A stretch of 57,451 bases of DNA. Source: Paludibacteraceae bacterium (GTDB lineage: Bacteria > Bacteroidota > Bacteroidia > Bacteroidales > Paludibacteraceae). The notes below the pieces were generated by a model. It searched no databases and had not been told where the DNA came from. It saw only the letters and a list, made by a program, of their open reading frames with translations. The DNA lies in NCBI GenBank assembly GCA_016285885.1, contig JAEERP010000016.1, positions 1 to 57,451 of the forward strand. Direction: 5' to 3'. The translations under genes and the position numbers were made by a program. This document shows, in pieces, positions 1-57,451 of this stretch. Numbering within the stretch: position 1 is the first letter of the stretch; every line of letters starts with the position of its first letter.

Positions 1-1473
1 GAGATCGCCGAGATCACGTGGAACACTGCGGGAAAGGTGACGAAAGTGAGCCGCATCGAAGGCAGTGGCAAACCCGACCTCCAGTTCGACTACGACGCTA
101 TTGGCCAGCGCATCGCCAAGAAGGTCATCAACAAGAACGTGACCACGGGCGACAAATTCGTGACGACCTACTATGTGCGTGACTCACATGGCAACGTGCT
201 GGCGGTTTATGAGAAGAAGGAGGATGCCACGGGCGCTGGAGAGTTCCTGCTGAAGGAGCGCCACCTGTACGGGGCTGGCCGTTTGGGCATGGTCTCACAG
301 AACGTCTCCTTGGCGCAGTTCAATACGACGACAGCGGATCCAACACAAAATTCGACCACCCCTCAGCTCGGCGATACCCATTATGAACTGACCAACCACC
401 TCGGCAACGTGATGGCGGTGATCACCGACAAAGCGACCGCCGATAGTACGCCAATGATAGCGAGCCTTTCGGACTACTATCCGTATGGTATGACGGAGCC
501 GGGGAGAAGTTATAGCGCAGGCAATTATCGCTATGGCTACACTGGTCATGAGAAGGAGAATAATCTCTCGGATGGGGTTTATACTACGGAGTATAGATTG
601 TATGATGCAAGACTGGGAAGGTGGTTGAGTGTAGACCCGATGTTTGCGAAGTATTCTGGAATTAGTTCTTATAATTATTGTGCGGGGGATCCTATTAGAT
701 ATAAAGACAAATGTGGTGATGATAGAAAGGATATCGTACTGGGAATGTTTGCCGCTGTTTGGGACAATGAAACATTGGGGGCTTATGATTTCTTGGGATT
801 TACCAATCCGCGGGAATACCTCCAAAGATATGTTTCTGACCCTCGAGATTATAATAGAGGACAAGATGCAGGTGACGCCCTTTCCATAGAACTTTCTTTA
901 ATAGAAATGGGAACAGGTGCGACTATGCAGACAACAGGTGAGGGGGCTATGGCTTTGGGTGTTGTTGCTGCTCCAGAATCAGGTGGAACATCTCTTCTTG
1001 TTTCAGGTGGTGGCGTTGTCATTTCCGCAGAAGGAACCGCTCTTCTTTTGCATGGTTCAGCTGTGATGATGATGTCTAAAAACAACTATGCGAATAAAAA
1101 AGGTCGCATGAATGAGAGTTCATCAGGTAATGCAAGTTCTGGAGGTGGAAAAAATACAGGAAGCGGAAAGAATAGTTCTAAAAACTCTAGTGCCTCGAAT
1201 GAGAAAAATACATTTACGCAAAAACATGGGCCGAATGGATCAAATGAACCTCATAAGGTAACCACTGAAATTCCTGATGGATATAAAAAAATTAAGGAAA
1301 GAACTAAGGGAGGAGGTGCTCCTGTATACTCTAATGGGAAAAATTATATATCCCCAGATCTTGACGGCCATAATGGGGGAATGTGGAAAATGGCAAAATC
1401 TGTGGATGATTTAGGAAGTAAGTCTACAAGAATGGGGACTTATGATGCTAAACTAAATAGAATTGGAGATTGA
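1..1473 (+). CDS. RHS-repeat polymorphic toxin, C-terminal part (5' end outside window)
   Basis: The frame is open from base 1, so the gene starts upstream. The encoded part holds the last RHS/YD repeats and then the Bacteroidota RHS-associated core (YRYGYTGHEKE followed by YRLYDARLGRWLSVDP, about bases 520-640), where the cargo domain is normally fixed. After it come a glycine-rich hydrophobic stretch (about bases 900-1070), a Ser/Asn/Gly linker, and a terminal domain with DLDGHNGGMWKMAKS and GTYDAKLNRIGD. That domain resembles the Ntox21 family, predicted RNase toxins of polymorphic toxin systems. Base composition drops from GC-rich to AT-rich close to the core, as expected for an exchangeable tip. 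The RHS assignment is firm; the toxin family is from memory of its motifs. Such proteins are exported and deliver the tip to competitors; the export route is not visible here. Confidence 0.9.
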   Translation, partial: EIAEITWNTAGKVTKVSRIEGSGKPDLQFDYDAIGQRIAKKVINKNVTTGDKFVTTYYVRDSHGNVLAVYEKKEDATGAGEFLLKERHLYGAGRLGMVSQNVSLAQFNTTTADPTQNSTTPQLGDTHYELTNHLGNVMAVITDKATADSTPMIASLSDYYPYGMTEPGRSYSAGNYRYGYTGHEKENNLSDGVYTTEYRLYDARLGRWLSVDPMFAKYSGISSYNYCAGDPIRYKDKCGDDRKDIVLGMFAAVWDNETLGAYDFLGFTNPREYLQRYVSDPRDYNRGQDAGDALSIELSLIEMGTGATMQTTGEGAMALGVVAAPESGGTSLLVSGGGVVISAEGTALLLHGSAVMMMSKNNYANKKGRMNESSSGNASSGGGKNTGSGKNSSKNSSASNEKNTFTQKHGPNGSNEPHKVTTEIPDGYKKIKERTKGGGAPVYSNGKNYISPDLDGHNGGMWKMAKSVDDLGSKSTRMGTYDAKLNRIGD

Positions 1474-1474
1474 C

Positions 1475-2008
1475 ATGCGGATAAAAGAACGAGTTATTGT
1501 AAAGTATAATCCTAAGTATTATGATGCGAAGGGGGTATATACTAAAGATGAATGGACAGAATTCTCCGACATTGGTAGGGAATTCGAGGGGAAACGCCTA
1601 TCTTTAGAAGAGTACTTAGAAGTGGAAAACCACTTTATAGCATTTGTCGAGGATTGTCTAGACGTCGCAGGATGTCGTTATCTGACAATAGATTGGAGCT
1701 GGGAATACGAGAAAAAAGTTTTTAGGGATCGTATTAAAGGCGTTTGTAAATTGGATCCGAATTTTGACGAATCGGAATGTATGACGTTGATCCATGAAAT
1801 CGAGGAGAAAAATAGGATCTCGATTCCCATTGCCATGTACTTGTTTAGACTCATGTTACGTAATTCGTTTAACTTAAGTCTCAGTAATAGGAAAAGAAGG
1901 ATTAAGTTCTATATGGGTTATGAATACTATCTGCATTTCTTTACATGCATAGACAGTGAAACCCTAAAAGAGATTGCGGGGAAACATAATTTGTATGTCG
2001 TGTGGTAG
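1475..2008 (+). CDS. Probable cognate immunity protein for the RHS toxin tip
   Basis: The 177-residue protein begins one base after the toxin stop codon (TGA at 1471, ATG at 1475), the standard toxin-immunity arrangement. It has no signal peptide and no membrane segment, so it should be cytoplasmic, where it would neutralise the toxin in kin cells. It is acidic and aromatic-rich, with clusters such as IDWSWEYEKK and FYMGYEYYLHFF. I do not recognise a named Imm family. The start MRIKER is preferred because an earlier in-frame GTG/ATG-type start would lie inside the toxin gene. Function is inferred from position only. Confidence 0.75.
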   Translation: MRIKERVIVKYNPKYYDAKGVYTKDEWTEFSDIGREFEGKRLSLEEYLEVENHFIAFVEDCLDVAGCRYLTIDWSWEYEKKVFRDRIKGVCKLDPNFDESECMTLIHEIEEKNRISIPIAMYLFRLMLRNSFNLSLSNRKRRIKFYMGYEYYLHFFTCIDSETLKEIAGKHNLYVVW

Positions 2009-2040
2009 CCATTGGAGTGAATGAATCAAAAAAGAAATCA

Positions 2041-2724
2041 ATGACACGGAAGAATATGGACAATGATGTGAGTCTTAATGACGGTGTTTCGATGTCTGGT
2101 GAGATAAGTGGACATTCCTATGTGGATCTCGGACTAAAAAGCGGTTTGAAATGGGCCACCTACAATGTGGGGGCCCATAAGCCAACCGAATTTGGCGACT
2201 ATTTTGCATGGGGTGAGACTACTCCCAAGAATGACTATAGATGGGAAACGTATAAATGGTGTTTGGATAATCATAAAACTCAATCAAAATATTGTACATC
2301 GCATAAGTATGGGGATGTGGATAATAAGGTCGTACTAGATGAGGAAGATGATGTAGCCACTGTGAAATGGGGGAAAGAATGGCGTATGCCTTCCATCGCA
2401 GAATTAACTGAATTGTATAAAAATTGCAATTGGGAATATGTAGTAGACTTTAACGGCAGTGGCGTCGCAGGATTGTTTGGAACCAGTAAAAGAAACAAAC
2501 GAACTATATTTTTCCCTGCGGCGGGATATAGATGCCTCACGCATTTCGGGAAAGTTGGCGAATACAGTTATATCTGGTCATCTTCGCTTGACAAGAAATA
2601 TCCTGACGGAGGCTATAGCTTAGGATTTTGGGAATTAGGCGGAAATTTGAAAGGCGATTACCGCATGTATGGACAAAGTGTACGAGCTGTTGTAAAAAAT
2701 AAGGTGTGTGATTTAGTAATATGA
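2041..2724 (+). CDS. FISUMP-domain protein
   Basis: The protein carries a FISUMP domain (Fibrobacter succinogenes major paralogous domain), shown by YVDLGLKSGLKWATYNVGA, FGDYFAWGETTPK, WRMPSIAEL, FFPAAGYR, YIWSSS and the terminal SVRAVVK. No signal peptide is visible with the ATG at 2041; GTG codons at 2002 and 2017 are possible earlier starts. FISUMP proteins are usually secreted or lipoproteins, so a copy without a leader inside a row of immunity-like genes is odd. Its last four bases (ATGA) overlap the start of the next gene, implying translational coupling with the Imm26-like protein. The domain call is solid. The biochemical role of FISUMP domains is not established. Confidence 0.8.
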   Translation: MTRKNMDNDVSLNDGVSMSGEISGHSYVDLGLKSGLKWATYNVGAHKPTEFGDYFAWGETTPKNDYRWETYKWCLDNHKTQSKYCTSHKYGDVDNKVVLDEEDDVATVKWGKEWRMPSIAELTELYKNCNWEYVVDFNGSGVAGLFGTSKRNKRTIFFPAAGYRCLTHFGKVGEYSYIWSSSLDKKYPDGGYSLGFWELGGNLKGDYRMYGQSVRAVVKNKVCDLVI

Positions 2725-3191
2725 AACGACAGAGATTAACGGTAGGAGCCATAGTTGAGATTAACGTATATGATGAATACTATTGCTATGCGCAAATATT
2801 AGGGCTTAGCAATCTGGCATTCTTTGACTATAGGACTAAAGAACATCTTGAAGATTTTTCTGTTCTAAGTAATTGTAATATATTATTCATACTGTGTGTA
2901 TATAACGATGTTATAACTCAAGGCCATTGGTTGAAAGTTGGCAAATTACCGATAAGGGAAGAACTCCAGATTTTGCCAATGAAGTTTATCTATCATGAAT
3001 TTGACAAGTTGCAATTTGAGCTATACAACACTAATACGGGAGAAATTACTCCAAGCACGAAAGAGGAATGTAGAGGTTTGGAGTGTTGCGCTGTATGGGA
3101 TTATGGCTGTGTTGAAGATAGATTACGAGACCATTATAATGGAGTTCCATGCATTTGGTTGAAGGAAGAGTATGAAATCTTTAAAGACTAA
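2721..3191 (+). CDS. Imm26-like immunity protein
   Basis: The 156-residue protein opens with QRLTVGAIVEINVYDEYYCY and continues with AQILGLSNLAFFDYR, the small beta-barrel N-terminal pattern of the Imm26 family (a G-x-I-x-x-I strand, then a Y-x-Y-A-Q-I/V-L strand). The GHWLKVGKLPI segment matches the family's middle part. Imm26 proteins sit in polymorphic toxin loci and are thought to bind and block a partner toxin. No toxin gene precedes it here, so it would be an orphan immunity gene, unless the coupled FISUMP protein is part of the same unit. The family assignment is from motif memory. Confidence 0.65.
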   Translation: MKRQRLTVGAIVEINVYDEYYCYAQILGLSNLAFFDYRTKEHLEDFSVLSNCNILFILCVYNDVITQGHWLKVGKLPIREELQILPMKFIYHEFDKLQFELYNTNTGEITPSTKEECRGLECCAVWDYGCVEDRLRDHYNGVPCIWLKEEYEIFKD

Positions 3192-3316
3192 ATTCTGTCG
3201 AATTTCAGAGGCAAGACAACTTAAAAAAAAATCCTTAATTTAGCAGACATGAAGAGTGAATATTAAATAGAGGTTATAACTTTAAATGAATAAATAAATA
3301 CAATGTTTATTGGTTT

Positions 3317-3997
3317 ATGAGTTCAAAAGAATTGTTAGAAAAAATAATTTCACTGCTGTCTGCAGACGATTTTTTCCGAGATTTTAAATTTCGGAAAAGC
3401 GATTGTAGCTTTATTTCAAAAAATGGCGGACTAAAAAACATAGTGGAGATTCAGCATTGGACTAAATATGATGAACTTGTATTATATCCATCGTTTTGTG
3501 CCCATTTTGATGTCTTGCTAAATTGGTTCAAAAAATACAGTTTCAAAACCATACAAGACCAAAAAGTTGCTTACAGTTTTGGATTCACAAGTCGTATGTT
3601 AGGCTATAACTCAAGTTATTATGAATTTGGTTTGGATGGGAATGACTTTAATTCGAAATTTGATTCTTTCAAAAAAGAATTAATTGAGTGTTCTAATTGG
3701 GTATTTACGAATTATGCGACGTTAGACCTTGCCTATCAACAAGAAATAATTCCTTTGTTGAATGGGGAAAAGGAAATGCCTGATGGGGGAATTGAGTGGG
3801 CCTTTATCGATTTGACATTGTGCAGGATTGTGTCACCTCAGAATTATGATGTTTTTAAGAAAATGATTTTGGAAAGGATTGAATTCTTGCATGGTAGAAA
3901 CGAGCCTAATCTTGCACACTATTACGATAATTTAGACGAAATAATCTCTTACATGGAAAGTTTAAGCGTCGAGGAATTAGAGAAGTGCAAATTGTAG
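3317..3997 (+). CDS. Unrecognised protein in immunity gene bank
   Basis: The 226-residue protein has no signal peptide or transmembrane segment, so it is probably cytoplasmic. The N-terminal half has alternating hydrophobic strands and aromatic clusters (VEIQHWTKYDELVLYP, SFCAHFDVLLNWFKKY). The C-terminal third is helical and acidic and ends in YMESLSVEELEKCKL. I recognise no family with certainty. The AT-rich composition, the same strand as the RHS gene and the row of similarly sized genes suggest an orphan immunity protein. A 125-bp AT-rich gap separates it from the upstream gene, so it may have its own promoter. Confidence 0.7.
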   Translation: MSSKELLEKIISLLSADDFFRDFKFRKSDCSFISKNGGLKNIVEIQHWTKYDELVLYPSFCAHFDVLLNWFKKYSFKTIQDQKVAYSFGFTSRMLGYNSSYYEFGLDGNDFNSKFDSFKKELIECSNWVFTNYATLDLAYQQEIIPLLNGEKEMPDGGIEWAFIDLTLCRIVSPQNYDVFKKMILERIEFLHGRNEPNLAHYYDNLDEIISYMESLSVEELEKCKL

Positions 3998-4012
3998 GTT
4001 GATGGCAATGTC

Positions 4013-4594
4013 ATGAATTTAGATTTTGATTTATTTAGTTTTTCAGTTTTTCAGGCGGAGGGACTGGCTGATTTCGAGAAGGCGATTGCCGACATCTTTG
4101 AAGGCAAAGGCATGGTTGAAATCAGTCATGAGCCTTTTGCTATTGGAGATTATTTCTATCCAGAGTACAATCCAAGGGAGCTTGTCTGTTCGTGTTGGAA
4201 AACGGGATTATTCCCCAATTATATATTTTTCACATCTAATTTGGAAGATGGTTGGTACTCTTTGTTTAATTGTATCCATGAGAAATTGAAATGCAATAGC
4301 ATTTTTTGCCGAATGTCGGGAAAGGTGGACTATCCAGCGTATACCTTTTTTTATTTTGACGATAAAATGAACGAAAGGTATATTCAGTCGCTTAAAGATG
4401 ATCCACGGTGGGTCTTTTGTCAACAAGGCACACCTCTCTGGTTCGAAGACACTTCTCATTACGAGAAAAAAATGAAGAAAGACAGAATGAATAATGAAAT
4501 AATTATAGATTATCTTTCAAAGCTAGGAATCGATTTCATGAAGATTGACGAAAATATAACGGAACAATTCACATGTAAAGTTATATTTCGTTGA
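4013..4594 (+). CDS. Unrecognised protein in immunity gene bank
   Basis: The 193-residue protein starts 15 bp after the previous stop, so the two are probably co-transcribed. It is predicted cytoplasmic, with no leader and no membrane segment. It contains many aromatics and cysteines in its middle (FYPEYNPRELVCSCWKTG, FNCIHEKLKCNSIFCRMSG) and the acidic strand FFYFDDKMNERY. The N-terminal segment EGLADFEKAIADIFEGKG looks helical. No family is recognised. Position and composition suggest an immunity-type protein; this is inference only. Confidence 0.7.
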   Translation: MNLDFDLFSFSVFQAEGLADFEKAIADIFEGKGMVEISHEPFAIGDYFYPEYNPRELVCSCWKTGLFPNYIFFTSNLEDGWYSLFNCIHEKLKCNSIFCRMSGKVDYPAYTFFYFDDKMNERYIQSLKDDPRWVFCQQGTPLWFEDTSHYEKKMKKDRMNNEIIIDYLSKLGIDFMKIDENITEQFTCKVIFR

Positions 4595-4748
4595 AATGAT
4601 TGATTGTGGCGAGGAAGATGCATAATTCTGCCGAGATTCGAACCAATTGCTAATTTGGGAAATAAACCTTACATTAGTAGATTTGAATAAAGGGAATCTG
4701 GGAAGTATAGCAGATTCTTTTGTGTGCAATGAAAAACAGGGGGGTATT

Positions 4749-5222
4749 ATGAGTGAAGATATTTTTATGAGTATATTCAGAGGAAACGTACAGGAGTACT
4801 TTAGCCTAATTCCTGACGCTGATGTCGATGCGTGTCAGGGTAAAATCCCATTGTTACATTATGCATTAAGCCAACAGGATAAATATTCGGAAGAGATAGT
4901 TCTGGATTTGATCCGTCGAGGCGCAGACATAAATAAAACGGATGATTGTGGTCGAACTCCACTGGAAATCTGTTGTTGGCATCATAGAATTGAGGTCGCT
5001 AAAATCCTTTTGGGGAAAGGAGCGATAGTCAATACTGTAGATAAATGGGGGAACAATCCTTTGTGGAGAACTGTTTTTAAATGCGATTACGAAATGGCCC
5101 GTTTGTTGATGGAATATGGAGCCGATCCCGACAGCAAAAATAAAGTGGGTAAGTCCCCTCTTGATTTCGCGAACACGCGGAATGATGAAAAAATGGTTGT
5201 CATATTAACCCGTAAGGCATGA
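4749..5222 (+). CDS. Ankyrin-repeat protein, probable immunity protein
   Basis: The start at 4749 (MSEDIFMSIFRGN) follows a G-rich Shine-Dalgarno-like sequence (CAGGGGGGT); the open frame extends further upstream but without coding character. The 157-residue protein is made of ankyrin repeats, visible as GADINKTDDCGRTPLEICCW, GAIVNTVDKWGNNPLWRTVF and GADPDSKNKVGKSPLDFA, each followed by a helix pair. Ankyrin proteins of this size are a known type of immunity protein in polymorphic toxin loci, where they act by direct binding. Its stop overlaps the next start (ATGA), so the two are coupled. Confidence 0.8.
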   Translation: MSEDIFMSIFRGNVQEYFSLIPDADVDACQGKIPLLHYALSQQDKYSEEIVLDLIRRGADINKTDDCGRTPLEICCWHHRIEVAKILLGKGAIVNTVDKWGNNPLWRTVFKCDYEMARLLMEYGADPDSKNKVGKSPLDFANTRNDEKMVVILTRKA

Positions 5223-5920
5223 AACTGAAAAAAGCGAAATTAATATCCATATTAAAACAAGACTTGGAATCTCTTGGGTTCGTGTATTTCCGAGATTCTA
5301 GTCCTCTATTTCAAGGAACTTTCTATATGAAAGTTGAAGGGGATATGTTCCTTGCACTATGCCTTGTCATAAATAGATTTTATGATTCTTTGTTTACGGC
5401 TTCTTATTACCTTTCTCCGACCACATGCGTTGGCGCCACATGGGGAGATATTCCGAAGGATTCCTATGAGAGGCCTGGGTATATTCTTACAGAAAACGAG
5501 TTCGTTCAGTTTTCAAAGGATGGTAATTTAATGGCGAGAGACATATGGTTTGATGGTTTTGATGAAAATGATGTAAATGATTTCATCCAAATAATCAAAC
5601 TGACGTATAAGAGATTTGCGTCTAACCTTGATTTGAGGGAAAGGATAGAACAAAGCAAAGATGTGAGAGTATTGGTAACCCTTTCACGGAAAACGTTGGA
5701 ACTTGTGGCCAGACGTGAATTTGATGAGGGTTTAGAATACCAGCCGGAAAAAGAGATTGATGGTGTCCCTCTTGATTGGTTCAGGGCTTCAGAAACTGCT
5801 CTTAGGAAAGAGGGTTACATTCTAAACAAACATACGGTTAGAGGATTTGCTGCTGATGCATATAGGCAATTCTGTCTTTCAAAGGATGGTAATCCCGTGT
5901 ACACAAAGTCTAATCCCTGA
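5219..5920 (+). CDS. Unrecognised protein, DUF4304-like features, immunity bank
   Basis: The start overlaps the stop of the ankyrin gene by four bases. The N-terminus (LISILKQDLESLGFVYFRDS followed by LFQGTFYMKV) resembles the DUF4304-type fold found among immunity-like proteins: a helix, then strands ending in a large hydrophobic sheet. The pattern ATWGDIPKDSYERPGYIL and the helical segment NDVNDFIQIIKLTYKRFASN follow. No catalytic motif is seen. The protein is 233 residues long and probably cytoplasmic. The family resemblance is tentative; the genomic setting is the stronger argument for an immunity role. Confidence 0.65.
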   Translation: MKLKKAKLISILKQDLESLGFVYFRDSSPLFQGTFYMKVEGDMFLALCLVINRFYDSLFTASYYLSPTTCVGATWGDIPKDSYERPGYILTENEFVQFSKDGNLMARDIWFDGFDENDVNDFIQIIKLTYKRFASNLDLRERIEQSKDVRVLVTLSRKTLELVARREFDEGLEYQPEKEIDGVPLDWFRASETALRKEGYILNKHTVRGFAADAYRQFCLSKDGNPVYTKSNP

Positions 5921-5927
5921 AATTGTC

Positions 5928-6260
5928 ATGAAAAAACTTTTTAAACGTATAGTCATAATAGTGATTTGTCTTGTCACTTTTTTATGGTTGACAACCCGAT
6001 GTAGGCATTGGATGGTAGAAAGAGAAGAAGAACAATATAGAAAAGAGGGTGGTTGTATGATTTCAACCGTTGAAAAATTTCGCACTACGCATAATCGGTT
6101 GCCCGAGGATATGTCAGAATTGGGAATGGGAGATGATAGTGGATTTGGACCTTTTTACGTAAAGCGCGACAGTAATAAGTACGAGGTTTTTTTCGGTTTA
6201 GGTTTTGATGAGAATTACGTGTATGATTCAGAAACGAAAGAATGGAAGTACACGTATTAG
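5928..6260 (+). CDS. Small single-pass membrane protein
   Basis: The 110-residue protein starts with basic residues and one membrane segment (KRIVIIVICLVTFLWL, residues about 7-22). An exported domain follows, containing FRTTHNRLPEDMSELG, GPFYVKRD and YEVFFGLGFDENYVYDS. The organisation (short anchor, then a soluble domain with R-L-P-x-x-x-S-E-L) recalls pseudopilin-like accessory proteins but lacks a clear prepilin peptidase site. It lies seven bases after the previous stop and is probably the last gene of the immunity-bank transcript. Function unknown. Confidence 0.65.
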   Translation: MKKLFKRIVIIVICLVTFLWLTTRCRHWMVEREEEQYRKEGGCMISTVEKFRTTHNRLPEDMSELGMGDDSGFGPFYVKRDSNKYEVFFGLGFDENYVYDSETKEWKYTY

Positions 6261-6339
6261 CAGTTATGAAGGGCAATGTAATTTATCATTGGTGTTATAT
6301 GCGGTGTATAAGGTTGAATGTCATCCGTAAAGATAATTT

Positions 6340-6378
6340 TTTATACAAATTCGGAATGCTATTCCAAAAATGTATAAA
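6340..6378. repeat. Imperfect palindrome overlapping promoter (copy 1)
   Basis: Arms of 18 bases (TTTATACAAATTCGGAAT and its near-complement) flank GCT; 15 of 18 positions pair. The right arm runs into TGTATAAATTTG, which contains a Bacteroidota -7 element (TAAATTTG at 6375-6382) 27 bp before the ATPase start. The arrangement suggests an operator over the promoter of the downstream gene. A perfect version of the same palindrome lies after the gene (7657-7695). Confidence 0.75.
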
Positions 6379-6409
6379 TTTGCGCAAAAACAACAAACAA
6401 TAATAGGAC

Positions 6410-7627
6410 ATGGCATATATAAAGCGAGCAATAGAAGAACACTTGATGTATCTGGCGCAGCACTTCCCTGTTGTGGCATTAACCGGTGCCAGACAGACTG
6501 GCAAAACGACTGTCATGAATCAGGTCTTCAATGACATAGAGGGCATCAAATATGTCACGCTTGATTACCCGATGCTGAGGAACCTGGCACAGACAGACCC
6601 CGAATTGTTTCTGCAGCAATATCCTGCGCCCGTGATAATCGATGAAATACAGTATGCCCCTCAGTTGTTTCCATATATCAAAATACGAGTCGACAATGAC
6701 AGGAAAAACGGACAGTATTTTCTAACGGGTTCGCAAATGTTCGGTTTCATGGAGAATGTGAGCGAATCGTTGGCCGGCAGAGTGGCGGTAGTCTCCTTTT
6801 ATTCCATGAGCCGTGCGGAAATATTGGGAGAAAAAGAAATCCCTTTCTTGCCGACGAACCATTTCAAAGTGCAGTCTGACGAAACAATCACTACAATCTT
6901 CGATAAGATATACAGGGGAAGTATGCCCCAAATGATCGCCGACCCTATGCTTACCCCCGAAACCTATTATGGAGGATATGTCCAAACATACATCGAAAGA
7001 GACATACGCCAAATGCTTGAAATCAAGAAGGAGTCTGAATTCCTGCGCTTTATTTCTTGTGCGGCCGCCCGTACAGGACAGGAACTGAATCTGAACAATA
7101 TGGCAAAAGATGTTGGAATCGACTCCAAAACTGCGGAAAGATGGCTCTCATTATTGACGACATCTGGTCTGGTGTACTTGTTGAATCCCTACTCGGACAA
7201 CACGTTGAAACGCATTGTGAAACGTCCGAAATTATATTTCATGGATACTGGACTTGCTTGTTACCTGAGCTTCTGGAATAATCCACGAACGTTGGAAACC
7301 TCGGCAATGGCTGGTGCCATGTTTGAGACATACGTCGTTTCAGAGATTATCAAGCAGTATTCCAACAATGGGTTAAACGTCAAAAGCAGACTTTGTTACT
7401 ATAGAGATAACAACGGCGTTGAAATTGATTTGATAATCATTCAGGACGGGAATCTATGCCCTATTGAAATTAAGAAAAGCGCCGACCCAGGCAATGCGGC
7501 ACTGAAAAACTTCAAGGTTTTTTCCAAGTTCAAAGAAAATGCATGCGAAGCTGCGGTCGTTTGCTTGTCTCCTATCGTCTGTTCTCTCGACAATAGGAAC
7601 AAAATCATTCCAATTGGCGTTATATAA
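6410..7627 (+). CDS. AAA_14 / DUF4143 family ATPase
   Basis: The N-terminal AAA domain has a Walker A motif (GARQTGKTT, residues about 26-34), a Walker B-type motif (PAPVIIDEIQYAP) and a sensor-like FLTGSQ. The C-terminal half is the DUF4143 domain: a winged-helix-like region (LNLNNMAKDVGIDSKTAERWLSLL was read across this point) and a nuclease-like fold with GVEIDLIIIQDGNLCPIEIK, in which the E-x-D ... E-x-K spacing recalls PD-(D/E)xK enzymes. Length (405 residues) is usual. These multi-copy prokaryotic ATPases have no settled function. The gene is monocistronic and bracketed by two palindromes. The next start is about 400 bp away. Confidence 0.88.
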   Translation: MAYIKRAIEEHLMYLAQHFPVVALTGARQTGKTTVMNQVFNDIEGIKYVTLDYPMLRNLAQTDPELFLQQYPAPVIIDEIQYAPQLFPYIKIRVDNDRKNGQYFLTGSQMFGFMENVSESLAGRVAVVSFYSMSRAEILGEKEIPFLPTNHFKVQSDETITTIFDKIYRGSMPQMIADPMLTPETYYGGYVQTYIERDIRQMLEIKKESEFLRFISCAAARTGQELNLNNMAKDVGIDSKTAERWLSLLTTSGLVYLLNPYSDNTLKRIVKRPKLYFMDTGLACYLSFWNNPRTLETSAMAGAMFETYVVSEIIKQYSNNGLNVKSRLCYYRDNNGVEIDLIIIQDGNLCPIEIKKSADPGNAALKNFKVFSKFKENACEAAVVCLSPIVCSLDNRNKIIPIGVI

Positions 7628-7656
7628 CCATTTGATTTTAAGTAAATTATATATTT

Positions 7657-7695
7657 TTTATACAAATTCGGAATGGTATTCCGAATTTGTATAAA
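7657..7695. repeat. Perfect 18-bp-arm palindrome (copy 2)
   Basis: TTTATACAAATTCGGAAT, then GGT, then the exact reverse complement ATTCCGAATTTGTATAAA. It starts 30 bp after the ATPase stop. The left 29 bases match the copy in front of the gene (6336-6365) at all but one position, in the same orientation. It could be a transcription stop signal (no T-run follows), an operator, or the end of a mobile cassette. Confidence 0.85.
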
Positions 7696-8034
7696 CCTTC
7701 AAGGGGCAGAATTCCTCTTTCCCGATAGAAAAACAAGCATAACCTCATCAAAGGAGAATCTAAAGACATAACCGAGATTTAATATGTGATGCCACATTCC
7801 CTTTTGCCTGATTAACGTGTGTGCAAATAGGTGCGGGATCATGCTTTAAAATCAATTGTTTGAATCACGAAAAAAAATTATATCTTTGTTCGGTTGACTA
7901 AAAAAAGGAAAACATGTACATGCCTGGAACTGCGTTGCCCAATAATTTTTGAAAACCTAAATATGACGGGAAGAGAAAAGCAGGACTGAAATGTTGTTCA
8001 AGAAAAAGAAGTTTCACAAATAAAGATTACGCTT
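7696..8034. other. Gene-free stretch with promoter and three tiny frames
   Basis: No protein gene of normal size is visible. The stretch contains the promoter at 7859-7888 and, in the presumed leader of the next gene, three very short start-to-stop frames (7914-7952, 7963-7989 and 7991-8023; the last reads MLFKKKKFHK). They may be chance or leader peptides. The A-rich sequence before 8035 is compatible with translation start there. Confidence 0.5.
7859..7888 (+). promoter_or_regulatory. Bacteroidota-type promoter for the 8035 gene
   Basis: TTTG at 7859-7862 and TATCTTTG at 7881-7888 are separated by 18 bp, matching the TTTG / TAnnTTTG consensus of the Bacteroidota primary sigma factor. Transcription should begin near 7895, leaving a leader of about 140 nt. 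Confidence 0.75.
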
Positions 8035-8763
8035 ATGGGATTGGATATGAGGCCAATAGGGAAGCCTAAACCAGGGTACGAGAAGAGATTCATGGAGATA
8101 TATGAGATGATTTCCAAGGAAGAATTTCCAAAACCCACATTTTGGGGCAAATTGTTCGGAAAGAAATATCCGACGAAAGAAGAGTTGTTGGAGGAGTGGT
8201 TCGCGAATCAGATTCCATCCTATGAAACGATAAAGGCGCCACGCGTGGGACGTGACAAGGAGGCTGACGAGTGGGCAGAGGAATTCTATCATAATAAGTT
8301 CGACAATTCCGAAGAGAAGCCAACATTCGAGGAATACATGAAGGATATGGATGGCTATTATGTCATAAACCTCGCCAAAGAGTTGGATGGTGTCCCTAAA
8401 TATATTTCCCCGTTGGAGGATGAGAACGTGTTCCGAGGAGAATTTCTCCGTGATTGTGTCGATTTGATCGGTGAGGACCTGGTCAATGAAGCATGGGAGT
8501 CGAAAACAGCCGAAGAGGCCTTGGACTATGGCAACAGACTGATGGCCGTTGCCGAGGCGATCGCCAAGGAGCACAACATGGAATACCTGAAAGACCAAAG
8601 GATGCCACCGGAAGAGGATGGCAAAGAGCCGTCCGAAGCTACTGCCCTATATGTGGGAGCCGCGAATTTCTCCTTGGAAGAGCAGTTGCACGTCGTGTTC
8701 TCATTGGCCAAGTGGCTGATCTTCTACGGTAAGAACGGTCATGGATATGAGGCGTATTATTGA
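8035..8763 (+). CDS. Unrecognised soluble protein
   Basis: The 242-residue protein begins MGLDMRPIGKPKPGYEKRF and is strongly acidic, with helix-rich composition and no signal peptide. The middle carries FDNSEEKPTFEEYMKDMDG and PLEDENVFRGEFLRDCVDLI; the C-terminal part NFSLEEQLHVVFSLAKWLIFYGKNGHG ends in an aromatic tail. I know of related hypothetical proteins with the same MGLD-x-RPIGKPKPG start in Bacteroidota but no function. It has its own promoter upstream and a 100-bp gap before the next gene. Confidence 0.7.
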   Translation: MGLDMRPIGKPKPGYEKRFMEIYEMISKEEFPKPTFWGKLFGKKYPTKEELLEEWFANQIPSYETIKAPRVGRDKEADEWAEEFYHNKFDNSEEKPTFEEYMKDMDGYYVINLAKELDGVPKYISPLEDENVFRGEFLRDCVDLIGEDLVNEAWESKTAEEALDYGNRLMAVAEAIAKEHNMEYLKDQRMPPEEDGKEPSEATALYVGAANFSLEEQLHVVFSLAKWLIFYGKNGHGYEAYY

Positions 8764-8864
8764 TGAGGACCATGCCTTCATGAGACTGTGGCTGGCTGGT
8801 CGATGAACGATCACCCCCGCCTTCGAATGGGTTGTGAACGCAAGGAACCATAAAACAGAATAAG

Positions 8865-9812
8865 ATGAATATCAAAAGTAAAATACTGATAATCATCACT
8901 ATCGTCTTGTGCGGTTGCGAGACGAAAGAGGGCGGATTCGCCTATGTCGATTTGGGTCTTCCGAGCGGAAACCTATGGGCGACCTGCAATGTCGGGGCGA
9001 AACACCCCTACGACATCGGCAACTTCTTCGCATGGGGAGAGACCCAACCCAAGGAGAGGTATGGATGGGACAACTACAAGCACATCACGCCCGACTCGTC
9101 CATAAAAAAGTACGTCTATTACCCCAAGTCTCCGTACTACGACACGCTGAGGGCTTTAGAGCCATGCGACGATGCCGCCACCGCCAACATGGGTGGCAGA
9201 TGGGTGACGCCAACCATCACAGAGATCCAGGAGCTGCGCCAGGAATGCGAGAGCCACCTTACAGACAATTACAAAGGGAGCGGAATCGGAGGTGTCATCT
9301 TCACCTCCAAGCACAATGGGAAATCCATTTTCCTCCCGCTCATCGCGAAGGAACCTAGTAGCATTGAATCGAATAAGGGCATCCACTATTTTTATTGGTC
9401 AGCAAATTTCTACGATGACATCATTGGTTACGGAGACGATGGCGAACCCTGTATTCGAAAGAGATGTGACAAAGCCACCCCCTTGGAGTATGCAGTTTTG
9501 GAGTTAGATCGTTTCCTCGGTTCTCCCGTCAGGGGCATCATCCGGAATACCAGTGTTGACGATTCAGAGGCGTTGATGCGGAAGGGGGGACCAGCGTTCA
9601 AAGTCGACCCCATCGAGGATTCGCCGGCATACAAGGGAATCATATGGGACGTGATGGAGGAGGTGGTGGATTCGATAAAACAGAACTACTCAGAGAAAGG
9701 TCGGGACTGGGGTTCTGTCGTCATCTACTATTATCAAAAGAAGGTGCTGAAAAAATACGGCATAGACTGGAAATCACCAGATGAGTTGAATCATATCGAG
9801 TACGATGACTAA
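8865..9812 (+). CDS. FISUMP-domain lipoprotein
   Basis: The N-terminus MNIKSKILIIITIVLCGC is a lipoprotein signal peptide with the acylated cysteine at residue 18. The FISUMP domain follows directly: YVDLGLPSGNLWATCNVGA, FFAWGETQPKERYGW, GGRWVTPTITEIQELRQEC, FLPLIA and YYWSA-type sequence FYWSANF, ending near VRGIIRN. About 85 further residues form an acidic helical tail with no recognised domain. The protein should sit in the outer membrane. It resembles the leaderless FISUMP protein at 2041 and the remnant at 54882 in the core motifs. Role unknown. Confidence 0.82.
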   Translation: MNIKSKILIIITIVLCGCETKEGGFAYVDLGLPSGNLWATCNVGAKHPYDIGNFFAWGETQPKERYGWDNYKHITPDSSIKKYVYYPKSPYYDTLRALEPCDDAATANMGGRWVTPTITEIQELRQECESHLTDNYKGSGIGGVIFTSKHNGKSIFLPLIAKEPSSIESNKGIHYFYWSANFYDDIIGYGDDGEPCIRKRCDKATPLEYAVLELDRFLGSPVRGIIRNTSVDDSEALMRKGGPAFKVDPIEDSPAYKGIIWDVMEEVVDSIKQNYSEKGRDWGSVVIYYYQKKVLKKYGIDWKSPDELNHIEYDD

Positions 9813-9829
9813 GTCCTGAAACGAAGGAT

Positions 9830-9879
9830 AAAAAAAACACAAGTCGTATGCGGAATCATGATTTTTTGTATAAATTTGT
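9830..9879 (+). repeat. 50-bp direct repeat, copy 1, with promoter element
   Basis: Fifty bases are identical to 10318-10367. The repeat begins with eight A, contains the palindrome AATCATGATT and ends in TTGTATAAATTTGT, including a -7 element TAAATTTG (9871-9878). The nucleotidyltransferase gene begins 21 bp after that element, so this copy can serve as its promoter. Confidence 0.9.
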
Positions 9880-9899
9880 GTAGACTATAAAGTGACGTT

Positions 9900-10220
9900 A
9901 TGCGTACAAGGGAAGAAATAATGAGGCGGATCAGGGAGGTCGTAAAACACAATCTCTCAGGTATTTCTCATGTCTATTTGTACGGATCGAGAGCCAGAGG
10001 AGAAGCCTCAGTCGACTCTGATTGGGATGTCTTGATTATCTTGGACAAACCGCAAATCGACCAGTCTGATTATGACAACGTCACATATCCCATCACATCC
10101 CTTGGATGGGAGTTGGGTGAGATGATTATCCCTGTCTTGTATACAAAAAACGAATGGGAAAGCAATAGTTTCACCCCCTTTTACAAAAATGTCGAACAAG
10201 AAAAAATTTTAATTGCCTGA
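9900..10220 (+). CDS. Minimal nucleotidyltransferase (MNT) domain protein
   Basis: The 106-residue protein shows the polymerase-beta superfamily signature YGSRARGEASVDSDWDVLI, with the metal-binding D-x-D (DSDWD) and a third acidic position in the following strands. Such MNT proteins are usually the antitoxin half of HEPN-MNT toxin-antitoxin pairs, in which the MNT enzyme adds AMP to the HEPN RNase. No HEPN gene lies next to it: the next gene is recA. It is therefore an orphan, or acts on an unlinked partner. It is enclosed by the two copies of the 50-bp repeat. Confidence 0.85.
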   Translation: MRTREEIMRRIREVVKHNLSGISHVYLYGSRARGEASVDSDWDVLIILDKPQIDQSDYDNVTYPITSLGWELGEMIIPVLYTKNEWESNSFTPFYKNVEQEKILIA

Positions 10221-10317
10221 TTGTTTTGTCGCACCCTCTCCGACAATAATGGAAAGACTATTTCCCGTCCCTGACACTCTGCAAGGACAAGACAACCAAG
10301 AGATAACCAATCGGATT

Positions 10318-10367
10318 AAAAAAAACACAAGTCGTATGCGGAATCATGATTTTTTGTATAAATTTGT
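10318..10367 (+). repeat. 50-bp direct repeat, copy 2, recA promoter region
   Basis: Identical to 9830-9879. The -7 element TAAATTTG lies at 10359-10366, 30 bp before the recA start codon, so this copy is very probably the native recA promoter. The AATCATGATT palindrome just upstream is a candidate regulator site. Confidence 0.9.
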
Positions 10368-10396
10368 AGCAATGTAAATTTTAAAAAATAGGAAAA

Positions 10397-11410
10397 ATGG
10401 CAGAAGGAATTCAACCATCGAGCGAGAAGCTGAAGGCTTTGCAGCTGGCGATGGAAAAGATTGAAAAAGACCATGGAAAGGGCACCATCATGAAGATGGG
10501 CGACAACAAAATTGAAGAAATACCTGTGATTTCAACTGGATCTATTGGCTTAGACCTCGCATTGGGTGTCGGTGGATACCCGAGAGGTAGGGTCATCGAA
10601 ATATTCGGTCCTGAGTCGTCAGGTAAGACTACGCTTGCCATCCATGCGATCGCTCAGGCACAAAAGAACGGTGGCATCGCCGCCATCATCGACGCGGAAC
10701 ACGCCTTCGACCGCTTCTACGCGGAGAAACTGGGCGTGGACGTCTCCAACTTATTGATCTCCCAACCGGACAACGGTGAGCAGGCGTTGGAGATCGCGGA
10801 CCAGCTGATCCGCTCCTCCGCATTGGACATCGTCGTAATCGACTCTGTCGCTGCATTGACGCCTAAGGCGGAGATCGAGGGCGACATGGGCGACTCCAAG
10901 ATGGGTCTGCAAGCCCGCTTGATGTCCCAAGCCCTGAGAAAACTGACGGGTACGATCAACAAGACGAACACCACCTGCATCTTCATCAACCAATTGCGCG
11001 AGAAGATCGGCGTCATGTTCGGTAACCCTGAGACGACAACGGGTGGTAACGCCCTGAAGTTCTACGCCTCCGTCCGCCTCGACATCCGCAGGATCGGACA
11101 GCTCAAGGACGGCGAGAACGTGATTGGTAACCAGACCCGCGTGAAGGTGGTGAAGAACAAAGTGGCGCCTCCGTTCAAGAAGGCGGAGTTCGACATCATG
11201 TTCGGCGAGGGTATCTCCAAGATCGGTGAATTGATCGACATGGGCGTCGAATTCGGCATCATCAAGAAGAGCGGTTCGTGGTTCAGCTACGGCGACACAA
11301 AGCTGGCGCAAGGACGCGACGCCACGAAAGACTTGTTACGCGACAATCCTGAATTGGCCGATGAAATCGAGCAGAAAGTGCGCGAGGCGGCTAAGAAAGC
11401 GAATAACTGA
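10397..11410 (+). CDS. recA: Recombinase RecA
   Basis: The 337-residue protein is RecA. It has the Walker A motif GPESSGKTT at residues 71-79, Walker B in [12 protein letters not shown], loop L1/L2 sequences [22 protein letters not shown] (seen as two adjoining parts) and [24 protein letters not shown], and the usual short C-terminal domain. RecA forms filaments on single-stranded DNA, drives homologous pairing and, where LexA exists, its cleavage. The gene starts 30 bp after a TAAATTTG element within the 50-bp repeat. hflX follows after four bases, so the two are co-transcribed. The acidic C-terminal tail seen in Escherichia coli is short here. Confidence 0.99.
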
Positions 11411-11414
11411 TTAG

Positions 11415-12656
11415 ATGGGACAGATCGTAAAAACTGAGATATACGAAGAGCAGGCGGTCCTGGTCGGACTGATCACGCCCCAGCAGAACGAGCAGAAAGC
11501 GAAGGAGTACATGGACGAGCTCGCCTTCCTTGCGGAGACGGCGGGCGCACACCCTGTGAAGACCTTCTTCCAACGGGTGGATGGTCCGAACTCGAACACG
11601 TTCGTCGGTCCCGGCAAGCTGGAGGAGATCAAGAACTACGTCAAAGAGCAGGAGGAGACGGAGAATGAAATCGGTCTTGTGCTCTTCGACGACGAACTCT
11701 CCCCGAAGCAACTCCGCAACATCGAGAAGGAGTTGGGTGTGAAGATCCTCGACCGTACCAGCCTCATCCTGGACATCTTCGCCAAACGGGCCCAGACCGC
11801 CCACGCCAAGACGCAGGTGGAGCTGGCGCAATACAAATACTTGCTGCCACGCCTGACGGGTATGTGGACCCACCTCGAACGTCAACGAGGAGGTATCGGT
11901 ATGCGTGGTCCGGGTGAGACCCAGATCGAGACGGACCGTCGTATCATCCTCACGAAGATATCCCTGCTCAAGGAGGAACTGGTCTCCATCGACAAGCAGA
12001 AGACCACCCAGCGGAAGAACCGCGGCAAGATGGTGCGTGTCGCGCTGGTCGGCTATACGAACGTGGGAAAATCCACGATCATGAACACGCTCAGCAAGTC
12101 GGACGTCTTCGCGGAGAACAAACTCTTCGCCACGTTGGACACCACCGTGCGCAAGGTGATCATCGAGAACCTGCCCTTCCTGCTGACGGACACGGTAGGG
12201 TTCATCCGCAAGTTGCCGACAGACTTGGTGGAGTCCTTCAAGTCGACGCTGGACGAGGTGCGGGAGGCGGACCTGCTGGTGCACGTGGTGGACATCTCCC
12301 ACCCGAACTTCGAGGACCAAATAGCCGTGGTGGAGAAGACGCTGAAGGATATCAACTCGGCGGACAAGCCGACGATCCTGGTCTTCAATAAGATCGACGC
12401 CTTCACATACACACCGAAGGAGGAGGACGACCTCACACCGATGACGCGGGAGAACATCAGTTTGGAGGAACTGAAGAAAACCTGGATGTCGAAGATGCAT
12501 GAGAACTGCATCTTCATCTCAGCCAAGGACAAGACGAACCTGGAGGAGCTGAAGACCTTGCTCTACAGCAGAGTGAAGGAGATCCACGTGACCAGGTTCC
12601 CTTACAATGATTTTATTTATCAGAAATATGACGATAATGCGGAGGAGGTAGAGTAG
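11415..12656 (+). CDS. hflX: Ribosome-associated GTPase HflX
   Basis: The 413-residue protein has the HflX N-terminal domain (VGPGKLEEIKNYV, LSPKQLRNIEKELGVKILDRTSLILDIFAKRA in adjoining pieces), the glycine-rich linker GGIGMRGPGETQIETDRR, and a GTPase domain. The latter shows G1 GYTNVGKS at residues 213-220, G3 DTVGF at 259-263 and G4 NKID. HflX binds the large ribosomal subunit and splits stalled ribosomes. Its last codons form the left arm of a terminator. It follows recA by four bases, so the pair is one transcription unit. Confidence 0.97.
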   Translation: MGQIVKTEIYEEQAVLVGLITPQQNEQKAKEYMDELAFLAETAGAHPVKTFFQRVDGPNSNTFVGPGKLEEIKNYVKEQEETENEIGLVLFDDELSPKQLRNIEKELGVKILDRTSLILDIFAKRAQTAHAKTQVELAQYKYLLPRLTGMWTHLERQRGGIGMRGPGETQIETDRRIILTKISLLKEELVSIDKQKTTQRKNRGKMVRVALVGYTNVGKSTIMNTLSKSDVFAENKLFATLDTTVRKVIIENLPFLLTDTVGFIRKLPTDLVESFKSTLDEVREADLLVHVVDISHPNFEDQIAVVEKTLKDINSADKPTILVFNKIDAFTYTPKEEDDLTPMTRENISLEELKKTWMSKMHENCIFISAKDKTNLEELKTLLYSRVKEIHVTRFPYNDFIYQKYDDNAEEVE

Positions 12657-12681
12657 AGAAGCTATCTCCTCCTCTTTTTTT
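12641..12681 (+). terminator. Rho-independent terminator of recA-hflX
   Basis: GGAGGAGGTAG (12641-12651) pairs with CTATCTCCTCC (12662-12672), 11 bp with one G-U pair, followed by a T-run. The left arm lies inside the last hflX codons and the loop contains the stop codon. Confidence 0.85.
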
Positions 12682-12715
12682 GAATTAGATTATTAAGAAC
12701 TAAAAGAATAATAGT

Positions 12716-14704
12716 ATGGGGAAATATAGGAAACTGACCGCTCCTGAGATTGAGACACTGAGATCACAAGGCTGTAACGCGGACGATTGGGACAATATTC
12801 AAGTGACGAACGGCTTTGACGCCACGAGGGTTCGATTCACCATCTTCACGGGACAGATCAGGATGGGAGCCTTCGATAAAACATATAATCTGGAGGGCGG
12901 CATATCCCGCCATTCGGGCATCACGAACGCCACGCTCCACAACTGCGTCGTGGGCGACAACGTCTACATCGGACGTGTGGGCAACTACATCGCCAACTAC
13001 GAGATCGGTGACGATTCGTACATCGAGAACGTGGATATGATGACGGTGACGGAGAAGAGTTCGTTTGGTAACGGAACCATGGTCGCCGCCTTGAACGAGG
13101 GTGGCGGACGTGAGGTGCCTATCTTCGACCTGCTCTCCGCCCATACCGCCTACATGATGGCGCTCTACCGCCACCGCCCGGAGCTGACACACAACCTCCA
13201 GGAATTGGCGGCTAAATATACCGAAAGCATCTCCTCTGACATGGGGCACATCGGCCACTCCGTCATGATCCGCAACTGCGGGAAGATCGTGAACGTGAAA
13301 TTCGGCGACTGCACGGAGGCGGACGGTTGCGCTGAGTTGCTCAACGGTAGCGTGAACGGTAACCAACACGCTCCAGTGAAGTTGGGCACGCACGTGATGG
13401 CGCGCAACTTCATCATCTCCTCCGGTAGCGAGATCACCGAGGGAGCGATGATCGACCGTTGCTTCGTAGGCCAGGCATGCCAGATCGGCAAGCAGTACTC
13501 CGCCACAGACACGCTCTTTTTCTCCAACTGCCAAGGATTCCACGGTGAGGCGGCCTCCGTCTTTGCAGGACCATTCACCGTCACACACCATAAGTCCAGC
13601 TTGTTGATCGCTGGTATGTTCTCCTTCCTGAACGCCGGTTCGGGAAGCAACCAGAGCAACCACATGTATAAGCTGGGACCTATCCACCAAGGCGTCGTGG
13701 AGCGTGGTTCGAAGACCACGAGCGACTCCTACGTGCTGTGGCCAGCCAAGGTCGGAGCTTTCACGTTGATCATGGGACGCCACACCACCCATCCGGACAC
13801 GACGGACCTTCCGTTCTCCTACATGATAGAGAACTCCAACGAGACCTTGTTGGTGCCAGCCGCCAACCTCCGAAGCGTCGGAACCATCCGTGACGCGCAG
13901 AAGTGGCCGAAACGTGACCGCCGTACCGACCCGGACAAGCTGGATCAGATCAACTTCAACCTGTTGAGCCCATACACCATCCAGAAGATGATGAACGGTA
14001 TCGAGGCGTTGGAGTCGCTGAAGAAACTCTCCGGCGAGGAGTGCGACCGCTACTACTACCACAATACCCGCATCAAACGCACTTCCCTGATAAAGGGCGT
14101 GAAACTATACGACACCGCCATCTGCAAGTTCTTGGGTAACTCCATCATCAAACGCTTGGAAATCACCAAGTTCAAGAATATACAAGAGATCCGCGAGCGT
14201 CTGAAACCAGACGTGCAGGACGGTTTGGGCGAGTGGCTCGACATCTCCGGTCTGATCGCACCTAAGCACTGCGTCGAGGATATCATCAAGAAGGTGGAGA
14301 ACAAGCAATACGCTTCCGTGAAGGATCTGAACAACGACTTCATCAACCTGCATAAGAACTACTACACTTTGGAGTGGACGTGGGCCATCGACAAGATTCA
14401 GAAACGTCTGAACAAGACGATCGACGAGATCACGGTCGAGGACATCATCAAGCTGGTGGAGGATTGGAAGACTGCGGTCATCTCCCTCGACAAGACCCTT
14501 TACGAGGATGCCAAGAAGGAGTTCACCCTGACGGTGCAGACCGGTTTCGGCGTGGATGGAGGCGACCTCCGCAGGCAAAAGGACTTCGAGAACGTGCGTG
14601 GCGCATTCGACGAGAATCCATTCGTGATAGAGGTGCAGAAGCACATCGCCGCCAAGGAAGCCCTTGGTAACGAACTGATTGAAAGAATTAAAAACGTAAA
14701 ATAA
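12716..14704 (+). CDS. DUF4954 family left-handed beta-helix protein
   Basis: The 662-residue protein matches the large Bacteroidota DUF4954 family. The first two thirds contain hexapeptide-like repeats typical of left-handed beta helices (ATLHNCVVGDNVYIGRVGN, YEIGDDSYIENVDM, GHSVMIRNCGKIVNVKFGD and GAMIDRCFVGQACQIGKQ, each a separate site). The last third is helical (ISLDKTLYEDAKKEFTL). Similar helices occur in acyltransferases and sugar nucleotidyltransferases, but no catalytic histidine pattern is evident. No signal peptide is present. It overlaps the next start by one base. Its cellular role is not known to me. Confidence 0.88.
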   Translation: MGKYRKLTAPEIETLRSQGCNADDWDNIQVTNGFDATRVRFTIFTGQIRMGAFDKTYNLEGGISRHSGITNATLHNCVVGDNVYIGRVGNYIANYEIGDDSYIENVDMMTVTEKSSFGNGTMVAALNEGGGREVPIFDLLSAHTAYMMALYRHRPELTHNLQELAAKYTESISSDMGHIGHSVMIRNCGKIVNVKFGDCTEADGCAELLNGSVNGNQHAPVKLGTHVMARNFIISSGSEITEGAMIDRCFVGQACQIGKQYSATDTLFFSNCQGFHGEAASVFAGPFTVTHHKSSLLIAGMFSFLNAGSGSNQSNHMYKLGPIHQGVVERGSKTTSDSYVLWPAKVGAFTLIMGRHTTHPDTTDLPFSYMIENSNETLLVPAANLRSVGTIRDAQKWPKRDRRTDPDKLDQINFNLLSPYTIQKMMNGIEALESLKKLSGEECDRYYYHNTRIKRTSLIKGVKLYDTAICKFLGNSIIKRLEITKFKNIQEIRERLKPDVQDGLGEWLDISGLIAPKHCVEDIIKKVENKQYASVKDLNNDFINLHKNYYTLEWTWAIDKIQKRLNKTIDEITVEDIIKLVEDWKTAVISLDKTLYEDAKKEFTLTVQTGFGVDGGDLRRQKDFENVRGAFDENPFVIEVQKHIAAKEALGNELIERIKNVK

Positions 14705-15330
14705 TGGAAGAGAGGAAAGTAATAGAGGTCGATTCCGGCACCTACTTTTCCACGGCGGTCGTAGCATGCGGGTTCATCCTCATGATGGGGGCGTTATCCC
14801 TGCTGATATGTAAGTTGTACTATTCGCTTACGATAGATATATTCAAGCCGTGGTCGGTCATCTTCAAGGAGTTCCTTCGCTTCGAACTCCCTTTGATGGT
14901 ATTACTTTCCATGGCAGGTTACTTCTTGATTGCCACCAAGAGGATCACCTGCTTTGATCCTGAGCAGAAAAGCTATTTCCGTGGGGCACAGTTCCATTCG
15001 TTCCGTAGGGGCGAATGGAAGCCCTTACGGTTGGATCAATACAAGTTCATCGCCTTCCAGAAGTTCGATAAGAGCTACGACTACAAGTTCGGTTTCCTCA
15101 TGGACCGGCATGTGGACGAGCACATCTACGATTTGCGTTTCGTGAGGCCCGACAACACCTTCGACTCGTTCGTCTCCGCCAGCAACTTCCGTGCGGTGGC
15201 CGAGATCGTGAAACTGGGCAACCTGTTGAGCAAACTGTACAACATCCCGTTCTGCGACTATGTGAAGCAGGCGCTGATGAAATCTAAAGTCTTGGATTTT
15301 ACCGATGGTGACGATTGGCCTACTGTCTGA
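14704..15330 (+). CDS. Membrane protein with two N-terminal transmembrane segments
   Basis: The 208-residue protein has two hydrophobic segments (residues about 15-40, TAVVACGFILMMGALSLLIC, and 60-76, LPLMVLLSMAGYFLIAT), then a soluble domain with YFRGAQFHSFRRGEWKPL and DKSYDYKFGFLMDRHVDEH. The architecture resembles PH-like membrane proteins in which a strand-rich domain follows two helices. The start codon overlaps the DUF4954 stop (ATAATGG), implying coupling. The downstream phosphoesterase gene begins 26 bp before this one ends. No family is assigned. Confidence 0.8.
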   Translation: MEERKVIEVDSGTYFSTAVVACGFILMMGALSLLICKLYYSLTIDIFKPWSVIFKEFLRFELPLMVLLSMAGYFLIATKRITCFDPEQKSYFRGAQFHSFRRGEWKPLRLDQYKFIAFQKFDKSYDYKFGFLMDRHVDEHIYDLRFVRPDNTFDSFVSASNFRAVAEIVKLGNLLSKLYNIPFCDYVKQALMKSKVLDFTDGDDWPTV

Positions 15331-15799
15331 CACGCATTCATGCTGGGATGACCGCTACGCGAAGTATTTCGAGAAGTGTGACGAGATCTGGCATGCGGGT
15401 GACATCGGCGGTCTGGAGCTCTACGAAAAGCTCGAATCGTTGGGCAAGACCTTGCGTGCGGTGGTCGGTAACATCGACGGGCAGGACCTCCGCAAGTTCC
15501 TGAAGAAGGAGGAGACGTTCTGCTGCGAAGAGGTGAACGTCCTGATGACGCACATCGGCGGATACCCTGGCAAGTATGCGCCGGGCATCCCCAACCGCCT
15601 GAATTTGTTGAAACCTAAGCTGTTTGTTTGCGGACATTCCCACATCCTCAAGGCGCAGTATGACCCGACGAGGCAGATGCTTTGCCTCAACCCTGGTGCA
15701 GCGGGCACGTACGGCTTCCACAAGGTGCGCACCCTGATGCGTTTCGTCATCGATGGGAAGGATATCCGGGACTTGGAAGTGATCGAAATGAACTGTTGA
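15305..15799 (+). CDS. YfcE/MJ0936-type metallophosphoesterase
   Basis: The 164-residue protein has the whole set of calcineurin-like phosphoesterase motifs: SDTHSCWD (metal site 1), HAGDIGG (site 2), VVGNIDG (N-D/H site), MTHIGG and CGHSH. This matches the compact YfcE/MJ0936 group, phosphodiesterases that need manganese or similar metals. The natural substrate in this organism is unknown. It starts inside the preceding membrane protein gene in another frame. The length is normal. No terminator hairpin is clear immediately after it; interspersed repeats begin instead. Confidence 0.93.
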   Translation: MVTIGLLSDTHSCWDDRYAKYFEKCDEIWHAGDIGGLELYEKLESLGKTLRAVVGNIDGQDLRKFLKKEETFCCEEVNVLMTHIGGYPGKYAPGIPNRLNLLKPKLFVCGHSHILKAQYDPTRQMLCLNPGAAGTYGFHKVRTLMRFVIDGKDIRDLEVIEMNC

Positions 15800-15813
15800 A
15801 AATTAAGAGTTAA

Positions 15814-15862
15814 GAATTAAGAATTAAAAATTAGGGGGATGCGCATCGCCACATGATACGCA
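15814..15862. repeat. 49-bp interspersed repeat, copy 1
   Basis: This stretch matches 15987-16035 at 48 of 49 bases. It begins with the AT-rich motif GAATTAAGAATTAAAAATTA and ends with GCATCGCCACATGATACGCA. Similar GAATTAA strings occur at the 3' end of murC (about 44485). Confidence 0.9.
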
Positions 15863-15986
15863 CGACCTAAGCCCTGCAAGGGCGGTGATAACACAGGCAG
15901 GGGTGTAAACCGCTGTGAACGAAACGACGGGTGTATTATATAGCCCTGAAAGGGCGTCACAAGTCTAGTCCCGGGCAACGCCCTAG
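15863..15986. repeat. REP-like palindromic units between the two 49-bp repeats
   Basis: Two small palindromes, GCCCTGCAAGGGC and GCCCTGAAAGGGC, lie between the flanking direct repeats, followed by GGGCAACGCCC. Such GCCCTGAAAGGGC / AACGCCC units are a common interspersed repeat in Bacteroidota intergenic DNA. No gene is seen. Confidence 0.7.
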
Positions 15987-16035
15987 GAATTAAGAATTAA
16001 AAATTAGGGGGATTCGCATCGCCACATGATACGCA
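15987..16035. repeat. 49-bp interspersed repeat, copy 2
   Basis: Second copy of the repeat at 15814-15862, same orientation, one mismatch (G to T). Confidence 0.9.
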
Positions 16036-16053
16036 TGTCCAAGCCCCAGCGGC

Positions 16054-16647
16054 CTATTTCCTGTGTTTGGTATTCTTCCCTTTGAGTGGTTTCTGCACGC
16101 TCCAACCGAACTTGCCGATCATCTCCCCCAACTTGTAGTAATGTCCATGATTATAGGCGATCAGTTTCGCCTCCGATAGTTTGAAGGCACCCGTCTCATT
16201 GTCCATGAAGCGGCGGTCCGCCAAGACATTCACCACCCGGGCGATGAACATATCATGCGAGCCGAGCGGGACGATCTGCTCCACCTTGCATTCGATGGAG
16301 AGGGGCGCCTCCTCGACAATGACGCTATGGATGACCTGTGTGGGGGCGGGGGTGAGGTTCATCTCCTTAAACTTGTTGAAATCCCTGCCCGAGCGCACGC
16401 CGCACCAGTCGGTCGCACGTGCGAGCGCCTCGTTGGTGAGGTTGATGACGAACTCCCCGTTGCGTTTGATGATCTCGTAGGAGTGCCTGCTGGGGCGGAT
16501 GGAGACGTAGCACATAGGTGGGTCGGTGCAGATGGTGCCCGTCCAGCTGGCTGTGAAGACGTTGTATTCCTCCTCGTCCTTGCCGCAGGAAATCAGGGCG
16601 GCGGGCACGGGGTAAATCATCGTTCCGGGTTTGAATTGTTCCTTCAT
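16054..16647 (-). CDS. Flavin reductase family protein (flavoredoxin-like)
   Basis: Read on the minus strand, the 197-residue protein begins MKEQFKPGTMIYPVPAALIS and contains YNVFTASWTGTICTDPPMCY, the FMN-binding pattern of the flavin reductase-like domain (T-x-SW-x-G followed by P-P). RPSRHSYEIIKRNGEFVINL and YNHGHYYKLGE also fit. Proteins of this group bind FMN and act as flavin reductases or flavoredoxins. Upstream in-frame codons extend to 16704 but lack family resemblance, so the start at 16647 is chosen. The gene stands alone between repeats and a divergent holB. A -7 element on its strand lies at 16719-16726. Confidence 0.9.
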   Translation of the reverse strand: MKEQFKPGTMIYPVPAALISCGKDEEEYNVFTASWTGTICTDPPMCYVSIRPSRHSYEIIKRNGEFVINLTNEALARATDWCGVRSGRDFNKFKEMNLTPAPTQVIHSVIVEEAPLSIECKVEQIVPLGSHDMFIARVVNVLADRRFMDNETGAFKLSEAKLIAYNHGHYYKLGEMIGKFGWSVQKPLKGKNTKHRK

Positions 16648-16718
16648 GATCATCATTCCTTGAGTTAATCCGCGAGGGGTAGGGTGGATGGGTACCCATT
16701 CCACCTGTTTGTCCCGCG

Positions 16719-16726
16719 CAAATTTA
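16719..16726 (-). promoter_or_regulatory. Promoter -7 element for the flavin reductase
   Basis: On the minus strand this reads TAAATTTG (TAnnTTTG). It lies about 70 bp before the chosen start codon. No clear -33 TTTG is seen at the expected distance. Confidence 0.5.
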
Positions 16727-16814
16727 CGAAAAAGTTCCCATCATGGGATCCTCTGGGGGCCGGTTCAGACAAATTGGAGACGTGAAGATGGTGGTCGTGG
16801 GGTCGATTTGAGAT

Positions 16815-16857
16815 GTGAGAATGGCACTTTCGGAAATATTTCAGTAGCCATTCTCAC
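16815..16857. repeat. 11-bp inverted repeat with nested palindrome
   Basis: GTGAGAATGGC (16815-16825) pairs perfectly with GCCATTCTCAC (16847-16857) around a 21-base loop that contains a second palindrome, GAAATATTTC. It lies between two divergent genes, where a terminator is not expected; four T follow on the plus strand. It could be an operator or a leftover of an insertion. Confidence 0.7.
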
Positions 16858-16935
16858 TTTTCCGACCAATCTGTTGTCTCTCATGAAACAAATTATTAAT
16901 TTTGAGACGATTTTAATGAATCATAAGATTGTAGC

Positions 16936-18069
16936 ATGCAATTTAAGGACATTTATGGGCAAAGTGCCATCAAACAGAGACTGATGAAGGCGGTGATGGA
17001 GGGCCGTTTGCCCCATGCCGTTTTATTGTGTGGTCCGGAAGGCACGGGAAAATTAGGCTTAGCCCTAGCCTTGGCCCAATACCTCTGCTGCGAGGACAAG
17101 CGGGAAGATGGGCCTTGTGGATGCTGCAATTCGTGCCGCATGTCAGCCAAGCTGGTCCATCCCGACCAGCATTACGTATTCCCCATCTACAAGGAGAAGT
17201 CGGAAGAGACCACGACATGCGAGAGTTTCTTGCCGCAGTGGCGCAGTCGGCTACTGAAATCACCCTATTTCAGTTACGATCAATGGAACGAGGAGTTGAA
17301 ATCGGACAATAAGCAGTCCATCATCTATGCGAGTGAGAGTGATGAAATCATTCGCAAGTTCAACACGAAGCCCTACGAGGCGGATTGTAAGGTGATGATC
17401 ATCTGGTTGCCCGAGAAAATGAACGAGACCTGCGCCAATAAGCTATTGAAAGTGTTAGAGGAACCGCCGGAGAAGTCCTATTTCATCTTGGTGAGCGAGA
17501 ACCCGGAGGCTTTGCTATCCACGATCGTGTCGCGTGTGCAGCGGATTTTCGTGCCGCCTATTGCGGAGGAGGATATGCGGGAGGCGCTCACCCATCTGTA
17601 CGGGTTGACAGGAAATGAGCTGGCCGATGTGGCGCATGTCGCAAAGGGGAACCTGGTGGCGGCGGAACGAATCGTCGAGACGGCCAGTGACGCGAAGGAA
17701 TATTTCGATCTCTTCGTCTCCCTGATGCGAATCTCCTATATGGGGGACGCCCGTAAGATGAAGACGTGGTCGGAGGACGCCCATGCGTTGGGGCGTAAGA
17801 GGCAGCTTTCATTCCTGGCCTATGCGCAGAATATGATTCGAGAAAATTTTATTTATAATATTCATAATAAGGAAATTAGCTATATGACATCTGACGAGTC
17901 GGGATTCGCTCAGAAGTTCGCTCCCTATGTGAACGAGTTGAATATAGCACAGTTCCTTTCCGAATTGGACTTGGCCCAGCAGCATATAGGGCAGAATGTG
18001 CAGGCGAAGATCGTCTTCTTCGACCTCGCCATGAAGGTGGCTGTGTTGCTGAGGAAGATTAAAATGTAG
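16936..18069 (+). CDS. holB: DNA polymerase III delta' subunit
   Basis: The 377-residue protein opens MQFKDIYGQSAIKQRLMKAV and has a degenerate Walker A (GPEGTGKLG, with leucine after the lysine), as is common in delta'. Four clustered cysteines (CGCCNSC with CC upstream) form the zinc module. NKLLKVLEEPPEKSYFILVS is the clamp-loader sensor region and TIVSRVQRI the arginine-finger (SRC-like) region, here with V in place of cysteine. Delta' is a fixed part of the clamp loader that places the beta clamp on primed DNA. It is followed 16 bp later by ricT, an order usual in Bacteroidota. Confidence 0.93.
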   Translation: MQFKDIYGQSAIKQRLMKAVMEGRLPHAVLLCGPEGTGKLGLALALAQYLCCEDKREDGPCGCCNSCRMSAKLVHPDQHYVFPIYKEKSEETTTCESFLPQWRSRLLKSPYFSYDQWNEELKSDNKQSIIYASESDEIIRKFNTKPYEADCKVMIIWLPEKMNETCANKLLKVLEEPPEKSYFILVSENPEALLSTIVSRVQRIFVPPIAEEDMREALTHLYGLTGNELADVAHVAKGNLVAAERIVETASDAKEYFDLFVSLMRISYMGDARKMKTWSEDAHALGRKRQLSFLAYAQNMIRENFIYNIHNKEISYMTSDESGFAQKFAPYVNELNIAQFLSELDLAQQHIGQNVQAKIVFFDLAMKVAVLLRKIKM

Positions 18070-18085
18070 AATAATAATTATTTTT

Positions 18086-19624
18086 ATGAGCGTATTAGAG
18101 GGCTGCCAACTGAACAGAAAAGGTTGCAGCAAAAAAACAGACCAGAAGTTGGATACCTACGATTGGTTGTGTGACATACCCGAGTCGGCGAATGTCACGG
18201 ACCTGGTCGAGGTGACCTTCAAGAACACCCGAAAGGGATATTTCCGCAATACGAACGGCCTCTCGTTGGAGAAGGGCGACGTGGTGGCGGTTGAGGCTAC
18301 CCCTGGGCATGACATCGGTACGGTCTCTATGACGGGACAGCTGGTGTTGGCGCAGATGAAGAAGTATCATGTGGACCAGAGTCGCACGGAGATCAAGCGC
18401 ATCTACCGGAAAGTGCGGCAGAACGATATGGAGAAGTTCGAGGAGGCGAAGGCGAGAGAGCACGACACGATGTTGCGCGCCCGCAAGATCGCCGAGAACC
18501 TCAAGCTGAACATGAAGATCGGTGACGTGGAGTACCAAGGGGATGGAAACAAAGCCATCTTCTACTACATAGCTGACGAACGTGTGGATTTCCGTGAGCT
18601 CATCAAGGTGTTGGCGGACACGTTCCATGTGCGTATTGAAATGAAGCAGATCGGTGCCCGTCAGGAGGCAGGTCGCATTGGCGGTATCGGTCCGTGCGGG
18701 CGACCACTCTGTTGCTCGTCGTGGCTGACCAAGTTCAGTTCGGTGGCCACGAGTTCGGCCCGCTACCAGGAGATCTCGCTGAATCCGCAGAAATTGGCGG
18801 GACAGTGCGCTAAGCTGAAGTGCTGTCTGAACTATGAGGTGGACGCTTATGTGGAGGCACAGAAGGATATTCCGCCGCGTAACATTCCGTTGGAGACGAA
18901 GGATGCCACCTTCTACCACTTCAAGACGGATGTGTTTGGCCGTATCATGCAATACTCCTCGGCCCCTAACATGGCCTCTAATGTGATTTCTATCCCGGTC
19001 GATCGGGTGAAGGAGATCATGGCGCTGAACAAGCAAGGCATTAAGGTCGATTCGTTGACGGAAGAGGTGGAAGAGGGTAAACCAATCGATTACGAGAATG
19101 TGGTCGGACAAGATAGCTTGACCCGTTTCGACAAGAAAAAGAAGAAGAAAAAGAAGAGTGGGAAGGGCGGAAACGCCGCGGCTGCACCTCAGAACGCAGA
19201 TTCCACCTCCGCAGAGAACCAAGCTACAGCACCTGCCCAAAACGCAAACGCTCCGCAGGAGGCGTCCGACAAGAGCGCAGAGGCAAAGGGCGAAGGAGGC
19301 GGACAGAACAACAACGGACAACGAGGCGATAGGAAGCCGAACCGTGACAACCGTGACCGCAACAGAAAGCAGCAACAACAGAAGCGCAACCAGCCAGAGG
19401 GCGAGAACGCCGCAGCCCGCAACGAGGCAAGCAATGGCGAGGAAGACAATGCCCGTAAGGCGAACGACGCTGAAGGGGGGCAGAACGCTAACCCGAATCG
19501 GAACCGCAACAACCGTCGCAGAGGCAACAACCAAAGACGTGGCAATGGCGGAAACAATGGTGGCAATGGTGCAGAGAACCAATCTTCAAACAACTCAAAT
19601 CCTCAAGGCGGCAATGAACAGTAG
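18086..19624 (+). CDS. ricT: PSP1/RicT-family protein with long disordered basic tail
   Basis: The first 330 residues are a PSP1 domain protein: VEVTFKNTRKGYFRN, RVDFRELIKVLADTFHVRIEM, then GRIGGIGPCGRPLCCSSWL and KLAGQCAKLKCCLNYE, whose cysteines match the iron-sulfur-binding positions of YaaT/RicT. In Firmicutes RicT works in the RicAFT complex on RNA processing; in Bacteroidota its partners are unknown. From about residue 350 the protein is a low-complexity tail of some 160 residues, first a lysine run (KKKKKKSGKG), then Asn/Gln/Arg-rich sequence. The gldH start lies inside its last codons, overlapping by 11 bp. Confidence 0.9.
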   Translation: MSVLEGCQLNRKGCSKKTDQKLDTYDWLCDIPESANVTDLVEVTFKNTRKGYFRNTNGLSLEKGDVVAVEATPGHDIGTVSMTGQLVLAQMKKYHVDQSRTEIKRIYRKVRQNDMEKFEEAKAREHDTMLRARKIAENLKLNMKIGDVEYQGDGNKAIFYYIADERVDFRELIKVLADTFHVRIEMKQIGARQEAGRIGGIGPCGRPLCCSSWLTKFSSVATSSARYQEISLNPQKLAGQCAKLKCCLNYEVDAYVEAQKDIPPRNIPLETKDATFYHFKTDVFGRIMQYSSAPNMASNVISIPVDRVKEIMALNKQGIKVDSLTEEVEEGKPIDYENVVGQDSLTRFDKKKKKKKKSGKGGNAAAAPQNADSTSAENQATAPAQNANAPQEASDKSAEAKGEGGGQNNNGQRGDRKPNRDNRDRNRKQQQQKRNQPEGENAAARNEASNGEEDNARKANDAEGGQNANPNRNRNNRRRGNNQRRGNGGNNGGNGAENQSSNNSNPQGGNEQ

Positions 19625-20096
19625 ATTATTTGCGTGGATATTGGGGCTTTCCTCCCTCCTGCTCATCTGTTCGGGCTGTGGCGAGAAAGCAGTGTGCCAA
19701 GACTCTAAAATGCTTCCGGTGGAAGGTTGGCGCAAGAACGATCTGGTGGCGTTCGATTTCGATTTGACCGATACCACGGGCGCCTATAATGTCTTGGTGG
19801 ATATTCGTAACAACAATGACTACCCGTTCCAGAACTTCTGGCTCTTCATCCATTCGGTGTTGCCAGATTCGACGGAGTTCTCAGATACCCTGAATTGCGT
19901 GTTGGCGGACAACTATGGGCGTTGGCTCGGCAAATCGTCGGGGTCCATGTACCATGTGCCGGTCGCCTTTCGTATCAGCACGAAATTCCCGCAGACGGGC
20001 AAGTACCACTTCGATCTGGTGCAGGGGATGCGCATGGACACGCTCCCTGGCATCTCGGAAATAGGCATGAGGATATTGAAGGATGGGAAAGAATAA
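19614..20096 (+). CDS. gldH: Gliding-motility-type lipoprotein GldH
   Basis: The 160-residue protein has a lipoprotein signal ([17 protein letters not shown], cysteine at residue 22) and a beta-sandwich-like domain with [33 protein letters not shown] and [11 protein letters not shown], typical of GldH. In gliding Flavobacteria GldH is needed for motility; non-gliding Bacteroidales keep it without a known function. The start ATG overlaps the end of ricT and its own 3' end overlaps trmB by 14 bp, so holB-ricT-gldH-trmB form a tightly packed operon. Confidence 0.9.
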
Positions 20097-21825
20097 GTTA
20101 GCGAAGTTCGGGGAGATGGAGACATTCCCCCATGTGTTCCAATACACGTTTTCCGCTCTGCGGGAGACGGAACAGCCCTTCCCGTTGAAGGGGAAGTGGA
20201 GTGAATTCTTCGGGAACAATAACCCTATCGTGTTAGAGTTAGGGTGCGGAAGGGGAGAGTACACCGTGGCGCTCGCGGAGCTATTCCCCGAAAAGAACTT
20301 TATCGGTGTGGATATCAAGGGCGCGCGTATGTGGGCGGGAGCCAAGGAGTCCTTCCAAAAGGGGCTGAAGAATGTGGCTTTCATCCGCACGAACATAGAG
20401 ATCATTGACGCGTTCTTCGCTTCGGATGAGGTCTCCGAGATCTGGCTTACGTTCCCGGACCCGCAGATGAAGAAGGTGCGCAAGCGTCTCACCTCGACCC
20501 GTTTCATGGAGCTCTACCAACGCTTCGTGGTGGATGGGGGCTTGATCCATCTGAAGACGGACAGCAACTTCCTCTACCAATACACCTGCGAGATGGTGAA
20601 GGCCAATCACTACAAGGTGGAGTTCCAGAATGATGACCTGTACCATTCGGACTTCTCGGATGATAAGATCTTGTCCATCAAGACATTCTACGAGCAGCAG
20701 TGGATAGAGCGGGGATTGACCATCAAGCACATCCGTTTCGTCTTGGACAAGCGAAGCACCTTCGTGGAGCCGGATGTGGAGATCGAATATGATAATTATA
20801 GAAGTTACAATAGAACCAGACGTGGTATAACTGAAAAAAGTATGGGAGAGTCATTGAACTTTGAATCAGCGCAGAGCATGATCAAAAAGGCGTTGAAGGA
20901 ATTGAATTGGGACATCAACCCGCGCGGATTGTATGACCCGATTGCCTATGTTTTGTCATTGGGTGGTAAGCGTATACGTCCTACGTGCGCATTATTGGCC
21001 TGCCAGATGTTCGCTGACAACGCCCAAGAGGCGGTCTACCCGGCATTGGCCCTGGAGGTTTTCCATAATTTCACGTTGTTGCATGACGATATCATGGATA
21101 AGGCGGACATGCGACGCGGCCAGCCTACCGTTCATGTGAAGTGGAACGATAACACGGCCATCTTGTCCGGCGACGCGATGCTGATCAAGTCCTATCAGTT
21201 GTTGGCGAAGTGTAAGGCGGATGTCTTCCCTTCCATCTGTGACATCTTCTCGCAAACTGCGGTGGAGGTGTGTGAAGGGCAACAGTACGATATGGAGTTC
21301 GAGTCGAGGAGCGATGTCTCCGTGGCCGAATATATGGAGATGATCCGCCTGAAGACAGCAGTCCTGTTGGCCGCCAGCCTACAGATCGGAGCCATCTGCG
21401 GAGGTGCCAAGGAGGAAGACGCGAAGGCGTTGTACGAGTATGGCATCGGCATCGGATTGGCCTTCCAACTGAAGGATGACCTGCTGGATGTCTGGGGCGA
21501 CGTGAAGAAGTTCGGCAAGAAGATAGGCGGTGACATCAGCTGCAACAAGAAGACCTTCCTGCTGATCAATGCCTATGACAAGGCGAATGCGGAGCAGAAG
21601 AAGGAACTGGACCGCTGGATGTTGGCGGAGACCACCGACCGTGACGCTAAGGTGGCCGCGGTGACGGCGCTCTATGAGCAACTGGGCATCAAGGATTTGA
21701 CGGAACAGACCATCCGAGAATACTACGACCGTGCTATCGTGGCGTTGGATAAGGTGGGTGTTGAAAAAGAACGGAAAGAGGTATTGTATCAATTGGCTTA
21801 TGACTTAATGTATAGGGAAGATTAA
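20083..21825 (+). CDS. Fusion of tRNA (guanine-N7-)-methyltransferase TrmB and a polyprenyl diphosphate synthase
   Basis: One uninterrupted frame of 580 codons encodes two complete enzymes. Residues 1-250 are TrmB: SAM site LELGCGRG (51-58), FPDPQMKK (124-131), and the family's usual end [10 protein letters not shown]. Residues 254-580 are a trans-prenyltransferase, starting at an internal methionine (ATG at 20842) with GGKRIRPT, the first aspartate motif DDIMD (335-339) and the second DDLLD (465-469). TrmB makes m7G46 in tRNA. The synthase chains isopentenyl diphosphates into a polyprenyl of unknown length for quinones or carrier lipid. In other Bacteroidales TrmB ends at this point, so the fusion reflects loss of its stop. 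The AAAAAAG before the inner ATG could still allow separate initiation. Confidence 0.93.
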
Positions 21826-21836
21826 TCGTTACCATC

Positions 21837-22532
21837 ATGCCGTACAGAAGATTACCAAATACGAATCAAGCTAGGTTACGCTCCATCCAGCAGGCAGTGA
21901 ACATGGGTGAGGCGGCCAATCTGTATGATCTCGCCTATTCGTACAAGCTGTTCGAGGATGCGAAGGCTTTCCTCGTGAGGTATCAGCGTGCCATCAATGA
22001 GAACAAGCAATGCTCTGAGAAGCAGTTCTCCACCAGTGTCGAATTCCAGGAGTCGGCTAAGAACGCCCGCATGTACGTCTCCCACTTCATTAAGGTCTTG
22101 AACATGTGCGTGCAGCGTCATGAGATACGGGCCGAATACAAAGAATTCTATGGGTTGAGCCCTGAGAGCAATGTCACGCCTGACCTCTCCTCCGACGATA
22201 GCCTCTATGAGTGGGGCAAGAAGATCATCGAGGGGGAGCAGCGCCGGCTCAGCATGGGTGGTACCCCTATCTATAACCCGGCTATCGCTAAGGTGCGTGT
22301 CCATTACGATATCTTTGCGGATGGCTATGGCAACCAGAAGGTATTGCAGAACAATACCGTGCGGACAAGCGAGAACATTGTCCAACTTAACAAGTATGCC
22401 GACGAACTGATCCTGCAGATATGGGACGAGGTGGAGGCTACTTTCTCTGACCAGCAACCTGCCGTTAAGATGCAGAAGTGCAAGGAGTATGGATTGATTT
22501 ATTACTATAGAAAAGGCGAGAAGGTAGAATGA
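21837..22532 (+). CDS. Conserved Bacteroidota protein of unknown function
   Basis: The 231-residue protein begins MPYRRLPNTNQARLRSIQQA and is largely helical, without signal peptide or membrane segments. Recognisable blocks are RMYVSHFIKVLNMCVQRHEI and YNPAIAKVRVHYDIFADGYG. I have seen close relatives with the same start in other Bacteroidota but no assigned role. It begins 11 bp after the fusion gene and its last four bases overlap the malQ start, so it is in the same operon. Confidence 0.82.
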   Translation: MPYRRLPNTNQARLRSIQQAVNMGEAANLYDLAYSYKLFEDAKAFLVRYQRAINENKQCSEKQFSTSVEFQESAKNARMYVSHFIKVLNMCVQRHEIRAEYKEFYGLSPESNVTPDLSSDDSLYEWGKKIIEGEQRRLSMGGTPIYNPAIAKVRVHYDIFADGYGNQKVLQNNTVRTSENIVQLNKYADELILQIWDEVEATFSDQQPAVKMQKCKEYGLIYYYRKGEKVE

Positions 22533-25192
22533 AGGTAACGCTCTTCCTGTCATATCGTTCCTCCTTCGGTGAGGAGTTGTTTGTCTCGGGTAATATCAAG
22601 GAACTGCAGGACAAAGGGGGCGAACCCTTGCCGATGACCTACCATGGCTACGGCTGGATGATCATTCTCCAAACCTCTGCCACGCTGTTCGATTACCATT
22701 TCCTCGTGAAGCGGGATGGCCAGATCGTTTCGCAAGAGGAGCCGTTGTCGCACCACTTCGGAGGCTATGACAAGAAGTACCGCAACGTCCTCGTCTATGA
22801 CTATTACGGTCCACGCCCTAAGTTCTCCCACTTGATGCGCTCCTCCGTCTTCTCCAAGGCGATCAGAGGTCAACGCAGCGTGAGACGCTCGCGTGGTGTA
22901 TGTAACGTCCCTATTATCTTTAACACGGCAACCGATCGTGTCAATTTTAACCATCGCCTTGCCATCGCAGGTAATAACACGACGCTGGGCAACTGGGCGG
23001 AAGATAAGGTGCAGGTGATGAATGCTGCCTATCCGAACTTCTCCCTGACCCTGGACGCCAATCGGCTGAATTTTCCGTTAGAATATAAATACGTTATCTA
23101 TGACCCTGAAAATAAAAAGGTTGTAGTATGGGAGAATGGATGGAACCATCTCCTCAACTATGAGTTCCTTTTGTCCGCCGACTTGATCGTGGTGAACGAC
23201 AAGGAGCCTCAGTTCGATCTGCCTGAATTCAAGGGGGCGGGCACGGCGGTGCCTATCTTCTCGTTGCGTTCGGAGAAGAGCTTCGGCTGCGGGGAGTTCC
23301 TCGACCTGAAACTCTTGGCGGAGTGGGCGTCGAAGACGGGCCAGCGCATCATCCAGACCTTGCCGATCAATGACACTTCCGCAACCGGCACGTGGCGAGA
23401 TTCGTACCCGTACAGCGCTATCTCCGTCTTCGCTCTGCACCCGATGTACCTGAACATAGAACGGGTAGGCGAGCTGAAGGATAAGAAAAAGTATCTTTCC
23501 CAAAAGGCGAAACTGGAGAAGGAACGTTTCGTCGACTACGAAAAGGTCATGGAGCTGAAGTGGGGCTATATCTGCGAACTCTACAATCGGTATGCCTCCG
23601 AGACGTTCAACACAAAGGATTACAACGATTTCTACAAGCGGAACAGGTTCTGGCTGACCACCTATGCGGTGTTCTGCCGCTTACGGGACAAGTACCACAC
23701 CTGCGATTTCACCCAGTGGGGCGAGGATGCGGTGTGGCAAAAGAGTAGGGTGGAGGCTTTCTATTCCCCGAAATCCGCTGATTATGATAAGGTTGCGATA
23801 TATCTCTTCGTGCAGTATCATCTGCACAAGCAGTTGCACGAGGCGGTCGATTATGCCCATAGCCTTGGTGTGGCGATAAAAGGGGACATCCCTATTGGCG
23901 TGAATGCATGCAGTGCGGACGTGTGGGAACATCCAGCCCTCTTCGACCGTACGGGTTGTGCGGGTGCGCCTCCTGACTTCTTCTCCCAAACGGGGCAGAT
24001 TTGGGGCTTCCCGATCTATAACTGGGAGGAGATGGCGAAGGATGGCTATGCTTGGTGGCGCAGCCGTTTCCAGTGCATGTCCCGCTATTTCGATGCATAT
24101 CGTATTGACCATATCCTCGGTTTCTTCCGCATCTTCAGGGTGCCGGCGGATGCCCAAATGGGTTTGTTGGGTCAGTTCGACCCAGCCTTGCCACTTTCTG
24201 TGGAGGAGATCCGTGGCTTCGGCATCAACCTGCCGGAGAAGGAACTCTGCAAGCCTCGCATCAACGATTGGATATTGGGCGAACTCTTCGGAACACTGAA
24301 GGAACGCGTGAAGCATGAGTACCTCCGTAAGATAGGCGATGACGCCTATGCACTGAAGGAGCAGTTCACCACCCATGAGGGAATCGTCTATTGGTTCGGC
24401 AAACACAAGGTGGAGGAGGCTGAAACGATACGCAAGGGCCTGCTCTTCCTATCGTGTCAACTCTTTTTTGTGGAGGATTGCCATCGAAAAGGCTATTATC
24501 ACCCTCGCATATCGGTAGAGAAGAGCCTGGCCTTCCGCTCCGCAGACGAAGGGTTGAGGCGTTCGTTGAAGGATATTTACGAATATTTCTATTATAGACG
24601 TCACGAGGAGTTCTGGCGGGACTCGGCGGTCAAGAAGTTGCGCTCCCTGATCCGTAGCACGGATATGATGGTGTGCGGCGAAGACCTCGGCATGGTGCCG
24701 GGCTGTGTGCCTTCCGTCATGAGCGACCTGGAGATACTGAGCCTGGAGATCCAACGTATGCCGAAGGAGATGTACGTGGAGTTCGGCTCGCTCGAAAGGG
24801 TCCCACGCTTGTCCGTCTGTACCACTTCCACTCACGACATGAGCACCATGCGCCAATGGTGGGAGGAGGACGCTTCGGTGACGCAACGCTACTTCAACAA
24901 CGAACTGAAGCAATACGGCGAGGCGCCGAAGCATTGCGAACCATGGATCTGCCAGATGATTGTGGAGAACCACTTGGCGTCGCCTGCCGTTTGGGTAATC
25001 CTCCCGTTGCAGGATTGGCTCTCCATCGACCCGTCATTGCGCAACGAGAGGGTGGAGGATGAGCGGATCAATGACCCCGCCAACCCTGACAACTATTGGC
25101 GGTATAGGATGCACATCACCATAGAAGAGTTGTTGGAGAGTGACTCTTTTAATCAGAAGATGAAGACTATTATCCTTCAAAAAGGACGATGA
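22529..25192 (+). CDS. malQ: 4-alpha-glucanotransferase with N-terminal starch-binding modules
   Basis: The 887-residue protein fits the long Bacteroidota MalQ. Residues 1-240 form two CBM20-like modules (LFLSYRSSFGEELFVSGNIK; LAIAGNNTTLGNWAEDK). The GH77 domain follows from about 260 (PIFSLRSEKSFGCGEF). The catalytic nucleophile is D527 in YRIDHILGFFR, the acid/base E718 in CGEDLGMVP, and the third acid D770 in STHDMSTMRQWW. The enzyme moves alpha-1,4-glucan chains between acceptors in glycogen and starch metabolism in the cytoplasm. No signal peptide is present. It overlaps both neighbours by four bases. Confidence 0.96.
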   Translation: MKVTLFLSYRSSFGEELFVSGNIKELQDKGGEPLPMTYHGYGWMIILQTSATLFDYHFLVKRDGQIVSQEEPLSHHFGGYDKKYRNVLVYDYYGPRPKFSHLMRSSVFSKAIRGQRSVRRSRGVCNVPIIFNTATDRVNFNHRLAIAGNNTTLGNWAEDKVQVMNAAYPNFSLTLDANRLNFPLEYKYVIYDPENKKVVVWENGWNHLLNYEFLLSADLIVVNDKEPQFDLPEFKGAGTAVPIFSLRSEKSFGCGEFLDLKLLAEWASKTGQRIIQTLPINDTSATGTWRDSYPYSAISVFALHPMYLNIERVGELKDKKKYLSQKAKLEKERFVDYEKVMELKWGYICELYNRYASETFNTKDYNDFYKRNRFWLTTYAVFCRLRDKYHTCDFTQWGEDAVWQKSRVEAFYSPKSADYDKVAIYLFVQYHLHKQLHEAVDYAHSLGVAIKGDIPIGVNACSADVWEHPALFDRTGCAGAPPDFFSQTGQIWGFPIYNWEEMAKDGYAWWRSRFQCMSRYFDAYRIDHILGFFRIFRVPADAQMGLLGQFDPALPLSVEEIRGFGINLPEKELCKPRINDWILGELFGTLKERVKHEYLRKIGDDAYALKEQFTTHEGIVYWFGKHKVEEAETIRKGLLFLSCQLFFVEDCHRKGYYHPRISVEKSLAFRSADEGLRRSLKDIYEYFYYRRHEEFWRDSAVKKLRSLIRSTDMMVCGEDLGMVPGCVPSVMSDLEILSLEIQRMPKEMYVEFGSLERVPRLSVCTTSTHDMSTMRQWWEEDASVTQRYFNNELKQYGEAPKHCEPWICQMIVENHLASPAVWVILPLQDWLSIDPSLRNERVEDERINDPANPDNYWRYRMHITIEELLESDSFNQKMKTIILQKGR

Positions 25193-26160
25193 TACGTAAG
25201 TTTTATTATACATTCCATAGCGGGAAAAACTTTAAACTGGGATATTATCTCAGGTGCTATATGAGGTTGCTTGTGCCCCGCTTCTTGACTCGCAAGAGAT
25301 TGCCAAGCCTTTTGGCGGAGGCGGAGGGGCGTGACGACATAGACTATATGCGCGACCGTGTGGATTACTACTGCCAGTTGACGGAGCCTGTGACCTTGCC
25401 TGCTTCGTGCGAGACTTTGCGTCAGGCGTGGAAGCGTGTTTGCGGCGGTACGGTCTATGACCACGACACCTATGAGTTCACCCGCTATTATGATCCAGAG
25501 AAAAGATGGGGGGTTCTGCCAGGCGATATCGTGACGGTGCCGAAGTGTCCGTCGGTTGTGAAGAGTAGGCCTTTGTGCGATGGCAATGCCAACTCCGTGC
25601 TGCTCAAGTTGGATAAGATCCGCCACTTCATCTTTGTGGAGGATGCGATCCCCTTTGAGAAAAAGAGTTTCAAGGTGCTCTTCCGCGGCAAGGTGGTCGG
25701 CAAGGATTCAAGAAAACTCTTCATGCGCACCTACTTCGGCAACCCGCTCTTCGACGTGGGAGATGTGGGTCGGCATACGGACTCCCCCGAGGAGTGGAGA
25801 ACCGGCAAGCTGACGATCCGTGAGCATCTTGATTATAAGTTCATCATGGCGATCGAAGGAAACGACGTGGCAAGCAACCTGAAGTGGGTGATGTCATCCA
25901 ATTCGGTGGCGGTGATGCCTCGTCCCACATGTGAGACATGGTTCATGGAGGGACGCTTGATCCCTAACTACCATTATATCGAAGTGAAACCAGACTTTTC
26001 GGACGTGGAGGAACGGGTTTCATATTATAACAATCATCCTGAAGAGGCGAAGGCGATCATTGCCCATGCCCACGAGTATGTCTCCCAATTCAAAGACGAA
26101 CGTCGGGAGAAACTGATCTCGTTGATGGTCTTGGACAAGTATTTCCGCATGGTTCAGTAA
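25189..26160 (+). CDS. GT90-family glycosyltransferase (CAP10/LpsA-like)
   Basis: The 323-residue protein belongs to the CAP10/lipopolysaccharide-modifying glycosyltransferase family. The evidence is the patterns RPLCDGNANSVLLKLDKIRH, RTYFGNPLFDVG, LDYKFIMAIEGNDVASNLKW (basic, then E-G-x-D) and SNSVAVMPRPTCETWFMEG, which form the nucleotide-sugar site. It probably adds a sugar to surface lipopolysaccharide or a related glycan; the donor cannot be read from sequence. The N-terminus is basic and amphipathic, suggesting membrane association. It overlaps malQ by four bases; a T-rich 41-bp gap follows. Confidence 0.88.
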   Translation: MIRKFYYTFHSGKNFKLGYYLRCYMRLLVPRFLTRKRLPSLLAEAEGRDDIDYMRDRVDYYCQLTEPVTLPASCETLRQAWKRVCGGTVYDHDTYEFTRYYDPEKRWGVLPGDIVTVPKCPSVVKSRPLCDGNANSVLLKLDKIRHFIFVEDAIPFEKKSFKVLFRGKVVGKDSRKLFMRTYFGNPLFDVGDVGRHTDSPEEWRTGKLTIREHLDYKFIMAIEGNDVASNLKWVMSSNSVAVMPRPTCETWFMEGRLIPNYHYIEVKPDFSDVEERVSYYNNHPEEAKAIIAHAHEYVSQFKDERREKLISLMVLDKYFRMVQ

Positions 26161-26201
26161 GCCTCTTTTTTTGTATATTCGCGTAATATTTTAAAAGAAA
26201 G

Positions 26202-27284
26202 ATGGATTTTCAGGAAGCTCAAGACGGCGCGATTGATTTATTACAGACTTTGATTACCATCCCTTCCTACAGTAGGGAGGAGGTGAAGCGCGCCGATTAT
26301 TTACAGAAGTACATTGAGGCGAAGGGCTATATGGTCCGTCGCAAGGAGAATAACCTATGGATCATGGGGGCTGGTTTTGATGAGACGAAGCCTACTTTGT
26401 TGCTCAACTCTCATATCGACACGGTCCGACCGACTTCCGGCTGGACGAAGAACCCCCATGAACCCTATGTGGAGCGTGGTACGCTTTACGGACTAGGCAG
26501 TAACGATGCGGGGGCCTCCCTCGTCTCGTTGTTGTACACTTTCTTTATCCTCTCGGAGAAGAACCAACCCTATAACCTGATCTTCGCCGCCTCGGCGGAG
26601 GAGGAGGTGTCGGGCAGTAACGGTATGGAGCTGTTGCTGACTGAGTTGCCCCACTTGGATTTCGCCATCGTGGGTGAACCTACCGGCATGAACATCGCCA
26701 TCGCCGAGAAGGGTTTGATGGTGGTGGATTGTGTGGCGCATGGCAAGTCGGGTCATGCGGCCCGTGAGGAGGGTGTCAATGCGATCTATAAGGCTATCCG
26801 CGACATCGAGTGGATCCGTAACGAGCGCCTGCCGAAGGTCTCCGATTTCCTCGGCCCTGTGAAGATGACGGTGACCATGGTGCATGCGGGCACGCAACAC
26901 AATGTCATACCGGACGAATGTTCGTTCGTGATCGATGTCCGCACCAACGAGTGCTACTCGAACCAGGATGTCTTCGAAATATTGGAGAGCCGGCTGGAGT
27001 CCGAAATCAAGGCTCGCTCCTATCGTCTGACCTCCTCGGGTGTTTCTCCGTCCCTGCCGATTGTGCAGCGCGGTGTGGGTATGGGCATGACCACCTTCGG
27101 TTCGCCTACCCTTTCCGACCAGGCCTTCCTCCACTTCCCAAGCATTAAACTAGGGCCAGGTGAATCTTCCCGCTCCCATACGGCGGATGAATATATTGTC
27201 TTGAAGGAGATCAGGGATGCGATCCCTGCTTATGTGCAATTATTGGACGGCATGACGTTCGATAAGTTTACCGGTGAGTGGTAA
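26202..27284 (+). CDS. M20 family deacylase, ArgE' type
   Basis: The 360-residue protein is a zinc-dependent M20 amidohydrolase: LLNSHIDTVRP (metal His/Asp), GLGSNDAGAS (bridging Asp), AASAEEEVSG (catalytic and metal Glu), VGEPTGM and a terminal SRSHTADEY (metal His). It has a dimerisation lid with GKSGHAAREEGVNAIY. Bacteroidota relatives act in arginine synthesis on N-acetyl- or N-succinyl-citrulline/ornithine; in Bacteroides fragilis the succinyl form is used. No other arg genes are nearby to confirm this. It overlaps the RNase H start (TAATG). Confidence 0.85.
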   Translation: MDFQEAQDGAIDLLQTLITIPSYSREEVKRADYLQKYIEAKGYMVRRKENNLWIMGAGFDETKPTLLLNSHIDTVRPTSGWTKNPHEPYVERGTLYGLGSNDAGASLVSLLYTFFILSEKNQPYNLIFAASAEEEVSGSNGMELLLTELPHLDFAIVGEPTGMNIAIAEKGLMVVDCVAHGKSGHAAREEGVNAIYKAIRDIEWIRNERLPKVSDFLGPVKMTVTMVHAGTQHNVIPDECSFVIDVRTNECYSNQDVFEILESRLESEIKARSYRLTSSGVSPSLPIVQRGVGMGMTTFGSPTLSDQAFLHFPSIKLGPGESSRSHTADEYIVLKEIRDAIPAYVQLLDGMTFDKFTGEW

Positions 27285-27931
27285 TGTCGAAGAAGCAGAA
27301 GTACTATGTCGTTTGGGAGGGTCGGGAGATCGGTGTCTTCCGCTCCTGGTCGGAGTGTGAGGCGCAGGTGATGAATTTCCCAGGTGCGAAGTACAAGGCG
27401 TTCGATACGGAGCAGGATGCTGTTGAGGCTTTCCAAAACGGTCACGAGGACTATGTACAGATGAAGTCCGGCCGATCGGACGTGACGAAGATGCTTCCCG
27501 ACTACCGCAACTTGGAGACGGGTGGGCCTCAGCTCGAATCGCTCGCCGTGGATGCGGCATGCAGCGGAAACCCCGGCAAGATGGAGTACCGCGGTGTCTA
27601 CCTCCGCTCCAGGGAGGAGGTTTTCCACATGGGTCCTTTGGAGCAGGGCACGAACAATGTGGGTGAGTTCCTCGCCATCGTGCACGGCTTGGCCCTTATG
27701 AAACAGAAAGGTCTCTCGCTACCCATCTATTCGGATAGCGCCAATGCGATATCTTGGATCAAACAAAAGAAGTGCAAGACGAAGCTGGTGCGGAATGACA
27801 AGAATGATTATATTTTCGAACTGATCGCCCGAGCGGAGAAATGGCTTCACGAGAATAGCTATACGAACCCGGTGTATAAGTGGGAGACGAGAGATTGGGG
27901 GGAGATACCCGCCGACTTCGGTAGAAAATAA
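27284..27931 (+). CDS. Ribonuclease H with N-terminal viroplasmin domain
   Basis: The start ATG at 27284 overlaps the previous stop. Residues 1-45 (KYYVVWEGREIGVFRSWSEC, then YKAFDTEQDAVEAF) form the viroplasmin/RNase H N-terminal domain that binds RNA-DNA hybrids. The catalytic domain follows with AVDAACSGNPG (first Asp), GTNNVGEFLAIVHGL (Glu), YSDSANAISW (Asp) and the terminal DWGEIPADFGRK (fourth acid). The enzyme removes RNA from hybrids, for example Okazaki primers. Length 215 residues is usual for this type. Confidence 0.93.
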   Translation: MSKKQKYYVVWEGREIGVFRSWSECEAQVMNFPGAKYKAFDTEQDAVEAFQNGHEDYVQMKSGRSDVTKMLPDYRNLETGGPQLESLAVDAACSGNPGKMEYRGVYLRSREEVFHMGPLEQGTNNVGEFLAIVHGLALMKQKGLSLPIYSDSANAISWIKQKKCKTKLVRNDKNDYIFELIARAEKWLHENSYTNPVYKWETRDWGEIPADFGRK

Positions 27932-27946
27932 AATAATATTGTTGCC

Positions 27947-28867
27947 ATGTCGATAACTGTAGAACATCTATACAAGAGTTACGGGAAACAATTGGTGCTC
28001 AATGACATCAGTTTTTCCATCAAGAGCGGGGAGATTGTCGGTTTCCTCGGTAACAATGGTGCGGGCAAGTCCACGACCATGAAGATCATCACGGGTTATT
28101 TGGAGGCGGACAGCGGACACGTGGATGTCTGCGGAGTCGATGTGGCGAAGAACACGCTCGAGGCGCACCGCAAGATCGGTTACCTGCCGGAACACAACCC
28201 TATCTACCCGGACATGTACGTGCGTGAGTACCTGCGCTTCGTGGCTGGCTTGTATAAGCTGGGCAAGGAGACGGACGCCCGTGTCGACGAGATGATCGAA
28301 CGTACTGGCCTGATGCGTGAGTACAAGAAGAAAATCGGTATGCTCTCCAAAGGCTACCGCCAGCGTGTGGGCTTGGCGCAGGCGCTGATTCCGAACCCTG
28401 AGGTGCTGATCCTGGATGAGCCTACGACGGGTCTGGACCCTAATCAGATTGATGAGGTCCGCACGTTGATCAAGGAGGTGGGACGTGAGAAGACGGTCCT
28501 GCTCTCCACACATATCATGCAGGAGGTATCTGCCATCTGCGACCGTGTGATCATCATCAACAAAGGAAAGATTGCGGTGGACGATAAGGAAAGCGCGGTC
28601 GTCTCCGTGCAGGACGACGATAGCCTCGTTATCCAAGTGGAGTTCTCCGCTCCTCAATCCGTTGAGGCTCTGGGCAAGTTGGAGAATGTCCTTTCCGTGA
28701 AAGAGGCGGGCCTGAACACCTACCTCCTGCGCTGCTCTTCGGACGAGCGGGCGCGGATCTTCCAATATGCGGTGGATCAGAAGACGGCGTTGCTGACGTT
28801 GAAGCTTCAGGAGAAATCGATGGAGGATGTCTTCCGTAACTATACAAAACAGAAGGATCATGTCTGA
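27947..28867 (+). CDS. gldA: ABC transporter ATP-binding protein GldA
   Basis: The 306-residue protein is an ABC ATPase with Walker A GNNGAGKST, signature LSKGYRQRVGLAQAL, Walker B VLILDEPTTGLDPNQ and the H-loop STHIMQE. Length, the N-terminal SITVEHLYKSYGKQLVLND and the C-terminal extension match GldA, which with GldF and GldG forms an exporter required for gliding in Flavobacterium. No gldF/gldG permease gene is adjacent here, as is often the case in Bacteroidales. The stop overlaps the next start (28860-28867). Confidence 0.88.
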   Translation: MSITVEHLYKSYGKQLVLNDISFSIKSGEIVGFLGNNGAGKSTTMKIITGYLEADSGHVDVCGVDVAKNTLEAHRKIGYLPEHNPIYPDMYVREYLRFVAGLYKLGKETDARVDEMIERTGLMREYKKKIGMLSKGYRQRVGLAQALIPNPEVLILDEPTTGLDPNQIDEVRTLIKEVGREKTVLLSTHIMQEVSAICDRVIIINKGKIAVDDKESAVVSVQDDDSLVIQVEFSAPQSVEALGKLENVLSVKEAGLNTYLLRCSSDERARIFQYAVDQKTALLTLKLQEKSMEDVFRNYTKQKDHV

Positions 28868-29348
28868 GAAAATACAGAAAACGAATGCGGCGAGACTGCT
28901 CGACAGCAAGAAGATCAAGTATGAGCTCGTTCCCTACGTGGTGGACGAGTCTGACCTGAGCGCCATCCATGTGGCGGCGCAGTTGAATGAGCCTATTGAA
29001 TTGGTTTTTAAGACGTTGGTTCTTCGTGGCGACCGTAACGGAATCTTCGTGTGTGTGGTGCCGGGTGCTGATGAGGTGGATCTGAAACTGGCCGCGAAGG
29101 TTTCCGGCAACAAGAGCTGCGCCTTGGTGCCGATGAAGGAGATCTTAGGTCTTACGGGCTATATCCGTGGCGGATGTTCCCCATTAGGCATGAAGAAAAA
29201 CTATCCTACCTATATCCATTCCACCGCACCCGATTATGAATTCATCTATGTGAGTGCGGGTGTGCGCGGGTTGCAGATCAAGATCGACCCGAAGGCGCTT
29301 ATCGACTGTTGCGCCATGACGGTGGCGGCGCTGGTGGTGAATGGGTAA
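28860..29348 (+). CDS. ybaK: Cys-tRNA(Pro)/Cys-tRNA(Cys) deacylase, YbaK family
   Basis: The start at 28860 (MSEKIQKTNAARLLDSKKIK) is chosen over an upstream in-frame ATG because it matches the family. The 162-residue protein contains HVAAQLNEPIELVFKTLVLR (with the conserved lysine), FVCVVPGADEVDLK and GYIRGGCSPLGMKK, all hallmarks of YbaK. The enzyme hydrolyses misacylated Cys-tRNA(Pro) and is cytoplasmic. It is the last gene of the holB-to-ybaK run; the convergent gene ends 14 bp away. Confidence 0.93.
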   Translation: MSEKIQKTNAARLLDSKKIKYELVPYVVDESDLSAIHVAAQLNEPIELVFKTLVLRGDRNGIFVCVVPGADEVDLKLAAKVSGNKSCALVPMKEILGLTGYIRGGCSPLGMKKNYPTYIHSTAPDYEFIYVSAGVRGLQIKIDPKALIDCCAMTVAALVVNG

Positions 29349-29361
29349 GGCTGTCGTTCCG

Positions 29362-30495
29362 TTATAGGTAAGGCTGCCGGCTCAGCCATAGCTTGAAGAG
29401 GGAGTCGTTGAACGAAACCTCTTGCCCGTCTATCTGTATGAGGTCCTTCTTCTGCAACGCCTTCTTGATGGATTGCACGTTGGCGGAAGATTCCAACCTA
29501 TATTTGTCGATGACCTCCTTGCGGCTGAAGCCCGTTGTGATGCCGTGCGAGAGCGCCCGCAGGAAGTTCAACTGGAAGTCCGATAACTGTTCACACTCCC
29601 TTTGGAAGAAAGCCTTGTTTTGCTCCAATAGATCATCGATCGCATCCTCCACGTTCTTGTCGCTCACCTCCTTGTCGCTCTTGTACCAGACAATCCAAGC
29701 CAGATGTTGGACATATGAGGAGAGGTTCTCCGTCGCTTCGCAGATCTTGACGATTTGCGCTGTCGATATGCTCTTCCCGGTCGATTCGAACTTCCCACGG
29801 ATGAAGGAGATCCACTCTTCGGTCGGTATCTTTTTCAGGAACATGATGTCCCCGAACTTGTAGAAAGGCATGCTCTTGTCGTTGAATATATTCTCCAGCA
29901 AATGCTTCTTGCTGCCGAACATGCAGTAGGTGACGTTCTGTTGGTGTTGCCAGACGGAGCGGATCTTCTTCTGAAAATTGGCGGAGTCCGCAAAACTGGA
30001 TATCTGCTGGAACTCGTCCAGACATACCACCAGCCGGATACCCTTCTTTTGTGCGATCTTTTCAGGCAGTTGGAGGATCTCCTGCTCCGTGCCATCTTTG
30101 GCCTCCCACTCGAAGGAGAGGGAGAAATCGTTCAGCGGGTCTGTGCCGAAGGAAAACTTAGGTGCGATGTGCGAGAGGAATGCCTTCGCCATCTCCACCC
30201 ATTCCTCTAGTTTGGAGGATGTCTGTTTGATGACAGCCGTGGAGAAAGTGCGGTAGAACTCATATTCCGTCTTGCACTGGAAGATATCAATGAAGACCGT
30301 CTTGATGTCCGGGCGTTTGATTTCTGAGATGACCTTCTTCACAAGCGAGGTCTTTCCCCAGCGTCGTGGCGAGATGAGGGTCGTGTTGATGCCATGCGTG
30401 AGGTTGGCGGTGAGGCGCTTCGCATCCTCCTCTCTGTCAGTGAAATAACTGCCTTCGACCGCCTTGCCGAATACAAATGGGTTCTCTGTTTCCAT
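29362..30495 (-). CDS. Archaeal-type ATPase (ATPase_2 domain)
   Basis: The 377-residue protein begins METENPFVFGKAVEGSYFTDRE, typical of archaeal ATPase family proteins in Bacteroidota. It has Walker A SPRRWGKTS (residues about 42-50), a Walker B-like VVCLDEFQQIS and sensor FGSKKHLLENIF. The C-terminal region is a winged helix (ITTGFSRKEVIDKYRLES, then IKKALQKKDLIQIDG). Such STAND-like ATPases are widespread and their roles are mostly unknown. It is transcribed alone; a -7 element lies just upstream and the convergent ybaK ends 14 bp from its stop. Confidence 0.88.
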   Translation of the reverse strand: METENPFVFGKAVEGSYFTDREEDAKRLTANLTHGINTTLISPRRWGKTSLVKKVISEIKRPDIKTVFIDIFQCKTEYEFYRTFSTAVIKQTSSKLEEWVEMAKAFLSHIAPKFSFGTDPLNDFSLSFEWEAKDGTEQEILQLPEKIAQKKGIRLVVCLDEFQQISSFADSANFQKKIRSVWQHQQNVTYCMFGSKKHLLENIFNDKSMPFYKFGDIMFLKKIPTEEWISFIRGKFESTGKSISTAQIVKICEATENLSSYVQHLAWIVWYKSDKEVSDKNVEDAIDDLLEQNKAFFQRECEQLSDFQLNFLRALSHGITTGFSRKEVIDKYRLESSANVQSIKKALQKKDLIQIDGQEVSFNDSLFKLWLSRQPYL

Positions 30496-30531
30496 ATCTT
30501 TCCTCTCCTAATCTTTTCCTACAAATATAGG

Positions 30532-30539
30532 TAATAAAT
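30532..30539 (-). promoter_or_regulatory. Promoter -7 element for the ATPase gene
   Basis: The minus strand reads TATATTTG, a perfect TAnnTTTG, 37 bp before the start codon. Upstream of it on the same strand, the 9-base string TTAGTAATA occurs twice (within 30541-30575), a possible regulator site. Confidence 0.6.
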
Positions 30540-30604
30540 CTATTACTAACAACTTTATTACTAATAATGTTGTTACGGCCATGATGTGGGGTGGTGAAAA
30601 AAGG

Positions 30605-30637
30605 AAAGGCACTTGTGAAAGCGTCACGAGTGCCTTT
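30605..30637 (-). terminator. Terminator of the glsA-glsB operon
   Basis: AAAGGCACTTGTGA pairs with TCACGAGTGCCTTT around AAGCG (14 bp including one G-U). On the minus strand a T-rich tail follows (CCTTTCCTTTTTT). It lies 23 bp after the glsB stop; on the other strand it also ends in six T, so it may work both ways. Confidence 0.85.
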
Positions 30638-30659
30638 TTTATCGTCTATGTAAGTTGTC

Positions 30660-31634
30660 TTAGCAGATCTTGCCGTAGCCCGCCTCCATGTTGTTTCCGC
30701 TGAGTTTCTCCTCCATATAGGTTTGCACGTGGCGGATGCGTTTCTCCTCGAAGATCTCTTCGATGGTGATCATGAGGCCCGTCTCCAGCACGTCGTTGAA
30801 CTCGTCGTTGATGCACGAGCCGAAGGTTCGCATGGTAGGGGAGAGCGACATGTATGCGTTGATGAGCGGAGGAATATTATGTCCTAAGAGCTTGATTTGT
30901 TTCTTGAGGATACTATAATCTTCCTTGTAGTTGCTTCCGCAGAATATTTTGTCCAACTCAGACTTGCGGTCGTCGAACAGAACCGGTTTCTTAGGGAATA
31001 CCAGATGGTCATTGTCCGGGAAGTACTTATGCATGAAGTACATGATGAATGCCCTTGCCTCCTTCTTGAAGGATGGGTAGATGGTCGCCTTGCCGAAGAA
31101 ATACTTCGATTGCGGGATGGTGACCATCAGGGCGCCGAGTCCGTCCCACAGGTTGTCCAGCGCATATAGGCTTTTTGCGCCCATACGAGACGATTGGTAT
31201 TCCGGGCGCACGAAAGAGCGTCCCAGTTCTATGGTGTAGGGAAGGAAATCCTTGATGAACTTCTCCGAGTAGGCGAAGAGGTGTGAGGAGGTGAGCTTCG
31301 GGCTTCCGTCCTCGAAGAATGAGACCTCCGATCCGTGCAGGTAACGATAGCCGCCTATGATCTCCTTATCCTCCGGGTTCCATACGATGAGCTGGTGGTA
31401 AGGGTGTTCCATGGTGTCGTAGTCGTCGATGTCGCAGGATAATCCCACGCCGCCGCCTGCCGTACGGAAAGAAATCTCTCGTAGTCGTCCAATCTCCCGC
31501 ATGACGTTAGGGGAATCATGCTGCGTGACGACGTATAATTCGTTGCCACCTTTGTTCGTCTTGCGCAGTAATTTGTCCTTAGTAAGCTCCTTAACTAACA
31601 AGTCAGGGCTGATTGGTTCGATAATCTCTTCCAT
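30660..31634 (-). CDS. glsB: N-acyltransferase GlsB-like (GNAT fold, hemolysin-like)
   Basis: The start MEEIIEPISPDLL at 31634 is preferred; an ATG at 31643 is possible. The 324-residue protein has the acyl-ACP N-acyltransferase pattern VMREIGRLREISFRTAGGG, IDDYDTMEHPYHQLIVWNP, GGYRYLHG and ELGRSFVRPEYQ. In Bacteroides GlsB adds a hydroxy fatty acid to glycine, the first step of glycine lipid synthesis. The O-acyltransferase gene lies directly upstream in the same operon, which supports this reading over an ornithine lipid role. Confidence 0.85.
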   Translation of the reverse strand: MEEIIEPISPDLLVKELTKDKLLRKTNKGGNELYVVTQHDSPNVMREIGRLREISFRTAGGGVGLSCDIDDYDTMEHPYHQLIVWNPEDKEIIGGYRYLHGSEVSFFEDGSPKLTSSHLFAYSEKFIKDFLPYTIELGRSFVRPEYQSSRMGAKSLYALDNLWDGLGALMVTIPQSKYFFGKATIYPSFKKEARAFIMYFMHKYFPDNDHLVFPKKPVLFDDRKSELDKIFCGSNYKEDYSILKKQIKLLGHNIPPLINAYMSLSPTMRTFGSCINDEFNDVLETGLMITIEEIFEEKRIRHVQTYMEEKLSGNNMEAGYGKIC

Positions 31635-31679
31635 TTGGTGCATTTTTTGTCGTTTGGGGTAACTCTTCCGTTCCGCGGG

Positions 31680-32507
31680 TTATAAATTGTATGTCTTTTG
31701 TTTCACCCATTCCGCCCATTCCGAGTCACTCTTCTCCTTGGTGAATGTCTCGTAAGGGATGGGTTTGCCTATTTTCACGGTGAATGTCTTGTTCTTCTGC
31801 TTGAATAGCTCGTCGGAGAGGAATAGCATTTCGATGTTGAGCTTGATGCCCAACTTGGAGCGAAAGTAGGCCAAATTGTAAAAGAACTTTGAGTTTTGCC
31901 CCTCAAAATACAAAGGTATAATATTTCGATGATATTGCACCGCCTTTTTGATGAAAGTTTTTTTCCATTCGTTATCTTTTATGGAACCGTCTTTTTGTCG
32001 TCTCGAACATTGCCCCGCGGGGAAGAATAGAATGGCGGCGTCCGACTCGCACGCTTCGTTGATCAACTCGCCCGTGTTTTTAGCCTGTCCCCCGATTTTG
32101 CTGATGGGGATGAAGAATTCCCTGAGGTTGTCTACGTACATGAGGAAATCGTTCACCGGCACCTTGAGGTTCTTGTAGTGTTGCGTGAGTACCTGGATCA
32201 GCGCGATGCCGTCCGCCCCGCCCAGTGGATGGTTGGAGGCGAAGATCACCTTCGGATCCTCCGGTATGTTCTCCTCCCCGATGATGTTGAAGCGGATGTT
32301 GAAGTGGTCGCGCAACACAGTCTCTGCGAAATCATGCCCCCACAAGTGACCATATGTCCTGAAAATGTGGTTGATTTCATCCTCGTGGAGGATCTTTTTT
32401 AGGTAATTGATGAGAAATCTCGGAATTCTTTTTTTGATTTTTGGTATTTTTTTATCTAAGATTTCGTCAATATTTATTTTGTCTTTTGATTTATCATTAG
32501 CTTCCAT
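31680..32507 (-). CDS. glsA: O-acyltransferase GlsA-like (PlsC family)
   Basis: Start MEANDKSKDKINIDEILDKK at 32507; the frame is open a little further upstream but would cross the promoter. The 275-residue protein has the PlsC acyltransferase motifs ASNHPLGGADG (H-x4-D-like, here NHPLGGAD), FFPAGQCSRR and an arginine-rich strand. It should add the second acyl chain to the lipid made by GlsB. It is membrane-associated, with a basic N-terminal region PKIKKRIPRFLINYLKK. glsB follows 45 bp downstream. Confidence 0.85.
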   Translation of the reverse strand: MEANDKSKDKINIDEILDKKIPKIKKRIPRFLINYLKKILHEDEINHIFRTYGHLWGHDFAETVLRDHFNIRFNIIGEENIPEDPKVIFASNHPLGGADGIALIQVLTQHYKNLKVPVNDFLMYVDNLREFFIPISKIGGQAKNTGELINEACESDAAILFFPAGQCSRRQKDGSIKDNEWKKTFIKKAVQYHRNIIPLYFEGQNSKFFYNLAYFRSKLGIKLNIEMLFLSDELFKQKNKTFTVKIGKPIPYETFTKEKSDSEWAEWVKQKTYNL

Positions 32508-32534
32508 GACATCTGTTTGCTTGATTTTATGATG

Positions 32535-32542
32535 CAAATATA
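32535..32542 (-). promoter_or_regulatory. Promoter -7 element for glsA-glsB
   Basis: The minus strand reads TATATTTG (TAnnTTTG) 27 bp before the glsA start. It is divergent from the mraZ promoter; the two -7 elements are about 130 bp apart. Confidence 0.65.
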
Positions 32543-32610
32543 GTGAAATCATTTGTAAAACTCCCTTTTTTAGTGGGGATTCGGGGTTGTTTGTAAGTTG
32601 TTGAAAAATA

Positions 32611-32676
32611 GTGGAAGAAGAGTGAAAAAAAAGTGAAGTGGGGCATTGTGGGGGAAAAGTAAATGTTGTATCTTTG
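32611..32676 (+). promoter_or_regulatory. mraZ (dcw) promoter with MraZ-box-like GTGGG repeats
   Basis: A promoter is seen as TTG at 32646-32648 and TATCTTTG at 32669-32676, spaced 20 bp. Over its -33 region, GTGGG occurs at 32638 and 32648 (10 bp apart, GTGGG-N5-GTGGG). Weaker GTGGA/GTGAA copies lie at 32611, 32622 and 32633. MraZ of other bacteria represses its own cluster through GTGGG/TGGGN repeats with a 10-bp period, so this is a likely autoregulatory site. Confidence 0.65.
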
Positions 32677-32701
32677 TAAATGTGAAACAGTAGATTATAG
32701 T

Positions 32702-33157
32702 ATGCCGCAATTTTTAGGTAACATAGAGGCTAAGTTGGATGTCAAGGGGCGTGTCTTCGTCCCGGCAGCCTACCGTCGCTCCCTCGAGAAGGAGGGTGAC
32801 GCCGCTTTGTACCTGCGCCTGGATACTGTCTCCAAGTGCGTCAAGCTCTATCCCGCCTCCGAGTGGAACAAGCTTAACGAGGAGTTCGTCTCCCACCTCA
32901 ACATGTGGAACAAGGATGACCTCCGCCTCTACCGCCAGTTCACCGCCGGCGTGGAGATGGTCGAGCTGGACGCGAGCGGACGTATCCTCTTGCAGAAAAG
33001 GCATATCGACGCTATTCAGGTCTCCACCGACGTGCTTTTCGTCGGCGTGGGCAACTACTTCGAACTCTGGAACCGCTCCAACTTCGAGGCTGACCTCTAT
33101 GGCGACGCTGATTTCTCTGACGCTCTGCAGGCTAAAATGGGTAATATCGTCTTCTGA
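32702..33157 (+). CDS. mraZ: Transcriptional regulator MraZ
   Basis: The 151-residue protein starts MPQFLGNIEAKLDVKGRVFV, the first of two swapped-hairpin AbrB-like repeats; the second is MVELDASGRILLQKRHIDA. MraZ forms a ring-shaped oligomer that binds direct repeats upstream of the dcw cluster and represses it. The start at 32702 matches the family; an earlier in-frame start at 32663 would overlap the -7 element. rsmH follows after five bases. Confidence 0.96.
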   Translation: MPQFLGNIEAKLDVKGRVFVPAAYRRSLEKEGDAALYLRLDTVSKCVKLYPASEWNKLNEEFVSHLNMWNKDDLRLYRQFTAGVEMVELDASGRILLQKRHIDAIQVSTDVLFVGVGNYFELWNRSNFEADLYGDADFSDALQAKMGNIVF

Positions 33158-33162
33158 CGGAA

Positions 33163-34071
33163 ATGGAGAATGTTTATCATACACCGGCCTTGTTGCTCCC
33201 TTGCATGGAGGGTCTTTCCATTCGTCCTGACGGGACTTATGTGGACGTGACTTTCGGAGGGGGTGGACATTCACGCGAGATCCTGAATCGCCTCTCGCCG
33301 AAGGGTCGTCTCCTCTCGTTCGACCAGGACCTGGACGCCGCCAAGAATGCTTTCGATGACCCTCGTTTCACCTTCGTGAGGGGGAATTTCAAACACCTCT
33401 CTAACTTCCTCAAATATTACGGGGCGGAGAAGGTGGATGGTATCTTGGCCGACTTGGGCGTCTCTTTCCATCATTTCGATGATGCCTCCCGTGGCTTTTC
33501 CTTCCGTTTCGACGGGGATTTGGATATGCGAATGAATCAGTTGGCCCGATTGTCAGCCGCTGATGTCTTGAACCTTTATCAGGAGGATCGCCTGTCGGAC
33601 ATCTTCCGCCTCTATGGCGAATTGCCTACCGCTAAACGCCTGGCCTCGGCTATCGTGAGGGCGAGGGCGACGAAGCCGTTCCGCAAAGTGGCGGATCTCT
33701 TGGAGGTGGCGGACCCGCTCCTCGGAAAGGATCGCCAAAAAAAGGATATGGCTAAACTCTTCCAGGCTATCCGTATCGAAGTGAACGGTGAAATGGATGT
33801 GCTGAAACGTTTCTTGTCTCAGACCATCGCTTCCCTCAATCCGGGCGGTCGTCTGGTGATCCTCACCTACCACTCCCTGGAGGATCGCCTCGTGAAGAAC
33901 TTCATGCGCGCGGGCAACCTGGAGGGTAAGGTGGAACAGGATTTCTTCGGGAACAGACTCTCGCCTTTCCGCTTGGTGAATAACAAGCCTATCGTCCCAG
34001 ACGACGCGGAGGTGGAGGCGAACCCGCGGTCACGCAGCGCGAAACTGAGGGTGGCCGAGTTGTTGAGTTAG
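33163..34071 (+). CDS. rsmH: 16S rRNA m4C1402 methyltransferase RsmH
   Basis: The 302-residue protein shows SAM motif YVDVTFGGGGHSREIL, the conserved GILADLGVSFHHFDDASRGF and DLDMRMNQ, and the C-terminal LTYHSLEDRLVKNFMR with NPRSRSAKLRVAE at the end. RsmH methylates N4 of C1402 in 16S rRNA. It occupies its normal place after mraZ. Length is usual. The next gene follows after 17 bp. Confidence 0.98.
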   Translation: MENVYHTPALLLPCMEGLSIRPDGTYVDVTFGGGGHSREILNRLSPKGRLLSFDQDLDAAKNAFDDPRFTFVRGNFKHLSNFLKYYGAEKVDGILADLGVSFHHFDDASRGFSFRFDGDLDMRMNQLARLSAADVLNLYQEDRLSDIFRLYGELPTAKRLASAIVRARATKPFRKVADLLEVADPLLGKDRQKKDMAKLFQAIRIEVNGEMDVLKRFLSQTIASLNPGGRLVILTYHSLEDRLVKNFMRAGNLEGKVEQDFFGNRLSPFRLVNNKPIVPDDAEVEANPRSRSAKLRVAELLS

Positions 34072-34088
34072 TATTAATTTGTTGTGTA

Positions 34089-34448
34089 ATGATATTCAAA
34101 CGGCAGTTGGACAATCTGAAGGGCTTCGCCTCCATGGCGGGTGACTCCTTCGCGGATGTCATGACGGGTAGAATCTTCAAGAAGGATTTCATCAAACGTC
34201 AGGCGTTCGTGATTGTCATGCTTGTCGCTTTCCTCTTCTGCCATATCGGCTTGCGCTTCAGCTGCGAGAACCAGGTGAAACAGATCGACCTGCTTCAGAA
34301 ACAGTTGGAGGATGTCCGGTTGGAGTATTTGTCCCGTTCCGCTGAACTGCAGGGAATGGGGAAGCAGTCGCAGATCAAACGTATGGTGGCGGAGCGTGAT
34401 TCTTCCCTCCTCCCTTCCGTTGAGCCGCCTTTCAGAATCTCTAAATGA
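34089..34448 (+). CDS. ftsL: FtsL-like cell division protein
   Basis: The 119-residue protein has a cytoplasmic N-terminus, one transmembrane segment (AFVIVMLVAFLFCHIGL, residues about 39-55) and a periplasmic helix with heptad spacing (QVKQIDLLQKQLEDVRLEYL). This is the layout of Bacteroidota FtsL, which pairs with FtsB to link FtsQ to FtsW/FtsI. Sequence conservation of the family is low, so the call rests on topology and position between rsmH and ftsI. Confidence 0.85.
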   Translation: MIFKRQLDNLKGFASMAGDSFADVMTGRIFKKDFIKRQAFVIVMLVAFLFCHIGLRFSCENQVKQIDLLQKQLEDVRLEYLSRSAELQGMGKQSQIKRMVAERDSSLLPSVEPPFRISK

Positions 34449-34456
34449 TGTAGGCC

Positions 34457-36568
34457 ATGGCGATCACGAAGGATATGAAAAAGAAGATCAAGAAGAGAAC
34501 CATCGTCGTCTTTGGCTTGATGGTCGCTTTCTTGCTCCCTTTCTGCGTGAGCCTCTATAATACTATGGTGAGGGACGGCGACGAGTGGAAGAAACGCTCG
34601 AAGAAGATCGCGGCGGATAGCCTGACGGTGTTGCCCGTGCGCGGTAATATCTTGGCTTGCGACGGACAGTTGATGGCTAGCTCCATCCCTGTCTATGTCT
34701 TGTATATGGACTTCAGGGCGGACGCACTGCAAAGGGATACTTTCCTGGCGCATGTGGATAGCCTTTCTTACTATCTCTCTACCGTCTATGCGGATAAGTC
34801 TCCATCTCAGATGAAGCAACACTTGATGACGGGCTTTAAAAAGGGTAGCCGCTGGTATTGCGTGGGGAAACGCAACCTCTCTTATGTGGAGATGAAGCGT
34901 GTGAAGACTTTCCCTCTATTGAACAAGGTGAAGTGCTTCGGCTTCTACAAGCGTGTGAACCGTAAACTGCCGTATGGGGATATGGCTTCCCGTACCATCG
35001 GCGGTCTCTATGCCGAATTGGACAAGGGAGGTAAGAGCGGTATCGAGAAGTACTGCGATTCGTTGCTGAAGGGCCGCCCGGGTCTGGCCTCCCGTGTGAA
35101 GGTGGCGGGCGCTTACCGTGAGATCAATGATGTGGACGCGGAGAATGGTATGGATATCGTGACGACCATAGACGTGAACATCCAGGATATCGTGGACAGT
35201 GACCTTCGTAACCGTCTCGCGAAGTCGGAGGCTGAGTATGGTTGCGCAGCTGTCATGGAGGTGGCAACCGGAGAAATCAAGGCGATGTCTAACTTGAAAC
35301 GCTTGTCGAATGGCTCTTATGTGGAGGGCGAGAATTATGTCACGAACGGCTACTGCCGCTGTGAACCGGGCTCCACGTTTAAGATCGCCAGCGCGGTGGT
35401 CGCCCTCGAGGCGGGTGTGGTGGATACCTCCAAGATCATCGATACGGGGAACGGCTCTTGGCCTTTCTATGGCCGAACCATGCACGACTCGCATGCGAAT
35501 GGTAAGATATCGTTCAACAGGGCGATCCAGCAGTCTTCGAACATCGCTATGGCGAAGGTGATCGATAACGCTTTCAGGGATAAGCCTGAAAAATATATCG
35601 AGGCGCTGTACGACTTGGGTCTCTGCATGCCGCTTGGCTTGGAGATCCCGGGTGCGAAACTCCCTCATATAAAGCATCCATCGGACAAAGGTCCGCATGG
35701 CTGGTACAAAACCTCCTTGCCTTGGATCGCCCATGGATATGAGACGGACATGCCGCCTATCCAGATCCTGACGTTCTACAATGCGTTGGCGAATGATGGT
35801 AAGATGGTGCGCCCTCACCTCCTCAAGGCGGAGTCGGTGAATGGTAGGGTGGTGAAGTCTTACGGAACGGAGGTGCTGAAGTCTAGCATCTGCAGCAAGG
35901 GCACCCTCGGAAAGGTGAAACAGATGATGGTGGACGTGGTGGAGCATGGTACCGCTACCGCAGCTAAGTCGAAGTACTTTAAGATCGCAGGTAAAACGGG
36001 TACGGCCAATCAGGTCTATCACTCGGCTGTGAAGAGACAGCAGCTGACGTTCTGCGGTTTCTTCCCCGCGGATGACCCTAAGTATAGCATGATCGTCGTG
36101 GCTTGGTACCCACATACGGGCGCGACGGGTGCGGGTAGCCTCTCCGGCGCCACGTTTAAGGATATCGCGGAGCATATCTACGCCCAAAGTCCGCTGATGC
36201 AGACTGCGCCTACTATGAAGGGGGATACGACGAGGTTCTTCTCCCCAGTCACGAAGGCGGGCGATCGTAAATCGCTGGAGATGGTGATGAACGAGATGGA
36301 GGTTTATTACCGCAAGAACAAGGAGTCGGGCGAATGGGTCCGTACCCAAGTGACGAACAATGGTGTCCGTGAGCAGAAGGTGATCGCCGCCTACTCGAAG
36401 GATCGTGTGCCGGATGTGACCGACATGGGCCTGAAGGACGCTATCTTCTTGCTGGAGAACAGAGGACTGAAGGTCATCGCCGAGGGTACGGGCGTCGTCA
36501 AGAGCCAGTCCTTGGAAGAGGGCCGCTTCATTAATAAAGGAGAAACGATAAGGTTGGTATTGAGATAA
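34457..36568 (+). CDS. ftsI: Septal transpeptidase FtsI (PBP3) with C-terminal PASTA domain
   Basis: The 703-residue protein has a basic N-terminus, one membrane anchor (residues about 15-35), a pedestal domain and a class B transpeptidase domain. The active-site motif STFK is at residues 306-309, SSN at 360-362 and KTGT at 513-516. A PASTA domain is visible at the end (VPDVTDMGLKDAIFLLENRG). FtsI cross-links septal peptidoglycan together with FtsW. It lies nine bases after ftsL. All catalytic motifs are intact. Confidence 0.98.
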   Translation: MAITKDMKKKIKKRTIVVFGLMVAFLLPFCVSLYNTMVRDGDEWKKRSKKIAADSLTVLPVRGNILACDGQLMASSIPVYVLYMDFRADALQRDTFLAHVDSLSYYLSTVYADKSPSQMKQHLMTGFKKGSRWYCVGKRNLSYVEMKRVKTFPLLNKVKCFGFYKRVNRKLPYGDMASRTIGGLYAELDKGGKSGIEKYCDSLLKGRPGLASRVKVAGAYREINDVDAENGMDIVTTIDVNIQDIVDSDLRNRLAKSEAEYGCAAVMEVATGEIKAMSNLKRLSNGSYVEGENYVTNGYCRCEPGSTFKIASAVVALEAGVVDTSKIIDTGNGSWPFYGRTMHDSHANGKISFNRAIQQSSNIAMAKVIDNAFRDKPEKYIEALYDLGLCMPLGLEIPGAKLPHIKHPSDKGPHGWYKTSLPWIAHGYETDMPPIQILTFYNALANDGKMVRPHLLKAESVNGRVVKSYGTEVLKSSICSKGTLGKVKQMMVDVVEHGTATAAKSKYFKIAGKTGTANQVYHSAVKRQQLTFCGFFPADDPKYSMIVVAWYPHTGATGAGSLSGATFKDIAEHIYAQSPLMQTAPTMKGDTTRFFSPVTKAGDRKSLEMVMNEMEVYYRKNKESGEWVRTQVTNNGVREQKVIAAYSKDRVPDVTDMGLKDAIFLLENRGLKVIAEGTGVVKSQSLEEGRFINKGETIRLVLR

Positions 36569-36581
36569 ATATTGATTGAAT

Positions 36582-38033
36582 ATGAATGGATTAGTCGACA
36601 TATTGGCTACGGTTGACGTGCTGGAGACAGTGGGGAATGTGGACATTGAGGTCTCTTCCCTCCAGTTCGATTCCCGTAAGGTGGAGCAGGGCTCCTTGTT
36701 TGTGGCTACTCGTGGCACACAGGTGGACGGACATACGTTTATCGATCCTTCTATCGAGAAGGGTGCCGTGGCGATCGTCTGCGAAACGCTTCCGGATGTG
36801 CGGAAGGAGGGCGTGGCCTACGTGCGTGTGGCGGACTCTAATGAGGCGCTGGGCCGTATGGCTTCGGCTTGGTTCGACTATCCTTCTTCTTCGCTGAAAT
36901 TGGTGGGCGTGACGGGTACGAATGGTAAGACGACCATCGCCACGTTGCTCTACCACCTCTTCCGCCGCGCGGGTCATAAGTGCGGCTTGCTCTCTACGGT
37001 CTGCAATTACGTGGACGACGAGGCGGTGCCTGCCACGCACACGACCCCTGACCAGCTGGAACTGAACGGACTGCTGGCGCGCATGGTGGCGGCTGGCTGC
37101 GAATATGCTTTCATGGAGGTGAGCTCACATTCCGTGGATCAGCGTAGAATCGCTGGCCTGGACTTCGACGGTGGTATCTTCACGAACTTGACGCGCGACC
37201 ATCTGGACTACCACCTCACGATGGAGAATTACCTCAAGGCGAAGAAACGTTTCTTCGATGACTTGTCTGACGAGGCTTTCGCTTTGACGAACCTGGACGA
37301 CAAGAACGGTCCGGTGATGCTCCAAAACACGAGGGCGAGGAAACTCACCTATTCCGTGCGGACGATAGCGGACTTCAAGACAAAGATCGTGGAGGACTCC
37401 TTCGAGGGTATGTCCTTGAATATGAACGGCAAGGATCTCTTCGTCTCCTTCGTCGGCAAGTTCAATGCCTCTAACCTGACGGCTGTCTTCGGGGCGGCGG
37501 TTGCCTTGGGTATCTCTGAGGAGGATGCCTTGGTGCACTTGAGCGCCATGCACCCTGTCTCCGGACGTTTCGAGTGCATATCGGCCCCTTCGGGCTATAA
37601 GGTCATCGTCGATTATGCGCATACGCCTGACGCGCTTACCAATGTCATCAACACCATCAACGATGTGCGTTGCGGCGAGGGCAAACTGATCACGGTGGTC
37701 GGCTGCGGCGGAAACCGAGACAAGGGCAAACGCCCGATCATGGCGCAGGAGGCGGTGAGAGGTAGCGAGCAGGTGATCATCACTTCGGATAATCCGAGGA
37801 ACGAGGAACCTCAGGATATCATCAACGATATGTTGGCGGGCTTGGACCCTGTCGCTAAAAAGAAGGTGATCGCGATCGAAGACCGTTATCAGGCCATCAA
37901 GACGGCTTGCGCTTTGGCGCAGTCGGGCGACGTCATCCTGGTGGCGGGTAAGGGCCATGAGAATTACCAGGACATCAAAGGCGTGAAGCATCATTTCGAC
38001 GACCATGAGGTGGTCCGTGAGGTGATGGGTTAA
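36582..38033 (+). CDS. murE: UDP-MurNAc-L-Ala-D-Glu:diaminopimelate ligase
   Basis: The ATG at 36582 is chosen over a TTG two codons upstream. The 483-residue Mur ligase has the ATP loop TGTNGKTT (111-118), the central motif [22 protein letters not shown] (in two parts) with the lysine that is carbamylated, and [10 protein letters not shown]. The motif [13 protein letters not shown] contains DNPR, which marks enzymes adding meso-diaminopimelate rather than lysine. It acts in the cytoplasm as the third ligase of stem-peptide synthesis. Confidence 0.98.
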
Positions 38034-38062
38034 TTGGGTATTAATTTTTACAGTATACGATT

Positions 38063-39283
38063 ATGTTTTATTATTTGTTCAACTATTTGTCACAAATGAG
38101 CGTGCCGGGTGCGGGAATGTTCAAGTACGTCTCTTTCCGTTCCGCTTTTGCGTTCATCTTCGCGTTGCTGATCGCTACACTCATTGGCAAAAGGATCATC
38201 CGTTTCTTGCAGAAGAAACAGATTGGTGAGACAATTCGTGATTTGGACCTGGCGGGACAAATGGCTAAAAAGGGAACGCCTACGATGGGTGGTGTCATCA
38301 TTATCATCTCCATCCTGTTGCCTGTGCTTCTTTTCGGTAAGTTGGACAATGTCTATATCTTATTGATGATCGTGACGACCTTGTGGCTCGGTGCCATGGG
38401 TTTCCTCGACGATTATATCAAGGTCTTCAAGAAGGACAAGGAGGGCTTGCACGGTAGATTCAAGATCTTGGGGCAGGTGGGTCTCGGCCTGATTGTGGGT
38501 CTGACGTTATACATGAACGATAATGTGGTCATCTATGAGAATACCACGACGGTGTCCGCTACCGCTGCCACGGAGGTGGTCGAATATGCCAAGGTGCCGG
38601 AGAAATCGACCAAGACGACCATCCCGTTCGTCAAGAACCCTAACTTCGACTATGCGGATTTGTTCTGTTGGGCGGGCGATTATGCGCAGACATTGGGCTG
38701 GATCTTCTTCGTGCTCGTGGTGATCTTCATCGTGACGGCGGTCTCGAACGGCGCGAATCTGACGGATGGTCTGGACGGACTCTCGACGGGTGTCTCGGCC
38801 ATCGTGGGGTCCGCATTGGGTATCCTGGCTTATCTCTCCTGCCACGCTGAGTTCGCCAGCTATCTGAACATCATGTACATCCCTTATTCGGAGGAGCTGG
38901 TGATCTTCCTTTGCGCCTTCGTGGGCGCGCTGATGGGTTTCTTGTGGTACAACGCTTACCCGGCGCAGGTCTTCATGGGCGACACGGGTAGCCTGATGAT
39001 CGGTGGTGTCATCGCTGTGAGCTCCATTATCATCCGCAAGGAGTTGCTTTTACCGGTATTGTGCGGTATCTTCTTCATGGAGAGTCTCTCCGTCATCATC
39101 CAAACTTCTTATTTCAAGTATACAAGGAAGAAGTACGGAGAGGGTAGGAGAATATTCAAGATGGCGCCGTTGCACCACCATTACCAGAAGATGAATATCC
39201 CTGAGCCTAAGATCGTGGCTCGTTTCTGGATCGTGGCGTTGCTGTTGGCGATGTTCACTATTGTTACATTGAAAATGAGGTAA
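38063..39283 (+). CDS. mraY: Phospho-MurNAc-pentapeptide transferase MraY
   Basis: The 406-residue membrane protein has about ten hydrophobic segments. Its key motifs are [27 protein letters not shown] (with the DD pair), [16 protein letters not shown] (the catalytic N-x-x-D-G-x-D-G region) and APLHHHYQK. MraY transfers phospho-MurNAc-pentapeptide to undecaprenyl phosphate, giving lipid I. A 60-residue insertion around [17 protein letters not shown], as in other Bacteroidota, explains the length above 360. Confidence 0.98.
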
Positions 39284-39303
39284 TTAAGTCTTTATAATAC
39301 ATT

Positions 39304-40638
39304 ATGAAAAAAATTGTAGTGTTGGGAGCAGGCGAGAGTGGCGTGGGAGCCGCTATCCTCGCGAAACAAAAAGGTTTTGAGGTGTTCGTCTCCGATAAGT
39401 CGGGGATCAAGCCTAATTACAAAGAGGAACTCTCTTCCTTCGGCATCGAGTGGGAGGAGGGGAACCATACCGAGGCGCGCGTGTTGGCGGCGGATGAGAT
39501 CGTCAAGAGCCCCGGCATTCCCGAGAAGGCTCCGATCATCAAGGCGTTGAGGGCGCAGAACACGCCTATCATCTCCGAGATTGAGTTCGCCGCACGTTAC
39601 ACGAATGCGAAGATGATCTGCATCACCGGTAGCAACGGCAAGACCACTACAACGATGTTGATTCACCATATCCTGAAGAATGCGGGCTTGAACGTGGGCT
39701 TGGCGGGTAACGTCGGCTTCAGCTTGGCGCGTCAGGTGGCGCTGGAGAATCATGATTACTATGTGATTGAGTTGAGCAGCTTCCAGCTGGACGGCATGTA
39801 TGAGTTCAAGGCGGATGTGGCCATCCTGCTGAACATCACGCCTGACCACTTGGATCGCTACGAATATAAGTTCCAAAACTATATCAACTCGAAGTTCAGG
39901 ATCGTGCAGAACATGAAGCCGTCCGACTACTTCATCTATTGGAACGATGACCCTGTCATCCAAAAGGAGTTGGAGGTGCGCACGATCGGGGCGACGGCCT
40001 GTCCGTTCTCCTTGAACAAGGCGGCTGGCTTGGCTGCTTACATCGAGGATGAACTCTTGAAGATCCATACGCCGAAACGCTCCTTCGAGATGGCCGTGTC
40101 CGACCTCTCCCTGCGTGGCCAACACAACATGTACAACTCCATGGCGGCTGGTATCACGGCTATCTTGTCGGATATCAGTGACGAGACGCTCCGTGAGGCG
40201 TTGAAGTCTTTCCGCAGCGTGGAGCATAGGTTGGAGCCTGTCGCTTCCGTGAGGGGCGTACGCTTCATCAACGACTCCAAGGCGACGAACGTGAACTCCT
40301 GCTGGTATGCTTTGCAGAGCATGGATACACCGGTGGTGCTGATCCTCGGCGGAACGGATAAGGGTAATGATTATTCGGAGATAGAGGAATTGGTGAAGGA
40401 GAAGGTCCGCGCGATTGTTTACCTAGGTGTGGACAACAAGAAACTGCACGATTTCTTCGACGGCAAGGTGGCGCAGACGACCGACGCCCTCTCGATGAAG
40501 GAGGCGGTGGACAAGTGCTTCGCCTTCGCTAAGCCTGGGGATACGGTGTTGCTTTCCCCATGTTGCGCCAGCTTCGACCTGTTCACTTGCTACGAGGATC
40601 GTGGCGAGCAGTTCAAGGCTTGTGTGAAGAATTTATAA
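39304..40638 (+). CDS. murD: UDP-MurNAc-L-Ala:D-Glu ligase
   Basis: The 444-residue ligase has an N-terminal Rossmann-like domain (VVLGAGESGVGAAILAK), the ATP loop ITGSNGKTTTT, VIELSSFQLD, LLNITPDHLDRYEYKFQNYI (two parts) and FINDSKATNVNS, the expected set for MurD. It adds D-glutamate in the cytoplasm. mraY precedes it by 20 bp and ftsW follows by 21 bp. Confidence 0.98.
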   Translation: MKKIVVLGAGESGVGAAILAKQKGFEVFVSDKSGIKPNYKEELSSFGIEWEEGNHTEARVLAADEIVKSPGIPEKAPIIKALRAQNTPIISEIEFAARYTNAKMICITGSNGKTTTTMLIHHILKNAGLNVGLAGNVGFSLARQVALENHDYYVIELSSFQLDGMYEFKADVAILLNITPDHLDRYEYKFQNYINSKFRIVQNMKPSDYFIYWNDDPVIQKELEVRTIGATACPFSLNKAAGLAAYIEDELLKIHTPKRSFEMAVSDLSLRGQHNMYNSMAAGITAILSDISDETLREALKSFRSVEHRLEPVASVRGVRFINDSKATNVNSCWYALQSMDTPVVLILGGTDKGNDYSEIEELVKEKVRAIVYLGVDNKKLHDFFDGKVAQTTDALSMKEAVDKCFAFAKPGDTVLLSPCCASFDLFTCYEDRGEQFKACVKNL

Positions 40639-40659
40639 TTGATTGAAAAATAGAGTGAC

Positions 40660-42009
40660 ATGAAGGAATTTTTGGCAAAACATTTCAAGGGCGACGCGAT
40701 CATTTGGGTCGTGTTCGTGGCGTTGATTGTCGTCTCCACGCTGGAGATGTTCAGCGCCTCGAGCATGCTGGTCTATGACCGTCGTTTCCATGGAACTGCC
40801 TTTAAACCGATTCTGTCACATATGATATTCTTGGGCGGTGGTTTCTTCATCGCCTACCTGATTCATATGGTTCAGCCGAAGAAGATCTTCTTCTGGGGTG
40901 GGGCTGTGGGCTATGTGTTGAGCATCATCATGCTGGTTGGCGCATTGGTCTTCGGTACCTCCGCGAATGGTGCTTCCCGCTGGATCCATGTGCCAGGCTT
41001 GGGCGTTAACCTGCAACCTTCTGAATTCGCGAAGATTTCCGTGGTGCTGCTGCTCTCTTCCTTGTTGGGCTACTTCCATCGCAAGAAGGGGGTGGATGAC
41101 GGACTGAAGTTCTATTTGCTGGTTTTGATACCACCTGCGCTCCTGATTATGGTGGAGAACCTTTCCACTTTCATTCTGTTGGTGACGGTCTCCGCTTTGC
41201 TTTTCTTCGTTGGGGGTATCTCTTTGAAGAAAATGTTGCCGGTCGCAGGCTCCATCGTGGGTATTGGCTTGGTTGTGGTGCTCCTTACCTTTGCGGAGAG
41301 TTGGATTGCTCCGGAGAAGTCTGGACTGAAGGTGGAGGGCGTCGAGCAAACTTCGGAACGTACCTGCGTGTCGTTCGTGACGCACCGTGTGGGCACCTGG
41401 ATCAACCGTTTCAAACGACACTCGGGCGCTGATCTGACGCCGGAGGAGCGCTTGGAGGCGAAGTTTGACGTGACGAGCGACGATAAGGTGCAGACGGGCC
41501 ACTCCCACATCGCTATCGCCAATGGCAAGTGGTTCGGCAGGGGCATCGGAAACAGTATCGAGCGTGACTTCATACCTCAGAGTTTCTCCGACTTCATCTT
41601 CGCGGTGATCGTCGAGGAGTGCGGTGTGTTGAGCATCCTGCTGGTCATCCTCTATTTGACGCTCTTCTATCGAGCGTGCGTGATCATGAACAAGAGCGAG
41701 AGCTATAGCAACTCGTTCGCGGTGATCGGACTCTCCGCGATGATCGTGCTGCAGGCCTTCATCCATATGTCTGTGGTCTTGGGTCTGATCCCGGTGACGG
41801 GTCAGCCACTCCCGATCATCAGCCGTGGTGGTACCTCCATCTTGACCACAAGCTGCTATTTCGGCATCATATTGGCCTTGAGCCGTACGGTGTCGGAGGA
41901 GAAACCGGTGATCGAGAAGGTCAAGCCATCTTCCTCCAAGAAGGCTCAGCCAGAAGAGAAGGAGCCGAAGAGTGCGGACCCTGGTGTAGTTGCGGAATTA
42001 AGTGTCTAA
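40660..42009 (+). CDS. ftsW: Septal peptidoglycan polymerase FtsW
   Basis: The 449-residue protein has about ten transmembrane segments and SEDS family motifs: RWIHVPGLGVNLQPSEFAK, a long extracytoplasmic loop in the middle (about bases 41320-41510) and PVTGQPLPIISRGGTS at the end. FtsW polymerises lipid II at the septum with FtsI. The 45-residue C-terminal tail is cytoplasmic, charged (KKAQPEEKEPKSADP) and probably disordered. murG begins 16 bp after its stop. Confidence 0.97.
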   Translation: MKEFLAKHFKGDAIIWVVFVALIVVSTLEMFSASSMLVYDRRFHGTAFKPILSHMIFLGGGFFIAYLIHMVQPKKIFFWGGAVGYVLSIIMLVGALVFGTSANGASRWIHVPGLGVNLQPSEFAKISVVLLLSSLLGYFHRKKGVDDGLKFYLLVLIPPALLIMVENLSTFILLVTVSALLFFVGGISLKKMLPVAGSIVGIGLVVVLLTFAESWIAPEKSGLKVEGVEQTSERTCVSFVTHRVGTWINRFKRHSGADLTPEERLEAKFDVTSDDKVQTGHSHIAIANGKWFGRGIGNSIERDFIPQSFSDFIFAVIVEECGVLSILLVILYLTLFYRACVIMNKSESYSNSFAVIGLSAMIVLQAFIHMSVVLGLIPVTGQPLPIISRGGTSILTTSCYFGIILALSRTVSEEKPVIEKVKPSSSKKAQPEEKEPKSADPGVVAELSV

Positions 42010-42025
42010 TATAAGATATTGGGTT

Positions 42026-43129
42026 ATGGCAAATCAAAAATTTATTATAAGCGGCGGTGGTACGGGAGGACATATCTTCCCGGCCATTTCCATCGCCAAC
42101 GCACTTAAGAAGAAACGCCCCGACGCTAAGTTCTTATTTGTCGGGGCAGAGGGACGCATGGAAATGGAGAAGGTCCCTAATGCAGGCTACGAGATTGTGG
42201 GGTTGCCCGTGAGTGGGTTCAATCGCGGTAGCCTTTTGAAAAACTTCAAGGTGCTCTTCCGCTTGTTCAAGAGCTTGCGGATGGCCAAGAAGGTGGTGAG
42301 GGATTTCGCCCCGGATATCGCGGTGGGTGTGGGTGGCTATGCCAGCGGTCCTACACTCTTCATGGCGCACCGTTCGGGGATCCCTACCGTCTTACAGGAA
42401 CAGAACTCCTATGCGGGGGTGACAAATAAATTGTTGGCGAAGAAGGCGGCGAAGATATGTGTGGCCTATGAGGGCATGGAGCGTTTCTTCCCGCAGGATA
42501 AGATAATCCTTACGGGCAACCCGGTACGCCAGGACTTTCTGGAGGTGGCTCCTAAGGCGCAGGAGGCGTATGACTTCTTCCACTTCAGTCCGGCGAAGAA
42601 GACCCTGCTGATCATAGGCGGTAGCCTTGGTGCCCGGACGATCAACCAAAGCGTCATCGCTGGCCTCTCTAAACTGAAGGAGGCGGGCATCCAAGTGCTT
42701 TGGCAGACGGGCAAGCTCTACTACGAGGGTGCCCTGAAGGCTTACGAGCCTTTCAAAACGGATGATATTGTGGTGACGGACTTTGTGAAACGGATGGATT
42801 ACGCGTACTCCATCGCGGACCTGGTGGTCTCCCGTGCGGGCGCAAGTTCCATCTCGGAGCTTTGCCTCTTGGGTAAGCCTTCCATCTTGGTGCCTTCCCC
42901 GAATGTGGCGGAGGATCACCAAACCAAGAACGCCCAGGCGCTCGCTTCAAGAAAGGCGGCGGTCATGGTGGCGGACAAGGATGCGAACAGTGTGCTGTTG
43001 GATGAGGCAATCCGTATGATTGCGGACGAACCATTACTGAATGAATTGGGTGAGAACGCGAAGCAGATGGCGCAGCTGGATTCTGCGGATCGAATCGCGG
43101 ACGAGATATTAAAATTGATAGAGAAATGA
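42026..43129 (+). CDS. murG: Lipid II synthase MurG
   Basis: Start MANQKFIISGGGTGGHIFPA at 42026, the usual family start. The 367-residue GT28 transferase has the glycine-rich loop GGGTGGH, a second G-loop region IIGGSLGARTINQS, and the UDP-GlcNAc site AGASSISELCLLGKPSILVP. It adds GlcNAc to lipid I on the inner membrane face. Its last four bases overlap the murC start. Confidence 0.98.
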   Translation: MANQKFIISGGGTGGHIFPAISIANALKKKRPDAKFLFVGAEGRMEMEKVPNAGYEIVGLPVSGFNRGSLLKNFKVLFRLFKSLRMAKKVVRDFAPDIAVGVGGYASGPTLFMAHRSGIPTVLQEQNSYAGVTNKLLAKKAAKICVAYEGMERFFPQDKIILTGNPVRQDFLEVAPKAQEAYDFFHFSPAKKTLLIIGGSLGARTINQSVIAGLSKLKEAGIQVLWQTGKLYYEGALKAYEPFKTDDIVVTDFVKRMDYAYSIADLVVSRAGASSISELCLLGKPSILVPSPNVAEDHQTKNAQALASRKAAVMVADKDANSVLLDEAIRMIADEPLLNELGENAKQMAQLDSADRIADEILKLIEK

Positions 43130-44502
43130 AAAAGAAGAGTGTTTATTTCCTGGGTATCGGAGGCATCGGCATGAGCGCCTTGGCAAGGTATTTCAAGGCG
43201 AAAGGCTTTGAGGTGGCTGGCTATGACCGTACTCGTTCCACTCTGACTGGTGAACTGGAGCAGGAGGGTATTCCTGTCCACTATGAGGATAGTGTCGATC
43301 TAATTCCCGCATCTTTCCGTGACGCGGAGAAGACTTTGGTTGTCTATACGCCTGCTGTCCCTTCTTCCATGTCTGAATTTTCTTGGTTCCGCGACAATGA
43401 GTTCGAGGTCATGAAACGCTCTCAGATCTTAGGCGAGGTGACGCGTATGCAACGTGCCATCTGCGTTTCGGGTACCCATGGCAAGACTACAACCTCCACG
43501 ATGATCTCGCATCTCTTGCATAATTCTCACGTGGAGTGCAACGCCTTCTTGGGCGGTATATCGAAGAACTTCTCCCGTAACCTGCTCCTCTCGGATAAGA
43601 GCGACTTGGTGGTGGTGGAGGCGGATGAGTTCGACCACTCGTTCCTTACCCTCTCCCCTTACATGGCTGTCGTGACGGCTGTGGATGCGGACCACCTGGA
43701 TATCTATGGCACGGTCGAGAATTACCGGAAGGGGTTCGAGGACTTCGTCTCCCTGATCCTCCCGGGCGGCGTCTTGCTGATGAAGAAGGATTTGCCTATC
43801 GAGCCTAAGTTGAACAAGGATGTTAGACTATATTCCTATTCCGTCGAGGAGGGTGATTTCCATGCGGCGAACATCCGTATCGGTGGTGGTGAAATCATCT
43901 TCGACTTTGTGACGCCGGAGTGTGTCATCCGTGACATCCAATTGGGGGTGCCGGTCTATGTCAACATAGAGAACGGCGTGGCCGCCATGGCGATGGCTTA
44001 CCTGAACGGTGTGACCGAGCAGGAGATCCGTGCGGCGATGAAGAGCTTCGCGGGCGTGAAGCGTCGTTTCGACTTCCACATCAAGACGAAGGATTTCGCC
44101 TTCTTGGACGATTATGCGCACCATCCGCAGGAGCTGAAATCGAGCATCGAGTCGGTCCGCGCCTTGTACCCTGGCAAGCGCATCTGCGGTGTCTTCCAGC
44201 CTCACTTGTACACACGTACGCGTGACTTGGCGGATGACTTCGCCCGTAGCCTCTCCTTGCTGGATGAACTGGTGCTGCTGGACATCTATCCGGCTAGGGA
44301 AAAACCGATCGAGGGGGTCAACTCCCAGATGTTGCTGGATAAGGTGACCATCAAGGATAAATGTCTCTCTTCTAAGCAGGGATTGGTCGATTGCTTGTCG
44401 CACAAGGATTTCGACGTGCTGCTGATGGTGGGGGCGGGTGACCTCGATCTGCTGATTCCGGAGGTGGAGAAGAGGATGAGAGAATTAAGAATTAAGAGTT
44501 AA
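43126..44502 (+). CDS. murC: UDP-MurNAc:L-alanine ligase
   Basis: The 458-residue ligase has YFLGIGGIGMSALARYF, the ATP loop GTHGKTTT (residues 116-123), VEADEFDHSFLTLSP and DDYAHHPQELKSSI. These are the MurC-specific features, including the AHHP motif. It adds L-alanine to UDP-MurNAc. The last six codons run into a GAATTAAGAATTAAGAGTTAA simple repeat (bases 44483 on), so the natural end of the protein has been replaced or extended by repeat sequence (ELRIKS). No functional loss is expected. ftsQ starts 24 bp further on. Confidence 0.97.
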   Translation: MKKKSVYFLGIGGIGMSALARYFKAKGFEVAGYDRTRSTLTGELEQEGIPVHYEDSVDLIPASFRDAEKTLVVYTPAVPSSMSEFSWFRDNEFEVMKRSQILGEVTRMQRAICVSGTHGKTTTSTMISHLLHNSHVECNAFLGGISKNFSRNLLLSDKSDLVVVEADEFDHSFLTLSPYMAVVTAVDADHLDIYGTVENYRKGFEDFVSLILPGGVLLMKKDLPIEPKLNKDVRLYSYSVEEGDFHAANIRIGGGEIIFDFVTPECVIRDIQLGVPVYVNIENGVAAMAMAYLNGVTEQEIRAAMKSFAGVKRRFDFHIKTKDFAFLDDYAHHPQELKSSIESVRALYPGKRICGVFQPHLYTRTRDLADDFARSLSLLDELVLLDIYPAREKPIEGVNSQMLLDKVTIKDKCLSSKQGLVDCLSHKDFDVLLMVGAGDLDLLIPEVEKRMRELRIKS

Positions 44503-44518
44503 AAGTTAAGAGTTAAGC
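44482..44518. repeat. AT-rich GAATTAA/GAGTTAA simple repeat across the murC stop
   Basis: Five imperfect heptamers of the type GAATTAA, GAATTAA, GAGTTAA, AAGTTAA, GAGTTAA. The same pattern occurs in the intergenic repeats at 15802-15833 and 15987-16005, so this is a dispersed element that has reached the murC coding end. Confidence 0.8.
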
Positions 44519-44526
44519 ATTGGGTG

Positions 44527-45261
44527 ATGTTACATAAACGTTGGGTGAAAATATCGTTGGTTGTCTTGGTGATCGGCTATTTGTCGTTCGCCGTGAAGAT
44601 GTTCGCCTACAAGTCGGACGAGACGATTTGCCCAAGGATTCGTGTGACCATCGCGGATGCGCAGAATCTGAACTTCGTGAGCAAGGAGGATGTGCAGAAC
44701 TTGTTGCAGGATAAATCGGTCTATCCAATCGGTGTCCGCTTGGACCATATCAATACGGACCGTCTGGAGAATTACCTGAAGGGCAAGTCCCGTATCAAGA
44801 CCGCCGAGTGCTTCAAGACCCCTAATGGTGAATTGAACGTGAGGGTTACCCAGCGTGAGCCGATCCTTCGTGTGAAGGGTATCTACGGCGACTATTACGT
44901 GGACAGCGAGCGTAAGATGATGCCGACCTCTACCATCTTTACCGCTTATGTGCCTATCGCCACGGGTTACGTCACCAAAGAGATGTCTTTGGGTGAGTTG
45001 GGTGAGTTCGCCTTGTTCCTGCGCGACCACTCTTTCTGGAACGCTCAGATCGAGCAGATCGATGTGGCGAAGAATGGTGAGGTCACTTTGGTGCCTCGGG
45101 TGGGTGACCAACTGATCCTTATGGGCACGTTGGAGAATTATCAGGACAAGCTGGATCGACTCTACGCTTTGTATGTGAATGGATTTAATAAAATTGGTTG
45201 GAATAAATATAAACAAATCACGCTGAAGTATGAAGGACAAGTGGTTTGTACAAAAAGATAA
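44527..45261 (+). CDS. ftsQ: Cell division protein FtsQ
   Basis: Start chosen at the ATG 44527 (MLHKRWVKIS); a GTG one codon earlier is possible. The 244-residue protein has a short cytoplasmic N-terminus, one membrane helix (KISLVVLVIGYLSFAVKMFA), a POTRA-type domain (IRVTIADAQNLNFVSKEDVQ) and a beta domain (TLVPRVGDQLILMGTLENYQ). FtsQ bridges FtsA/FtsZ with FtsL/FtsB in the divisome. Conservation is low, but position and topology are diagnostic. Confidence 0.93.
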   Translation: MLHKRWVKISLVVLVIGYLSFAVKMFAYKSDETICPRIRVTIADAQNLNFVSKEDVQNLLQDKSVYPIGVRLDHINTDRLENYLKGKSRIKTAECFKTPNGELNVRVTQREPILRVKGIYGDYYVDSERKMMPTSTIFTAYVPIATGYVTKEMSLGELGEFALFLRDHSFWNAQIEQIDVAKNGEVTLVPRVGDQLILMGTLENYQDKLDRLYALYVNGFNKIGWNKYKQITLKYEGQVVCTKR

Positions 45262-45273
45262 AGGAGGAGCAAT

Positions 45274-46632
45274 ATGGAAGAGTACGAGATTAAGTATTCG
45301 GATGTGATCGTTGCGGTGGATTTGGGAAGCCGTAATATCCGTGGCGTGATTGGCCATAGGGATCAGGATGGTAAGTTGGATGTTCTTCGGGCCATTTCCG
45401 TGCCTTCGGAGAATAGTATCGTGAATGGTGTCGTCATTAACATTGATAGTGCGGCGCTTCACATCAAACGTTTGATCATTAGGCTACGAAACCTGCTGAA
45501 TGGTCTGCTGAACAAGTCTTCGGACGACCCTTCTGATCGGGTCTCGTATGATATCACGGATGTCTATGTAGGTCTCCATGGCAAATCCATCCACGGCGAG
45601 GTGAACGAATTGTCCCGTCTGCTGAGCTCTGAGACTGTCTCTGAGGAGATCGTCCATGCGATGGAGGAGGAGAACCTGCGCATGAGGATCGACGCCTCTC
45701 GTAGGATCATCGATGTCGTCCCTTCCGAATATGTGGTGGATGGCATGGTGGTGGATAACCCTGTGGGTTGCGTCTGCGACAACCTCCGTGCCCGTTTCCT
45801 GAACGTGCATGCGGAATGCTCCCTGATGGATAACCTGCGCAAGTGCTTCGACCGCATCAATGAGAGCTCGAGCACGGATGCGGCCTCTGTCATCAAGGTG
45901 ACTCCTCACTTCGTCTTGTCCTCCCGCTACTTGTCCGACGCGGTCCTCTCTCCTGAACAGAAGGAGGTGGGTTGCATGCTCCTCGACTTCGGCGCACAGA
46001 CCACTTCGTTGTCTATCTACCATGAGCGTAAGCTTCGCTTCTTGCACGTCTTCAATTTCGGTAGTGATCTTATCACGAATGATATTGCTACGTTGCGCTT
46101 GCCTTGGGATATCTCGGAGAAACTGAAGACTACCTTCGGTCAGGCTATGCAGTCTATGGTCACTTCTCCTGTCGTGGTGGACTTGGAAGGAAAACGTGAG
46201 GTGGATACGTTGACACTGGCTGGCATCATTGAGTCTCGTGTGACGGATTTCCTCGCCCGTATCAATAGTGCGATGACCATCTCTGGCTACAGCGCTTGCC
46301 TGGACTCCATCGTCGTGGTGGGCGGTGGCGCTAAGCTGGGTAATATGATAGAGAAGATAGAGAAAGAGACGGGTATTCCTACCCGCTTGGGTGATGTGCG
46401 TGTGCTTTCGCCTAATACGGTGGCGGTGGAGTTCGCTGACGTGACCTATGCTTCCGCCATGGGCATCATGATGGCCGCGAAACCAGGTGGCGTCACCATC
46501 CGTGACAATATGGAGTCAAGGCCTAAGAAGAACAAGAAGGAAAACAAATCGGGTAAGATTATACCTTCCTTGTGGGGAAGAATGATGGGTAAGATGGAGG
46601 AGAAGGTGGATGAGATCTTCAATGAGAAATGA
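45274..46632 (+). CDS. ftsA: Cell division protein FtsA
   Basis: The 452-residue actin-fold protein has the phosphate-1 motif VAVDLGSRNIRGVIG, the 1C domain (YDITDVYVGLHGKSIHGE), phosphate-2 CMLLDFGAQTTSLSIY and the adenosine motif IVVVGGGAKLGNM. A basic linker (RPKKNKKENKSG) leads to the C-terminal amphipathic helix LWGRMMGKMEEKVDEIF, which should anchor it to the membrane. FtsA tethers FtsZ filaments. Confidence 0.97.
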   Translation: MEEYEIKYSDVIVAVDLGSRNIRGVIGHRDQDGKLDVLRAISVPSENSIVNGVVINIDSAALHIKRLIIRLRNLLNGLLNKSSDDPSDRVSYDITDVYVGLHGKSIHGEVNELSRLLSSETVSEEIVHAMEEENLRMRIDASRRIIDVVPSEYVVDGMVVDNPVGCVCDNLRARFLNVHAECSLMDNLRKCFDRINESSSTDAASVIKVTPHFVLSSRYLSDAVLSPEQKEVGCMLLDFGAQTTSLSIYHERKLRFLHVFNFGSDLITNDIATLRLPWDISEKLKTTFGQAMQSMVTSPVVVDLEGKREVDTLTLAGIIESRVTDFLARINSAMTISGYSACLDSIVVVGGGAKLGNMIEKIEKETGIPTRLGDVRVLSPNTVAVEFADVTYASAMGIMMAAKPGGVTIRDNMESRPKKNKKENKSGKIIPSLWGRMMGKMEEKVDEIFNEK

Positions 46633-46682
46633 TCCTTCCGTGTGTCATCTCATGGTTTAAGTGGAAATAAAAATTTAACAAT

Positions 46683-48140
46683 ATGATAGAGAATCAATTT
46701 ACAGAAGACGAACTCAACGAAGAGATTGAGGAGCAAGAACAACCGATCATCAAGGTGATTGGTGTGGGTGGCTGCGGCGGTAACGCTGTCAACTACATGT
46801 ACAACATGGGTGTCAAGAACGTGAATTTTGTTGTCTGCAATACGGATAAGCAGGATTTGCGTAAATCTCCTGTCCCTACAAAAATCCAATTGGGTGAGAA
46901 GGGCTTGGGCGCAGGCTGTAAACCTGAAGTGGGCTTGCAGGAGGCGCAGAAGTCTATCGAGGAGATCAATGCTATCCTGGACGATCATACCGAGATGGTC
47001 TTCATTACTGCGGGTATGGGCGGTGGTACGGGCACGGGTGCCGCTCCTCTCATCGCCAAAACAGCGAAGGAGAAGGGTATACTGACTGTCGCTATCGTGA
47101 CGATCCCCGCACTCTTCGAGGGTGACGAGAAGGTCAACCAAGCTTTGATGGGCGTCGAGGAGATGAAAAAGAATGTGGATGCGATTCTCATCATCAATTC
47201 CCAGAAGATCTTGGATATGTATGGCGATATGTTCTTGGACGATGCCTACTCCAAGGGCGATGAGATCCTGGCTACCGCCGCGAAAGGCATTGCGGAGATC
47301 ATCACACTCTCTGGACGTATGAACATAGATATGGCGGACGTTAGAACGGTCATGACGGATAGTGGTGACGCTATCATGGGCGCCGCTAAGGCGAATGGTC
47401 AAGACCGTGCCATCTCTGCTATCCAACAGGCGCTGGATTCTCCTTTGTTGGTCAGCACCAACCTCTCCGGCGCTAAGAATATCCTCTTGAATATCACTCA
47501 TAGCAAAGAGTGCAGAATCACTACCAACGAGGTGACCATCATCCGTGATTACTTGTCTAAACAGATCGACGGTAGCACGAAGATCATTTGGGGTGTCATG
47601 CAGGATGATACCTTGGGCGATAACTTGGGCGTGACCATCGTGGCTACGGGCTTCGATTTCTCCAAGCAACGTGGCGCTTCCCAGTCACAACGTCCTTCCG
47701 CCCCACAACATGTGTCGCTGAATGGAAACGTGAACAGCATGCCTAACGGACACGCTTCCGTTAACCAACAAAATAATATCGTCTTCACGGTCTCTCCGAA
47801 CCAACAGCAGAGGAGCGGTCAACCGTTCCAACAACCACAGACTTCCCGCCCGGTGGAGCACCAGCAGGATCCTTATGGCTTCTACTACAGGGAGGAGCGC
47901 AACGAGGGGAGAAACGATAGAATGGGCTATTCCCGCCCGAGCGAAAAACAGATGGAACAGATGCCTCATGTCTCTCTGGACATGAGCGATAATGACATGA
48001 GCACGCCTTCGTACCAAAGAGGCAATACTCAGTTCGACGTGCAGACGAAACCTAGCCAAATCTCCCTGATGGATATGGATGAGGAGAACAACTCTATCTC
48101 CAACAAGAGAAATGGCTTCTTGTATGATAATGTGGATTGA
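46683..48140 (+). CDS. ftsZ: Cell division GTPase FtsZ (long form)
   Basis: The 485-residue protein has the tubulin G-box GGGTGTG at residues 113-119 and a complete T7 catalytic loop N214-I-D216-M-A-D219. The GTPase core ends near residue 325. A Q/N/P-rich linker of about 100 residues follows, then the Bacteroidota C-terminal motif TPSYQRGN (441-448), and a further 37 residues ending in FLYDNVD. FtsZ forms the division ring. This copy has all the features of a fully active FtsZ. A second, shorter ftsZ begins five bases after its stop. Confidence 0.98.
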
Positions 48141-48144
48141 TTGA

Positions 48145-49278
48145 ATGGTGGAGACGAAGGATGACATAGTCATTTGCCCGGTCATAGACAACCAGTTCCC
48201 CCCGGTCGTGAAGATCGTGGGCGTGGGTGGTTGTGGCGGTAATGTGGTTCAACATGTCTATGAGTCTGGCTTGAAGGAGGTCACTTTCGCGGTGTGCAAC
48301 ACAGACCGCAAGGCGTTGCGTGATTCGTCGGTTCCTGTAAAGGTGCAACTGGGTGACGGCTTGGGCGCTGGTGGCGATCCTGAGGCTGGACTACGTATCG
48401 CCGAGAAATGCTCGGAGGATATCTACCAACTCTTCGAGGATGCTCCCGAAATGGCTTTCATCACTGCCGGCTTGGGCAAGGGTACGGGTACGGGCGCGGG
48501 CCCATTCGTGGCGCAGACCGCTAAGTCTCGTGGTATCCTGACGGTCGGCTTTGTCTGTTTGCCTCCTGACATCGAGGGGGAGCAGAAGATGAAACTCGCC
48601 TTGGAGGGATTGGAGCAGATGCGCAAGAACACGGATGCGGTCGTGGTGGTGGATACCCAGCGGGTCTTTGACCTCTATGATGACCTCTCCATCGAGAATG
48701 CGTTCGATAAGGCGGATGATATCATGGCGGACGCCGCAAAGGCGATGGTGGATATCGTCACGAAGAGCGGACGTATGACGATCGATATGGCGGATGTCCG
48801 CACTGCCCTGCGCAACGGTGGCGATGTGGTGATGGCTTACGGAAAGGCTTCGGGCGAACATCGTATCGCGGAAGCTATGTCAAACGCTTTGAATTCCCCT
48901 TTGCTGCTGCAACCGAAACTCTCTGGCGCAAAAGATATGCTCCTGAATGTCATGACTTCCAAACAGAACGCATTGTATACTTGGGAGCTGAACGAAATTA
49001 AGAACATTCTCCGTAATAAGCAAGGGGTCGATAGCTCGACGAACCTTATCTTGGGATATATGTTGGATGAGGGCCTCGGGGACGAACTGAGCGTGACAAT
49101 CGTCGCGACGGGTCTCTCCCCTGTGATCCGTGAACATGTCTCCCTCGATTGGGAGGAGAGGACTTCTCCGAAGAGTGCTCTCCCCAAACATGAACATGTC
49201 GCCTTCCAAGGCTTGGGCGATATGTCGGAGGAGGATATGATGTGGCCTGCCTATGACAGACTGAATCATCGTAAATAA
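48145..49278 (+). CDS. Second FtsZ paralogue (short linker, altered GTP-site residues)
   Basis: The 377-residue protein aligns with FtsZ over the whole core ([35 protein letters not shown]). The G-box is GKGTGTG (111-117), with lysine in place of the second glycine. The T7 loop is T212-I-D214-M-A-D217, both aspartates kept but asparagine replaced by threonine. The disordered linker is nearly absent (residues about 330-350), yet the tail DMMWPAYDRLNHRK keeps the P-(S/A)-Y-x-R-x-N motif. GTP binding and copolymerisation with FtsZ are likely; efficient hydrolysis is uncertain. It is cotranscribed with ftsZ. It reads as an intact gene, not a decaying one. Confidence 0.95.
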   Translation: MVETKDDIVICPVIDNQFPPVVKIVGVGGCGGNVVQHVYESGLKEVTFAVCNTDRKALRDSSVPVKVQLGDGLGAGGDPEAGLRIAEKCSEDIYQLFEDAPEMAFITAGLGKGTGTGAGPFVAQTAKSRGILTVGFVCLPPDIEGEQKMKLALEGLEQMRKNTDAVVVVDTQRVFDLYDDLSIENAFDKADDIMADAAKAMVDIVTKSGRMTIDMADVRTALRNGGDVVMAYGKASGEHRIAEAMSNALNSPLLLQPKLSGAKDMLLNVMTSKQNALYTWELNEIKNILRNKQGVDSSTNLILGYMLDEGLGDELSVTIVATGLSPVIREHVSLDWEERTSPKSALPKHEHVAFQGLGDMSEEDMMWPAYDRLNHRK

Positions 49279-49308
49279 TTGTGTTTGTTTTAAAAAAAAT
49301 ATACGACT

Positions 49309-49758
49309 ATGGCTTTATTTGATCAAATCAGCGAGGACATCAAAAAGGCGATGCTCGCTCGTGACAAAGTGAAATTGGAGGCGCTCCGTGGCGTCAAGAA
49401 GGAATTCATTGAGGCGAAGACCGCAAAGAATGCGGATGGTGAGTTGAGCGATGACACAGCCTTGAAGATCCTCCAAAAGATGGTGAAGCAACGTAAGGAA
49501 TCCGCTGCTATCTTCACGGAACAAAACCGCCCTGAATTGGCGGAAAATGAGTTGGCTGAAGCCTCCGTTATCGAAGCCTACTTGCCTAAACAGATGAGCG
49601 ACGAGGAACTGACCGCCGCATTGAAGGATATTATCGCTGAGGTGGGCGCCACTTCCGCAAAGGAGATGGGTAAGGTGATGGGCGTCGCCTCTAAGAAACT
49701 CGCCGGTAAGGCTGACGGTAGAGTGATCTCCGAAAAAGTTAAGACTCTTCTGGCTTAA
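49309..49758 (+). CDS. yqeY: GatB/YqeY domain protein
   Basis: The 149-residue protein is a stand-alone YqeY domain: MALFDQISEDIKKAMLARDK, VKLEALRGVKKEFIEA, IEAYLPKQMSDEEL and KEMGKVMGVASKKLAGKADG. The domain also occurs at the C-terminus of GatB and binds tRNA there; its separate role is not clear. It closes the dcw cluster. Its last codons and stop lie in a hairpin (CTTCTGGC / GCCAGAAG, 49747-49770) that precedes the first two-hairpin module. Confidence 0.95.
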   Translation: MALFDQISEDIKKAMLARDKVKLEALRGVKKEFIEAKTAKNADGELSDDTALKILQKMVKQRKESAAIFTEQNRPELAENELAEASVIEAYLPKQMSDEELTAALKDIIAEVGATSAKEMGKVMGVASKKLAGKADGRVISEKVKTLLA

Positions 49759-49780
49759 CCTTGCCAGAAGTCTCTCTGCG

Positions 49781-49851
49781 TGGTCGTCTTGCGATTCCCG
49801 ACCATGCGAATTGCCACCGAGGCTCTTTGACTTCGGTGGCTTTTGTTTTTT
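49781..49851 (+). terminator. Two-hairpin module, copy 1 (yqeY/dcw 3' end)
   Basis: Hairpin 1 is TGGTCG (49781) / CGACCA (49799) with a 12-base loop containing TTGCGATTC. Hairpin 2 is GCCACCGA (49813) / TCGGTGGC (49833-49840), followed by a T-rich tract, so the module ends as a rho-independent terminator. Copies 2 and 3 (50243, 50688) keep the loop but change the stem in a paired way. Confidence 0.8.
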
Positions 49852-49934
49852 AAGGGGAATTATGTCAATTTATATTGACTTATGGTAATTAATTGACTTT
49901 TTGAAACCTGTGTTTAAAAAAATCATTCTCAAAG

Positions 49935-49966
49935 TTTGACGTTTATCGATTTTATTCTTATATTTA
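49935..49966 (+). promoter_or_regulatory. Candidate promoter of small RNA A
   Basis: TTTG at 49935-49938 and TATATTTA at 49959-49966 with 20 bp between them, one base off TAnnTTTG. No protein gene follows for 1 kb. Confidence 0.45.
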
Positions 49967-49972
49967 TATAGT

Positions 49973-50308
49973 GAGAAGTTGACAGAAGAGTTTGCCATAT
50001 TTCTTATGGAACAAAGTGAATCGAAATGATACAAGATTTTGTGATAGAGCTAATTATGTGCGACTGTAAGTGAATGTTGTGCCTTGTTGGATCTGTTTTC
50101 GTATTTGCGTTGTTCTTACTATGATATTATTGACGAATGTATACGCGGATGAATAGTCGGTGCACTTGGCTCTTGCACGAGAAGCACTCTTTTAATCCAT
50201 TGTGGATGAGGCGGAATTAATTGATTCATAGCCTTTTATTGTATGGTTGTTTTGCGATTCCCAACCATGCGTAATGCCACCGAGGCTCTTTGGCTTCGGT
50301 GGCTTTCC
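49973..50308 (+). ncRNA. Candidate small RNA A ending in two-hairpin module copy 2
   Basis: A gene-free stretch of about 335 bases between a candidate promoter and a module ending in a terminator hairpin. No open frame longer than about 11 codons with a plausible start is seen. The 5' end is estimated as a few bases after the -7 element. Confidence 0.4.
50243..50308 (+). terminator. Two-hairpin module, copy 2
   Basis: Hairpin 1 is ATGGTTG (50243) / CAACCAT (50262-50268) with the same 12-base loop type, TTGCGATTC inside. Hairpin 2 is GCCACCGA / TCGGTGGC (50276-50303) with a loop almost identical to copy 1. The T-tract is short (three T). Confidence 0.75.
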
Positions 50309-50416
50309 ACTCACTTTTTGGATGCTATTTCATCGTATGATATATTTGTTAGAAAAATTTTTAATTTTTTTAGTGAATTTTTTGTATAAAAATATAGTTA
50401 TTTATTGCGAAAAGAT

Positions 50417-50424
50417 TATATTTG
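50417..50424 (+). promoter_or_regulatory. Candidate promoter of small RNA B
   Basis: TATATTTG is a perfect TAnnTTTG -7 element in AT-rich DNA. No clear -33 TTTG is seen at 18-20 bp. Confidence 0.4.
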
Positions 50425-50430
50425 CATTGT

Positions 50431-50754
50431 AAGATTACGTCACCGATTGGCATTTGTCATTGGTGGCATATGGAAGGATAATATATAAATCTTCTAGTCT
50501 TTGCGATAAATATATTGTGAAATTGATTTAAGTCTTTTGTTCTTTTCGCCCTGGAGATGGACGGTCTTTGAGTGTTCATTCCGATGAGGGTTGAATCGCT
50601 TCGGTGAATAGAGGATTTATTAGAAAATATTTGAAACACCTTTTATTTGTAAACTTGCTCATGACATTTTTTGTCATTCGAGCGATGGGTATGGTTGATT
50701 GCGATTCTTGGCCATACCAAAAGCCATCGGAGGATTCCCTTCGATGGTTTTTTG
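50431..50754 (+). ncRNA. Candidate small RNA B ending in two-hairpin module copy 3
   Basis: About 325 gene-free bases from the -7 element to the third module. Near its 5' end a hairpin can form between CACCGATTGGC and GTCATTGGTG (about 50440-50465). A 91-codon open frame at 50604-50879 crosses the module and the palindromes and does not look coding. Confidence 0.4.
50688..50753 (+). terminator. Two-hairpin module, copy 3 (diverged)
   Basis: Hairpin 1 is GGTATGG (50688) / CCATACC (50712-50718) extended by G-U pairs, loop containing TTGCGATTC. Hairpin 2 is CCATCG (50724) / CGATGG (50742), followed by six T, a good terminator. The stems differ from copies 1 and 2 on both sides, so pairing is kept. 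Confidence 0.75.
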
Positions 50755-50805
50755 TCGCCTGTGTGATACCAATTTCCCCTAATGAGAATGCGTTGTGCCC
50801 TATTG

Positions 50806-50831
50806 TAGAGACGCAAAATCTTGCGTCTCTA
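50806..50831. repeat. GAGACGC palindrome
   Basis: TAGAGACGCAA / TTGCGTCTCTA around AATC. A related palindrome lies at 50870-50889 and another at 51915-51940. This family is a common interspersed repeat in Bacteroidota. Confidence 0.75.
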
Positions 50832-50869
50832 TTCGTTAATGGTTGGGATGTTGGATTGGTTTATTGTGC

Positions 50870-50889
50870 AGACGCATAGCATTGCGTCT
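50870..50889. repeat. GAGACGC palindrome, second copy
   Basis: AGACGCA / TGCGTCT around a 6-base loop; the right flank continues as CTAC as in the first copy. Confidence 0.65.
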
Positions 50890-50915
50890 CTACGGTACGG
50901 CGGCAGATTCCGCAT

Positions 50916-50956
50916 GAAAAAAAGAGGGCGGAAGGCCCAATGACCTTCCGCCCTCT
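50916..50956 (-). terminator. Terminator of serC-serA
   Basis: AGAGGGCGGAAGG (50923) pairs perfectly with CCTTCCGCCCTCT (50944-50956), 13 bp, loop of eight. On the minus strand it is followed by seven T. It lies 20 bp after the serA stop. Confidence 0.92.
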
Positions 50957-50975
50957 GTAGGATTATCCGTGTGGA

Positions 50976-51893
50976 TTATTTGTTCACTCTGAACTTTTCG
51001 TTACCGTTCTTGATGAAGTCTACGATTTGCTTAGCGGCTGCGATACCTGCGTTGGTGTTGGCCTCTGTGGTCTGCGCACCCATCTTCTTAGGCGTTGAGA
51101 AGTAACGGCCCTCGAACTTAGCGAATTCGTCGTTGGCAGCTGGCATGATGTCCGTGATGTACTTCAAATCCTCGCGCTCTGCCATCAACTTGAGCAACCC
51201 AGCCTCGTCGATGACCTCCTTGCGGGCTGTGTTGATCAACACGGCGCCCTTCTTCATCTGACCTACCATCTCGTAGTTGATGCTGTTCTTGGTCTCTGGT
51301 GTCGCAGGGATGTGCAATGATACGATGTCGCAAGTCTTGAACAACTCGTTCTGGTTGGCTACTGCCTTCACACCGGCTGATTCGATGGCTGATGCAGGGC
51401 AGAACGCGTCGTATGCGTATACGTCCATGCCGAAGCCCTTTGCGATGCGCGCTACGTTGCGGCCTACGTTTCCGAATGCCAACAAACCGAGCTTCTTGCC
51501 CATCAACTCAGAGCCGGACTTTCCGTTGTAGAAGTTACGTGCGGCGAATACCAACAAACCGAATACCAACTCAGCTACTGCGTTGGCGTTCTGGCCTGGA
51601 GTGTTCATCACGCATACGTTGTGTGCGGTGGCTGATGCCAAATCCACGTTGTCGTAACCTGCGCCGGCACGTACGACGATCTTCAGCTTCTTGGCTGCGT
51701 CGAACACTTCAGCGTCGATCACATCGCTACGGATGATGATTGCCTCAGCGTCGGCTGCGGCGTCCAACAATTGCTTCTTCTCGGTGTATTTCTCCAAAAG
51801 GACCATGTCGAATCCGGCAGCGTCCAACTCTTTCTTTATACCGTCGATGGCTACTTTAGCGAACGGTTTTTCTGTGGCTACTAATACCTTCAT
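50976..51893 (-). CDS. serA: D-3-phosphoglycerate dehydrogenase, short form
   Basis: The 305-residue protein has the NAD-binding pattern LGLLAFGNVGRNVARIAKGF, substrate/catalytic arginine in NTARKEVIDEAG and VRAGAGYDNVDL. It lacks the C-terminal ACT or ASB domains of long PGDHs, so serine feedback through ACT is not expected. Where most PGDHs have TPHIG with the catalytic histidine, this one has STPKKMGAQT, a lysine, as in the lysine-type (type III) enzymes described from Entamoeba. It catalyses the first step of serine synthesis. serC is upstream in the same unit. Confidence 0.93.
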   Translation of the reverse strand: MKVLVATEKPFAKVAIDGIKKELDAAGFDMVLLEKYTEKKQLLDAAADAEAIIIRSDVIDAEVFDAAKKLKIVVRAGAGYDNVDLASATAHNVCVMNTPGQNANAVAELVFGLLVFAARNFYNGKSGSELMGKKLGLLAFGNVGRNVARIAKGFGMDVYAYDAFCPASAIESAGVKAVANQNELFKTCDIVSLHIPATPETKNSINYEMVGQMKKGAVLINTARKEVIDEAGLLKLMAEREDLKYITDIMPAANDEFAKFEGRYFSTPKKMGAQTTEANTNAGIAAAKQIVDFIKNGNEKFRVNK

Positions 51894-51914
51894 ATCTGTA
51901 TCTTTTTAACGATA

Positions 51915-51940
51915 TAGAGACGTAGCACGCTACGTCTCTA
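51915..51940. repeat. GAGACGTAGC palindrome between serC and serA
   Basis: TAGAGACGTAGC / GCTACGTCTCTA, 12-bp perfect arms around AC. Same family as those at 50806 and 50870. It lies in the serC-serA transcript and could form a hairpin that modulates serA. Confidence 0.8.
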
Positions 51941-51963
51941 CTATCATGGATTATTATTTCTTA

Positions 51964-53049
51964 TTATTTGAATTTTGCCTCGTACTCGTCGATGCAGTCA
52001 ACCAAAGCCTTCACGCTCTCAAGCGGCAAAGCGTTGTAGCAGGATGCGCGGAAACCACCGACTGAACGGTGACCCTTGATGCCCACCATGCCTCTCTCCG
52101 TGGCGAATGCCATGAAGTCCTTCTCGATCTCCTCTTTTCTGTCGAGCAACTCGTCCTTCAACACGAAGCAGATGTTCATGTAGGAACGGTCGTTCTTGTC
52201 GGCGATCGTTGGCTTGAAGATCTTACTGTTGTCGATCTTGCTGTAGAGCAGGTTGGCACGCTCCTCGGCGCGACGTTGCATCTCCTTCACACCACCTTGC
52301 TTCTTAATCCATCTGAGGTTCAACAATGCAGTGTAAACCGGCAATACCGGAGGAGTGTTGAACATGGAGCCGTTGGCTACGTGTGTGCGGTAGTCCAACA
52401 TCGTAGGGATGGAACCCTCTTCCTTGGTCAATGCGCTCTCTTTCACGATGACGAAAGTGACACCGGCAGGAGCCAAGTTCTTTTGTGCGCCACCGTAGAT
52501 GCAATCGTACTTAGCCACGTCGATTGGACGGGAGAAGATGTCGGAAGACATATCGGCGATCAAACGTACTGGTACGTTCGGATCTGCGTGCAACTCCGTT
52601 CCGTAGATCGTGTTGTTGGTGGTGATGTGCAAGTAATCCAAGTCAGCTGGTACGCTGTAACCCTTTGGCAAGTAGTTGTAAGTAGTGTCCGCACTGGATG
52701 CTACCTCTACGACCTCACCGAAGCGCTTAGCCTCTTTCATGGCCTTCTTTGCCCATACACCAGTGTTCACATAACCTGCCTTCTTGTGGAGAAAGTTGTA
52801 TGGAACCATGCAGAATTCCAGGCTGGCGCCGCCACCGAGGAAAAGTACTTTGTATCCGTCAGGAATGTTTAACAACTCCTTGAACAATGCCTCCGCTTCG
52901 TCTACTACCGGTTGGAAGTATTTCGCGCGGTGACTGATTTCAAGAATGGAAAGACCGTGTCCCTCGAAATCCAAAACTGCTTTTGCGGTGTCCTCGATCA
53001 CTTCGCGTGGAAGGATGGATGGACCAGCATTAAAATTGTGCATTTTCAT
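51964..53049 (-). CDS. serC: Phosphoserine aminotransferase
   Basis: The 361-residue protein starts [20 protein letters not shown], followed by [20 protein letters not shown]. It has the PLP lysine in [18 protein letters not shown] and [19 protein letters not shown] at the end, the standard SerC features. It converts 3-phosphohydroxypyruvate, the SerA product, to phosphoserine with glutamate. serA follows 70 bp downstream on the same strand, past a palindrome. A second ATG two codons in (MHNFNAG) could also be the start. Confidence 0.97.
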
Positions 53050-53119
53050 ATTCTAAACCAATTAGTTATATGTTTGTATTTTAATTTATTCGTTCCCTTT
53101 CCTTTTCGGAAATTCGTCG

Positions 53120-53127
53120 CAAAGGTA
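53120..53127 (-). promoter_or_regulatory. Promoter -7 element for serC
   Basis: The minus strand reads TACCTTTG, a perfect TAnnTTTG, about 70 bp before the serC start. The -33 element is not obvious. Confidence 0.6.
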
Positions 53128-53374
53128 ACAATTTTCCCTAATCGAAGTATATCTTAACAACTTTTTTTGCTAACAAAATGAATATTTTTCTTTTGTAAAC
53201 AATTAAAAATGATAGTTTTGGATGACACTTTGTATAAAAATCGATACTTAAACTATCTTTTTGCTATTTTTATCGAACGGAATGACGGATTGACTTACAA
53301 ATTGTCTGAAAAACATGTTGAAAAAAAACTTTTAGTCTTTTTTGTGTGTCGCATTGTTTTCTTGCGGATAAAAA

Positions 53375-53439
53375 TACGTAAATCTACCACAAAAATATAC
53401 GTAAATCTTTGGCGCTTAATAAAAAATCAATTAACTTTG
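53375..53439 (+). promoter_or_regulatory. Promoter with 11-bp direct repeat at 23-bp spacing
   Basis: TACGTAAATCT occurs at 53375-53385 and 53398-53408, a 23-bp repeat period (about two helix turns). The second copy ends at the -33 TTTG (53408-53411), which is 20 bp from TAACTTTG (53432-53439). The layout is that of a DNA-bound activator next to a promoter, for example a LytTR- or response-regulator-type protein. Confidence 0.7.
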
Positions 53440-53518
53440 CTTTGGTATGACAATTTATGCCGCCATGGGGTGGGTTTTGAGTATACTAATAATAGAGGTA
53501 ATATTAAGGTACTAAGAT

Positions 53519-54637
53519 ATGAAAAGGGTATTATATTTTTTTGTTTTATCCATGTTGTGTCTCCTTGGGGTGGAAGCGAAGAAAGGGGTGAAGGATTTGT
53601 CGGTTGCGCCAGAGGATATGAATCTCATTGAGCATCGGCAACAAGATCATGCTTTGGGAGATAAACGTAAATGTACGAAAAAAAAGATGAAAAAAGGGGG
53701 AAAAGGAGCTGCATCTCGGTTAAATTCAGATGTCAATTGGTTCTTAGTAAATGATCATTATCGGTGGAATAAGTATCATGCTCTGATCGATGGAAAGGAA
53801 ATCCAAATAGATGACAATCAACGCAAATCTTTAAAGGATGTCGATTCGCTTTATGAATATTCGTCCATTATTGTCATCAAAGGGATAGAAATAGATATGT
53901 TCGATGATGCCGCTTATGGATATGTAGGATACCATGACGTCTATCCTGGCTATGTGGATATCTCCGACTATGAAAAGGAAGATTCTGTGCTTCGTCAGAT
54001 CCCTCAAGCGGAATTGAAGGAAATGACGACTGGAAATGGTCATGAGGGATATAAGAAGGTAAGATTGATCCCTAAAAGATATATAGAGAAGATGATGATC
54101 CGCCGATCTCCTTTGGATTGGGAAACATACAAGAATACAGGGAAGTCTCATCGCATAGGAGAATCCCGTGTGATAGCGGAAATGGACATGCGATCCATTG
54201 AGGGAAAATCGTTCGATTTATTTAAAAAAAATGGGATGATTTGGTCGTATGAGGATTTGTCTGCTCTTCAGAATGATGAATACGTGTCATCTTTTATTTC
54301 CCGTTATGGACTTACTTGCCGTACATCCCGCAACGCTTTGCTGATGACGTACAGGAAAAGATATGTTTTTATATTAACCCAAATAGAATCTTCGGAAATC
54401 GTTGATTTGTTTTGCTATGATACTCGCACGGAGCAATTTTTGGATTTCCGTGAACATATATGGAACATTTTTGGTGCTGACAGGGATGTAGATTATCCTA
54501 GAGGGAAAAATGCTGAGATATATCGTTATCTGGCGTTCCTTGACAAGTACCTGAAAAAACATCCTAAGTTTGAGATGTCCGAATTAAGTGATTATCTTAT
54601 TACAAATGTAGAGATGAAGGCTATGTATGGGTTGTAG
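53519..54637 (+). CDS. Secreted protein of unknown function
   Basis: The 372-residue protein has a signal peptide (KRVLYFFVLSMLCLLGVEA, cleavage after residue 20). A lysine-rich stretch KCTKKKMKKGGKG follows, then a domain that begins with IIVIKGIEIDMFDDAAYGYVG, which resembles the start of TonB-type plug/energy-transduction domains, but the rest does not follow. The C-terminal part has SYEDLSALQNDEYVSSFISR and LFCYDTRTEQFLDF. I recognise no family. The low GC content and isolated position suggest accessory DNA. Its promoter carries a direct repeat. Confidence 0.8.
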   Translation: MKRVLYFFVLSMLCLLGVEAKKGVKDLSVAPEDMNLIEHRQQDHALGDKRKCTKKKMKKGGKGAASRLNSDVNWFLVNDHYRWNKYHALIDGKEIQIDDNQRKSLKDVDSLYEYSSIIVIKGIEIDMFDDAAYGYVGYHDVYPGYVDISDYEKEDSVLRQIPQAELKEMTTGNGHEGYKKVRLIPKRYIEKMMIRRSPLDWETYKNTGKSHRIGESRVIAEMDMRSIEGKSFDLFKKNGMIWSYEDLSALQNDEYVSSFISRYGLTCRTSRNALLMTYRKRYVFILTQIESSEIVDLFCYDTRTEQFLDFREHIWNIFGADRDVDYPRGKNAEIYRYLAFLDKYLKKHPKFEMSELSDYLITNVEMKAMYGL

Positions 54638-54650
54638 AAAAATATAAAAC

Positions 54651-55088
54651 ATGAAAAAGAACAATAAGCATAGTAGTCTTGGTCTTGCTGGCTTTTGCAA
54701 GGATTGCCGCAAAAGATGTTTTAAGTTTCGACAGTTCTATGGATGTGTATAAGAGATATGATAGTTTGCGCGTCCTCTATCAGAAGAGTGGTGATAAGAA
54801 ACGGTAGTTCGGCGTGGTCGATTAGGGGAATGGTAATCAAGTCCGTCTAAGAAATTCCGCCATATAACTTCACAAATCAGTTTGGCAAAGATCTGTATCT
54901 TCTTCCCGGCGGCAGGTTATCGTGTCGGGGAGAAATACTATGCTGATGGAGGACATTACTACTCTTCTCAAATCCTCACGCGCCATCCTTTTGACACAAT
55001 AGGATTTGAGTTCTATTCCCGCATTGATGTGGTCGGTGGAATCTCTAGACATTCAGGTCATAGTGTTCGTGCAGTTGCCACAATATGA
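54651..55088 (+). pseudogene. Broken secreted FISUMP-domain gene
   Basis: ATG AAA AAG AAC at 54651 runs into a +1 frame that reads ISIVVLVLLAFARIAAKDVL, a signal peptide, and continues to a stop at 54805. A third frame from about 54880 to 55088 reads FFPAAGYR and ends GHSVRAVATI, the C-terminal end of a FISUMP domain. The middle of the domain is missing. So the gene has suffered at least one frameshift and an internal deletion. It is 13 bp after the preceding gene, on the same strand. Confidence 0.7.
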
Positions 55089-55726
55089 ACATCATCTGTC
55101 TCCCCAGGGATTTCTATACCTATGGGAATCAAAGGCAATATAAATGTCTTTTTTTGTCTCGACAGGGCATCCTCAATATCTAGCCCAGGACAACTCCCTG
55201 GGAATAATAAAAGAAAAACCACACCATGCGATCAATCCGCTGGTGTGGTTCATTGTGTTGTTCATGCTCGATCCAATTTGTTAAATAACCCCTATTAATT
55301 TTTAACAAAGAGGAACTAATTCGTGGTTTAAATCTAACATTTCAAAGATAGGTTACTAAGGCTGGAGAGGATGTGAAAAAATCTTCAGATGTGTAGTGTT
55401 TTTTCTTCAATGGATATGAAAAATTAATCATATATGCTTCCCGATATGAATTTTTGCGCATTTTTATGCGATTTTGGAACCGATTCCCTCTTTTGGGGGA
55501 TTTCTCCGCCCCATTTTCCCCTTCCTTTTTGTAGTAGGGTTGGCCTCTTTTTCGGACTGAATTTTCATGAAAAAGTGGTATGAGAAGAATAATCATTCTG
55601 CCTCTCCGTATAGTAAATCGTAAATAGTTAAATAGTAAATGATTGTAAAATCCAATATGGTAAATGAACCCGTCCTGCCCTTTTTGTGGATTATTTTTTG
55701 TAATATTGCGTTAGATTTAATTATGT
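55089..55726. other. Gene-free AT-rich region
   Basis: No gene is supported. It contains a fragment resembling the AACGCCC/CCCAGG interspersed repeat (around 55163-55202: GGGCATCCT and CTAGCCCAGGACAACTCCC), the hairpin at 55217-55250, and A/T-rich DNA up to the Mur ligase gene. Confidence 0.6.
55217..55250. terminator. Probable bidirectional terminator hairpin
   Basis: AACCACACCA pairs perfectly with TGGTGTGGTT (10 bp, loop of 14). An A-rich tract precedes it; the following T content on the plus strand is weak. Confidence 0.5.
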
Positions 55727-57112
55727 ATGAGGATGAATGATTTGTATGATTTCCAAACCCATCACCATTTCTTTTTCGTGGGTATCGCCGGAACGGGCAT
55801 GAGCGCCATCGCCCAGTATTTGAGGGGCATCGGGAAACGAGTCTCAGGTAGTGACCGCCTTTTCGGAAAGGAAAAAAAGATGTTGATACAGGAACAGTTC
55901 GAGCGCCAGGGCATCGAGTGTTTTTTCCAGGACGCCTCCGGGTTGAGTCCCGACGTGGATGTGCTGGTCGTTTCCACGGCTATCGAGGAGTCTAACGTAG
56001 AGTATCAGAAGGCGTTACAACTTCATATACCTATTGTGAAGCGGTCGGAATTGCTCGCTTCCATCTCCCGCACCAAGCGTACGATAGCGGTGGGGGGTAC
56101 CTCCGGCAAGTCTACTACCACGGCGATGGTATACCATATATTGGAGCAGTGTGGCGTCTCGCCATCCATCATGAGTGGCGCGGGCTTGACCTCCCTGCAG
56201 GAGCGGGGACTGCCCGGTAATGCTTGGGTGGGGAAGAGCGACTGGTTGGTGATCGAGGCGGACGAGTCGGACGGCTCCATCGTGAACTACACTTCCGAAA
56301 TCGCCCTTTTGCTCAACATGGACCGTGACCACAAGGAATACGATGAGTTGGAGAAACTATTCAATACGTTCAGAAGCCATACCACAGGTCGCTTCATCGT
56401 CAACCAAAGCCATCCGAGGAGCAAGGAGCTCTCTGTGAATAAGGATTATGACTTCGGTGTGGAGACGGACTGCGGCTACGAGGGGAGGGATTTCCGCCAG
56501 AAGGGCTTCTCCATCTCGTTCAGTTGCAACGGGACCGAGGTGACGATCCCTGTGATCGGTCGGCATAATATGGAGAATGCGTTGGCGGCCATCGCATGTT
56601 GCGCCGCCGTGGGCATCGGCGTGAAGGACTGCGCCAAGACTTTGGCCTCCTATCGGGGCATCTACCGCAGGACCCAGCTGACGGGCGAGAGTAGGGGAGT
56701 GACCGTCATCGACGACTTCGCCCATAACCCCGCCGAGGTGGTTTGCGCCATCCGGGCCTGTCAGACTGTCGGGGAAAGAGTCTTCGCCTGGTTCCAGCCA
56801 CACGGGTTCGGCCCGCTGAAGTTCATGCACAAGGAGTTGGAGCAGGAGGTTATCCCGTCGCTCCGTCCGAACGATCAGTTCATCCTTTCCGATGTCTATT
56901 ATGCGGGAGGTACGGTCACCCGTGAGGTGACGACCGCCGACGTGGTGAAGGTGATGGAGGCGGCCAGTGACCAGGTGCGTTACTTCCCAGACCGCAAGGA
57001 TATGATCCCTTACCTGAAGGAGCAGGCGAAGGAGGGCGATGTGATTCTTGTTATGGGAGCGCGAGACACGACCCTGTCGGATTTTGCGCTTGAGATAAAG
57101 AATAGCCTATAA
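55727..57112 (+). CDS. MurC-like Mur ligase paralogue
   Basis: The 461-residue protein has all three Mur ligase domains: HFFFVGIAGTGMSAIAQYL (N-terminal, MurC-like), ATP loop GTSGKSTT (residues 124-131), VIEADESDGSIVNYTSEIAL and VIDDFAHNPAEV. It differs from the dcw MurC (GTHGKTTT, AHHP) at the loop histidine, now serine, and has AHNP instead of AHHP. It is therefore not a simple duplicate. It may be an Mpl-type recycling ligase or act on another substrate. Start at 55727 or two codons later. It stands alone, with a terminator after it. Confidence 0.88.
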   Translation: MRMNDLYDFQTHHHFFFVGIAGTGMSAIAQYLRGIGKRVSGSDRLFGKEKKMLIQEQFERQGIECFFQDASGLSPDVDVLVVSTAIEESNVEYQKALQLHIPIVKRSELLASISRTKRTIAVGGTSGKSTTTAMVYHILEQCGVSPSIMSGAGLTSLQERGLPGNAWVGKSDWLVIEADESDGSIVNYTSEIALLLNMDRDHKEYDELEKLFNTFRSHTTGRFIVNQSHPRSKELSVNKDYDFGVETDCGYEGRDFRQKGFSISFSCNGTEVTIPVIGRHNMENALAAIACCAAVGIGVKDCAKTLASYRGIYRRTQLTGESRGVTVIDDFAHNPAEVVCAIRACQTVGERVFAWFQPHGFGPLKFMHKELEQEVIPSLRPNDQFILSDVYYAGGTVTREVTTADVVKVMEAASDQVRYFPDRKDMIPYLKEQAKEGDVILVMGARDTTLSDFALEIKNSL

Positions 57113-57120
57113 AATAGCGA

Positions 57121-57180
57121 CCCCTGAAGTGAGCTTTCCTGCGTCAATAGTGGGAAGAGCCGCTCAGGGGCCGTTCTTTT
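57121..57180 (+). terminator. Terminator of the Mur ligase paralogue
   Basis: CCCCTGA (57121) pairs with TCAGGGG (57164-57170), with partial pairing inside (GAGCTTTCC with GGGAAGAGC), followed by TTCTTTT. Confidence 0.75.
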
Positions 57181-57255
57181 AGATCATTGGTCTAAAATTT
57201 TTCCTGTTGATTCACAGTTGTTTGTAAAAATTCTCAAAAAAAACATGTGAAATTG

Positions 57256-57451
57256 TTTGGTTGGTATTGGAATATGCCCTACTTTTGCACCCGCTTTCGA
57301 ACAGGAAAGGCACCCCACTAAAGAGACGGGGAACGAATAAAGAGAGATCTTTGAGGAAATGGCGATAGACGAAAAGGTAAGACAGGAAAGCATAGCAAGC
57401 AAGTAAGTCAATTCAACATACGGATGTCCTAGAGCATAAAGAAAAAACAAT
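57256..57451 (+). promoter_or_regulatory. Probable rRNA operon promoter and 16S leader (runs off the window)
   Basis: TTTG at 57256-57259 and TACTTTTG at 57280-57287 are 20 bp apart, a full consensus promoter. The downstream leader has GAGATCTTTGAGGAAATGG (57343-57361), like the antitermination/processing region before Bacteroidota 16S genes, and no open frame on the plus strand. The window ends in AAAAAACAAT, the bases that usually precede the GAGAGTTTGATC start of 16S rRNA. The 16S gene itself is not in view. Confidence 0.7.

Follow-up and report, generated by a model that had tools for sequence, protein, structure and literature searches.

Genomic context of the array

The stretch of DNA analyzed here (hereinafter the window; 57,451 nucleotides) is an entire contig of a Paludibacteraceae genome. 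On its plus strand, a run of genes comprising ftsA, two ftsZ paralogs and yqeY ends at position 49758, and two minus-strand genes, which we take to be serA and serC on the basis of their Pfam domains and gene order, are oriented toward yqeY from positions 51893 and 53049, respectively. The gap of about 1.2 kb between yqeY and serA contains an array of three copies of a two-hairpin module (49776-49846, 50239-50309 and 50687-50754; Table 1). Copy 1 begins 17 bases past the yqeY stop codon, copy 2 lies at a distance of 463 bases from it and copy 3 at a further 447 bases. A first-pass annotation of this DNA, which had proposed the module, placed its start at 49746; this position overlaps the final codons of yqeY.

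The tandem ftsZ pair upstream (46683-49278) encodes two proteins, each with the GTPase and C-terminal domains of FtsZ (Pfam). Among the array-bearing species described below, the identity of the second ftsZ is 66-76%, compared with 94-97% for yqeY and about 99% for serA and serC (partial in one species, G011), i.e., a fast-evolving FtsZ is encoded beside strongly conserved genes. The interval between the array and serA contains palindromic GTAGAGACGCAA...TTGCGTCTCTAC repeats (50803-50893), which are far more numerous after the array in another array-bearing genome (G001); similar palindromic repeats are found downstream of yqeY in a relative without the array (G002), and they look like a dispersed repeat family. 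On the minus strand, a perfect 13-bp inverted repeat followed by a T-run (50923-50956) represents an ordinary serA terminator.

Table 1. Features of the yqeY gene and the downstream array (positions in the window)
Feature	Positions	Strand	Basis or remark
yqeY (GatB/YqeY-like); copy 1 on its 3' end	49309..49758	+	ORF; Pfam YqeY PF09424, E 1.4e-47
Copy 1, hairpin 1	49778..49807	+	Loop TTGCGATTC at 49789-49797
Copy 1, hairpin 2 and T-run; presumptive intrinsic terminator of yqeY	49813..49850	+	
TTTAAAAAAATCAT; possible upstream promoter element or regulator site	49913..49926	+	Alignment; invariant in 7/7 species
Putative RNA2 promoter: TTTG, 20 nt, TATATTTA	49935..49966	+	Published consensus (PMC7366714)
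Putative small RNA 2 (RNA2)	49970..50310	+	Kept in 7/7 species; 5' end predicted from the -7 box
AACAAAGTGAATC, 5' part of RNA2	50010..50022	+	Invariant
Copy 2, hairpin 1	50241..50270	+	Loop TTGCGATTC at 50252-50260
Copy 2, hairpin 2, terminator-like	50276..50303	+	T tail short, interrupted
Putative RNA3 promoter, -7 box: TATATTTGC	50417..50425	+	Invariant in 7/7 species; without TTTG at -33
Putative small RNA 3 (RNA3)	50430..50757	+	Kept in 7/7 species; 5' end predicted
28-nt invariant block AAACACCTTTTATTTGTAAACTTGCTCA, candidate seed	50634..50661	+	7/7 species
Hairpin 0, GCTC...GAGC, with inner GACA/TGTC stem	50657..50683	+	Outer stem in 7/7 species, no variation; inner in 6/7
Copy 3, hairpin 1	50689..50717	+	Loop TTGCGATTC at 50699-50707
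Copy 3, hairpin 2 and T-run, terminator	50723..50753	+	

Structure and phyletic distribution of the module

Each copy consists of a hairpin with a UUGCGAUUC-type loop followed by a terminator-like hairpin. All three fold far better than dinucleotide shuffles (z of -6.02, -6.41 and -5.03 for copies 1-3; for none of them did any of 200 shuffles fold equally well). The two-hairpin copies reported by the first-pass annotation are indeed present, as are the T-runs that it noted for copies 1 and 3 and, by implication, denied to copy 2. A 3' hairpin followed by a T-run, as expected of an intergenic small RNA (sRNA), is clear in copy 3, and copy 2 has the hairpin with a short T tail. The unit is larger than the module described in that annotation: copies 2 and 3 terminate conserved stretches of about 330-345 nt and copy 1 is the 3' end of an mRNA.

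The phyletic distribution of the array was explored with two covariance models. The first (R1), built from the three window copies, retrieved these copies from the 3.75-Mb genome at 92.9, 92.7 and 73.9 bits, with the next among the 8 listed matches at 19.2 bits. Among 61 genomes, this model yielded three strong matches each (48.5-92.9 bits) in 7 of the 16 genomes of the same genus (G000, G001, G005, G007, G010, G011 and G015), and all other matches were at most 28.5 bits; these weak matches came from 9 genomes outside the seven, and the alignment of one match (L053) and the score of another (L058) were examined. The second model (R2) was derived from 21 modules, namely the three window copies and 18 from the six further species, in a MAFFT alignment made without structure, and was run over 200 genomes of the family. 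It recovered 21 strong matches (60.7-82.8 bits), exclusively in the same seven genomes, with the next best at 32.2 bits; because 25 first-look candidates were scored per genome for speed, faint relatives might escape this search. Six genomes outside the seven had a single match each (29.0-32.2 bits), and in all six the alignment corresponds to a simple terminator, the first hairpin being poorly formed or empty; one of the six (L185, in G003) retains CGAUUC in a weak form of that hairpin. The 26-nt core of the conserved RNA3 block (Table 1; up to three mismatches) was found at one site in each of the seven genomes and in none of the other 193.

Of the 80 named loci retrieved by YqeY, one contains the array, from a Paludibacteraceae genome from yak omasum (L074). 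An ortholog of yqeY (84-100% identity) was identified in 13 of the 16 genus genomes, seven with the array (94-100%) and six without it (84-91%); in the latter, other sequence lies downstream of yqeY (in G009, the contig stops about 400 bases on). The seven array genomes group together in the yqeY tree (support 83/99; 88% of 200 bootstrap trees), which implies either a single gain of the array in this clade or its loss around it. The array is restricted to a narrow clade.

Covariation and the hairpin-1 loop

An alignment of the three window copies contains two-sided changes in 4 of 20 pairs, which by itself is modest evidence for covariation. To this extent the contention of the first-pass annotation that the stems are changed on both sides holds, but the stems quoted in its support (TGGTCG, ATGGTTG and GGTATGG) are overlapping segments of one nearly identical stem that, being cited in different registers, seemed more different than they are.

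The alignment of all 21 modules is more informative: 98.0% of 397 cells are paired against a mean of 93.5 in shuffles, two-sided changes are seen in 8 of 19 pairs (4.2 in shuffles; 2 of 500 as high), 24 cells contain compensatory changes (mean of 8.2; none of 500 as high) and the covariation score is 0.355 compared with 0.250 (again, none of 500). Altogether, five covariation measures were reached by either none or two of the 500 shuffles; kinship alone can lift measures above such shuffles, with the two-sided counts being rarely affected, according to the tool. Pairing falls to 33.5-54.6% when the partner columns are slid by 1-3 positions. In hairpin 1, 100% of the cells pair (two cells, gaps in one module, excluded), and in hairpin 2, 96.2%. 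The excess of compensatory cells and the loss of pairing in the slid columns bear out the earlier proposal of a selected RNA structure, and the further copies on which that proposal depended exist, 18 of them in six species, with clear covariation. The module is real and under selection.

The hairpin-1 loop had been described as fixed. The exact TTGCGATTC is found in 15 of the 21 modules, with one of the six exceptions in copy 1, one in copy 2 and four in copy 3, the loop of which drifted in 4 of the seven species; TGCGATTC is present in 17 module loops and GATT in all 21. A likeness to the tRNA T-loop, for which the pattern is UGNRA, was considered and set aside: the letters fit in 18 of 21 modules, and the closing pair is absent in copies 1 and 2.

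Putative small RNAs encoded in the array

Alignment of the seven arrays reveals conserved islands within poorly conserved surroundings. Outside of yqeY, the invariant runs of at least 9 columns are TGCGATTCC in the copy-1 loop, TTTAAAAAAATCAT, AACAAAGTGAATC, TGCGATTCCCAACC in copy 2, CGGTGGCTTT, TATATTTGC, the 28-nt block and AAAGCCATCG in copy 3; the 28-nt block, which the first-pass annotation missed, is the best-conserved piece of the array. By share of invariant columns, the RNA3 block (32/35) and the stretch containing the RNA3 promoter (23/30) exceed the RNA2 promoter (15/33), the middles of the two RNAs (46/208 and 33/160) and the spacer that precedes the RNA3 promoter (16/86). As a yardstick, 14 of the 53 four-fold sites of yqeY are invariant and 39 vary.

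PMC7366714 gives the promoter consensus of Bacteroidota as TTTG / TAnnTTTG. The -7 box of RNA3 matches TAnnTTTG exactly and reads TATATTTG in all seven species; that of RNA2 has the form TAnnTTTA (TATATTTA in six species and TACATTTA in one) and is preceded, about 20 bases upstream, by the -33 TTTG, which is present in 7/7 species before RNA2 only. Measured from just after the -7 box to the terminator, RNA2 spans 344-345 nt and RNA3 326-341 nt in the seven species. A conserved Bacteroidota -7 box precedes each of the two stretches that end in copies 2 and 3, which makes two small RNAs likely, and to judge from these sequence features, RNA2 and RNA3 are quite probably transcribed as separate molecules. 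TTTAAAAAAATCAT, which is flanked by short inverted repeats in some species, lies about 10-25 bases upstream of the -33 box of RNA2.

RNA2 and RNA3 have the 3' module in common and, in several species, also CCTTTTATTYGTAAA before the module (RNA2 of G000 and G015 differs). The 5' stem of RNA2 is paired throughout in six of the seven species and its hairpin 0 pairs well in about five; the 5' hairpin of RNA3, as drawn, is broken in most species. The 5' hairpin and hairpin 0 display little covariation, and we regard the RNA2 5' stem, both hairpins 0 and the RNA3 5' hairpin as suggestive.

The frame over the RNA3 block (50604-50680) reads as a small hydrophobic peptide (KHLLFVNLL), and LLFVN is readable in some RNA2s. 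A scan of ATG starts downstream of yqeY detected no ORF of at least 8 codons that starts at one column in all seven species; the best shared column, within the copy-2 hairpin, serves six species and yields divergent peptides.

No Rfam family reached the gathering score in the window, and a search of positions 49740-50960 at E up to 10 returned 19 matches at chance level, none of which reached gathering or bore the name FopS; neither tRNA nor tmRNA was detected in the window. Integron attC sites and retrons were set aside on their anatomy. In all seven species, serA lies behind the array in convergent orientation (in G011, the contig includes the gene's end only), so neither RNA is a leader of serA.

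Potential targets and binding partners

The first-pass annotation suggested that the loop may be bound by a protein or another RNA. In the seven array genomes, we searched for contiguous complements of the candidate seed (14 letters, at most one mismatch) and of the loop (11 letters, exact). The seed complement was found at 18 places, 7 in the array itself and 11 elsewhere, and the loop complement at 25, 10 in the array and 15 elsewhere; reversed-pattern controls gave a similar number of places, and no site of either kind is kept clade-wide in these genomes. Some non-array places form orthologous pairs: two lie within long ORFs (L206/L207 and L204/L210), one falls in an intergenic region in 2/7 genomes with the sites at non-matching positions (L200/L202), and the others are L218/L229 and L224/L234. 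Only one complement was found at a start codon, that of the loop at a gene that is presumably ribF, judging from its sequence features (L230/L233, in two species); it is exact in G015 and G000 and changed in G001, G005, G007, G010 and G011, and was rejected as a target. Also rejected was a kissing interaction of the loop with the 5' element of RNA2, which is no better than in shuffles (278 of 1000 as low).

The genome encodes one RRM-1 protein (a single match, L236). According to PMC11697453, RRM-1 proteins bind sRNAs in Bacteroides, and RbpB, the RRM-1 protein studied there, prefers single-stranded regions.

Possible functions of the array

Tentatively, we favor a scenario in which the array encodes a clade-specific pair of paralogous sRNAs with a 3' domain common to an mRNA. 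There would be three transcription units with this domain in common: the 3' UTR of yqeY would be the first, and paralogous small RNAs of about 330-345 nt, each with its own promoter, the second and third. The common domain, hairpin 1 with its UUGCGAUUC-type loop plus the terminator hairpin, would terminate transcription and is probably a common handle that confers stability or is used by a binding partner. More weakly, and by analogy, RNA2 and RNA3 could act on messages in trans, with conserved unpaired stretches rather than the hairpin loop doing the pairing; foremost among these stretches would be the 28-nt block that precedes the RNA3 hairpins, a part of which, CCTTTTATTYGTAAA, is also found in several RNA2s. 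This sRNA reading draws on the analogy with FopS and GibS and on the RRM-1 protein in the genome; its target-pairing step is unsupported by the searches for contiguous complements. A bolder form of the scenario, which we consider rather unlikely, is that the stem-loop and terminator constitute a common 3' address on the yqeY mRNA and two new sRNAs, which would be read by a dedicated RNA-binding factor or a shared RNA partner such that the three RNAs are stabilized or silenced together, with the 28-nt block of RNA3 as the main effector of a young, clade-private regulon.

Pairing with mRNAs might, however, be beside the point if one RNA-binding protein recognizes the hairpin-1 loop and either stabilizes the three RNAs or is titrated on them. 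The same stem-loop on the 3' end of an mRNA and on two RNAs with differing middles, the GATT kept in all 21 loops, the lack of conservation of loop complements elsewhere and the presence of a single RRM-1 protein are all compatible with this possibility, which fits the facts nearly as well as sRNA pairing; nevertheless, the copy-3 loop drifted in 4/7 species, a single site per RNA would make a poor sponge and, in PMC11697453, RbpB is described as preferring single-stranded regions. We estimate that this explanation is possible but on the unlikely side.

Less probable is that the double-hairpin terminator of yqeY was duplicated as insulation, with the intervening DNA being mere spacer. The intrinsic terminators of copies 1 and 3 are good, the region is compact and the middles of the intervals are little conserved, but termination does not require the kept sequence of the hairpin-1 loop, the terminators are distant from the invariant blocks and -7 boxes, and the middle copy has a poor T-run.

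A coding or dual function of RNA2 and RNA3, with a peptide of about 20 residues encoded over the RNA3 block (e.g., MIWKIYKKHLLFVNLLTT) and the similar LLFVN in RNA2, is in our view improbable, more so than the insulation scenario. By reading, 6/7 species keep this frame open across the block, and some of the RNA2-RNA3 differences within their common stretch are synonymous with respect to it. However, an ATG-started ORF exists in 4/7 species, in one of which (G010) it is frameshifted within the block, the ends vary, and the block is invariant at all bases, third positions included, whereas most four-fold sites of yqeY vary.

The tandem repeats and clade-restricted spread might evoke the dispersal of a mobile or selfish repeat whose stems are random, but this explanation is very improbable: all copies occupy one orthologous place, three per genome, with none elsewhere in the 7 genomes at a strong score, the stems are non-random, and the transposable-element origin that the first-pass annotation named as a counter-explanation found no matching plasmid or phage record (for viral contigs, one exact 22-letter pattern was searched, with no match).

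Relationship to known RNAs

The putative RNA2 and RNA3 would form an sRNA family that is apparently undescribed in Rfam (at the gathering score) and in the literature searched. To our knowledge, descriptions of sRNA families from Bacteroidales other than Bacteroides are scarce. With two paralogous putative sRNAs and an mRNA that have one covarying 3' domain in common, and with the array absent at the same place in near relatives, the locus is a handy case for the study of sRNA birth and of 3'-end recognition in a phylum in which Hfq-type control is unclear.

Like 6S RNA (RF00013), which PMC7366714 records in Bacteroides, RNA2 and RNA3 would be noncoding RNAs of a few hundred nucleotides, but the array is not matched by this family. 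The RF00013 model produced no 6S match in this genome, nor in a Bacteroides control, so this search has little power.

The closest parallels are FopS and GibS of Bacteroides, which, according to PMC11697453 and PMC7366714, are RNAs of about 65-70 nt and about 145 nt, respectively, with a 5' seed and dispersed copies. The array resembles them in comprising multicopy paralogous sRNA candidates in Bacteroidales, mostly intergenic and one derived from a 3' UTR, with sigma-ABfr-type -7 boxes, a 3' terminator hairpin and a conserved stretch predicted to be unpaired. It differs in the tandem arrangement, in the conserved-loop hairpin before the terminator and in length: the distance of about 330-345 nt from -7 box to terminator does not fit the 65-70 nt of FopS with its 5' seed (designated R1). 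Also unlike FopS, the structure of which is reported to be deposited in Rfam, the array has no Rfam match.

With intrinsic (Rho-independent) terminators, the array shares hairpin 2 and the T-run of copies 1 and 3, to which it adds an upstream hairpin with a kept loop; the ordinary terminators of the relatives score at most 32.2 bits. Finally, copy 1 is comparable to 3'-UTR-derived sRNAs in that it could be released from yqeY, whose 3' end it forms, whereas copies 2 and 3 have -7 boxes of their own.
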